A DNA stretch of 32,267 nucleotides. Source: Alphaproteobacteria bacterium (GTDB lineage: Bacteria; Pseudomonadota; Alphaproteobacteria; Bin95). Shown in pieces: positions 1-32,267 of this stretch. The notes under the pieces were generated by a model. The model ran no database searches and was not told the origin of the DNA. It saw nothing but the letters and a program-made list of their open reading frames with translations. The position numbers and the translations under genes were made by a program. Numbering within the stretch: the first letter of the stretch is position 1; each line of letters opens with the position of its first letter. The stretch covers positions 1-32,267 of the forward strand of contig JAJEIH010000100.1 in the NCBI GenBank assembly GCA_022827685.1, in the 5' to 3' direction.

Positions 1-1
1 G

Positions 2-55
2 CGCGGCGCCGTCTTCGGCCGCCGCGCCGGCCGGCACGCGGCGGGCGCGCAATAG
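2..55 (+). CDS. C-terminal tail of a probable FAD-dependent oxidoreductase (partial)
   Basis: The window opens inside a reading frame that ends RGAVFGRRAGRHAAGAQ and stops at TAG 53-55. The pattern (x)VFGRxAGxxAA is what is usually seen at the extreme C-terminus of fumarate reductase/succinate dehydrogenase-type flavoproteins, where it closes the FAD domain. Only 17 residues are visible, so the call rests on that short resemblance and on the absence of any competing frame. The rest of the gene lies to the left of the window. It could instead be chance coding in GC-rich DNA. Confidence 0.35.
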   Translation, partial: RGAVFGRRAGRHAAGAQ

Positions 56-111
56 CGGACCCGTTCTCCGCCGGCCGGGGCCGCGCCGGGACGCGGGACC
101 GCCGCGCGCTG

Positions 112-181
112 TGTCATGGAATGTCATGCGATGTCATGAGGCGTCCTGCGTCTCCCCCGCCATGTGTCATGAGATGTCATG
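112..181 (+). repeat. Five copies of TGTCATG in 10-bp phase
   Basis: The heptamer TGTCATG occurs at 112, 122, 132, 165 and 175. Neighbouring copies within each group are exactly 10 bp apart, about one helical turn, with a 33-bp step between the groups. Most copies are preceded by A, giving ATGTCATG. This could be a cluster of protein binding sites on one face of the helix, or the product of 10-bp repeat slippage. No function is known to me. Confidence 0.6.
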
Positions 182-312
182 ATCCGCATGCCGAAAGTTC
201 ATATCCTGCAGCCGCCTTCGGCATGAGGTCCTCCCTCATATCCCCCTCCTTCACTTGCGAGGGAGCCTTCTTTCAACCCGGCAAGGCCTTGTCCTGCCGC
301 ACGGCCGCCGGG

Positions 313-345
313 CCCTCTCCCCGCCGCTCCCGCAAGCGGGAGAGG
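313..345. repeat. REP-like extragenic palindrome
   Basis: CTCCCGC (327-333) and GCGGGAG (336-342) form a perfect 7-bp stem around AA, flanked by CCCTCTCC on the left and AGAGG on the right, which can extend the pairing. Palindromes of the form CTCTCCCGC...GCGGGAGAGG are frequent dispersed extragenic elements in alphaproteobacterial genomes (from memory). There is no T-tract, so it is not an obvious terminator. Confidence 0.5.
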
Positions 346-716
346 CGTTTGCGCAGCAGCAGGCCCGTCCTTCCAGGGCTGTGTTTGCCCGCCTCCTGCA
401 TGTCGTTCCGTCATCCCGTTTCGTTCCCCTCCGTTCCGTTCTCCCCGCTGCCCGGCGCTCCGGCGCGGCGGGACCCTGATTCGCGCGTTATGCGCGCGGG
501 CGCCTGCGCCCGCCGGCGCGCGTTTCGCGGCGGCGCGGTTTGCGCGCCTGATTGCGCCCGCGCGCGCGAGGGCCAAACGCGGGGCACACCTGTCCCGTCC
601 GTTTCCCAAGGGTCTTTTCGCGCCGGCGCGAACCGAAGCGGCCTCCGGACGCCGCCTCGACCCGACCTATATAGGCATGAATGTTCCGGAGTGCAAGCCA
701 TGATTTGGAAATATTT

Positions 717-737
717 CAGATTTAGCGAACAAATCTG
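717..737. promoter_or_regulatory. 7-bp inverted repeat upstream of the integrase remnant / R-M genes
   Basis: CAGATTT (717-723) and AAATCTG (731-737) are perfect inverted repeats separated by 7 bases in the most AT-rich part of the left region. The position just before the recombinase remnant and the R-M genes would fit an operator or a recombinase arm site. A chance palindrome is possible; no controller gene is visible. Confidence 0.25.
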
Positions 738-778
738 CTAGGCGGTCCTTACCGGGGGATGAAGCAGCGATTTACACC

Positions 779-991
779 GTGCGGCCCGTCACCCGTCTTG
801 CGAGATGCGCAGTCTCTGCTTGTTACGAGGTCAAGCACAACCGGTTGACCCCGATTGACGCCAAGACCGGACCACGGCAGGTTCTGCTAGGCGAGACGGC
901 GCGGGAGTTGCTCCGCGACCTCGCCGGTTCGGTATCCGGGAAATGGGTATTCGCCGGGGGCAACGACGTTGATTCGGGAGAGCGGCTTTGA
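779..991 (+). pseudogene. Tyrosine recombinase (phage integrase) remnant
   Basis: About 55 residues in this frame match the beta-hairpin part of the tyrosine recombinase catalytic domain: RLTPIDAKTGPRQVLL carries the conserved lysine in the KTG turn, followed by GETARELLRDL and a GKWVFAGG segment, the usual pattern of phage and island integrases. The N-terminal arm and core-binding domains and the first catalytic Arg are missing upstream, and the HxxR and Tyr motifs are missing downstream, so it cannot be active. The frame stops at TGA 989-991, overlapping the TTG start of the methyltransferase. It probably marks how the neighbouring R-M genes arrived, or an island later eroded by deletion. 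Confidence 0.6.
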
Positions 992-1905
992 GTGAGGGGT
1001 TGGAATCGATCCTGACGCCTGACCTGAGAGCGTTGCGCCCGGACCGGCATCAACGCTCGATTCCTGCCCTCGCCAAGGACCCGGTTTCCCTCGCGCGCAT
1101 ACGCGACCTGCTTGCCTGTGTGGAGACAACCCATGAGGTGATGTTGGGCGATTCCAGAGAGGTAAGGCTGCCATCGTCTTCCGTCCACCTAGTCGTGACT
1201 TCCCCGCCCTACTGGACGCTGAAGGAGTATCCCGAGAGTGACGGGCAGATGGGACGTCTTGGAGACTATGAAGCCTTCCTGAACAGCCTCAAACGTGTCT
1301 GGGAAGGATGCTACGACGCACTAGTGCCCGGCGGGAGGTTGGTTTGCGTGGTCGGCGACATTTGCCTCTCCCGTCGGAAAAACCGCGGGCGGCACATGGT
1401 GATTCCGCTTCACGCATCCGTCCAGATGCAGTGCAGCGATATTGGCTTCGACAACCTCTCGCCGATTATCTGGCACAAGATCAGCAACATGAAGACCGAA
1501 GCGCACAGCAGCGGCTCTTACTTGGGGAAGCCCTTTGAGCCGAACGGCGTGATCAAGAACGACATCGAATTCCTCCTCATGCTGCGCAAACCAGGCGGCT
1601 ACCGCAGCCCGAGCGCCGCTGCACGCCTCCTTAGCGTAATATCCGCGGAGGACCATGATCGCTGGTTCCGGCAAATTTGGAATGATGTTCGCGGCGCTTC
1701 AACCAAGGACCATCCGGCGCCGTTCCCGGTAGAATTGGCGGAACGCCTGATCCGAATGTTCAGCTTTGTCGGCGATACGGTCTTCGATCCTTTCACTGGA
1801 ACGGCGTCGACCCAAGTGGCCGCTCGGCAATGCGGTCGAAACAGTATCGGCGTCGAGGTCGAGCCGACATATCATGCGATGGCGGAGGCGCGACTGGCGC
1901 CATGA
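988..1905 (+). CDS. Site-specific DNA methyltransferase, beta class (probably cytosine-N4)
   Basis: This 305-residue protein would transfer a methyl group from S-adenosylmethionine to an exocyclic amino group of DNA and protect sites from the endonuclease encoded next. The catalytic motif TSPPYWTLKEY lies at residues 71-81 (motif IV), and the SAM-binding motif DPFTGTAST near 267 (motif I). Motif IV before motif I, with the recognition region between, is the beta arrangement of the N6/N4 methyltransferase family. Serine in SPPY favours m4C over m6A, though this is not certain. The TTG start at 988 keeps the ETTHEVMLGD segment that precedes motif IV in relatives; the next in-frame ATG at 1141 would remove it. 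The gene is less GC-rich than its flanks and overlaps the next gene by ATGA, suggesting transfer as a unit. Confidence 0.9.
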   Translation: MSEGLESILTPDLRALRPDRHQRSIPALAKDPVSLARIRDLLACVETTHEVMLGDSREVRLPSSSVHLVVTSPPYWTLKEYPESDGQMGRLGDYEAFLNSLKRVWEGCYDALVPGGRLVCVVGDICLSRRKNRGRHMVIPLHASVQMQCSDIGFDNLSPIIWHKISNMKTEAHSSGSYLGKPFEPNGVIKNDIEFLLMLRKPGGYRSPSAAARLLSVISAEDHDRWFRQIWNDVRGASTKDHPAPFPVELAERLIRMFSFVGDTVFDPFTGTASTQVAARQCGRNSIGVEVEPTYHAMAEARLAP

Positions 1906-2507
1906 TCTCATTGCAGAATGCCGTCGACGACCTGTACAGGATCGCCGTCGTCGAGCAGAAACGCCAGTCGCCCAATCGGCTTGCGATGCTGGCGGAGATG
2001 TGTGTCGAACAACTCGATGAACGCGGTATTGTCGGTGCCGCGAAGGAACTGCCTGTGCCGGGAATAGGGCGCTCCAAGACGTGGGATATAGGGTGGCCTC
2101 CCGATGGGAAGGTTCGACTTGGCATAAGTTTGAAGTCAATTCTGCGCAACGTCGCTGGAACGGTTCCGAACCGGGTGGACGACCTGACGGGTGAAATGGC
2201 GAATGTCCAATTGCTGTCGCCGGAGATTGTGACAGGCTATGTCATGGTCTTCGATACGACCGGGAGTGGTCTTCGCCAGGATGGGACCCGATGGGTGGAT
2301 TTCTTCCGAGATGCTGTAAACCGTCTGTCCGGCCGAGACGCTCCGGCGTGGGCGGCTGGTATGGTGGAGGCATCGGCCATCGTGGAGGTTGATTTCGCCG
2401 AAGGGCCGCGCATTGTCGCCGCACCCGATATGCCAGCCTTTTTTGATCGCCTTGCCTCGTGCGTGAAAGACAGAAATCCGGACCGCTTTCGCGAGAGCAC
2501 GCCATGA
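1902..2507 (+). CDS. Putative type II restriction endonuclease, PD-(D/E)xK-like
   Basis: The gene starts at the ATG inside the methyltransferase stop (ATGA, 1902-1905) and encodes 201 residues. The central part, with D62 in WDIGW, SLK ending at K78 and VPNRVDDLTGE after it, looks like a PD-(D/E)xK nuclease core in which Ser takes the place of the usual acidic residue before xK. I recall this pattern from small proteins encoded beside m4C-type methyltransferases, but I cannot name a characterised enzyme or its target site. The tight overlap and shared lower G+C support its role as the cognate endonuclease. The family assignment is inference from motif and context; a non-nucleolytic partner protein remains possible. 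Confidence 0.65.
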   Translation: MISLQNAVDDLYRIAVVEQKRQSPNRLAMLAEMCVEQLDERGIVGAAKELPVPGIGRSKTWDIGWPPDGKVRLGISLKSILRNVAGTVPNRVDDLTGEMANVQLLSPEIVTGYVMVFDTTGSGLRQDGTRWVDFFRDAVNRLSGRDAPAWAAGMVEASAIVEVDFAEGPRIVAAPDMPAFFDRLASCVKDRNPDRFRESTP

Positions 2508-2551
2508 CGACGCATTGGGACAAGCTGGTGAAACGAATCGGTCAGCCGTAG
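2504..2551 (+). pseudogene. 15-codon coupled stub after the endonuclease gene
   Basis: A third ATG overlaps the endonuclease stop by ATGA and opens a frame reading MTTHWDKLVKRIGQP before TAG. The coupling geometry matches the methyltransferase/endonuclease junction, so this looks like the first codons of a third gene of the R-M operon whose body was lost by deletion or interrupted by a stop. It may still be translated as a short peptide. No homologous continuation is recognisable downstream. Confidence 0.4.
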
Positions 2552-2782
2552 GAAGCCCCTGGTCGCAGTTATTGGTCAGCATACTCGTTATATCCGTCCT
2601 TTATGTGGTCGCCTCATATGGGAGTGATGAACTCTTCCTTCGTCATCCCGACCACGTTGTCATCTTTGCCGATTCGTAGCAGCCCAGGAGGGGTTGACGG
2701 TTGAAATTGTCGGTTCGGGTTTGACAGGCATCGCAGATGCGTGGGGCGTTCTTCCGCCATTCGCCGAGGTTCGGCACTCCGC
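2552..2782. other. Short noncoding junction at the right edge of the R-M island
   Basis: Nothing coding is recognised here. Composition changes from the lower-GC island to the GC-rich chromosomal background across this stretch, so the right boundary of the transferred segment is probably within it. Minus-strand frames run on past the stop of the GTPase gene but match nothing I know. No clear terminator was found between the convergent gene ends. Confidence 0.5.
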
Positions 2783-3688
2783 TCAGCAATCCAAAACGGC
2801 CCGTCGGAGGGCGGCGAAGTCCGTGCGGGCTTCGAGGCCGATGCAGATGAGGCCGGCGGGGGCGTCGGCGGGGGCGTCCGTGACCGTCCAGCGGCTGCCG
2901 ACGGTCTGGATGGCGGCCATGCCGCCGCCGGGGCGGCGCATGAAACCCTTGGCGCGCAGCAGGCCGTGTGCGGCGTCGGCGAGGATGCGGGCGAGCGCCT
3001 CCGGTTCGGCGCCCTCGGGCGGGTCGAGCGCGGCGGCTGCGTAGCCCTGCGTGTGGTCGAACGGCCCGCCCGCAGCCGGCGGGGCGGCGCGGCCGGTCCA
3101 GGCGCCGAGCACGATGTCGATGGGGGCCTCGGCGCGGGTCGTGCGCAGCAGCCGGGCGTCCGGCGCCGCCTCGCCGAGCCAGGCTTCCACTTCGTCCGCG
3201 TCGCCCGCGAGGTCGCATTTGTTGAGCAGGATGAGGTCGGCTTGGTCGAGCTGCCGGCGGACGGTGCTACCGAGATAGCGGTCATGGGCCCGGCCGCGCA
3301 CGGTCTCGGCGTCGGCCAGCACCACGGCGCCGTCAAGCGCGAAGCCCTGCAGCAGGCCGACCGTGCCGGCGATGGCGCCGGGGAAGGCGACGCCGCTCGC
3401 CTCCAGCAGCACATGGTCCGGCCTTGGCGCCAGCGCCTCCAGCATGGCGAGCGAGGACACGAGGTCCTCCCCGTAGCTGCAGCACACGCAGCCGCCGACA
3501 AGGCTGACGATGCGCTCGTCCGCCGCCTCCACAAGGCTCGCGTCAATGGGGAGCGCGCCGAATTCGTTCACCATGATTGCGAGCCGCCTGCCATTCGCCT
3601 GCCGGAGCAGGCTGTTGACCAGCGTCGTCTTGCCGGCGCCCAGATAGCCGCCGACCACGGTGACGGGCAGCGGGCCGGCGGCGGTCAT
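2783..3688 (-). CDS. COG0523 (CobW/YjiA-like) GTPase, metal chaperone family
   Basis: This 301-residue G3E-family P-loop GTPase has Walker A GGYLGAGKTT (residues 13-22), the NEFG...ID switch segment, the metal-binding signature GGCVCC (C67, C69, C70) and the guanine-specificity motif NKCD. COG0523 members deliver zinc, cobalt or other metals to client enzymes or take part in metal homeostasis; the client often sits nearby. The start codon overlaps the amidohydrolase stop by ATGA, so the metal-dependent amidohydrolase is an obvious candidate client. That link is inference. The C-terminal CobW_C-like domain is short and the protein lacks the His-rich stretch seen in some relatives. Cytoplasmic. 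Confidence 0.9.
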   Translation of the reverse strand: MTAAGPLPVTVVGGYLGAGKTTLVNSLLRQANGRRLAIMVNEFGALPIDASLVEAADERIVSLVGGCVCCSYGEDLVSSLAMLEALAPRPDHVLLEASGVAFPGAIAGTVGLLQGFALDGAVVLADAETVRGRAHDRYLGSTVRRQLDQADLILLNKCDLAGDADEVEAWLGEAAPDARLLRTTRAEAPIDIVLGAWTGRAAPPAAGGPFDHTQGYAAAALDPPEGAEPEALARILADAAHGLLRAKGFMRRPGGGMAAIQTVGSRWTVTDAPADAPAGLICIGLEARTDFAALRRAVLDC

Positions 3689-5331
3689 GTTCCGAGGTCG
3701 GCGGCCCGGAAGATGCGGCCGCCCTGCACCGTGCCCCAGACGCGGACGTCCTTCAGCCGCTCGCCGCCGACGGTCTCCGGGTCGTCCTCCAGCACGGCGA
3801 AATCGGCGCGCTTGCCGGTCTCGATGGAGCCCACCTCGCCGTCGAGGCCGAGCGTGTAGGCCGCGCCGAGCGTGATCGTGCGGAGCGCGTCGGCGGTACC
3901 GATCCGCTCATGCTCGCCGAGGGTGCGCCCCGATGCGGTCCGCCGGTTGACGGCGCACCAGGCGGTGAAGAGCGGGCCCAGCGGCGTGACCGGCGCGTCG
4001 GAATGGATGGCGAGCGGCACGCCCTCGCGGAGCGCGGTCGCGCAGGCGTTCATGCGCTCGGCGCGCTCCGGCCCCACGGTCACGGCGTAATGCTGGTCGC
4101 CCCAGTAGAAATGGTGGTTGGGGAAGAGGTTGACGCAGAGGCCGAGCGCGCGGATGCGGCGGAACTGCGCCGCGTCGGCAAGCTGGCAGTGCTGGAGGGT
4201 GAAGCGGTGGTCGGGCGCGGGATGCTTGCGGAGCGCGGATTCCATGCAGTCGAGCGCGAGGTCGGTCGCCTCGTCGCCATTGGTGTGGGTATGCACCCGG
4301 AGGCCGGCGGCGAGCGCGCGTTCGTAGATCTCCAGCAGGTGCTCCGGCGGGACGTACCAGAGCCCTTCCGGCGCGCCGTTGTAATAGCCGGGCCAGCGCA
4401 GCCGGGCGGAGAAGCCCTGGATCGAGCCGTCCGCCACCACCTTGATGATGCCGAGGCGGAGCCTGTCCCGGCTGCGGCCCCTGAGCTCGAGCGCCCGGTC
4501 GATCAGCTCTTCGGGCGTGAGGCCGTAGAAGCGCCGCAGCGAGACGATGCGCGCCGGGTAGTCCGGCTCGCCGGTCACGCGCAACATCATCTCCACCGCG
4601 TCTTCCGGCAGCAGGTTGGCGAGGTCGGCGGCCGTGGTGACGCCGGTGCGCACGCAGAGCCTGGCGAAGCGGCGCAGGCCCGGCTCGTCACAGGCCAGCA
4701 GGTCGCGATCGAAGCCGGTGTGGACGCCGAGCGGGGCCATGGCGTCCGGCCCCTTCATCTCGCCGGTCGGCAGGCCGTCCGCGCCGAGCGGGATGCCGGG
4801 ATGGTTGACGCCCGTGCGCAGCAGGCCGGCGAGTTCCAGCGCCCTGGTGTTGACATTCAGGATGTGGCCGGAGGCGTTCAACACGCCGACCGCGCGCTCC
4901 TCCGAGACCCTGTCGAGGTCGTGGCGGTTGACGCGCCGGCCGCCATAGTAGATCGCGTCGAGCGACCAGCCGGCGAGCGGCGCCGCCGGGTCCTCCAGCG
5001 CGCCCGCCGCTTCGGCCAGCCGCTCAACCACGGCGTCGATGGACTTCAGGCCCGCCCAGACCCTGCCTTCGGGGTCCATGCGGTCGAAGAAGCCGCAATA
5101 GACATAGGCCCAGAGCGAGCCTTCCATGACATGGCTGTGGCCTTCCACCAGCCCCGGCATCAGCACCTTGTCCGCGAAGCGCCCGTCGAGGCGGTAGTCG
5201 CCCCAGCCGGCCAGCTCCTCCAGCGTCCCGGCGCCGAGGATGCGGCCCTCCCGCACCGCCACATGGGTGGCGTGCGGCCGGGCCGGGTTCATGGTGATGA
5301 TCCTGGCGGCCGGATAGATGGTGGCGGTCAT
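3685..5331 (-). CDS. YtcJ-type metal-dependent amidohydrolase
   Basis: A 548-residue member of the amidohydrolase superfamily. After an N-terminal beta-sandwich piece, the first metal-binding motif EGHSH gives H65 and H67; further along are IIKVVADGS, HTHTNGD, LQHCQL and HSDAPV, which supply the remaining metal and catalytic residues, and the chain closes with the GSIETGKRADFAVLEDDP segment typical of the family. YtcJ-like proteins hydrolyse amide or related bonds in small molecules; the substrate cannot be predicted. No signal peptide is seen. It overlaps the upstream selenoprotein gene and the downstream COG0523 GTPase gene by ATGA at both ends, so the three are almost certainly co-transcribed and translationally coupled. 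Confidence 0.92.
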   Translation of the reverse strand: MTATIYPAARIITMNPARPHATHVAVREGRILGAGTLEELAGWGDYRLDGRFADKVLMPGLVEGHSHVMEGSLWAYVYCGFFDRMDPEGRVWAGLKSIDAVVERLAEAAGALEDPAAPLAGWSLDAIYYGGRRVNRHDLDRVSEERAVGVLNASGHILNVNTRALELAGLLRTGVNHPGIPLGADGLPTGEMKGPDAMAPLGVHTGFDRDLLACDEPGLRRFARLCVRTGVTTAADLANLLPEDAVEMMLRVTGEPDYPARIVSLRRFYGLTPEELIDRALELRGRSRDRLRLGIIKVVADGSIQGFSARLRWPGYYNGAPEGLWYVPPEHLLEIYERALAAGLRVHTHTNGDEATDLALDCMESALRKHPAPDHRFTLQHCQLADAAQFRRIRALGLCVNLFPNHHFYWGDQHYAVTVGPERAERMNACATALREGVPLAIHSDAPVTPLGPLFTAWCAVNRRTASGRTLGEHERIGTADALRTITLGAAYTLGLDGEVGSIETGKRADFAVLEDDPETVGGERLKDVRVWGTVQGGRIFRAADLGT

Positions 5332-5849
5332 GCCGCGGTCAGGATCGGCAGGGCCTGCCGGTAGGCCGCTTCGGCCAGCACCCTGATCTCGTCCGGCCGG
5401 CGGCTGCCGATCGGGTGCTCGACCATGATGAAGGGATAGTCCGGGAGGCCGAGCGTCCGGGCGATGTTCCGCGCCGTCACCTCGAAGGGTTCGGTGCAGA
5501 TGACCGCCGCGCGCTTGCCGAGCTGCTCGAAGCTGATGCCGTCATGCAAACTGCACGTCGAACAGGAGCCTCAGTCGCCGAGCCCCGTTATCAGGAAATC
5601 GACCTTCTCCGCCGCCTCCTGCAGTGTCTCTTCGGGCGCGGGCGCGCTCGCGTTCCACTTGGACCAGACCGGCACCACCGTGCAGCCGTGCCGTTCCTCG
5701 AAGAGCGCGGCGGTCTCCCGCAGCATGGCGGTGGCGTTGAGCTTGCCGTTCTCCAGCAGGCCGACGGTCCGGCCCTCCAGCCCGGCGAGCGCCGCCGCCC
5801 GGGCGAGGTTCCGCTCCGGCCCCGGAACCGTGGGGTCGCAAAGAAGCAT
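5328..5849 (-). CDS. UGSC-family selenoprotein with in-frame UGA (Sec93)
   Basis: Reading through one TGA (5573-5571, codon 93) gives a continuous 173-residue protein: a Rossmann-like N-terminal half starting MLLCDPTVP, with GRTVGLLENGKLNA and DFLITGLGD, then Sec-G-S-C-S-T-C and a C-terminal half ending LPILTAA. The U-G-S-C tetrapeptide is the signature that names the UGSC (seleno)protein family, known from marine metagenome selenoprotein surveys (from memory). C96 and C99 follow, so a redox or selenothiol role is likely, but the reaction is unknown. A SECIS-like hairpin lies just after the UGA. The start has GGGAG about 12 nt upstream. The true stop is also UGA, overlapping the amidohydrolase ATG. 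The downstream frame is intact for 80 codons, which argues against a nonsense mutation. Gene callers will report two fragments (5571-5849 and 5328-5549). Confidence 0.85.
5539..5561 (-). promoter_or_regulatory. Bacterial SECIS-like hairpin for the UGSC gene
   Basis: On the mRNA strand, TCGACGTGCA and TGCATGACGG pair around a GTT loop: nine pairs, two or three of them G-U, with one A-A mismatch. Nineteen nucleotides separate the UGA from the loop. This closely resembles the E. coli fdhF SECIS, where 18 nt precede a GGUC loop on a stem also ending in GCA/UGC. A G in the first loop positions at 16-37 nt from the UGA is the accepted bacterial SECIS rule. The hairpin lies inside the coding region, as bacterial elements do. 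Confidence 0.75.
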
Positions 5850-5997
5850 GCCTGTCGTCTCCCGTCCGTTGTCGTTCCGGGCCCCAATCCGCGCCCGTCA
5901 ATCGAGGCCGCATGTTGCGGCGGCGAACCCCGTTTGTCACCCCGGACGGCGCGGGCGATCCAGGCCGGAGCGAGGGTGTGGCCCACGGTCCGACCCA

Positions 5998-6267
5998 TCA
6001 GAAGCCGAGATGGGGGCGGTGGCCGCGGTCTCGGTCCTCGCGAATCAGGTCTTCGGCGGGTGTATGTTCGCGCCCTTCCGTTGCGCGCCACAGCGGTTCG
6101 ACCATGGCGAAGAATGCGGCGTGTTTGGCCTCCATATCCTCTTCCTGTACCGCGGCTTCCAGAATATGGCGTGCCTCGGCCTCCAGCGACCGGTTATTGC
6201 TCGACGCGCGGTTCTCAAGGCGCTGGACTACATCGTCATCGAGTTCGCTGACAGTAATCGTCACCAT
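5998..6267 (-). CDS. FitA-like ribbon-helix-helix antitoxin, no toxin beside it
   Basis: An 89-residue protein starting MVTITVSELDDDVVQRLENRA, then SLEAEARHILEAAV: a ribbon-helix-helix DNA-binding domain of the FitA/plasmid-stability type, which normally binds its own operator and neutralises a PIN-domain toxin encoded just downstream. The ATG at 6267 was chosen because GTGGAAGG precedes it; a longer frame upstream lacks homology. Downstream 5850-5997 contains no PIN domain in any frame, so the partner toxin is missing. The C-terminal half (HTPAEDLIREDRDRGHRPHLGF) is longer than in many FitA proteins. It sits between the two UGSC-related genes on the same strand and may be an orphan repressor or a leftover. 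Confidence 0.8.
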   Translation of the reverse strand: MVTITVSELDDDVVQRLENRASSNNRSLEAEARHILEAAVQEEDMEAKHAAFFAMVEPLWRATEGREHTPAEDLIREDRDRGHRPHLGF

Positions 6268-6360
6268 GCCTTCCACTCCGCCGGATTGCTGCCGCGACCG
6301 ATAGCACGGCAAGGCGGGACGGGACACTCTCCCGCGCTCGGGCCGGCTCGCGCTTTCCGC

Positions 6361-7440
6361 CTACTCGCAGTCGATGCACACGCCGATGGGCCTGGACTGC
6401 ATGAGCGAGCCGCGGCCGCGGCTCCAGGAGGGGATGAAGCTGGAGTGGCCGCCGGCGTCGCCGCCGCCCATCACGATCAATATGTCGTCCGGGCCGAGGC
6501 CGCGGTGGAAATGGCCGTCTGCCGCCAGCGGATGGGCGCCCTCCTCGCCGTGCTGCCTGCCGTATTCGACGTCGCGGTGCTTGCCGACGGATTTCATGCC
6601 CTCGACGCTGCGCCGCGCATGGGCGAACAGGTATTCCTGCGCCTGCCTGCGCGTCCAGCCGGCGCCGGCGAGGATGCGCATATGCTCCGGCGCCATCACG
6701 ACGACGGACTGGCCGAGCGTGATGCAGCCGTAATTCGCCATCGCGTCGGCGACGGTGCCGAGAATCTGCTCCGGCGTGTTGCCGCCGTGGTTCTCGATAT
6801 TGCAGAAGCCGCCGCCGGCGAACACCGTGACGCTGCTCACGCCGTCCGGGTAGCCCTGCTCCTCGCAGAGCAGCGGCCAGGGATTGCCGCGGCTGCGCTC
6901 CGCGATGCAGAAGGCGTATTTTCCGGGATGGCCCTGGGTCGATTTGTCGGAAATGCCGGGGACCATCCGGAAGACGTTCATCAGGATGAGGCGCACGGCG
7001 CGCCCGATGGTGGCGTTGGCGCGGTTGCCGGGGCCGAACAGGTTCACGTCCGCGTTCATGGCGATGTCGTCGGTGACCGGGCCGCTCACGACCAGCAGCG
7101 GCGCCGAGCCGCCGGTGGAGGCGGTCGAGCCGTGGAAGTTGAAGCCGGGCTCGTTCATGGCCTCGAAGGCCGCGACCAGCACCGGGAAATATTCGGGCCG
7201 GCAGCCGGCCATGACGGCGTTCACCGCCGCGGCGTGGACCGTGCATTCGAGGCCCGTCGCGGGATGGCGGGCGATGGGCGTCTCCGGCGGGCGGCCCTCA
7301 TAGCCCAGCATCTCTTCCACGCGCCCGGCCGCCGGCGGCACCACGGGCAGGCCGTCCGTCCAGCCCTGCTCGTAGCAATAGTCGATGGCGGCGAGCGGGT
7401 CGTCGGGAACCTCGTGCAGGCGTTCGGCATCGTAGGGCAT
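6361..7440 (-). CDS. UGSC-associated conserved protein with C-terminal Cys pair
   Basis: A 359-residue soluble protein of a family I remember as unnamed conserved proteins found next to, or fused with, UGSC-family proteins. Recognisable blocks are AIDYCYEQGWTDGLPVVPP near the start, AAVNAVMAGCRPEYFPV, FGPGNRANATIGRAVRLIL, GHPGKYAFCIAE, VTVFAGGGFCNIENHG, and a late ILIVMGGGDAGGHSSFIPSW. It ends GVCIDCE with C355 and C358, a CxxC pair at the very C-terminus that could exchange electrons with the selenocysteine of the neighbouring UGSC protein; that is inference. No catalytic assignment is possible. It reads in the same direction as the UGSC operon, separated from it by the antitoxin gene, and diverges from the enolase-superfamily gene across about 100 bp. 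Confidence 0.75.
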   Translation of the reverse strand: MPYDAERLHEVPDDPLAAIDYCYEQGWTDGLPVVPPAAGRVEEMLGYEGRPPETPIARHPATGLECTVHAAAVNAVMAGCRPEYFPVLVAAFEAMNEPGFNFHGSTASTGGSAPLLVVSGPVTDDIAMNADVNLFGPGNRANATIGRAVRLILMNVFRMVPGISDKSTQGHPGKYAFCIAERSRGNPWPLLCEEQGYPDGVSSVTVFAGGGFCNIENHGGNTPEQILGTVADAMANYGCITLGQSVVVMAPEHMRILAGAGWTRRQAQEYLFAHARRSVEGMKSVGKHRDVEYGRQHGEEGAHPLAADGHFHRGLGPDDILIVMGGGDAGGHSSFIPSWSRGRGSLMQSRPIGVCIDCE

Positions 7441-7542
7441 CGGCGCGCGGGCTCCCTTCGGCCTCCGGTTGCCACCCTATAGCGCATGGTGAATTATCGC
7501 CGCAACATGACCGCCGGACGCGCAAGAGGGGGGACCGCAACC

Positions 7543-8634
7543 GTGGCGACAATCGACAAGCTGGAAATCGACCTGTTCCGCCTGCCGCTGCCGGTGGCGA
7601 TGGAGGCCTCGGCCGCGGGCGTGATGACCGCCTTCGACATGGTGACGGCACGCATTACCGACAGCGACGGCGTTTCGGGCGTCGGCTACACCGTCATGCA
7701 CGAAGGGCAGGGCGGCCCGATCGCGGCGATGTGCGACGGCTCCTTCCGGTCCAGCATCGAGGGCCGCGATCCGGACCTGATCGAGGCGATCTGGCGGGAC
7801 ATCTACAAGCGCCACCACTATGCCGGGCGGGGCGGGGCCACCGGCTTCGCGATGGCGGCCGTCGATGTCGCGCTCTGGGACCTGAAGGGCAACAGGCTGG
7901 GCGCGCCGCTCTGGCGGCTGCTGGGCGGGGCCAGTCCGAGCGTGCGCGCCTATGCCGGCAATATCGACCTCAACTTCCCGGTGGACAGGCTGCTGGAAGG
8001 CGGCATGGCGAGCGTCGAGGCGGGCTTCCGGTCGGTCAAGATGCGGCTCGGCCGCCCGACCTTGCGGGAGGACATCGCCCGCGTGGAGGCGATGCGCAAC
8101 CACCTGCCGGACGAGATCGAGCTGATGGCGGATGCCAATGAAGCCTGGCGGGTCGAGCAGGCGATGCGCGCCATGACGCTCTTGCAGCCCTTCGACCTCG
8201 TCTGGCTGGAGGAGCCGATTGCGCCCGACAACACGGCCGGCTACGCGCATCTGCGTTCGCTCGGAAAGGTGCCGCTGGCGGCGGGCGAGAACCACCACAC
8301 GCTCGCCGAGTTCGCCGCGCTGATCGGCGCCGGCGGGGTCGATTTCCCGGAGCCCGACCTCACCACATGCGGCGGCGTCACGCCCTTCATGAAGGTGGCG
8401 CACCTCGCCGAGGCGCACGGCCTGCCGGTGATGAGCCACGGCGCGCACGACCTGCATATCCACCTGCTGGCCGCCGCCCCGAACGCGGCCTACCTGGAAT
8501 GGCACGCCTTCGGCTTCGACAAGTTCATGGCGGACCCGCTGACGGTCGAGGACGGCTACGCCCGCGCCCCCGACCGCCCCGGCCACGGCATCGCCTTCGA
8601 CTGGGAGGCGCTGGCGGCGCACCGGCCGGGCTAG
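7543..8634 (+). CDS. Enolase superfamily enzyme (mandelate racemase/muconate lactonizing type)
   Basis: A 363-residue protein with an N-terminal capping domain and a TIM-barrel. The metal ligands are visible as D in MADANEAW, E in WLEEPI and E in AAGENHH; SVKMRLG holds the catalytic lysine on strand 2, and MSHGAHD holds the histidine expected in the mandelate racemase subgroup. It should abstract a proton next to a carboxylate and dehydrate, racemise or cycloisomerise an acid sugar or related compound; the substrate is unknown. The GTG at 7543 is preferred because AGAGGGGGGAC sits at the right distance; an in-frame ATG at 7486 would add 19 residues without homology. Transcribed away from the UGSC-associated gene. 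Confidence 0.92.
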   Translation: MATIDKLEIDLFRLPLPVAMEASAAGVMTAFDMVTARITDSDGVSGVGYTVMHEGQGGPIAAMCDGSFRSSIEGRDPDLIEAIWRDIYKRHHYAGRGGATGFAMAAVDVALWDLKGNRLGAPLWRLLGGASPSVRAYAGNIDLNFPVDRLLEGGMASVEAGFRSVKMRLGRPTLREDIARVEAMRNHLPDEIELMADANEAWRVEQAMRAMTLLQPFDLVWLEEPIAPDNTAGYAHLRSLGKVPLAAGENHHTLAEFAALIGAGGVDFPEPDLTTCGGVTPFMKVAHLAEAHGLPVMSHGAHDLHIHLLAAAPNAAYLEWHAFGFDKFMADPLTVEDGYARAPDRPGHGIAFDWEALAAHRPG

Positions 8635-8645
8635 GCGGCGGGGCG

Positions 8646-9179
8646 CTACAGGGCGGCGAAGGCGGGCGCGTACTCGATGCGCGGCCCGCTGAGGCCGCCC
8701 GGCGCGAGCGCGAGCCCCGTCAGCGCCGGGCCGGCATAGGGCGAGGCCATGCCCTGCACGGCCTCCGGGCGGAAGCCGAAGCGCCGGTACCAGGCGGGGT
8801 CGCCCAGCACGACGACGCCCTGCCAGCCTTCCGCCTTCGCCCGGTCGAGCCCGGCCTCCACGAGCCTCGCGCCGATACCCAGCCGCCGCCGGTCCGCACG
8901 GACCGCGAGCGGCGCAAGGGCAAGGGCGGAGGCAGGCGCGCGCAGCCTCGAAAACAGCACATGCCCCGCGACATCCCCGGCCTCGACGGCGACGAGCGAC
9001 AACACCGCATCCCCGTCCCCGCGAAGCCGCTCCACCAGCCGCGCCTCGGCGGAAGTCGGAAATGCCGCCCGCAGAAGCCGGCTGATCGCCTCCCGGTCAT
9101 CGGCGGCCTCCGGGCGGATGGAGCCGGCCGCATCCCCCTGAATGCGGGCGCCATGGCCGATTGCGTCCCGGCATTGCAC
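8646..9179 (-). CDS. GNAT-family N-acetyltransferase
   Basis: This 177-residue protein belongs to the GCN5-related N-acetyltransferases. IRPEAADDREAISRLLRAAFP is the usual first strand and helix, LAPLAVRADRRRLGIGARLVEAGL is the acetyl-CoA pyrophosphate-binding loop (R/Q-x-x-G-x-G/A), and VVLGDPAWYRRFGFRPEA is typical of the YhbS-like branch. The acceptor is unknown. No ATG lies in frame close to the domain; the best start is a GTG at 9179 that shares one base with the TAG of the antitoxin gene (TAGTG), implying translational coupling. This adds about 18 residues that relatives lack, so the N-terminus may have been rearranged when the antitoxin gene became its neighbour. Confidence 0.85.
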   Translation of the reverse strand: MQCRDAIGHGARIQGDAAGSIRPEAADDREAISRLLRAAFPTSAEARLVERLRGDGDAVLSLVAVEAGDVAGHVLFSRLRAPASALALAPLAVRADRRRLGIGARLVEAGLDRAKAEGWQGVVVLGDPAWYRRFGFRPEAVQGMASPYAGPALTGLALAPGGLSGPRIEYAPAFAAL

Positions 9180-9466
9180 TATGTTGTGAAACGCAGTTGC
9201 ATTCCCAGCGCGCGGGTAATCCGCATGACAGTGGCGAAGGTAGGGTTTCCGTTCTCCGACAATGCCTTGTAGAGCCCCTCGCGAGACATGCCGGCGTCCC
9301 GTGCAAGAAGGCTCATGTTTTGTGCGCGGGCGATGTCGTTTAACGCCGCGCGGATCAGGCTGCCATCGCCCGGGTCTTCCTCCGCGCAGGCTTCGAGATA
9401 GAGACGCGCATCCTCCTTGCTGTGAAGATGCGCTGCGGCGTCCCATCGCGTGAATGTTTCGATCAT
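9179..9466 (-). CDS. HI1420/HigA-like addiction-module antidote, no toxin beside it
   Basis: A 95-residue protein with an N-terminal segment (EDARLYLEACAEEDPGDGSLIRAALNDIARA) followed by an XRE-type helix-turn-helix (NMSLLARDAGMSREGLYKALSENGNPTFATVMRITRALGMQL). This is the profile of the HI1420-type antidote, normally encoded directly after a RelE/ParE-like toxin. Only 62 bp separate its start from the stop of the upstream DHDPS-family gene, so no toxin is present. A perfect palindrome just before the start suggests it still regulates itself. It is followed without a gap by the acetyltransferase gene, which may therefore be under its control. Confidence 0.85.
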   Translation of the reverse strand: MIETFTRWDAAAHLHSKEDARLYLEACAEEDPGDGSLIRAALNDIARAQNMSLLARDAGMSREGLYKALSENGNPTFATVMRITRALGMQLRFTT

Positions 9467-9474
9467 GCCCGGAA

Positions 9475-9492
9475 TGTAAACTGTAGTTTACA
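9475..9492. promoter_or_regulatory. Operator palindrome of the HI1420-like antitoxin gene
   Basis: TGTAAACT and AGTTTACA are perfect 8-bp inverted repeats separated by GT, lying 8 bp upstream of the antitoxin ATG in an otherwise GC-rich area. Antitoxins of this class bind such palindromes to repress their own operon. The overlap with the expected ribosome binding and promoter area fits repression. Binding is inferred. Confidence 0.65.
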
Positions 9493-9528
9493 GTCAATCA
9501 AGCGTTCGGGCGGACCGGCCAATGTCCC

Positions 9529-10443
9529 TCAAAGCCCCCACCGCAGCGCCACCAGGTCCAGCGGCCGCGCCAGCTCCAGCAGGCCGGCCAGCACCTCCGG
9601 CTCCAGCGGGGTGAGCGGGGCGCGGACGTGGGCGGAGCGGATGACGCCGCCGGCTTTCATCGCCGCCTTGCAGGCGCGGAGGCCGCACTGGCGGTTCTCG
9701 TAGTTGATGAGCGGCAGCACGCGGGCGTATGCGGCGGCGGCTTCCTCGCGGCGGCCGTCGCGGTGGGCGTCCACCACGGGTTTCAGCAGGTCCGGCAGCA
9801 GCGCGCTCGGCATGGTGCCGGTGGCGCCGGCGTCGAGGTCGGCCATGAGCGTGATCGCCTCCTCGCCGTCGAACGGCCCCTCTATGGCCTCCCCGCCCGC
9901 CCGGATGAGCGCGCGCAGCTTCGCGGCGGCCTGCGGCGTCTCGATCTTGAAGTAGGCGACCCCGGCGATCTCCCGCGCGAGCCGGGCGAGGAAGGGTACG
10001 CTCAGCTCCACGCCCGAAAGCGGCGCATCCTGCACCATGATCGGCAGGCCCGCCTCCGCCGCCCGCGCGAACTGCTCGTAAGTCTGCGCCTCGGTGCCCC
10101 GGAGCCCGGTCCCGTGATAGGGCGGCATCAGCATGACCATCGCGGCACCCAGCTCGGCCGCCCGGCGGCAGCGCTCGACCACGATCCGGGTCGAGTAATG
10201 CGAGGCCGCGACGATGACCGGCAAGCGGCCCGCGGCATGCTCCAGGCAGGTCCGGGCCAGGGTCTCGCGCTCCCCGTCGGAAATCAGGAACTGCTCGGAA
10301 TAGTTGGCGAGGATGCAGAGTCCGTCCGAGCCTTGGTCCACCATGCAGTCGAGCACCCGCCTCTGCCCTTCGAGGTCGAGGTCGCCGGTTTCGGTGAAGA
10401 CGGTCGGGACGACCGGCCACACGCCGCGCCAGGGTCTTGCCAT
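9529..10443 (-). CDS. Dihydrodipicolinate synthase/N-acetylneuraminate lyase family enzyme
   Basis: A 304-residue class I aldolase-fold protein. GVWPVVPTVFTETGDLDLEG is the typical opening, and the Schiff-base lysine is K166 in GVAYFKIETP. The conserved tyrosine motif of true DHDPS (YNxP) is replaced by VQDAP around 137-141, so this is unlikely to be the lysine-biosynthetic DapA; it belongs with the catabolic lyases or dehydratases of the family that act on keto acids or acid sugars. The ATG at 10443 is preferred because GGGAGG precedes it. It may work with the enolase-superfamily dehydratase 1 kb away in sugar-acid breakdown, which is inference from context only. Confidence 0.9.
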   Translation of the reverse strand: MARPWRGVWPVVPTVFTETGDLDLEGQRRVLDCMVDQGSDGLCILANYSEQFLISDGERETLARTCLEHAAGRLPVIVAASHYSTRIVVERCRRAAELGAAMVMLMPPYHGTGLRGTEAQTYEQFARAAEAGLPIMVQDAPLSGVELSVPFLARLAREIAGVAYFKIETPQAAAKLRALIRAGGEAIEGPFDGEEAITLMADLDAGATGTMPSALLPDLLKPVVDAHRDGRREEAAAAYARVLPLINYENRQCGLRACKAAMKAGGVIRSAHVRAPLTPLEPEVLAGLLELARPLDLVALRWGL

Positions 10444-10557
10444 GCTGTTCCCTCCCGATCCCCGCATGCCGCTCCGCGCCAGCTTACGCGATTTCCGCCG
10501 GACCCGGTTCGGGCCTTATCCTTGCGGGAGCCGCTTTGACCGTCCGGGGGCGAGGAC

Positions 10558-11331
10558 ATGACGCGCGACCCGCATCCGTTTCTCCGCCATCCCGGCCATC
10601 CCCTGCCGGCCGCAATCGCGCATCGCGGCTATTCCGCCCGGTATCCCGAGAACACGATGGCGGCCTTCGCCGCTGCGGTCGAGCTCGGCTACCGGGTCGT
10701 CGAGACCGACGTTCATGCCACCGCCGACAATGTCCTCGTCGTGTTTCACGACAGCCGCCTGGACCGCCTCACGGACAGGCGCGGCCTCCTCTCGGAGATG
10801 AGCTGGCCGGAGCTGCGCCGCGTCCGCGTCGGCGGCCGGGAACCGATCCCGCGCCTCGAGGACCTGCTGAAGACCTGGGACGACCTGCGGGTCAACATAG
10901 ACCCGAAGCAGGACAGCGCCGTCGGGCCCCTGCTCGACGTGCTCCGGGACACCGGTGCGTGGGACCGGGTTTGCGTGGGGTCGGAGTCCAGCCGGCGCCT
11001 TCGCCGCATCCGGGCCGCGGCCGGCGACCGGCTCTGCACGTCGATGGGCACGGCCGAGGTCGCCCGTCTCTGGCTGGCCGGCCATGCCCTGCCGTCCGGC
11101 GGATTTGCGGCCGACTGCGCGCAGGTCCCGCCGCGCCGCTACGGGCTTCCGGTCATCGACCGCGCGTTCATGGCGGCCGCGCATGCCCGCGGCCTGCCGG
11201 TGCATGCATGGACCATCAACGACGAGGCGGACATGAACCGCCTGCTCGATCTCGGCGTGGACGGGATCATGACCGACGAGGCGGAGCTCCTGAAGCGGGT
11301 GTTCCAGAGCCGGAATATCTGGACCGGGTAA
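10558..11331 (+). CDS. Glycerophosphodiester phosphodiesterase (GDPD) family
   Basis: A 257-residue protein with the GDPD hallmarks in order: AHRGYSARYPENT (catalytic His and Arg, Glu-Asn), VETDVH (metal-binding Glu and Asp) and VVFHDSRLDR (second catalytic His). The C-terminal part VHAWTINDEADMNRLLDLGVDGIMTDE is the usual barrel end with the substrate-binding Trp/Asn-x-Glu region. It hydrolyses glycerophosphodiesters to glycerol-3-phosphate and an alcohol. No signal peptide is seen, so it is probably cytoplasmic, UgpQ-like. GGGGCGAGGAC precedes the ATG. It diverges from the DHDPS-family gene across 114 bp. Confidence 0.94.
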   Translation: MTRDPHPFLRHPGHPLPAAIAHRGYSARYPENTMAAFAAAVELGYRVVETDVHATADNVLVVFHDSRLDRLTDRRGLLSEMSWPELRRVRVGGREPIPRLEDLLKTWDDLRVNIDPKQDSAVGPLLDVLRDTGAWDRVCVGSESSRRLRRIRAAAGDRLCTSMGTAEVARLWLAGHALPSGGFAADCAQVPPRRYGLPVIDRAFMAAAHARGLPVHAWTINDEADMNRLLDLGVDGIMTDEAELLKRVFQSRNIWTG

Positions 11332-11458
11332 ATGCCGGCAAGGTTCCGGGTCCCGGCAGTCCTGCGCGCCGGCCGGGGGCCTGCCCCCTGAGCAACCGGA
11401 TAGATGGAGCAAGGACTTGGGAATCGCTATGCTGGGATGCAACGAGGGACGGTTGTCT

Positions 11459-11785
11459 GTGCCAGGTATGCTCATCGCGATGCGTGACCCCATCCATCCG
11501 GGCGAAACCTTGCGGGAAGACCTCGACGCTCTGGGCATGAGTGCAGCCGAACTGGCCCGGCGGATCGAGGTTCCGGTGAACCGCATTACCGAAATCCTGA
11601 ACGGGCGCCGCGCTGTCACCGGCGACACGGCGCTGCGTCTGGGGCGCTTCTTCGGCACGTCGGGAGAGTTCTGGCTCAACCTCCAGAAGCTCTACGAATT
11701 GCGGTTGGCGGAGCGGAAGAGCGGCGCGGAGATTGCCCGTCTGCCTGCTCTCGATACCGACGACCGGCTGCGCGCGCCGGGTTGA
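11459..11785 (+). CDS. HigA-family antitoxin, no HigB beside it
   Basis: About 108 residues containing DPIHPGETLREDLDALGMSAAELARRIEVPVNRITEILNGRRAVTGDTALRLGRFFGTSGEFWLNLQ, the highly conserved HigA helix-turn-helix protein. HigA normally neutralises the HigB mRNA interferase encoded immediately upstream and represses the operon. Here the 127 bp upstream contain no HigB C-terminus, and the next gene is an enoyl-CoA hydratase, so this is an orphan. The GTG at 11459 is chosen because GAGGGA lies about 10 nt before it; ATGs at 11468 and 11480 are alternatives and lose no conserved residue. Confidence 0.85.
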   Translation: MPGMLIAMRDPIHPGETLREDLDALGMSAAELARRIEVPVNRITEILNGRRAVTGDTALRLGRFFGTSGEFWLNLQKLYELRLAERKSGAEIARLPALDTDDRLRAPG

Positions 11786-11836
11786 AGCGTCGCCCCCCCG
11801 CCCACCGGACTGCCCGGAACCCGAGGAGCCTGTCCC

Positions 11837-12652
11837 ATGCCTGACCGACCGCTCGTGCTCGCCTCTCAGGAAGGCCGCGCCGCCGTGTTGACCCTGAACC
11901 GCCCGGAGAAGAAGAACGCGATGAACGACGCGCTGCTGGAGGCGTTCGTGGCGGCGGTCCGCAGCGCCAATGCGGATGACGGGGTGCGCGCCATCGTCGT
12001 CCGGGGCGCGGGCGACTGTTTCACATCGGGCCGCGACGCCTCCGAGTTCGAGCAGGCCGCCGTTCTCCAGGACATGTCCGTGGACGCGGCGGTGGACATC
12101 TTCCTGGAGGCGCTGTCGCTGCTGATCGAATCGCCGAAGCCGACCGTCGCCGCCGTGCACGGCATGGCGCTCGGCGGCGGGCAGGCCATGTCGCTCGCCT
12201 GCGATTTCGTGGTGGCCGAGCGCGGCGCGCGCTTCGGCAATGTGGAGATGGCCTACGGCTTCCCCGCCGCCATGAACATCGCGCTCCTGACCCGCCAGAT
12301 CGGCCGGCGCCGGGGGCTGGAAATCGCCATGACCGGCGACCTCTACACGGCCGAGCAGTATCGCGAGTTCGGCCTGGTCAACCGGCTGGCGGAGCCGGGC
12401 GGGCTGGCCGGAGCGGTGGCGGACTTCGTCGGCACGCTGACCGACCGCGCGCCCTGGGCGGTCCGGCGCACCAAGGCCGCCTACCGGCTGGCTGAGGACA
12501 TGGCGCTACACGGCGCGCTCAATTTCGGCAACCAGTTGAACCAGCTCCTCCGCCTGAACGGCCAGATCGCGCCGATCCACAGCCGCAGCGAGGGGGTGAA
12601 ACGGGCCCTGAAGACGGATATCGCCGAAGGGGAAGCGGCAAAGGGCGGTTAG
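11837..12652 (+). CDS. Enoyl-CoA hydratase/isomerase (crotonase) family
   Basis: A 271-residue crotonase. LNRPEKKNAMNDALL carries the CoA-binding region, FTSGRDASEF and HGMALGGGQAMSLACDFVVAE form the oxyanion hole, and FGNVEMAYGFPAAMN is the segment where catalytic glutamates usually lie; one is visible as E in NVEMAYG. It could hydrate an enoyl-CoA or isomerise its double bond in fatty-acid or aromatic-acid catabolism; the exact substrate cannot be told. GAGGAGCC precedes the ATG. The last quarter of this gene is duplicated 500 bp downstream as a truncated copy. Confidence 0.93.
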   Translation: MPDRPLVLASQEGRAAVLTLNRPEKKNAMNDALLEAFVAAVRSANADDGVRAIVVRGAGDCFTSGRDASEFEQAAVLQDMSVDAAVDIFLEALSLLIESPKPTVAAVHGMALGGGQAMSLACDFVVAERGARFGNVEMAYGFPAAMNIALLTRQIGRRRGLEIAMTGDLYTAEQYREFGLVNRLAEPGGLAGAVADFVGTLTDRAPWAVRRTKAAYRLAEDMALHGALNFGNQLNQLLRLNGQIAPIHSRSEGVKRALKTDIAEGEAAKGG

Positions 12653-12656
12653 GCCG

Positions 12657-12839
12657 TCAGGCGCGGCCCTCGTCCCTGGCGGCGCGAATCTCCACGGCGG
12701 AAACGGAGGGGTGTTCCTTCCGCTCCCGCCTCAACAGTTCGATGGTGCGGATGATGATGACATCCCGGCCTTCCCCGGCTTGGGTGACCGGATGCGACAA
12801 CCGCGTCTTGGCATCGCCGATATTGAAGGTAGGAGACAT
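12657..12839 (-). CDS. Shortened Phd/YefM-like antitoxin
   Basis: A 60-residue frame starting MSPTFNIGDAKTRLS, the characteristic beginning of Phd-type antitoxins (normally followed by a helix, then VEAGEEVIIARxGKPVARL). Here the helix is replaced by HPVTQAGEGRDVIII and the GKPVARL block is absent; the chain jumps to LLRRERKEHPSVSAVEIRAARDEGRA, which looks like the toxin-binding C-terminus (VEEILAARDEGR). The middle has therefore been lost, probably by an in-frame deletion. No PIN or Doc toxin gene follows on this strand; the stop is 5 bp from the end of the convergent hydratase gene. It is probably non-functional or on the way to loss. Confidence 0.55.
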   Translation of the reverse strand: MSPTFNIGDAKTRLSHPVTQAGEGRDVIIIRTIELLRRERKEHPSVSAVEIRAARDEGRA

Positions 12840-12921
12840 GAAACCTGTTCCTGTCCGCGTGCCCACGCCCGCCCACAGGTAACCGCCGCTACAGCCTTGG
12901 TCAAGGCTTGGTCAAGCAGGT

Positions 12922-13157
12922 TTGCCGGGGCGGTGGCGGACTTCGTCGGCACGCTGACCGACCGCGCGCCCCGGGCCGTCCGGCGCACCGAGGCCGCCTA
13001 CCGGCTGGCCGAGGACATGGCGCTCAACGGCGCGCCCAATTTCGGCAACCAGCGGAACCGGCTCCTCCACCTGAACGGCCGGATCGCGCCGGTCCACAGC
13101 CGCAGCGAGGGGGTGAAACAGGCCCTCAAGACGGATATCGCGGAGGGGGACGGTTAG
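12922..13157 (+). pseudogene. Truncated duplicate of the enoyl-CoA hydratase 3' end
   Basis: From 12922 to the TAG at 13157 this matches the last quarter of the hydratase gene (12405-12652), with an offset of 517 bp. Over 75 aligned residues (AGAVADFVGTLTDRAP onward) there are 10 substitutions, and the copy then lacks four residues near the end (DIAEGDG against DIAEGEAAKGG). The identity continues a few bases past the stop (GGTTAGGCCGT). The frame is open but the N-terminal three quarters, including the catalytic region, is absent, so it cannot be an active hydratase. It is probably what remains of a tandem gene duplication followed by deletion, with the Phd-like gene in between. Confidence 0.8.
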
Positions 13158-13191
13158 GCCGTTCCGGGGAAGCGGGGACAGGAGGGCGCCG

Positions 13192-14910
13192 CTACGCCGC
13201 GAGCGGGCCCCTTATGACCCTGCCCGGAACGGCGCCGGTGCTCTCGCCGTCCTCCAGCGTGACCGCGCCGTTGACGATGGTGGCGCCGATGCCCTCGGCC
13301 TTCTGCACCAGCCTGCGCTCGCCGCCCGGCAGGTCGTGTTCCACCGTCGGCAGACGGGGTTTCACCGCCGCCTCGTCGAACACCAGGATGTCGGCGGCCA
13401 TGCCGGTCCTGAGCAGGCCGCGGTCGGCGATGTTCCAGGCGGACGCATTGTCGAAGGCAAGCATGCGCACGGCCTCTTCCAGGGTGAAGGCCTGCCTGTC
13501 GCGCACCCAGTAGCTCAGCATGTGGGTCTGGAGCGAGGAGCCCATCTCCTGACAGACATGGGCGCCGGAGTCGGAGAAGGTCGCAAGCGTGCGCGGGTGC
13601 CGGAGCAGGCCCAGCACGTCGTCGGGGTCGTTGTTCATCAGCGGCTGCACGAACACCAGGTCCTCGTTCTCCAGCATGAGGTCGATCATCGCCTCGACCG
13701 GGTTGCAGGACCGCTCGCGCGCGATCTCCTCGATGCTGGGCTCGTCCCATCTGACGCCGAACATCGGGAACAGGTTCGAATAGTCCGGCTTGCGCGGGTC
13801 GGTGGTGGCCGCGCCGCCGCCCTGGAACTCGGTGCCCCTCGGCTTCATCCCGGCCTCCTCCGCGACCAGCCGGGCGCGCAGCTCCGGGTCGCGGAAGCCA
13901 GCCTTCTGCTCCCCGATCGGGCGCTGGCGGAGCGCCTTCCAGCTCGGCAGCGCGTCGAAGGGCAGATAGGCCTTGAGCGTGAAGATGGCGTTGATCGAGC
14001 GCGTCGTCCCCTGGCCGTAGGCCCGACCGCCGCCCTCCGAGACTCGGTCCATCCAGTCCATCTGGTATTGCCAGTGGTTGGGCCTGTCGCCCTGCGTCAG
14101 CGCGACGGCGCCGAACATGACGGGCCGGCCGGTGTCCATCGAGACCCGCCCCAGCTCCTCGAGGAAGGCGCGCTGGGCGGCGCCGCTGGCGACATCGGGG
14201 CCGAGCTGGAGGATGCCGGTATTCAGCCGGCCCATGACGGCCGCGAGATGCGCAAGCTCGCGCCAGTCCGCAACCCGGCTCGCCACCGGCCCGCCGTCCG
14301 GGCGGGTGTGGGTGACCGAGCGCGAGGTGGACAGCCCCATCGCGCCCGCGCGGAGCGCCTCCTCGACGATCTGCGCCATCGCCACGAGGTCGTCATCAGT
14401 CGCAAGCTCGTCGAGCGCGCGCTTTCCCATCGCATACATGCGCAGCGCCGAATGGCCGATATAGGAGCCGTAATTGATCGCCTTGGGCAGCGCTTCCACC
14501 GCCGCCAGATATTCCGGGAAGGTCTCCCAGGTCCAGTCGATGCCGGCCATCATGGCGTCCTTGGGAATGTCCTCGACGGCTTCGAGGCACTCGGCGTACC
14601 ACTCTCGCTCCTCCGGCCTGCAGGGCGCGAGCGCAAAGCCGCAATTGCCCATCACCACGCTGGTGACGCCGTGCCAGCAGGCGCAGCTTCCGAGCGGGTC
14701 CCAGGCCACCTGCGCGTCCATGTGGGTGTGCCCGTCGATGAAGCCCGGAGAGACGATCCGCCCTTCGGCGTCGATCTTCCGCGCCGCCGGCGCCCTGATC
14801 CTGCCGATCTCGGCGATGCGGCCATCCTTCACGCCCACATCGGCCCGGTAACGCGCCATGCCGGAGCCGTCCACCACGGTCCCGTCGGAAATAACCAGAT
14901 CGAAGGCCAC
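13192..14910 (-). CDS. N-acyl-D-amino-acid deacylase-like amidohydrolase (COG3653)
   Basis: A 572-residue metal-dependent hydrolase. FDLVISDGTVVDGSGMARYRADVGVKDGRIAEIG is the typical N-terminal beta-sandwich start, GFIDGHTHMDAQ gives the HxH metal site, GNCGFALAP carries the cysteine bridging the metals in D-aminoacylases, GHSALR and FSDSGAH supply later active-site residues, and it closes with GMAADILVFDEAAV. Relatives release free D-amino acids from N-acyl derivatives or act on similar amides; the long insertions suggest a distinct substrate. The GTG at 14910 is preferred because GGAGG lies 8 nt upstream; a longer frame to 14997 has no homology. A class III aminotransferase gene lies 120 bp upstream on the same strand, possibly in one operon. 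Confidence 0.9.
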   Translation of the reverse strand: MAFDLVISDGTVVDGSGMARYRADVGVKDGRIAEIGRIRAPAARKIDAEGRIVSPGFIDGHTHMDAQVAWDPLGSCACWHGVTSVVMGNCGFALAPCRPEEREWYAECLEAVEDIPKDAMMAGIDWTWETFPEYLAAVEALPKAINYGSYIGHSALRMYAMGKRALDELATDDDLVAMAQIVEEALRAGAMGLSTSRSVTHTRPDGGPVASRVADWRELAHLAAVMGRLNTGILQLGPDVASGAAQRAFLEELGRVSMDTGRPVMFGAVALTQGDRPNHWQYQMDWMDRVSEGGGRAYGQGTTRSINAIFTLKAYLPFDALPSWKALRQRPIGEQKAGFRDPELRARLVAEEAGMKPRGTEFQGGGAATTDPRKPDYSNLFPMFGVRWDEPSIEEIARERSCNPVEAMIDLMLENEDLVFVQPLMNNDPDDVLGLLRHPRTLATFSDSGAHVCQEMGSSLQTHMLSYWVRDRQAFTLEEAVRMLAFDNASAWNIADRGLLRTGMAADILVFDEAAVKPRLPTVEHDLPGGERRLVQKAEGIGATIVNGAVTLEDGESTGAVPGRVIRGPLAA

Positions 14911-15030
14911 GTCCCGTTCCTCCGCCAGACCCTGCCCTTCGCACTCTTGCACCCGCGGGCGGGAAAGGAAAGCCGGGGCAGGCAGCGAGGCGGGCAAGCC
15001 GCCGTCCCCGGCCTGACGCCGAGCCGCCGG

Positions 15031-16236
15031 CTATGGGCGCTTCAGCAGGCCGTCCAGCAGATCGAGCATCTCGGCGATCTCCGCATCGGTGACGTTGAGC
15101 GCCGGCACGAAGCGGAGCGCGTCGGGGGCGGGGGCGTTGAGCAGCAGTCCCGCCGCCAGCGCCTTCTCCACCAGCGCGAATCCGTCCGTCCGCGGCTTCA
15201 GGTCGAGCGCGAGGAGCAGCCCCCGGCCGCGCACGCCGCCGAGCCCGTATTTCCCGCTCAGCCTCTCCAGGTCGCGCCGCAGCACCGCCCCCGCCTCGCA
15301 CACGCGCTCGAGGAAACCCTCCGCTGTGAGCTCTTCGAGCACCGCATGGCCGACCGCGGCCATCAGCGCGTTGCCGTTATAGGTGCCGCCCTGGTCGCCG
15401 GGATCGAAACAGCAGACCTCCTCGCGCGCGAGCAATGCCGCCAGCGGGGTTCCGGCGCCGATCCCCTTGCCGAGTGTCATGATATCCGGGCGGACGCCGG
15501 CATGCTCGAAGCAGAACAGCGCGCCGGTCCGCCCCATGCCGGTCTGGATCTCGTCGAGGATCAGCAGGATGCCCCGCCGGTCGGCGAGGGCGCGCAGGGC
15601 CCTCAGATAACCGTCATCGGCGGGCCGGACGCCCGACTCGCCCTGGATCGGCTCCAGCATGACGGCCACGGTCCTGTCCGTAATCGCGGCTTCGACGGCC
15701 CCGATGTCGTTCAACGGCACTTTCGGGAACCCGGCCACCCTGGGTTCGAACAGCCCGTCCCAGGCCGCCTTGCCCGACGCGGACATGGTGGCGAGGGTCC
15801 GGCCGTGGAAGCCGCCGGCGGTGGTGACGATCTCCCAGGCGCCGCCGCGGTGCAGTGCGCCCCATTTCCGCGCGAGCTTGATGGCCCCCTCATTGGCCTC
15901 CGCGCCGCTGTTGGCGAAGAAGACCCGCTCCAGGCCCGCAGCGGCCGTGAGCGCGTCCGCGTAGCGCATCATCGGCTCGTTGTAATAGGCGGGGCTGCAA
16001 TTTAGCAGCCTGGCGGACTGTTCGGCCAGCGCGCGGGCGACGGCCGGCGGCGCATGCCCGAGGCAGTTCACCGCCCAGCCCTGGATGAAATCGAGGTAGC
16101 GGTTGCCCTCGCTGTCCCACAGCGACCCGCCCCGCCCGTGGGTGAAGGCGATCGGGGGCCGCCGGGTAATTTCCATCAGGGCCCCGTAGGGACCCGGCGC
16201 CGCATTTTCCGCCTGCGGCTCTGCGATTGTCGTCAT
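15031..16236 (-). CDS. Class III PLP-dependent aminotransferase, acetylornithine aminotransferase-like
   Basis: A 401-residue protein with the subgroup II aminotransferase pattern: [15 protein letters not shown] (phosphate-binding loop, near 109-123), [33 protein letters not shown] with D228 contacting the PLP ring nitrogen, and [16 protein letters not shown] with the Schiff-base lysine K257. The closest well-known relatives are ArgD-type acetylornithine or succinyldiaminopimelate aminotransferases. The position next to a deacylase gene rather than other arginine genes leaves a catabolic role open, so no gene symbol is given. Cytoplasmic, full length. Confidence 0.92.
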
Positions 16237-16336
16237 GGTCCTGTCCTTCCCGCCCGGACCGCCGGCGACAAGGACAGCAAAACAGACCCCCGCCTCCCGG
16301 CGGCAGTCGCGGCTGCTCAGATTGTGGTGCTAGTGA

Positions 16337-16403
16337 ATGAGCCCGCGACCGCCTAGATGCAGGCGCGGCGTCGTGAAACGCAGATGCGGGTCCGTGGGCT
16401 CAT
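16337..16403. repeat. 67-bp element bounded by imperfect inverted repeats
   Basis: ATGAGCCCGCGACC (16337-16350) matches the reverse complement of GGGTCCGTGGGCTCAT (16388-16403) with one mismatch and one or two gaps; the first 8 bases pair perfectly. It could fold as a long hairpin, be the end of a decayed mobile element, or be a protein binding site. No target-site duplication is evident. Confidence 0.4.
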
Positions 16404-16520
16404 GGCCGCGGACCCTACAGCGGCCGCGAGGCGATGGCAAGGCCGGCGGGCCGGGACGGAGGGGCCGCGCCCGCGACGGCAACGCCTCCCCGGCGCGACC
16501 TCGGGGAAGCCGGTCCCGCC

Positions 16521-16549
16521 TTTACAGTATTCTTTATTTGTTCTATTCC
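16521..16549 (+). promoter_or_regulatory. Candidate sigma-70 promoter for the HTH gene
   Basis: TTTACA (16521-16526) and TATTCC (16544-16549) are separated by exactly 17 bp in an AT-rich island within GC-rich DNA. It points to the HTH gene starting at 16580. The -35 is 5/6 of consensus, the -10 is weaker. Confidence 0.45.
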
Positions 16550-16579
16550 CCATCCACCGGTCGGGGAGGTCCGGGGGAG

Positions 16580-16966
16580 ATGCCGAAAGCGTTGCCTGTC
16601 GAACTGCGGAACCGGGTGCTGGCGGCGATGGCGGAGGGCATGACCTTCGTCGAGGCGGCGGAGACCTTCGATGTCGGCGTGGCCAGCATCGTGCGCTGGC
16701 GCCGGCTGGAGCGCGAGCGGGGCAATGCGCGGCCGCGGAAGGCGGGCGGCGACCGCCGTTCCTGGCGCATCGAGGCCGCGAGCGGCGCGATCCTCGCCCT
16801 GCTGGAGGACGACCCGGAGCTTCCCATCAACGCCCTGCGCGCCGCGCTCAGGGAGCGGGGCCTCGCCTTCGGCTACGGCGCGGTGCGGATGTTCCTCAAG
16901 CGCCACGGCTTCAAGCGCAGGCGCGGCCGCCGCCCCGCCCGGCGGACGCCGGCCCGGCCGCGCTAA
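16580..16966 (+). CDS. IS630-type transposase N-terminal (HTH) protein without catalytic domain
   Basis: A 128-residue protein: MPKALPVELRNRVLAAMAEGMTFVEAAETFDVGVASIVRWRRLERERG is the first helix-turn-helix of IS630-family transposases, GGDRRSWRIEAASGAILALLEDDPELPINALRAALRERGLAFGYGAVRMFLKRHGFKRR is the second. The DDE catalytic domain that should follow is absent; the frame ends in an Arg/Pro-rich tail and no continuation was found in other frames to 17360. GGGGGAG precedes the ATG. It may be the first ORF of a decayed two-ORF element, or a domesticated DNA-binding protein, since the frame is intact and has its own promoter. Confidence 0.75.
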   Translation: MPKALPVELRNRVLAAMAEGMTFVEAAETFDVGVASIVRWRRLERERGNARPRKAGGDRRSWRIEAASGAILALLEDDPELPINALRAALRERGLAFGYGAVRMFLKRHGFKRRRGRRPARRTPARPR

Positions 16967-17364
16967 ACGGCAGGCGGGCGGCCGGTTTCGCCGCCGGTTC
17001 CGGCGTTGCCGACCTTCCCCGGTCCGTCCGGGACGACGAAAGGGGCGCGGCGCAACAAACGCTCGAACAATTCCCCGCAAGCATATCCAACCCGGTCCGC
17101 CATTTCCCGTCCGGCGCCCTGCGCGCGGCCGCACCTCTCCCGTCCGCCCCTGGTGCGGTTTCCCCCCTGCGGGTTCCAGTCATCGCGCGGGTCGGGCGGC
17201 CCGCCGCCGGTCTCAGGTCCAGGTCATGCTCTTGCGTTCGGCTCCTGCTATGCCGCCGAAAATAGTGCAGACTCAGGCCGTTTGCAAGCTTTTTGTGGAA
17301 ATAAATCCTGAAAATGAGAACCGATGCGCCGGGGGCAGGATGTCCGTGCGGGGCGCGAAGCCCG
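16967..17364. other. Intergenic region, no gene recognised
   Basis: Nothing coding is seen between the convergent HTH gene and hypothetical gene. The short open frames are Arg/Pro/Ala-rich. A small less GC-rich patch lies at about 17255-17325. No transposase remainder, tRNA or clear terminator was found. Confidence 0.5.
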
Positions 17365-17703
17365 TCATGCCCCGCGTTCCCAGGGGGCGGGCGGGAGCTT
17401 GCGGCGGACGGGGCGGGGGCCGGCGTCGATGTCGAGCGCAACCTGCCAGAAGGCCCAGCTCCGGGCGCGGAACCAGCCGGGCTCGGCGCATTGCAGGACC
17501 CGGCAGAGGCGCTCGTCGCCGAACGCCGCCCTCATGGCGCGGCAGTCCTCGAAGGTCCCGATGTCCATGACCTGCGCCAGCACGCGGTCGGGATAGCGCA
17601 CGGCGTCGGCCGGCGTCTTCCACCAGATGTAACGGTCCGCCAGTTCCAGCAGGACGGGCCGGGCGGAGTCTCCGCCCGCCGTCGGCGACGCGGCGTCGGA
17701 CAT
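17365..17703 (-). CDS. Conserved hypothetical protein downstream of rho
   Basis: A 112-residue soluble protein I cannot assign. The core VLLELADRYIWWKTPADAVRYPDRVLAQVMDIGTFEDCRAMRAAFGDERLCRVLQCAEPGWFRARSWAFW has the look of small helical proteins that accompany nucleotidyltransferase (AbiEii-like) toxins in other genomes: a Trp-rich start, a VMDIGT-F-D block and a final W-x-FW. That resemblance is weak and no such toxin is adjacent. The start lies 19 bp after the rho stop on the same strand, so it is probably co-transcribed with rho or expressed by read-through. Confidence 0.6.
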   Translation of the reverse strand: MSDAASPTAGGDSARPVLLELADRYIWWKTPADAVRYPDRVLAQVMDIGTFEDCRAMRAAFGDERLCRVLQCAEPGWFRARSWAFWQVALDIDAGPRPVRRKLPPAPWERGA

Positions 17704-17722
17704 GGCGGCGCGCCTCCCGGCG

Positions 17723-19024
<1,302 letters not shown>

Positions 19025-19147
19025 GACCTCGGACCGTCCATCCGTTGATGTTGAAAGCCGGCTCGCCCGCAAAGGCGGAAGATTCGAACGCGAGGGGAAG
19101 AGGCCGAAACTCCCGCCGGGCGGCGGGCGAGGGCTGGAGAGATCGCG

Positions 19148-19176
19148 ATTCTAACCCAATGCCGGAGGCGCGGCAA
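19148..19176 (-). promoter_or_regulatory. Candidate rho promoter
   Basis: On the minus strand TTGCCG (19176-19171) and TAGAAT (19153-19148) are separated by 17 bp, a good sigma-70-type arrangement. Transcription would begin near 19141, giving a leader of about 117 nt before the rho ATG, long enough for Rho-dependent autoregulation. Confidence 0.6.
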
Positions 19177-19194
19177 CGCCTTTCCGGAGGCGTT
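19175..19194 (-). terminator. Hairpin at the folK stop codon
   Basis: AACGCCT and AGGCGTT form a perfect 7-bp stem around CCGGAA, beginning within the folK TAA stop on the minus strand. There is no T-tract, so intrinsic termination would be weak. Its 3' arm touches the -35 of the rho promoter. Confidence 0.4.
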
Positions 19195-19687
19195 ACGCCA
19201 GCCGCCGGATCGGGCCGGGCGGGCCGAGGGCCTCGATCAGCGCCGCCACCGTCCGGCCCGAGGCCGGATGGCGCCAGCCGGGCGCGATGTCGCGCAGCGG
19301 CAGCAGCACGAAGGCGCGCTCGTGCAGGCGGGGATGGGGCAGCTCGGGCTTCTCGTCCGGCCCCGTGACCAGGCCGCCGTAATCCAGCAGGTCGAGATCG
19401 ACCGTGCGCGACGCGTTGCGGGCGCCCCGGACCCTGCCGAAACCCGCCTCGACATCGAGCAGCGCCGCCAGCAGCGCCTCCGGGGAAAGCCGGCTCTCCA
19501 CCTCCGCCACGGCATTGACATACCAGGGCTGGCCGCTCGGCGGCACCGGCGCGCTCTCGTACCAGGGCGAACGGCGCAGGGTCCTGGCGCCCCGCGCCGC
19601 GAGCGCGTCCAGGGCCGCGGCGAGCGTCGCCTGCGGCGGCCCGTGCTCCCGCGACGGCAGGTTTGCCCCCAATCCGATGAGAATCAT
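19193..19687 (-). CDS. folK: HPPK, 6-hydroxymethyl-7,8-dihydropterin pyrophosphokinase
   Basis: Transfers pyrophosphate from ATP to 6-hydroxymethyl-dihydropterin in folate synthesis. 164 residues, usual length. Signature stretches are ILIGLGANLPS at the start, SPWYESAPVPPSGQPWYVNAVAEVES (pterin-binding loops), RNASRTVDLDLLDYGG (the ARTIDLDLL-type motif with the two magnesium-binding Asp) and LPHPRLHERAFVLLPLRDIAP. The frame is open far upstream; the ATG at 19687 is chosen because it begins directly with the family's first strand. It diverges from the NYN-domain gene across about 105 bp and precedes rho on the same strand. Confidence 0.95.
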   Translation of the reverse strand: MILIGLGANLPSREHGPPQATLAAALDALAARGARTLRRSPWYESAPVPPSGQPWYVNAVAEVESRLSPEALLAALLDVEAGFGRVRGARNASRTVDLDLLDYGGLVTGPDEKPELPHPRLHERAFVLLPLRDIAPGWRHPASGRTVAALIEALGPPGPIRRLA

Positions 19688-19700
19688 GCCCGGCGGCCCC

Positions 19701-19729
19701 TTGTCGCGCGGCTGCGCCTCCCCTAGGCT
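19701..19729 (+). promoter_or_regulatory. Candidate promoter of the NYN-domain gene
   Basis: TTGTCG (19701-19706) and TAGGCT (19724-19729) with a 17-bp spacer. The predicted start near 19736 would give a leader of about 57 nt that contains the hairpin and T-tract at 19748-19780. Confidence 0.45.
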
Positions 19730-19747
19730 GAACCTACCATGTCGTCG

Positions 19748-19780
19748 GGCCGCCGCCTGTTCGGGCGGCCGCCTCTTTTT
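19748..19780 (+). terminator. Terminator-like hairpin in the leader of the NYN gene
   Basis: GGCCGCC (19748-19754) pairs with GGCGGCC (19764-19770); an alternative stem GCCGCC/GGCGGC uses 19752-19757 and 19764-19769. The stem is followed by GCCTCTTTTT, a run of five T. The element lies between the candidate promoter and the ATG at 19793, so it would act as an attenuator, unless a promoter lies downstream of it. Confidence 0.45.
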
Positions 19781-19792
19781 CGGAGCCTTTCC

Positions 19793-20416
19793 ATGCGGAC
19801 CTATATGGAAGAACGCACCGCGCTGTTCATCGACGGCGCGAATCTTTACGCGGCCGCGCGCGGCCTGAACATAAATATCGATTACAAGCGGATGCTCGAC
19901 TACTTCTCGAAGCGCGGGCGGCTCATCCGCGCCTTCTATTACACCGCGCTGATCGAGGACCAGGACTATTCGCCGATCCGCCCGCTGGTGGACTGGCTCG
20001 ACTATAACGGCTTCACCATGGTCACCAAGCCGGCGCGCGAGTTCACCGACGCCATGGGCCGCCGGAAAATCAAGGGAAACATGGATATCGAGCTCGCCGT
20101 CGATGCCATGGAGATGGCCGACCATCTGGAGCATATCGTGCTGTTCTCCGGCGACGGCGATTTCCGCCGCCTCGTGGAGGCGCTGCAGCGGCGCGGCGTG
20201 CGCGTGACCGTGGTCAGCACGATGAAGAGCCAGCCGCCCATGGTCTCCGACGACCTGCGCCGGCAGGCCGATTTCTTCATGGATCTGCTCGATCTGGCGC
20301 CGTCGATCATGCGCGACGAGGACGAACGGGAAGCAGCCCAGATGCGCCGCGCCCAGCGGGAGAGCCTGCGTTTCGAGGGGGCTCAGGACGACGTCGAAGA
20401 GCAGTATGGAGCCTGA
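19793..20416 (+). CDS. NYN-domain (LabA/DUF88-like) protein, putative RNase
   Basis: A 207-residue PIN-like NYN-domain protein. ALFIDGANLYAAARGL carries the first catalytic Asp and Asn, KGNMDIELAVDAMEMAD the second acidic patch, and HIVLFSGDGDFRRLVEALQRRGVRVTVVS the SGDGDF motif with the last two Asp. Such proteins are predicted metal-dependent ribonucleases; in alphaproteobacteria the LabA-like branch is very conserved next to folK or DNA-repair genes (from memory). The ATG at 19793 is chosen over an upstream ATG at 19739, because that frame would run through the leader hairpin and CGGAG precedes 19793. The last 11 bp overlap the uracil-DNA glycosylase gene. Confidence 0.92.
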   Translation: MRTYMEERTALFIDGANLYAAARGLNINIDYKRMLDYFSKRGRLIRAFYYTALIEDQDYSPIRPLVDWLDYNGFTMVTKPAREFTDAMGRRKIKGNMDIELAVDAMEMADHLEHIVLFSGDGDFRRLVEALQRRGVRVTVVSTMKSQPPMVSDDLRRQADFFMDLLDLAPSIMRDEDEREAAQMRRAQRESLRFEGAQDDVEEQYGA

Positions 20417-21032
20417 TCCGGACTGTCCCTTCTGTCCACGCCTCCGGGCATTCCGCCATCGCTGGCGGGAAGCGGAGCCCGGCTGGTTCAATGCCCCTGT
20501 GCCGGGTTTCGGGCCGTGCGGCGCGAAGGTGCTGATCGTCGGTCTTGCGCCCGGCCTGCGCGGCGCCAACCGCACCGGCAGACCCTTCACCGGCGACTAT
20601 GCCGGCGACCTCCTGTTCGCGACGCTGCTGAAATTCGGCCTGGCGCGAGGACGCTATGGCGGCCATGCCGAAGACGGCTTCACGCTCACCGGCTGCCGCA
20701 TCGTCAATGCGGTGCGCTGCGTCCCGCCGCAAAACAAGCCCGTCGGCGCGGAAGTGGCGGCCTGCCGCCCCTTCCTTGCGGGCGAGCTTGAAGACCTGCC
20801 GGAAAGCGGCGCGGTGCTGGCGCTCGGGCGTCTCGCCCATGACGCGGTGCTTGCCGCGCTCGGCGAGCGGCGCGCCGCCCGGCCGTTCGCCCATGGGGCG
20901 CTGCACCGGCTCGGCTGCGGCCGCCTGCTCGCCGACAGCTACCATTGCTCGCGCTACAACACCAATACCGGGCGGTTGACCCCGGCCATGTTCGAATCGG
21001 CCGTCGGGGGCATGCTGGAAGCGGTCGGCTAA
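20406..21032 (+). CDS. Uracil-DNA glycosylase, family 5 (UDGb)-like
   Basis: Removes uracil or deaminated bases from DNA. 208 residues. DCPFCPRLRAFR near the start has cysteines of the kind that bind an iron-sulfur cluster in family 4/5 enzymes, GLAPGLRGANRTGRPFTGDYAGDLLF is the catalytic motif A of UDGb (with no Asp or Asn at the family 4 position), and HCSRYNTNTGRLT is motif B. NAVRCVPPQNKP supplies the other cluster cysteine. It overlaps the NYN gene by 11 bp and so is translationally coupled, and its stop overlaps the convergent DUF1848 gene by 4 bp. Confidence 0.9.
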   Translation: MEPDPDCPFCPRLRAFRHRWREAEPGWFNAPVPGFGPCGAKVLIVGLAPGLRGANRTGRPFTGDYAGDLLFATLLKFGLARGRYGGHAEDGFTLTGCRIVNAVRCVPPQNKPVGAEVAACRPFLAGELEDLPESGAVLALGRLAHDAVLAALGERRAARPFAHGALHRLGCGRLLADSYHCSRYNTNTGRLTPAMFESAVGGMLEAVG

Positions 21033-21853
21033 AGCATCTCGGCTTCCGGGTCGTGCGCCCTGAAGCGGCGCCGGGCGGCGCGCGGCGAGGCATTGGCGTA
21101 GCAGTAAAGGCAACCGTGCGGGCAGGTGTCGTAGGCGCCGATGTCCCGGCTGGCGGCGCAGGCGCAGCCGGGCCGGTTGCCCTTTTCCGGACGCGGGCCG
21201 AGGCCGAGCCGGACGGGGTCGATACAGCGCGCCGGTTCGGCGGCGCCGACCGTCAGTTCCGGCTGTGCGCAGACGGTGAGGCGGAGCGGCGAAACGGCTT
21301 CCGCCAGCGCTTCGATCAACCGGAGGCGGCGGTCAGGCTCCGGTTCCTCCCAGGCGAAACCGGCCGCCGCCAGGTTGCGGGCCGTCTTGCGGTAGAAGGA
21401 TGCGAAGGAGACCACGCATTCGTCACTCGCGCCCCGCAGCGATTCGGCGAGCCATCCGGCGGCCTCGACATGGTCCTGCGTCGGCGACAGGATCGGGTCG
21501 TAGCGCCAGACGACGCAACGGGGGCCGTAAAGCGCGGCGAGCGCATGGGCGGCCTCGACGGCGCGCTCCGGCGCGGGCACCGAGGGTTCGAGCCGGCGTC
21601 CGTAGCCGGTTATCGTGAACTGAACGGCGAAAGGCCGTTCCAGCCCCGCCAGCACGGGCATGAAGGGGGCAGGATTGCGGGTCCAGAAGACATAGCCGGC
21701 GACGGCTTCGGACGCGAGGTCCACCCGGTAGGTGCTGCCGGACCACGGGTTCCGGACCAGCGCATAACCGGCGGCGAGGCGGCGGGCGAACCATTCGCTG
21801 TAAAAGGCCGGGATATCCGTGCGGTAGCTTGCCGAAACGACGGTCTTTGTCAT
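21029..21853 (-). CDS. DUF1848 family protein with C-terminal cysteine motif
   Basis: A 274-residue protein of the DUF1848 family. The N-terminal SASYRTDIPAFYSEWFARRLAAGYALVRNP and VFWTRNP are the conserved opening, FQFTITGYG-like FAVQFTITGYGRRLEP and WRYDPI follow, and the chain ends with a cysteine-rich GCACAASRDIGAYDTCPHGCLYCYAN, which resembles a radical-SAM-like CxxxCxxC cluster site placed at the C-terminus. The reaction is unknown; relatives are often described as DNA-repair or photolyase-like by neighbourhood. It is convergent with the uracil-DNA glycosylase gene and divergent from dnaK, with about 200 bp between. Confidence 0.88.
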   Translation of the reverse strand: MTKTVVSASYRTDIPAFYSEWFARRLAAGYALVRNPWSGSTYRVDLASEAVAGYVFWTRNPAPFMPVLAGLERPFAVQFTITGYGRRLEPSVPAPERAVEAAHALAALYGPRCVVWRYDPILSPTQDHVEAAGWLAESLRGASDECVVSFASFYRKTARNLAAAGFAWEEPEPDRRLRLIEALAEAVSPLRLTVCAQPELTVGAAEPARCIDPVRLGLGPRPEKGNRPGCACAASRDIGAYDTCPHGCLYCYANASPRAARRRFRAHDPEAEML

Positions 21854-21905
21854 TTTTTCGCCTGAATTGGCATTTTTTGCCGCACCTCGGGCAAGGCGTC
21901 CGGGT

Positions 21906-21934
21906 CTTGTAGGGCAAAAGGGGCGTCCATATAT
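21906..21934 (+). promoter_or_regulatory. Heat-shock (RpoH-type) promoter of dnaK
   Basis: CTTGTAG (21906-21912) and CCATATAT (21927-21934), separated by 14 bp, fit the alphaproteobacterial sigma-32 pattern CTTGAA-N(13-14)-CCCCATNT closely. It lies about 118 bp upstream of the dnaK ATG, leaving a leader that could contribute temperature control. Confidence 0.65.
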
Positions 21935-22051
21935 ACCCGCGCAACGGGAGGTCGGGCGCAGGCCCGGTTTTTCAGTGTCATCGAAGGGAGCCGGGACAGG
22001 CGCTGCAGCGGCAGGCGGTCCGGGTTCGCCTCACGGGTAGGGACGGGCTTC

Positions 22052-23977
<1,926 letters not shown>

Positions 23978-23998
23978 TCCGGCCGGGCGGCGCCTCCG

Positions 23999-25126
23999 AT
24001 GGCCGGGCGAGACTTCTACGAAGTCCTGGGCGCATCCCCGACGGCGAGCGCGGACGACCTGAAGCGCGCCTATCGCAGGCTGGCGAAGGAATACCACCCG
24101 GACCGGAACCCGGACGATGCCGCCGCCGAGGCGCGCTTCAAGGAGATCAACGAAGCCTACGACGTCCTGAAGGACCCGGAGCAGCGCCAGGTCTATGACC
24201 GGATCGGCCATGAGGCGTTCACGCAGCGCGCCCAGGCGGGCGGCACCAGTCCCGGCTTCGATTTCGGCTTCGGCTCCATTTTCGACGAGATGTTCGGCGA
24301 CCTCGCCGGAAGGCGGCGGGGACGCGGCGGCCGGCGCCAGGGCGCGGACATGCGCTACAACATGCGCATCACGCTGGAGGAAGCCTTCCAGGGCAAGCAG
24401 GCGACCATCGAAGTGCCCGGCACGGCGGCCTGCGAAGCCTGTTCCGGCACCGGCTCCGCGGGAGGCGCGCCGCCGGTCGCCTGCTCGACCTGCAACGGCG
24501 CCGGACGGATCAGGGCAAGCCAGGGCTTCTTCACCGTCGAGCGGACCTGCGCGGCCTGCCAGGGCACGGGCGAAACGGTCCGCGACCCCTGCCGGAGCTG
24601 CTCGGGCCGGGGCCGTGTGCAGCGCACGCGAACCCTCACAGTCACCATTCCCGCAGGGGTCGAAGCCGGCAACCGCATCCGCCTTGCCGGCGAGGGCGAG
24701 GCCGGCGAGCGCGGCGGCCCGTCCGGCGACCTCTATATCTTTCTCGATGTCGAGGACCATCCGGTGTTCGACCGGGAAGGGCCGCATATCCATTGCGAGG
24801 TGCCGGTGTCGATGACGGCGGCGGCGCTCGGCGGCATGGCCGAAGTGCCGACCGTGGAAGGCCGGCGTGCCCGCATCGACCTGCCGCCGGGCACGCAGTC
24901 GGGCAACCGCTTCCGGCTGCGCGGCAAGGGCATGACCGTGCTGAACACCCGCCAGCGCGGCGACATGCTGGTAACGGTCCGGGTCGAAACGCCGGTCAAC
25001 CTCACGCGCCGCCAGGCGGAGCTGCTGCGCGAATTCGAGAAGGAAGGCGGCGGCCAGAACCGAACCCCCGAGACCGAAGGCTTCTTCTCCCGCGTCCGCG
25101 AACTCTGGGACGATCTGACGGAGTGA
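23999..25126 (+). CDS. dnaJ: Chaperone protein DnaJ (Hsp40)
   Basis: Co-chaperone that delivers substrates to DnaK and stimulates its ATPase. 375 residues: J-domain with HPD at 33-35, a short Gly/Phe-rich linker ([19 protein letters not shown]), a zinc domain with four CxxCxGxG repeats ([32 protein letters not shown]), then the two beta-barrel substrate domains and a C-terminal helix. Starts 21 bp after the dnaK stop without a strong ribosome binding site. A terminator follows. Confidence 0.98.
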
Positions 25127-25131
25127 GGCGG

Positions 25132-25167
25132 TCTGCCGCCTGTGTGATCGCCAGCGGCAGATTTGTT
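25132..25167 (+). terminator. Rho-independent terminator of dnaKJ
   Basis: TCTGCCGC and GCGGCAGA form a perfect 8-bp stem with a 14-nt loop, followed by TTTGTTCC. It begins 6 bp after the dnaJ stop. A competing hairpin AGGCGG-TCTG-CCGCCT (25126-25141) overlaps the left arm and lacks a T-tract. Confidence 0.65.
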
Positions 25168-25382
25168 CCTCAGATGCAGATTTTCGGGAGAAAAAGTGAC
25201 GCTATGTCAGATAGTTAGCACCCGCCGGTGCCCATATTGCTGTCAATCGGTGTCCGGACGGCCGCGCCTGTTGCCGTTCGGTCGCCGCGTCGAGCGGGCG
25301 AAGACGCGCTTCGCGGTCCAGGGCGCCTGATGGGGCGGCGGTGCTGGCGGGTGTCAACCGGGACGAGACGAAAGACGCTCTC

Positions 25383-26033
25383 TCACCATCCCCGCATGAC
25401 GGAGGCGACGGCCATGCCGATGGCGGCCTGGACGGGTTCGACGACGGGCATGCCGAGCGCCTGGGCGAGCGCCGGGCGCTGGTCCGCCATGCCGGCGCAG
25501 CCCAGCACGAGGACATCGGCGCCGTCGCGGTCGCGCAGTTCGCGGCCGGTTTCCAGCAGGCGGGCGCGGGTGCGCACCGGGTCCGCGAGCTCGACCACTT
25601 CGAGGTCCACCGGCCGGTCTCCGGCGAAGCGCGCATCGAGGCCCATCTGGCGGACATAGCGCAGATGGCGCGGCACGGAGCGCTTGACGATGGCGAGCAC
25701 GCCCACCCGCTCGCCGAGCGTCAGCGCCGTCAGCAGGCCGGCCTCCGCGATGCCGATCACGGGTTTGCCCGTGTCCTCGCGCAGCACATGCAGGCCGGGG
25801 TCCGAAAAGCAGGCGAGCACAAGCGCGTCCGCATCGCTGTCGGCCGCCATACCGCGCAAATGCGGCACGACCCCGTCGGCGTCGCCCTGGCTCTGGATGC
25901 CGGGAGGGCCGGCGCGGTTGGTCGCCGCCCGGATTTCCGGCCCGCCGGCGGCGCGGAAGGGCGCCGCCGCCCGGTCTATGGCCTCCGTCACCGCCTCGGT
26001 GCTGTTGGGATTGACGACGAGAATCTCACTCAT
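25383..26033 (-). CDS. Asp/Glu/hydantoin racemase family protein
   Basis: A 216-residue member of the Asp/Glu racemase superfamily, hydantoin-racemase branch. ILVVNPNSTEAVTEAID is the conserved start, ALVLACFSDPGLHVLRE holds the first catalytic cysteine, VIGIAEAGLLTAL follows, and VLVLGCAGMAD holds the second. The two cysteines act as the acid/base pair that inverts the alpha carbon. Substrate (hydantoin, allantoin or an amino acid derivative) is unknown. The gene is preceded by the structured element at 26065-26171, whose last hairpin lies 39 bp before the ATG. Confidence 0.92.
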   Translation of the reverse strand: MSEILVVNPNSTEAVTEAIDRAAAPFRAAGGPEIRAATNRAGPPGIQSQGDADGVVPHLRGMAADSDADALVLACFSDPGLHVLREDTGKPVIGIAEAGLLTALTLGERVGVLAIVKRSVPRHLRYVRQMGLDARFAGDRPVDLEVVELADPVRTRARLLETGRELRDRDGADVLVLGCAGMADQRPALAQALGMPVVEPVQAAIGMAVASVMRGW

Positions 26034-26064
26034 GGCGTTACCCTACCGCTCCGCCTGTCCCGCG

Positions 26065-26171
26065 GAAAGGAGAAGCGCCCGGTCGGGGGGAGACCGGGCG
26101 CTTCAGGGCGTCGAAGACTGCGGGACGAGAGGGGGAGTCCCAAGGCGGCGAGAAAGCCGCGTGCAGCCTTT
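26065..26171 (-). ncRNA. Candidate small RNA with three C/U-rich-loop hairpins
   Basis: From a predicted start near 26171 the minus-strand transcript folds into three stem-loops: GCGGC-TTTCTC-GCCGC (26160-26145), GGGAC-TCCCCCTCTC-GTCCC (26141-26122) and a 13-bp stem GAAGCGCCCGGTC / GACCGGGCGCTTC around TCCCCCC or similar (26104-26072), ending in TCCTTT. All three loops are pure pyrimidine and C-rich and could pair with G-rich Shine-Dalgarno sequences, the design of the alphaproteobacterial anti-SD small RNAs (alpha-r14, CcsR types). A well-formed sigma-70 promoter is placed correctly. It does not overlap a gene. The alternative is an attenuator in the leader of the racemase gene. Confidence 0.6.
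26072..26104 (-). terminator. Strong hairpin ending the candidate small RNA
   Basis: A perfect 13-bp stem (26072-26084 with 26092-26104) around a 7-nt loop. On the minus strand TCCTTTCC follows, a weak U-tract; on the plus strand AGGGCG follows, so termination is expected on the minus strand. It would also separate the hydrolase transcript from the racemase gene. Confidence 0.6.
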
Positions 26172-26177
26172 CGCCAG

Positions 26178-26206
26178 AACATAGGACGGAATGTCGCGCT
26201 TGACAA
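26178..26206 (-). promoter_or_regulatory. Sigma-70-type promoter of the candidate small RNA
   Basis: On the minus strand TTGTCA (26206-26201) and TATGTT (26183-26178) are separated by exactly 17 bp. It lies 30 bp after the stop of the alpha/beta hydrolase gene and points at the three-hairpin element. Confidence 0.6.
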
Positions 26207-26235
26207 GTCCGGAAGCAGAAATTTTCTGAAAAAAT

Positions 26236-27171
26236 TCAGTTTCCAGCGAGCATGCGGCTTACCTCGGCAGCACAGCGCGGCGGGTCCTCGAACGGCACCA
26301 GATGGCCGGCATGCGAGAATGTCGCAAGCCGCCCGTTCGGTACCCGTTCGGCGCAATCGGCCTGCACGGTCGCCGCCCAGCTCGGATTGCCGGTTGCGCC
26401 GCCGTCCACCGAGGCCACGAAGGTGACCGGCCGGGCGATGCGGGCAAGCCCCTCATAGGTCGAGGGGTCGAGCGCCGCCTCGTAGTTATGCGCCTCGAGC
26501 GGTCCGGGGCAGGCAAGCCGCCAGTCGCCCGCCTCCGTCGGGTGCAGGGACCCCCGGCAGTGGCCGGCGAGCGCTTCCGGGTCGAAGCGGCGATAGGCGT
26601 CGCGTTCGGCGAGCGCCAGCCGGAAGGTTTCCGGGTCGGCCCAGCGCGGCCTCCGGCGGCGCGCCATGCCGGACAGCTCGCGCGACGCCGCCACCGAGAA
26701 GTCCCTGGCCGGATGGTCGAGGGGCGGGGATATCGGCGGCTCGAATGCGGTAAAGGCTTCCCAGGGCTCGCGCCCGAACACGCCGGCGAGCCTGAGGCCG
26801 GCCACGCCGCAAAAGCTGTGCGAGGCGTAGAAGAGCGGCCCGCCGCCCGCATCCGCCAGCACCGTCCGGCAGACCAGGTCGAGATCGGCGGCGTAGCGGT
26901 CGAAATCCGGCTCGCCGTCCGGCAGGCCGGATCCGCCGTGACCGCGCGCGTCATAGGCGTACACGCGGAAGTCGCGGGCCAGCAGGCGGAGCAGCGGCGC
27001 GTAGCCGCCGGCCGGGAAGCCGTTTGCATGGCCCCAGAGCAGGGCGGGCGCGCCGTCCTTCCCCTCGCGCAGGCGGTAGAGGCTGAGTTGCAGGCCGTCG
27101 TCGGCGGCGGTGACCAGCCTTTCGGCAAACGGTTCGGGAAGCGATGGCGGCCGGGCGGCCCCCGCCGTCAT
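26236..27171 (-). CDS. Alpha/beta hydrolase
   Basis: A 311-residue alpha/beta hydrolase-fold protein. LLWGHANGFPAGGYAPLLRLLARDFRVYAYDARGHGGSG is the oxyanion loop and strand-4 region, FYASHSFCGVAGLRLAG is the nucleophile elbow, VTFVASVDGG the acid strand and TFSHAGHLVPFEDP the catalytic histidine. The elbow reads S-H-S-F-C instead of G-x-S-x-G, which is unusual though the Ser is kept. The function could be esterase, epoxide hydrolase-like or lactonase. The ATG at 27171 overlaps the stop of the amidotransferase gene (ATGA), so the two are coupled. The frame stays open upstream but only this part is homologous. Confidence 0.88.
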   Translation of the reverse strand: MTAGAARPPSLPEPFAERLVTAADDGLQLSLYRLREGKDGAPALLWGHANGFPAGGYAPLLRLLARDFRVYAYDARGHGGSGLPDGEPDFDRYAADLDLVCRTVLADAGGGPLFYASHSFCGVAGLRLAGVFGREPWEAFTAFEPPISPPLDHPARDFSVAASRELSGMARRRRPRWADPETFRLALAERDAYRRFDPEALAGHCRGSLHPTEAGDWRLACPGPLEAHNYEAALDPSTYEGLARIARPVTFVASVDGGATGNPSWAATVQADCAERVPNGRLATFSHAGHLVPFEDPPRCAAEVSRMLAGN

Positions 27172-27929
27172 GCCGCCCGGACGGCGCCGGCGCCCATCAT
27201 CCGGGCTTTCACCGCATCCCCGAAGGCGGCGAAGATGGCGCGTGCGAAGGCGTTGGTCTGGTAGAGCGTTTCGGGGTGCCACTGAACGCCGAGGCAGAAG
27301 GCGCCGGCCGGGCGCGAGATCGCCTCGACCACACCGTCGGGCGCAAGCGCCTCGACCATGAACCCGTCGGCGACCCGGTCCAGCCCCTCGGCGTGGAGCG
27401 AGTTCACCATCTCGAAGCTGCGGCCCCCGGCGATGCGGCGCAGAAGCCCGCCTTCCGCCAGGGCCACGGCATGGCGGAGCCCGGCGCGCCCGCGCACCGG
27501 GCGGGTCTTCACCGAGCGGTGGTCCTGGCAGCCCGGCACCTTGTGGACGAACTGGTGGAGCGTGCCGCCGAAGGCGACATTCAACTCCTGGATGCCCCGG
27601 CAGATGGCGAGCACCGGCACGCCCTGAAGCGCCGCCTCGCGAAGCATGGGGAGCGTGGTGGCGTCCCGGCCCGGGTCGAAATTCGTGTTCTCGGGGTCGA
27701 TGTCCTGGCCGTAGAGATGCGGCTGGACATTGGAGGGGCTGCCGGTGGTGATGATGCCGTCGAAACGCGACACGAGGTCCGGAATGTCGATATGCTCGCC
27801 GACCGGCGGGACGAGCAGCGGCGCGGCGCCCACGACCTCCACCACGACCTCGGCGAAACGGGAATGGACCGAATGCACCGGGAAGGTGTGGAAGGTCTTG
27901 GTACAGGCCGAAATTCCGACCAGGGGCAT
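27168..27929 (-). CDS. Class I glutamine amidotransferase, gamma-glutamyl-GABA hydrolase (PuuD)-like
   Basis: A 253-residue protein with the class I amidotransferase triad: C in LAICRGIQELN, H and E in GVQWHPET. The N-terminal PLVGIS and DGIITTGSPSNVQPHLY are typical of the PuuD/peptidase C26 branch, which hydrolyses gamma-glutamyl bonds such as gamma-glutamyl-GABA in putrescine breakdown. No other putrescine genes are near, so the substrate is open. The ATG at 27929 begins the conserved strand; an in-frame GTG at 27935 is the alternative and is better placed relative to CGGAG. Coupled to the downstream alpha/beta hydrolase. Confidence 0.92.
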   Translation of the reverse strand: MPLVGISACTKTFHTFPVHSVHSRFAEVVVEVVGAAPLLVPPVGEHIDIPDLVSRFDGIITTGSPSNVQPHLYGQDIDPENTNFDPGRDATTLPMLREAALQGVPVLAICRGIQELNVAFGGTLHQFVHKVPGCQDHRSVKTRPVRGRAGLRHAVALAEGGLLRRIAGGRSFEMVNSLHAEGLDRVADGFMVEALAPDGVVEAISRPAGAFCLGVQWHPETLYQTNAFARAIFAAFGDAVKARMMGAGAVRAA

Positions 27930-27997
27930 CGTCACGGCATGGCGCTCCGGCAGCGGCGAATCGCGGGACTATAACAGAAGGAACGGTTTGCCAATGT

Positions 27998-28900
27998 TCA
28001 TCTCGCTCTCGGATGGGCGGCGCGGAACACCTTTTCCAGATGGGCGACATCGACAGCCGTGTAGCGCTGCGTCGTGGCGAGCGAGGCGTGCCCCAGCAAT
28101 TCCTGGATGGTCCTGAGGTCCGCGCCGGCGCCCAGCAGGTGGGTCGCGAAGCTGTGGCGGAGGGCATGCGGCGTTGCCGTTTCGGGCAGGTCCAGCCGGG
28201 CGCGCAGGCGCCGGAGCCGGAGCTGCGCAACGCCGGCCTGCATGCGCCCGCCGCGCGCGCCGAGGAAGAACGGCCCGTCCAGCGGCAGCGGAAACGGGCA
28301 GGTCCTGCGATAGGCGGTCGCCGCCTCGCGCACCGCCGGCAGCAGCGGCACGACCCGCTCCTTCCGCCCCTTGCCGATGACCCGCAGCGTGTCCCCCGCC
28401 TCGAAGGCGCGTCCGTCGAGCGCGAGCGCCTCGCCGATCCTGAGCCCCGCGCCGTAAAGCAGGGAGAACAGCGCCAGGTCGCGGCGGTCCTGCCATTCCT
28501 CGCCGGGCGCGGCGAGCAGGCGGTCGGTCTCGTCGTGCGCAAGCGCCTTGGGCACCGGGCGCGGCAGTTTCGGCGTGCGGATGCCGGTAAGCGCCGCCGC
28601 ATCGCCCACGCCCCGGCGCGCCAGCCAGCGCAGCCAGCTGCGCAGCGCCGAGAGGCCGCGGGCGCGCGAGGAGGCGCCCATCCCGCCTCGCGCGCGCTCG
28701 GCGAGCCAGGCGCGGATATCGCGCGGCTCGATCTTCGTCAGGTCCGCAGGCGAGACGGGTTCGCTGGTATAGCCTCCGAGAAACGCCACGAAATCGGCCG
28801 CGTCCCGCCGGTAGCCGGAGACGGTGTGCCTGGAGAAGCCGCGCTCATGCGCGAGCCAGCCGCGCCAGTCTTCCAGCAGTCGGGCGGTCTCCGGCGTCAT
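27998..28900 (-). CDS. xerC: Tyrosine recombinase XerC
   Basis: Resolves chromosome dimers at dif together with XerD. 300 residues, usual length. N-terminal SAM-like domain ([34 protein letters not shown]), then the catalytic domain with R154 in [12 protein letters not shown] in [23 protein letters not shown] (His and Arg), [14 protein letters not shown] (His and the nucleophilic Tyr). The ATG at 28900 overlaps the stop of the DUF484 gene by ATGA, a common xerC partner. A long open frame continues upstream but is not homologous. Confidence 0.96.
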
Positions 28901-29577
28901 AGCGCTTCGGGCGGGTCGATCAGCGCCGGCAGCTGCGCGGAGACCATGCGCGCGAGGAAGACCAGCAATTCGGTTCCCTGCCCTGCCTGGAAATGCGCCG
29001 GGTCCCGCGAAGAGAGCGCGAGCAGGCCGGCCGGGCCGCGCGGCCCGGTATCGAGGCGCAGCAGGGCCATGCTCGCCACCGTCTTCGCCTTCGCGCCGAA
29101 GAGGTCCGCAGGGCTTCCCTTCAGCCCGCCCTCGAGCCGGGCGTCGCCGTCGCCGACCAGCATGTCCACCCGGCGCGGCGCGAGCGCCGCGAAACCCGGC
29201 GCGGCCGGCAGCGCCTCGGCGCGCGTCTCGAAGGCGAGCGCCGCCCCGTCGCATCCGAGGAGGCCCGGCCATTCGCCGGAGACGATGGCGGCAAGCGCCG
29301 CGAAACGCCGTTGGCCCGCCGCGCGGAGCGCCGCATCGTGGACCCGAGACATGCCGGACTGGTTGCTCGCCCCGATTTCGAGCAGTTCCTGCAACGCCTC
29401 GCGCAGTTCGCTGTTGTTCTGCCGTTCGCGCTCGACCATGACGCGCTGGAGGTCCACCACGCCGCCTTCGTCGCGTCCCGGCGGGGACAGCACCGTCAGC
29501 AGGTCGGGATGGCGGCGCAGGAAATCCGGATTGCGCCGGAGATATTCAGCGACCTCGTCCGACATGGGTTGGGACAC
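28897..29577 (-). CDS. DUF484 family protein
   Basis: A 226-residue GAF-like protein of the DUF484 family. [25 protein letters not shown] is the conserved N-terminal motif, [33 protein letters not shown] the predicted helical/coiled-coil linker, followed by a GAF-like domain ending [28 protein letters not shown]. The molecular function is not established. Very often encoded directly before xerC, as here (4-bp overlap); a link to chromosome dimer resolution or cell division is assumed from neighbourhood only. Confidence 0.93.
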
Positions 29578-29585
29578 GGGCGGGG

Positions 29586-30263
29586 CTAGTCCGCGGCCTC
29601 GGGCAGGCCGAGGATCGACTGGCCGGTCTTGCGCCAGTCCGCGAGGAAGGCTTCGAGCCCTGCATCCGTCAGCGGATGGCGGTAAAGCTGGCGCAGGATC
29701 TGCGGCGGCACCGTGGCCGCGTGGGCGCCAACGCGGGCCGCCTCGACCACATGCAGGGGGCCGCGGACCGACGCCGCCAGCACCTCGGTGCGGATGCCGT
29801 CATAGGCGCGGTAGATCTCGCAGATGTCGCGCACGAGCCCGATGCCGTCCTGCCCGAGATCGTCCAGCCGGCCGACGAAGGGGGAGATGAAGCCCGCGCC
29901 CGCCCGCGCCGCAAGCAGGGCCTGCTGGGGCGAGAAGCAGAGGGTGACGTTGACCGTCCGGCCTTCGTCGGCGAGCGCCCGGCAGGTGCGCAGCCCGTCC
30001 ACCGTGAGCGGCACCTTGACCGCCACATTGGGCGCGATGGCGGCGAGCCGCCGGCCCTCCGCCAGCATGGTGTCGTGGTCGGTCGCGGTGACCTCCGCGC
30101 TCACCGGCCCGTCCACCAGGGCGCAGATGTCGGCGATCGCCTCCAGCAGCGGGCGGCCGCTCTTCGCGATCAGCGAGGGGTTCGTGGTGACGCCGTCGAC
30201 CATGCCGGCCCCGGCCATGTCGCGGATTTCCGCCAGATCGGCGGTATCGACAAAGAATTTCAT
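29586..30263 (-). CDS. fsa: Fructose-6-phosphate aldolase / transaldolase (small subfamily)
   Basis: A 225-residue class I aldolase of the short transaldolase/FSA family. [13 protein letters not shown] and [14 protein letters not shown] are the opening motifs, the Schiff-base lysine is K83 in NVAVKVPLT, and [31 protein letters not shown] is the phosphate-binding region. Either dihydroxyacetone transfer (transaldolase) or direct cleavage of fructose-6-phosphate is possible; the two activities cannot be separated here. The stop is 8 bp from the DUF484 gene, so it heads the fsa-DUF484-xerC operon, diverging from priA across 33 bp. Confidence 0.94.
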
Positions 30264-30296
30264 GGCAACCCGCCCTTATCCTCGCTCCGAACCGTT

Positions 30297-32267
30297 ATGA
30301 CTCTATACATGTCCGCCCCGAACCGCGCCACAACCGTGCCGGTGCTGCTGCCGCTGCCGCTGCCCGGCCCCTACGACTATGCGGGCGAAGGGCTCAAGCC
30401 GGGCGACATCGTCGAAGCGCCGCTCGGCCGCCGCTTCGTGGCCGGCGTGGTCTGGGACGGCGAGCCGGGCGGCGTCGCGCCGGACCGCCTGAAGCCCGTG
30501 GCGCGGCGCTTCGGGATTCCGCCGATGCGTCCCGCGCTCCGCCGCTTCGTCGCGCGGGTTGCCAACTACACGCTCTCGCCGCCGGGCTCGGTGCTGCGCA
30601 TGGCGCTGAGCGTGCCGGCCGCGCTGGAGCCGCCGAAGTTGCGCCGCGCCTGGCGGCTGGCGGATATCCCGCCGCCGGGCATGCGCGCGACGCCGCAGCG
30701 CCTGGCGGTGCTGGAGCTGCTGGCGGACGGCGGCGCGCTGACCGCGGCCGAAATCGCGCGCAGGACGGACGTCGGGCCGGGTGTGCTCAAGGGCCTCGCG
30801 GCGCTGGGCGCGGTCGAGCCCGTGGCGCTGCCGCCGGGGCCGGCCTTCGCTGCGCCCGACCCGGACAGCGGGCGCGTCGCGCTGACGGACGAGCAGGCGG
30901 CGGCGGCGGCGGAGCTCGGCGGCGCCGGCTTCTCCGTGTCGCTGCTGGAGGGGGTCGCCGGGGCGGGCAAGACGGAGGTCTATTTCGAGGCGGTCGCGGC
31001 TGCGCTCCGGCGCGGCCGGCAGGCGCTCATCCTGCTGCCGGAGATCGCGCTGACGGCCCAGTGGATGCAGCGCTTCGAGGCCCGGTTCGGCGCGCGGCCG
31101 CTCGCCTGGCACTCGGACCTGCCGGCCGGCGAGCGGCGCATGGGCTGGCGGGCGGTGGCGGAAGGCGGGGCGCGGGTGGTCGTCGGCGCGCGCTCGGCGC
31201 TGTTCCTGCCCTTCCCCGAGCTCGGCGCGGTGGTGGTGGACGAGGAACATGAGCCCGCCTTCAAGCAGGAGGACGGGGTCGCCTATCACGCGCGCGACAT
31301 GGCCGTGCTACGCGCCCGGCTGGAGGACGTGCCGGTCGTGCTCGCCTCCGCCACGCCCTCGCTCGAAAGCGAGGAGAACGCCAATGCCGGGCGATACCGG
31401 CGGCTCAGGCTGGCGGAGCGCTACAGGCGGGCGGCCCTGCCGGAAGTGTCGCTGATCGACCTGCGCCGGGACCCGCCAGCCCGCGGGCAGTGGCTGGCGG
31501 CGCCCCTGGAGGCGGCGCTCCGCAGCGCGCTGGAGGCCGGGGAGCAGGCGCTGCTGTTCCTCAACCGGCGGGGCTATGCGCCGCTCACGCTCTGCCGCGC
31601 CTGCGGGCACCGGATCGAATGCCGCCATTGCAGCGCCTGGCTGGTGGAGCACAGGCTGGCCGGGCGGCTGCAATGCCACCATTGCGGCTATGCCGGCCCG
31701 CCGCCGGCGGAGTGCCCGGCCTGCGGGGCGGAGGAGAGCCTCGCCGCCTGCGGGCCCGGCGTGGAGCGCATCGCCGAGGAGGCGGCGGCGCTGTTCCCCG
31801 AAGCCAGGCTCGGCGTGTTTTCGAGCGACAGCGTGCGCGGGCCCCGCGCCGCCGCGGAATTCGTCGCGAAGGTGGAGGCGCGCGAGATCGACCTCATCAT
31901 CGGCACGCAGCTTGCCGCCAAGGGGCACCATTTCCCCTGGCTCACCGCCGTCGGCGTGGTGGACGGCGATCTCGGCCTTGCCGGCGGCGACCTGCGCGCC
32001 TCCGAGCGCACCCACCAGCTGCTGACCCAGGTCTCCGGCCGCGCCGGGCGGGCCGAGCGGCCGGGGCGCGTGCTGGTGCAGACCTGGCAGCCGGAAAACC
32101 CGGTGATGCAGGCGCTCGCCTCGGGTAACCGGCAGGCGTTCCTCGAGGCCGAGCGGGAAGGCCGCCGGGCGGCTGGCATGCCGCCCTACGGCCGGCTGGC
32201 GGCGCTGGTGCTGGCCTCGCGCGACCCGGCGGCGGTGGAGGCGGCGGCCCGCGCGCTCGCCCGCGCC
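30297..32267 (+). CDS. priA: Primosomal protein N' / replication restart helicase PriA (5' part)
   Basis: PriA restarts stalled replication forks as a 3'-5' helicase. 657 codons are present; the gene runs off the right edge. The N-terminal 3'-end-binding domain is followed by a winged-helix region, then the helicase core with Walker [35 protein letters not shown], and [10 protein letters not shown]. The zinc domain gives [13 protein letters not shown] and [17 protein letters not shown], then [23 protein letters not shown] and [19 protein letters not shown] from helicase domain 2. Walker A has Ala-Gly for the usual Thr-Gly-Ser. In-frame ATGs at 30297 and 30309 both lack a clear ribosome binding site; the first is used. 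Confidence 0.96.

What the first reader, a model, noticed from the sequence alone, without database searches (positions are those of the whole stretch)
2783..5849. Coupled operon: UGSC selenoprotein, amidohydrolase, COG0523 metal GTPase
The three genes overlap by ATGA at both junctions, so they are translated in fixed proportion. A redox-type selenoprotein, a metal-dependent amidohydrolase and a metal-delivery GTPase form a combination I do not know as a described pathway. A simple model is that the GTPase loads the amidohydrolase and the two enzymes act on one substrate. The first fragment-level annotation would hide this link.
Basis: partly seen in the sequence, partly recalled or inferred. 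Interest (0 to 1): 0.7.

Follow-up and report, generated by a model that had tools for sequence, protein, structure and literature searches.

The report
Two gene modules meeting in one operon
The three overlapping genes are real, but the trio is confined to one genus: it is the meeting point of two separately conserved pairs, a selenium protein with an unnamed partner (probably a thioredoxin-fed reductase) and a metal-dependent hydrolase with its likely metal-loading GTPase.

Summary
The anatomy is confirmed. A UGSC selenoprotein (TGA=Sec at codon 93), an Amidohydro_3 amidohydrolase and a COG0523 GTPase overlap by ATGA at both junctions. The triplet itself is not conserved. It occurs only in the window's genus, and even there one or both overlaps are lost in 3 of the 5 loci where they can be read.

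Two conserved modules meet here:
(A) UGSC plus the gene upstream of it (6361-7440, "c1"; no Pfam, NCBIfam or PDB match). Of 129 distinct UGSC genes, 125 have c1 adjacent or fused. Thioredoxin-reductase-like genes stand beside the pair in about a dozen loci.
(B) Amidohydrolase plus COG0523, adjacent and co-oriented in 30 of 30 loci. Only 3 of those 30 have UGSC.

Profile comparison links UGSC to GRDB/PrdB-type selenoproteins with Sec on Sec (P 2e-5 to 8e-5; best of 70 decoys 0.02). The model has a flavodoxin-like topology.

Best reading: c1-UGSC is a substrate-specific, thioredoxin-recharged, GrdB-like reductase, and the GTPase metallates the amidohydrolase. "GTPase loads amidohydrolase" is strengthened; "two enzymes, one substrate" is unsupported outside this genus.

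The parts
6361..7440 (-). c1: 359-aa unnamed protein, near-universal partner of UGSC proteins; ends ...CIDCE
   Evidence: c1 homologue adjacent to or fused with UGSC in 125 of 129 distinct UGSC loci; no Pfam, NCBIfam or PDB match
5998..6276 (-). FitA-like ribbon-helix-helix gene lying between c1 and UGSC
   Evidence: PF22513 5e-14; present at this place in 4 loci (window, L037, L038, L041), while the c1-UGSC gap is 33 bp in L039 and L040
5328..5849 (-). UGSC selenoprotein, 173 aa
   Evidence: PF24696 3e-48, NF041046 131 bits over cut-off 125; read through with TGA=U
5571..5573 (-). in-frame TGA read as selenocysteine (codon 93)
   Evidence: SelA, SelB, tRNA-Sec in genome
5543..5557 (-). putative bacterial SECIS hairpin, apical loop GUU
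   Evidence: fold of 91 distinct sequences after the TGA, mean z -2.5; weak for the window's own orthologue group
3685..5331 (-). YtcJ-like amidohydrolase (Amidohydro_3), 548 aa; GHSH, HTH, QHC and HSD metal-site motifs kept
2783..3688 (-). COG0523/CobW-family GTPase, 301 aa, P-loop GGYLGAGKTT, GGCVCC and NKCD motifs
   Evidence: PF02492 5e-42, PF07683 7e-6; motifs; paired with the amidohydrolase in 30/30 loci
7486..8634 (+). divergent mandelate racemase/muconate lactonizing (enolase superfamily) enzyme, 45 bp from the c1 start
   Evidence: PF13378 5e-63; kept beside c1 in 6 of 6 orthologous loci (cluster 12)

Best explanation
The triplet is the junction of two independent conserved modules. 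Module A is c1 + UGSC: UGSC is a small Rossmann/flavodoxin-like selenoprotein, distantly homologous to the catalytic segment of the GrdB/PrdB reductases, with the Sec of U-x-x-C at the start of the helix after strand 3. c1 is its dedicated partner and presumably forms the substrate site. The selenolate attacks a polarised C-X bond (X = N, S, O or halogen) of a substrate held by c1, and the oxidised U-x-x-C pair is recharged by thioredoxin and NADPH. Different paralogues (up to 8 per genome) serve different catabolic clusters. Module B is amidohydrolase + COG0523: the GTPase loads the divalent metal into the amidohydrolase. In the window's genus module B came to lie directly behind a c1-UGSC pair, and in some species the genes tightened to ATGA overlaps. 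Shown: module structure, Sec identity, partner conservation, trx linkage in about a dozen loci, distant GrdB similarity. Inferred: C-X reduction, c1 as substrate subunit, metal loading, and any metabolic link between the modules.
For: c1 adjacent or fused in 125 of 129 distinct UGSC genes, natural fusions in 11 loci. A fusion model has pLDDT 91.3 and pTM 0.91, so the two domains pack confidently. Amidohydrolase-COG0523 adjacent in 30/30 loci, UGSC in only 3 of them. hhalign UGSC against GRDB-like selenoproteins: P 1.8e-5 to 7.5e-5, prob 62-78%, Sec column on Sec column; best of 70 decoy families P 0.02. UGSC model pLDDT 90.8 with a beta-alpha repeat, flavodoxin-like topology. Electron supply: trxB-trxA-c1-UGSC on an Arthrobacter plasmid, c1-UGSC-trxB in Roseovarius, trxB near c1-UGSC in Variovorax; TrxR-like reductases with a CxxC within 100 bp on the same strand in 8 loci; CPTC thioredoxin-like N-terminal domain on long c1. 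Precedent: GrdB complexes are multi-paralogue and substrate-specific, and a GrdB/GrdE-like pair without pyruvoyl is proposed to cleave C-F (PMC10838667).
Against: No UGSC member hits Pfam GRDB directly, so the homology rests on profile-profile comparison and motif alignment. The thioredoxin-like call for long c1 is weak (PDB E 0.005, Pfam below cut-offs), and the window's own c1 lacks that domain and has no trx gene beside it. No fold match was found for c1. Four UGSC genes lack c1 (three orthologues in genus g3, and L162). No substrate is known. A link between the modules cannot be excluded: genomes holding both are enriched (19 observed, about 5 expected), and two other loci place parts of both within a few kb (L184, L242).
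Confidence: 0.5

Rival explanations
1. One reading: UGSC, amidohydrolase and GTPase are one pathway acting on one substrate, translated in fixed ratio.
For: Genus-wide synteny in L037-L040; enrichment of genomes holding both modules (19 of 376, odds ratio 10; 9 shared families, p 4e-4 to 8e-4); near-neighbourhood in L184 and L242.
Against: No triplet outside the genus; 27 of 30 amidohydrolase-GTPase pairs lack UGSC within 1.5 kb; UGSC orthologues L052, L154 and L168 lack the pair; overlaps not conserved. Co-occurrence is confounded by phylogeny and genome size.
Confidence: 0.2
2. c1-UGSC is an antioxidant or general thiol-repair system (peroxidase/disulphide reductase), as is usual for UxxC selenoproteins with a Trx-like fold.
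For: U-x-x-C motif; trxB/trxA neighbours; the GOS paper assumes a Trx-like fold (PMC2398784).
Against: The predicted topology is a flavodoxin-like beta-alpha repeat. Several paralogues per genome sit in varied catabolic clusters with transporters, CoA-transferases and LLM monooxygenases. An obligate large partner is unusual for a general antioxidant.
Confidence: 0.2
3. c1-UGSC is a Cys/Sec isomerase, racemase or decarboxylase (nucleophile catalysis without net reduction), with Trx keeping the Sec reduced.
For: A Rossmann-like domain with a nucleophile at a helix start is also how some racemases and isomerases work (general knowledge, not tested here).
Against: Conserved UxxC pair and dedicated trx genes point to redox turnover; the profile similarity is to the GrdB-type reductases.
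Confidence: 0.15

Closest known systems
UGSC family (seleno)proteins, PF24696 / NF041046
   Same: Same family: HMM hits over cut-off, UGSC motif, Sec with Cys homologues
   Different: The published record (GOS, PMC2398784) notes only a fusion with 'Unknown_1' and assumes a Trx-like fold. Here the partner is near-universal, a thioredoxin system is attached in about a dozen loci, and the predicted fold is flavodoxin-like
GrdB / PrdB (glycine, sarcosine, betaine, D-proline reductase, PF07355)
   Same: Sec of UxxC after a beta strand, partner subunit, multi-paralogue substrate-specific operons, thioredoxin recharging
   Different: UGSC is 173 aa, gives no direct GRDB hit, and its partner c1 gives no PF09338 (GrdE/PrdA) hit
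farB/farE of Cloacibacillus porcorum (proposed C-F cleavage, PMC10838667)
   Same: GrdB-like Sec enzyme with a non-pyruvoyl partner
   Different: Anaerobe, true GRDB homologues; UGSC is only distantly related
COG0523 metallochaperones paired with a client (Nha3 with Fe-type nitrile hydratase, CobW with B12 synthesis)
   Same: Conserved GTPase-client gene pair, CxCC and GTPase motifs
   Different: Client here would be a YtcJ-like amidohydrolase; the COG0523 subgroup paper PMC2770081 is not among the papers that hold both terms; the GTPase is below the CobW equivalog cut-off (127 of 332 bits)

Membership tests
UGSC family (PF24696/NF041046) | HMM score over curated cut-off | tested here: met
   164.5 of 25 bits Pfam, 131 of 125 bits NCBIfam
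UGSC family (PF24696/NF041046) | Sec (or Cys) in the UGSC motif, with Sec machinery in the genome | tested here: met
GrdB/PrdB (PF07355) | direct match to the GRDB model | tested here: not met
   none of 68 UGSC members hit PF07355 at E up to 10
GrdB/PrdB (PF07355) | homology of the Sec-bearing catalytic segment | tested here: met
   hhalign P 1.8e-5 to 7.5e-5 with Sec columns aligned, decoys no better than 0.02; prob only 62-78%
GrdB/PrdB (PF07355) | GrdE/PrdA pyruvoyl proprotein partner (PF09338) | tested here: not met
   c1 gives no PF09338 hit in 56 members. The class search for PF09338 found nothing, but no control rang either, so absence from the class is not shown
GrdB/PrdB (PF07355) | reductive C-N cleavage fed by thioredoxin | not testable with these tools
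   trxB/trxA neighbours only
Thioredoxin-fold selenoproteins (GOS suggestion for UGSC) | thioredoxin fold | tested here: inconclusive
   pLDDT 90.8 model; best structural matches flavodoxin/Rossmann-like
COG0523 GTPases | cobW domain, P-loop, CxCC, NKxD | tested here: met
COG0523 GTPases | metal delivery to a client | not testable with these tools
   30/30 gene pairing only
CobW of cobalamin biosynthesis (TIGR02475) | equivalog cut-off 332 bits | tested here: not met
   127 bits
Amidohydro_3 / YtcJ-like amidohydrolases | family match and metal-ligand motifs | tested here: met
   PF07969 3e-68; GHSH, HTH, QHC, HSD

The most novel reading that the evidence does not exclude
c1-UGSC is a new class of thioredoxin-driven, pyruvoyl-independent seleno-reductase: a counterpart of glycine/proline reductase outside the classical anaerobes, diversified into many substrate-specific paralogues that cut C-N, C-S or C-halogen bonds. 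c1 would be a new protein family forming the substrate site.
Probability: 0.3. Interest if true: 0.8.

Novelty: new variant of a known kind. Interest (0 to 1): 0.55.

Why it matters
UGSC is one of the commonest selenoprotein families in aquatic metagenomes and has had no assigned function since its description. Naming its near-universal partner, its thioredoxin supply and a distant link to GrdB turns it into a testable enzyme. Separately, the amidohydrolase-COG0523 pair gives a clear candidate client for a COG0523 metallochaperone subgroup, where few clients are known.

Tried and rejected
1) Triplet as a conserved unit: rejected by the neighbourhood survey. 2) Conserved translational coupling: rejected, overlaps lost in orthologues. 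3) UGSC as a Trx fold: not supported by the model (no Trx-fold protein among the 50 structural matches shown), not excluded. 4) c1 identity by Pfam, NCBIfam and PDB sequence search: nothing. Foldseek and VIA on the fusion matched only the UGSC half, so the c1 fold is barely tested. 5) GrdE/PrdA (PF09338) as c1 relative: no match; the class search did not ring in any control, so it is not informative. 6) A first hhalign run used global mode by mistake and gave no match; rerun in local mode. 8) Several gene-context lists rely on a home-made codon-usage gene finder, which fails on some loci of other composition; the survey counts use HMM hits instead. 9) The genome-contig scan used a Cys pattern, so it returned Cys versions only.

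Full report
Observation. On the minus strand UGSC (5849..5328), an amidohydrolase (5331..3685) and a COG0523 GTPase (3688..2783) are joined by two ATGA overlaps. UGSC matches PF24696 and NF041046 over their cut-offs, the second gene is Amidohydro_3, the third cobW.

Selenocysteine. The in-frame TGA at codon 93 is kept in 100 of 129 distinct UGSC genes. In 27 loci from other organisms the same position is Cys. SelA, SelB and tRNA-Sec are in the genome. The 45 nt after the TGA fold better than shuffles over 91 distinct sequences (mean z -2.5), with a hairpin carrying an apical GU; for the window's own group the excess is small, and a longer fold shows none.

The real partner of UGSC. The own genome carries several UGSC genes, all with TGA (6 matches listed). 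I collected their neighbourhoods in the order, in the class (38 of 385 genomes have UGSC) and in named genomes, and scanned them with HMMs for UGSC, the upstream gene (c1), the amidohydrolase and the GTPase. c1 is within 1 kb on the same strand in 125 of 129 distinct UGSC loci, usually upstream, and is fused to UGSC in 11 loci. The GOS paper reported one such fusion with 'Unknown_1' (PMC2398784), which I presume is c1 but could not check. c1 has no Pfam, NCBIfam or PDB match and is annotated 'hypothetical protein' on named plasmids.

The other module. The amidohydrolase occurs in 49 of 376 class genomes at E below 1e-60. All 30 loci held have a COG0523 gene directly downstream on the same strand. 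UGSC is beside it only in the window's genus. So the triplet is a junction of two modules. UGSC relatives 69-78% identical outside the genus (L052, L154, L168) have c1 but not the pair. Within the genus the overlaps change: -4/-4 in the window and L037, -4/238 in L038, 37/388 in L039, 37/2 in L040.

Could the modules still be linked? Genomes holding both are enriched (19 of 376, Fisher p 3e-9; at family level 9 shared, p 4e-4 to 8e-4), but relatedness and genome size are not controlled. Two further loci place parts of both within a few kb: L184, where amidohydrolase and GTPase (51% and 40% identical) diverge from a UGSC-c1 fusion, and L242, where an orphan c1 lies about 0.8 kb beyond the pair. 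I leave a weak link open.

How UGSC probably works. The AlphaFold model (pLDDT 90.8) has five beta-alpha repeats, with Sec93 immediately before the helix after strand 3; structural matches are flavodoxin/Rossmann-like. The order's genomes also carry GRDB-like selenoproteins (VPV-U-PNC, AN-U-PVCHQ). Profile comparison with UGSC gives P 1.8e-5 to 7.5e-5 (prob 62-78%) with Sec on Sec, against a best decoy of 0.02 in 70. Direct Pfam GRDB hits are absent. So UGSC works like a GrdB catalytic segment more surely than it belongs to that family. The natural fusion models as one confident unit (pTM 0.91). Electrons probably come from thioredoxin: trxB-trxA-c1-UGSC in Arthrobacter, c1-UGSC-trxB in Roseovarius, trxB nearby in Variovorax, TrxR-like genes within 100 bp on the same strand in 8 loci, and a CPTC Trx-like N-terminal domain on many c1 proteins (weak statistics). 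The window's own operon has neither, so there the supply would be the cell's general thioredoxin. GrdB-type enzymes have substrate-specific paralogues, and a non-pyruvoyl version is proposed to cut C-F (PMC10838667). Other UGSC neighbours are catabolic: TctC and TRAP transporters, CoA-transferases, LLM monooxygenases, SDRs, isocitrate lyase/PEP mutase relatives.

The window's own context. A divergent enolase-superfamily enzyme (7486-8634) is kept beside c1 in 6 of 6 orthologous loci, and a DHDPS-family aldolase lies further on (9529-10467). A sugar-acid-like catabolic cluster is plausible but untested.

Confidence. Module structure and Sec identity: above 0.9. GTPase serves the amidohydrolase: about 0.6. 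c1-UGSC as Trx-recharged GrdB-like reductase: about 0.4. One substrate for both modules: about 0.2.

Noticed in passing
window 6361-7440: Unnamed protein family (c1), near-universal partner of UGSC proteins, no match in Pfam, NCBIfam or PDB; invariant A78 G79 P82 G120 R147 G170 E181 G326 in 56 members.
   Followed up: yes
window 5998-6276: FitA-like RHH gene without an obvious toxin sits between c1 and UGSC in 4 loci (window, L037, L038, L041) and is missing in L039 and L040: probably a recent insertion inside a conserved pair.
   Followed up: partly
own genome, L079 (G000:C157) and G000:C74: GRDB-like selenoproteins (VPV-U-PNCTRAV type in L079) that ordinary gene calling would end at the TGA; all 14 genomes of the order have matches.
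   Followed up: partly
window 12908-13157: Partial duplicate of the C-terminal end of the enoyl-CoA hydratase gene at 11837-12652.
   Followed up: no
L066, L069, L193, L195, L197, L199, L201: Variant with two tandem c1 genes beside UGSC and a TrxR-like reductase within 100 bp on the same strand: possibly a heteromeric partner with its own reductase.
   Followed up: partly
L162 and L242 (same genome, G078): A UGSC gene without c1 and a c1 gene without UGSC in one genome: perhaps a split pair.
   Followed up: partly
L042, L045, L049: Solitary UGSC selenoproteins without c1 in genus g3; a response regulator gene lies upstream in L042 and L045.
   Followed up: partly
L302 (Natrinema) and L303 (Arthrobacter): Genes annotated phosphosulfolactate synthase close to c1-UGSC in an archaeon and an actinomycete: a possible substrate hint (C-S chemistry).
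   Followed up: no
window 988-2507: N6_N4 DNA methylase followed by an overlapping 225-aa ORF of unknown family, perhaps a restriction-modification pair.
   Followed up: no

Follow-up and report, generated by a model that had tools for sequence, protein, structure and literature searches.

Does the in-frame UGA in a gene on the minus strand of this alphaproteobacterial contig encode selenocysteine (Sec), or does it mark a gene that has been broken? An earlier note on the window (the whole stretch of 32,267 nucleotides analysed here) claimed a selenoprotein gene of the UGSC family at positions 5328–5849. This location is right, although the strand had been left unstated. The reading frame starts with an ATG at 5849 and runs through 173 codons to a terminal TGA (5330–5328). 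The UGA in question is codon 93 (5573–5571). Translated as Sec, it affords a 173-residue product in which U93 is immediately followed by GSCSTC, so that codons 93–96 (5573–5562) spell the motif U-G-S-C and codon 99 provides a further cysteine. Beyond the UGA, the frame stays open for exactly 80 codons. The second UGA is read as the stop, and the last letters of the gene form an ATGA overlap with the start of an amidohydrolase gene at 5331, as had been described.

The read-through protein was compared with two curated family models. It scores 131.2 bits against NCBIfam NF041046 (UGSC_fam; curated cut-off 125; residues 25–170) and 164.5 bits against Pfam PF24696 (UGSC; cut-off 25; E = 3.4e-48; residues 4–171). 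Both cut-offs are passed, and we uphold the claim that the TGA at codon 93 interrupts one UGSC-family protein. We put the probability that positions 5849–5328 constitute one intact, predicted selenoprotein gene of this family at about 90%. The prediction that automatic annotation would report two unrelated small proteins was fair in kind: the mechanical list of open reading frames of the window contains the 92-residue front half alone.

UGSC is already established as a selenoprotein family (PMC2398784, PMC13188914; NF041046, PF24696), and the window gene is one more member. Known since 2008, the family was reported as abundant in the selenoproteome of the Global Ocean Sampling project, with 255 Sec forms versus 21 Cys forms, and few selenoproteins are more abundant in aquatic metagenomes (PMC2398784). 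The window gene itself does not differ from the known family. The two agree in the UxxC motif, in the Sec column, in having a bacterial SECIS and in the near absence of Cys forms. What goes beyond the description in PMC2398784 is a separate partner gene coding for 359 amino acids of an uncharacterised family (P359; 6361–7440, minus strand), the presence of six paralogues in one genome, links to thioredoxin and a predicted (beta-alpha)5 fold. The associations with P359 and thioredoxin are the main thing that the present analysis adds, and they make the function of UGSC testable.

The rival explanation for the in-frame UGA is that a nonsense mutation or a sequencing error turned a Cys-type UGSC gene into a pseudogene. 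A single substitution does separate TGA from TGC and TGT, and the family includes Cys forms. Of 46 related loci that we collected from public genomes, 44 cover the Sec column (alpha- and gammaproteobacteria, Chloroflexi). The same TGA occupies this column in 43 of these 44 independent relatives, across phyla; the remaining one (L057) contains serine. In an alignment of 43 sequences (A2), Cys96 is invariant, and the Sec column and Cys99 are nearly so. A survey of 385 genomes of the class identified 102 UGSC matches in 38 genomes, and 97 of these matches contain exactly one TGA. Four of the other matches are complete and all carry cysteine (CGSC in L103 and L104, CGSS in L105, CGLC in L106); the fifth is partial. 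Cysteine is also found at this column in plasmid-borne copies from Arthrobacter, Natrinema, Roseovarius, Variovorax and Halorientalis, and TGA in a plasmid copy from Acidovorax sp. T1. The members with cysteine are distant ones. The relatives to which the earlier note had looked for Sec or Cys at codon 93 thus carry one or the other, bar the serine in L057. All six UGSC genes of the window genome contain the TGA, the frame beyond it is still family-like, a hairpin loop behind it is preserved through codon choice, and the genome contains Sec machinery (see below). Because of these comparative data, we consider a nonsense mutation excluded for practical purposes.

The Acidovorax gene (L171, 6989–7519) lies on a conjugative IncP plasmid, where it adjoins P359. 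In the public record of this plasmid, only the stretch up to the TGA is annotated, as a hypothetical protein ending exactly at the Sec codon. Annotation can still truncate UGSC-type genes at this point. The gammaproteobacterial homologue with serine at the Sec column (L057, 5968–6501) has no P359 nearby and may be a member in which the chemistry has been lost.

In the case of E. coli fdhF, the SECIS hairpin follows the UGA immediately, and the loop bases G23 and U24 are needed by SelB. The candidate SECIS in the window was proposed to occupy positions 5539–5561 with nine pairs, a GTT loop and a spacing of 19 nucleotides, and all of these features were found again. The hairpin (5561–5539, minus strand) consists of 10 + 3 + 10 nucleotides with one A·A mismatch, and its apical GUU loop starts 19 nucleotides after the UGA, placing G23 and U24 at 5551–5550. 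With a folding energy of −7.6 kcal/mol (z = −1.84; 9 of 200 shuffled sequences were as good), the hairpin by itself is only moderately stable, and for this reason a single copy constitutes no proof. Placement and G23–U24 are shared with fdhF. The two elements differ in the loop, which has three bases in most UGSC members, and at position 17, which is C rather than a bulged U17. An Rfam scan of the window returned no family at gathering score.

Conservation across the family is more informative than stability. Among 42 UGSC genes that represent distant subfamilies, nearly all start their apical loop 18–19 nucleotides after the UGA, and 41 have G-U at nucleotides 23–24 (numbering begins with the U of UGA). 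The codon at +7, which contains these two bases, is AGT in 34 of 34 cases where it encodes serine and TGT in 7 of 7 cases where it encodes cysteine. Elsewhere in the same genes, AGT accounts for 27 of 320 serine codons (8%) and TGT for 9 of 70 cysteine codons. This codon choice indicates that the bases of the loop, and not the amino acid, are conserved. The mean folding z-score relative to synonymous codon shuffles is −1.54 with a standard error of 0.17 (42 genes, which are not independent of each other). In the lower stem, 6 of 28 sequences show double substitutions that preserve pairing, at two pairs. In ungapped sequences anchored at the UGA, the pair 21–27 is mostly C-G; L099 and the Acidovorax gene have G-C instead. 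The nucleotides at positions 23–24 after the terminal UGA are C-G, with no G-U loop in register. This observation agrees with the earlier suggestion that recoding must be context-specific in a gene that also ends in UGA. We propose that SelB and Sec-tRNA-Sec bind the hairpin just after codon 93, so that this UGA would be decoded as selenocysteine, and that translation would stop at the final UGA, which is not followed by a hairpin in register.

The genome that contains the window (4.3 Mb, 99% complete) encodes the machinery for this process. A search for selA, selB, selC and selD, which had been suggested as a check, retrieved all four genes. SelB was identified with 435 bits, selA is located directly upstream of selB, and the gene for tRNA-Sec has the anticodon TCA (UCA). 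The selD gene codes for an Ndh-SelD fusion of 738 amino acids with an NADH-dehydrogenase-like domain (L115, 2420–4636). Across the class, selA occurs in 35 of the 38 genomes with UGSC versus 21 of the 347 others (p = 1.6e-31, to be read as association and not as an exact probability, because genomes within a clade share ancestry and do not count independently). Three UGSC genomes lack selA: two of them contain a Cys form, and the other is 77% complete. In four genomes, UGSC and P359 are encoded about 2–5 kb from selA-selB.

After establishing that the gene is most likely intact, we turn to the question as to what the protein may do. One clue is its neighbour. P359 has no sequence match in Pfam, NCBIfam or PDB, and the genomes that its profile matches are precisely the 38 of 385 that contain UGSC. 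Our class-wide search found P359 on the same strand within 1.5 kb of 88 of the 102 UGSC matches. This number is an undercount, because no more than five candidates per genome were scored; inspection of the places where P359 was missing added nine cases and the locus L099 one more, which raises the count to 98 of 102. Three of the four UGSC matches for which P359 was not found are near contig ends. L146 is the clear exception, with no P359 within about 3 kb. The two genes are separated by 511 nucleotides in the window, directly adjacent in relatives such as L024, and joined in one polypeptide in L099, L102 and L106. Adjacency is seen in bacteria as well as in archaea. The predicted structure of P359 (pLDDT 88.7) has only weak matches to known folds, the best being 7xky in Foldseek (E = 6e-5, TM 0.26) and a Z of 5.5 in VIA-align.

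The association between P359 and UGSC appears to be unreported in the open-access literature. A fusion designated UGSC/Unknown_1 has been depicted (PMC2398784, Figure S1A), in which a UGSC domain and a conserved unknown domain share one chain in the same way as in L099, L102 and L106. This protein is probably the same fusion as the UGSC-P359 proteins seen here. In the window, by contrast, UGSC and P359 are separate genes.

Several P359 proteins are connected to thioredoxin. One subfamily contains an additional N-terminal domain with the motifs C-x-T-C and VPTL. This domain scores below Pfam cut-offs, and a profile of it compared to PDB sequences finds thioredoxins as its best matches throughout (E = 1.2e-4). 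Arthrobacter encodes an operon with the order trxB, trxA, P359, UGSC, and the order in Roseovarius is P359, UGSC, trxB.

The window genome (G000) contains six UGSC genes with one in-frame TGA each. The five additional genes are found at loci L098–L102; two of the P359 genes at these loci have the thioredoxin-like N-terminal domain, and two of the loci encode single-chain UGSC-P359 fusions. The same genome also codes for a small PrdB-like protein with the motif PV-U-PNC (L144), which is likely to represent a second type of UxxC selenoprotein in this organism. Another small PrdB-like match (G000:C74:4345-4785) scores below the Pfam cut-off.

A structural model of UGSC (pLDDT 92.5) consists of five alternating strand-helix units with Sec93 just before a helix that spans residues 94–108. 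The order of a thioredoxin fold (beta-alpha-beta-alpha-beta-beta-alpha) is not what this model predicts, although a thioredoxin-like fold had been guessed for the family (PMC2398784). Structures in PDB that resemble the model are generic Rossmann, flavodoxin and receiver-like folds, none of which stands clearly above the rest; the best scores are Z 10.7 for a designed protein and 10.5 for a chain of the MCR activation complex. In the predicted 173-residue product, Sec93 would open a helix of an alternating beta/alpha fold and could form a U-x-x-C pair with Cys96.

Genome context and the chemistry of this motif lead us to propose that UGSC and the protein encoded by P359 form a selenol reductase, and that the selenenyl-sulfide of UGSC would be re-reduced by thioredoxin. 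The gene structure, the Sec/Cys column, the conservation at the RNA level, the Sec machinery, the almost invariable pairing with P359 and the links to thioredoxin are read directly from the genomes; from these we infer the actual insertion of Sec, the redox chemistry and a complex between UGSC and P359. We give this part of the explanation, a reductase made of UGSC and P359 and fed by thioredoxin, roughly even odds. An alternative is that UGSC and P359 are just inherited together as neighbours, and that UGSC acts as a general thiol/selenol antioxidant selenoprotein with no dedicated reductase. This idea fits with the variation between genera of the neighbours beyond P359 and thioredoxin, and with a 2026 review that lists UGSC among uncharacterised redox proteins, a group whose biological functions are largely uncharacterised (PMC13188914). 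Against it stand the complete lack of discordance between UGSC and P359 in 385 genomes, conserved adjacency in bacteria and archaea, and the gene fusions. A genome can also contain up to six diverged UGSC-P359 pairs, a number that points to several substrates more than to a single housekeeping role. We consider the antioxidant alternative unlikely.

Thioredoxin is the electron donor of glycine reductase, and the thioredoxin links suggest the same donor for UGSC. A more specific version of the proposal holds that UGSC, P359 and thioredoxin make up a substrate-specific reductase akin to glycine or proline reductase, in which UGSC corresponds to the Sec domain of GrdB/PrdB. Like the GrdB/PrdB proteins (PF07355), UGSC contains Sec in a UxxC motif followed by a similar order of motifs. 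A comparison of the UGSC profile with that of small PF07355-type selenoproteins of the class places the two Sec residues in register (P = 3.2e-4, probability 39%), a match below usual confidence; control comparisons gave P values of 0.23 and 0.48. A PrdB-like model assigns up to 13 bits to UGSC proteins of the alignment set and 17 bits to one fused copy, versus −1.5 or less for reversed sequences. One genome (G341) contains the contiguous order Trx-P359, UGSC, PrdB-like, and catabolic neighbours and transporters are found near UGSC/P359. On the other hand, the window protein itself finds no match to PF07355 even at E = 10, and P359 is no known reductase subunit. GrdB/PrdB structures were not among the fold matches of UGSC, an absence that excludes nothing, and searches of PDB sequences with the UGSC and P359 profiles returned matches at chance level. 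The signs of a distant relation to GrdB/PrdB are suggestive only, and we regard this version as doubtful. With comparable reserve, we raise the possibility that UGSC and P359 represent an undescribed selenium-dependent catabolic reductase that receives its electrons from thioredoxin and is in some cases associated with a PrdB-like selenoprotein. Such a system would be a distant counterpart of glycine and proline reductase outside amino-acid-fermenting anaerobes, would have radiated to six copies in one genome and moved on plasmids, and would be represented by Cys versions in haloarchaea and actinobacteria. The identical genome distribution of P359, the fusions and operons with thioredoxin, and the Cys versions in culturable hosts open a concrete route to the reaction.

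Inspection of the 46 loci for conserved neighbours other than P359 revealed clade-specific genes only. The gene between P359 and UGSC in the window (5998–6327, minus strand; PF22513) encodes a FitA-like ribbon-helix-helix protein of the antitoxin type. It is present in L022, L023, L079 and L086, absent in L024 and in other genera, and probably stands outside the core system. The amidohydrolase gene that overlaps the UGSC stop (3685–5331, minus strand; PF07969) occurs in L022–L024, L066, L079 and L086 only. A CobW-family GTPase gene (2783–3688, minus strand; PF02492) belongs to the same local operon and is likewise limited to the nearest relatives. Because of this narrow conservation, we dropped both proteins as functional partners.

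Plasmids of Vibrio europaeus (L168) and Sporomusa termitida (L169) encode proteins of about 560 amino acids that combine a weak UGSC match with a P359 domain. A UGSC-type motif was looked for in these two proteins and not found. Both genes adjoin those for aconitase X and DUF126.

Follow-up and report, generated by a model that had tools for sequence, protein, structure and literature searches.

To our knowledge, few small RNA families of the Alphaproteobacteria are known beyond single orders. The ar14 or cuckoo RNAs, among them NfeR1 and SmelA075, are defined by the motif CCUCCUCCC in their hairpin loops (PMC10746234, PMC3927594). The stress RNAs CcsR1-4 of Rhodobacter sphaeroides (RSs0680a-d) have pyrimidine loops and an RpoHI/RpoHII promoter (PMC10253847), and GsrN of Caulobacter crescentus pairs through a six-cytosine loop with G-rich mRNA leaders in the stress response (PMC5869019). 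The ar8 RNAs carry the single-stranded seed UUUCCUCCCU and are usually located beside the gene of an N-formylglutamate amidohydrolase (PMC12559287).

The window, which is the whole stretch of 32,267 nucleotides analysed here, carries a three-hairpin RNA and its promoter on the minus strand, in the gap between an alpha/beta hydrolase gene and a racemase gene. We consider it quite probable that this locus represents an uncatalogued family of RpoH-driven, trans-acting small RNAs which may resemble CcsR/ar14 or GsrN in their action. The elements of the locus and its neighbours are as follows.

27168-27935, minus strand: peptidase C26 gene, belonging to the conserved neighbourhood
26236-27105, minus strand: alpha/beta hydrolase gene, upstream neighbour, also directly upstream of the RNA in the genomes G216, G107 and G242
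26202-26207, minus strand: RpoH-type -35 box CTTGTC, invariant at all but one of its six positions across six species
26179-26185, minus strand: -10 box CCTATGT, with CCTATNT invariant in six species
26067-26172, minus strand: small RNA of about 105 nt, its 5' end predicted from the -10 box and its 3' end from the terminator
26163-26170, minus strand: 5' side of the outer stem, AAGGCUGC, 8 bp with 26121-26114
26145-26160, minus strand: hairpin 1, 5-bp stem, loop UUUCUC (26155-26150), loop not conserved
26122-26141, minus strand: hairpin 2, 5-bp stem, loop UCCCCCUCUC (26136-26127), the proposed pairing loop
26114-26121, minus strand: 3' side of the outer stem, GCAGUCUU, based on the fold and on changes of both sides
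26072-26104, minus strand: hairpin 3, terminator-type, 13-bp stem (26104-26092 with 26084-26072)
26085-26091, minus strand: loop of hairpin 3, UCCCCCC, the second proposed pairing loop
26064-26071, minus strand: weak tail UCCUUUCC after the terminator stem, read from the sequence
25383-26033, minus strand: Asp/Glu racemase gene, downstream neighbour, its place being taken by xthA in most other families

All elements described in the earlier note were found on the minus strand, namely TTGTCA (26206-26201) and TATGTT (26183-26178) separated by 17 bases and the three hairpins, the last of which has the reported 13-bp stem (26104-26072) and a T-poor tail. The enclosure of hairpins 1 and 2 by the 8-bp outer stem (26170-26163/26121-26114) goes beyond that description. 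Folded from position 26171, the RNA is predicted to form the outer stem with the two 5-bp hairpins, followed by the 13-bp hairpin, at -57.7 kcal/mol (z -5.1; equalled by none of 200 shuffles). The small RNA is present as a single copy, and no paralogues were found in the same genome. A coding RNA was ruled out by the lack of any ATG inside the RNA and by a one-base indel in the hairpin 3 loop of genome G001. An RNA of the plus strand with GGA loops, comparable to a CsrA sponge, was likewise ruled out: the promoter and its conservation belong to the minus strand, and it is only there that hairpin 1 keeps its pairing after a change from G-C to G-U.

Six species of the genus carry the small RNA, the window's own and five others at 84-91% identity, and in each of them the racemase follows downstream. 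The two of the seven other genus genomes without a full match (G003, G007) lack the racemase as well. Among the six species the share of invariant positions is 83% in the -35 box, 75% in the spacer, 86% in the -10 box and, over 101 positions down to the last base of the terminator stem, 87% in the RNA. It falls to 0% in the six bases that separate the -10 box from the RNA, to 33% in the upstream flank and to 13% in the leader from the terminator hairpin to the start codon of the racemase. Since conservation ends at the edges of the unit, it appears to be the footprint of a promoter and its RNA rather than of a leader or a coding region. Like the fold, the conservation of the whole unit between drifting flanks goes beyond chance. 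The proposal of an independent small RNA with pyrimidine-rich loops and a promoter of its own is well supported.

The same comparison bears on the idea that the element acts in cis on the racemase mRNA, as its leader or attenuator, in which case the 13-bp hairpin would either stop the polymerase or let it through. The start codon of the racemase is located only 38 bases past the hairpin in the window, the gene order is constant in the six species and the U-tract is weak, all of which would agree with such a role. However, the poorly conserved leader is much longer in G001, the place downstream is taken in other families by xthA, by a ferredoxin reductase-like gene or by some other gene, and the predicted fold comprises one dominant structure and no competing antiterminator. 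A cis-acting leader therefore seems unlikely. The U-tract on the 3' side of the terminator hairpin is weak throughout the window's genus, and clear U-tracts follow the same hairpin in relatives, for instance in Kiloniella (L136).

Concerning the promoter, the earlier note was right to propose one directly in front of the RNA, with both boxes present and conserved, but reading these boxes as a sigma-70 promoter did not hold. TTGTCA-17-TATGTT is the sole sigma-70-like match on both strands of 2.2 kb (0.0 expected in shuffles). The sigma-70 reading was nevertheless ruled out because the last base of TATGTT varies freely in the relatives while CTTG..CCTATNT is fixed; the bases kept across the six species are CTTG[T/C]C-N16-CCTATNT. 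The promoter in the window, CTTGTC-N16-CCTATGT, follows the pattern of the RpoH regulon (CTTGNN-N15/16-CCTATNT). In Sinorhizobium the RpoH1 promoters read CTTGAA-N15-16-CCTATAT and the RpoH2 promoters CTTGCC-N15-16-CCTATCT (PMC4843759). Based on this motif match, RpoH is most likely the sigma factor that would read the promoter of the small RNA. A whole-genome search with CTTG-N18-CMTATNT (M = C/A) resulted in 14 matches compared to seven for the reversed control, and the 14 include the small RNA, dnaK and rpoH (L059), RpoH and DnaK having been identified by NCBIfam. The dnaK-dnaJ genes, only a few kb away from the small RNA, are preceded by the heat-shock promoter CTTGTA-N16-CATATAT (21906-21934, plus strand).

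Relatives beyond the genus were sought in 385 genomes of the class with a covariance model of the six genus sequences (R1), the match of the model to the small RNA itself covering 26067-26173. The model detected matches outside the genus in about 30 genomes, mostly of different families, the weakest of which are uncertain. These relatives share a plan of hairpins with C-rich loops, the last hairpin being of the type GCGCCCGGUC-CCCCCC-GACCGGGCGC. Closest in plan are those of G216 and G107, in which an outer stem likewise encloses hairpins, the promoter is of the RpoH type and the hydrolase gene lies directly upstream. A second model (R2), built from 22 of the matches and run against the same 385 genomes, gave matches in 48 of them at E-values up to 0.01, which derive from short calibrations and are rough; this count includes a few doubtful matches, such as the plain terminator in G271, and at the same time loses real members, as those of G022, G008, G010 and Kiloniella, recognisable by place and sequence, had low scores or escaped the model. 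In a sample of the phylum for which the share of the class is not stated, 11 of the 12 matched genomes belong to the class. The sole match from outside (G464) turned out to be a tRNA followed by a terminator and was rejected as a relative. The small RNA is likely to be restricted to the class.

Some relatives show features of their own. A small hairpin GCUCC-NNNN-GGAGC is located between the C-loop hairpin and the terminator in many of them (L087, L069, L222, L224, L236 and others) and is missing in the window's genus. The Parvibaculum-type relatives (L234 and the metagenome-assembled genomes L174, 8100-8400, and L175, 6500-6760) carry further C-loop hairpins and a long U-tract, closely followed by a second terminator-like stretch, GCGCAACTTTTTT.

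Upstream of the RNA the looser promoter motif TTG-N17/18-CNYATNT was detected within 145 bases in 17 of 31 relatives (0.125 expected from shuffles), a count to be read as descriptive, as several of these sequences were already known when the motif was defined. No such motif was present in the control regions of the same 31 relatives (antisense, far upstream and downstream), and in spite of its post-hoc definition these empty controls are strong. The spacing is nearly constant: 138-156 bases separate the motif from the end of the RNA in 16 of the 17. The strict RpoH motif is absent upstream of about half of the relatives.

The RNAs of the genus are too much alike to show covariation; the compensatory changes to which the earlier note had looked were found across families. 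An alignment of 22 sequences was fitted to the model and hence leans towards the structure; both partners vary in 24 of its 31 pairs, including all eight of the outer stem, and 93.2% of the cells are paired. None of 500 shuffles of this alignment reached any of the measures, and slid controls paired in 34-46%. Independently of the fitted alignment, all of the 25 relatives folded at z < -2 (mean -5.4). The gene, the structure and the promoter of the small RNA are well supported by comparison. The loops behave differently from the stems: CCCC occurs in 47 of 78 hairpin loops of the relatives, compared to 8.5% in dinucleotide shuffles, and the C-rich loops remain constant while the stems change, as in the cuckoo RNAs. 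As the earlier note had stated, all three loops are pyrimidine-rich in the window, but the C-rich state is kept only in loops 2 and 3, loop 1 reading UAUCUC, UUUUUC or ACCU in relatives.

The gene neighbourhood recurs together with the RNA. Genes predicted to encode exodeoxyribonuclease III (xthA, named by NCBIfam), the C26 peptidase and/or the hydrolase were detected beside 22 of 32 matches checked (13 of 20 in the first round, nine of 12 in the second) and beside none of 48 unrelated control loci of the window's genus. In the first round the genes followed the order C26 - [hydrolase] - RNA - xthA on the same strand. Among the 12 listed R2 matches outside the training set, xthA or C26 was found within 1.5 kb in nine. 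In a sister genus from the family of the window, two genomes (G008, G010) have such an RNA immediately in front of xthA, with TTGAAA-N15-CCCATTT promoters, and the isolate Kiloniella sp. EL199 (L136, RNA at 4984-5115) has the order C26 - RNA - xthA together with an RpoH-type promoter and a strong U-tract. In the window's genus the RNA and xthA are apart, as its xthA loci lack such an RNA.

In most relatives the RNA comes 3' of the hydrolase or C26 gene, which would also suit a mere intrinsic terminator of the hydrolase operon, or an RNA processed from its 3' UTR, with a C-rich loop arisen by chance, and C-loop terminators devoid of other features do exist (G271, G464). Yet a conserved RpoH-type promoter lies between the upstream gene and the hairpins, and the hairpins in front of the terminator show conservation within the genus and covariation between families, so that this explanation is highly improbable. 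The C-loop terminator makes up part of the similarity across families and could have arisen more than once, although the synteny argues against a repeated origin.

According to a search against Rfam 15 neither the window nor any of 19 related loci reached the gathering score of a known family. The earlier note had placed the RNA near the alpha-r14 and CcsR families, and membership of these was not borne out. The score against ar14 (RF02344) is 18.4 bits at a gathering score of 58.8, the loop motif CCUCCUCCC is absent and the neighbouring genes differ. A drifted member of the ar14/cuckoo/CcsR family would be consistent with this weak match, which is on the correct strand and rises to 26.9 bits in the relative L068, with the shared logic of pyrimidine loops on changing stems and with the comparable RpoHI/RpoHII promoter of CcsR1-4 (PMC10253847). 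Taking into account that the score remains far under gathering, that the loops are C-runs in place of CCUCCUCCC and that a single copy is found in a C26/xthA neighbourhood and not behind a DUF1127 gene, we regard this as very unlikely.

In the open-licence literature we found no named RNA beside xthA and no RpoH-driven C-rich RNA of the class. Taken together, the neighbourhood, the promoter and the loops define a family that we found neither in this literature nor in Rfam. The recurrence of relatives in many families of the class, often at the same chromosomal position and without a match in Rfam, suggests an overlooked family of stress regulators.

Two further loci were noted in the course of the search. 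In G035:C1:245431-245802 (L022/L027) two tandem ar14-like RNAs score 56.9 and 52.9 bits, just below gathering, and are likely to represent an uncatalogued cuckoo array. An intergenic stretch of about 300 bases occurs in two genome copies (window 697-400, minus strand, and G000:C83, L050), both of which begin with CTTGC[A/T]CTCCGG and CCTATAT and are apparently located near contig ends. A search of this stretch against Rfam gave no match, and it could be the leader of a ribosomal RNA operon or a repeated regulatory RNA.

With regard to transcription, induction by RpoH or heat, Hfq binding, targets and direction of control, we infer the following scenario for the RpoH-driven small RNA. Heat or another protein-damaging stress would raise RpoH, which would transcribe the gene on the minus strand from its sigma-32 type promoter, with transcription ending at the 13-bp hairpin. 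Two exposed C-rich loops, that of hairpin 2 (CUCCCCCUCUC) and that of the terminator hairpin (CUCCCCCC), may then pair, probably together with Hfq, with G-rich Shine-Dalgarno or leader sequences, presumably lowering the translation of a set of mRNAs and in single cases perhaps raising it. An hfq gene is encoded in the genome; its presence, like the gene, structure, conserved promoter, place and loops of the putative small RNA, is supported by comparison. Exact 9-mer complements of loop 2 (GAGGGGGAG) were detected at most 14 bases before an ATG 63 times in eight genomes of the genus, compared to nine times for the reversed sequence, and it is therefore possible that the small RNA covers G-rich ribosome binding sites. 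Some of these sites precede apparently real genes, as judged by eye from the translations, and the predicted target sites are mostly not shared between species.

We give an even chance to the broader reading that the RNA is an ancient non-coding arm of the heat-shock regulon, shared throughout the Alphaproteobacteria, which would supply the repression by RpoH and has kept its place next to xthA through an almost complete change of its stems across the relatives. The small RNA would be a plausible source of repression because RpoH alone can only switch genes on. In enterobacteria MicA and RybB supply repression for sigma-E. The locus would show how RpoH might repress genes post-transcriptionally. 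It would add a small RNA family missing from Rfam, with a heat-shock promoter and a gene neighbourhood recurring across many families, and as a single-locus RNA it can be looked for and tested right away in cultured species.

Compared to the described systems, the RNA resembles ar8 (MmgR of Sinorhizobium, SisA-D of Caulobacter) in its wide distribution among Alphaproteobacteria, its pyrimidine seed and its terminator hairpin, and neither the ar8 seed nor its amidohydrolase neighbour was found at the small-RNA locus. With the ar14/cuckoo RNAs it shares a design of several hairpins with conserved loops suited to Shine-Dalgarno sequences on freely changing stems (PMC3927594, PMC10746234), which is insufficient for membership. 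These RNAs differ by their CCUCCUCCC loops, the sigma-70 promoter of nfeR1 and their multiple copies, whereas the RNA described here is a single copy with an RpoH-type promoter. CcsR1-4 are likewise stress RNAs with pyrimidine loops, and the agreement of the RpoH promoter holds at the motif level. However, they comprise four tandem RNAs with CCUCCUCCC loops, which follow the DUF1127 gene ccaF1 and undergo maturation by RNase E; no such tandem copies were found here, and the window RNA is single, has C-run loops and belongs to a C26/xthA neighbourhood, its own neighbours being the hydrolase and the racemase. GsrN comes close in its six-cytosine loop but is transcribed by sigma-T and located near the general stress locus in most Caulobacteraceae. 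Judged by its promoter and immediate neighbours, the window RNA has neither a sigma-T/EcfG promoter nor a place near ecfG-nepR-phyR, but an RpoH-type promoter, another neighbourhood and two C-rich loops. Taken together, the comparison would show C-rich-loop stress RNAs tied to differing stress sigma factors within one class, with RpoH for the window RNA and CcsR and sigma-T for GsrN.
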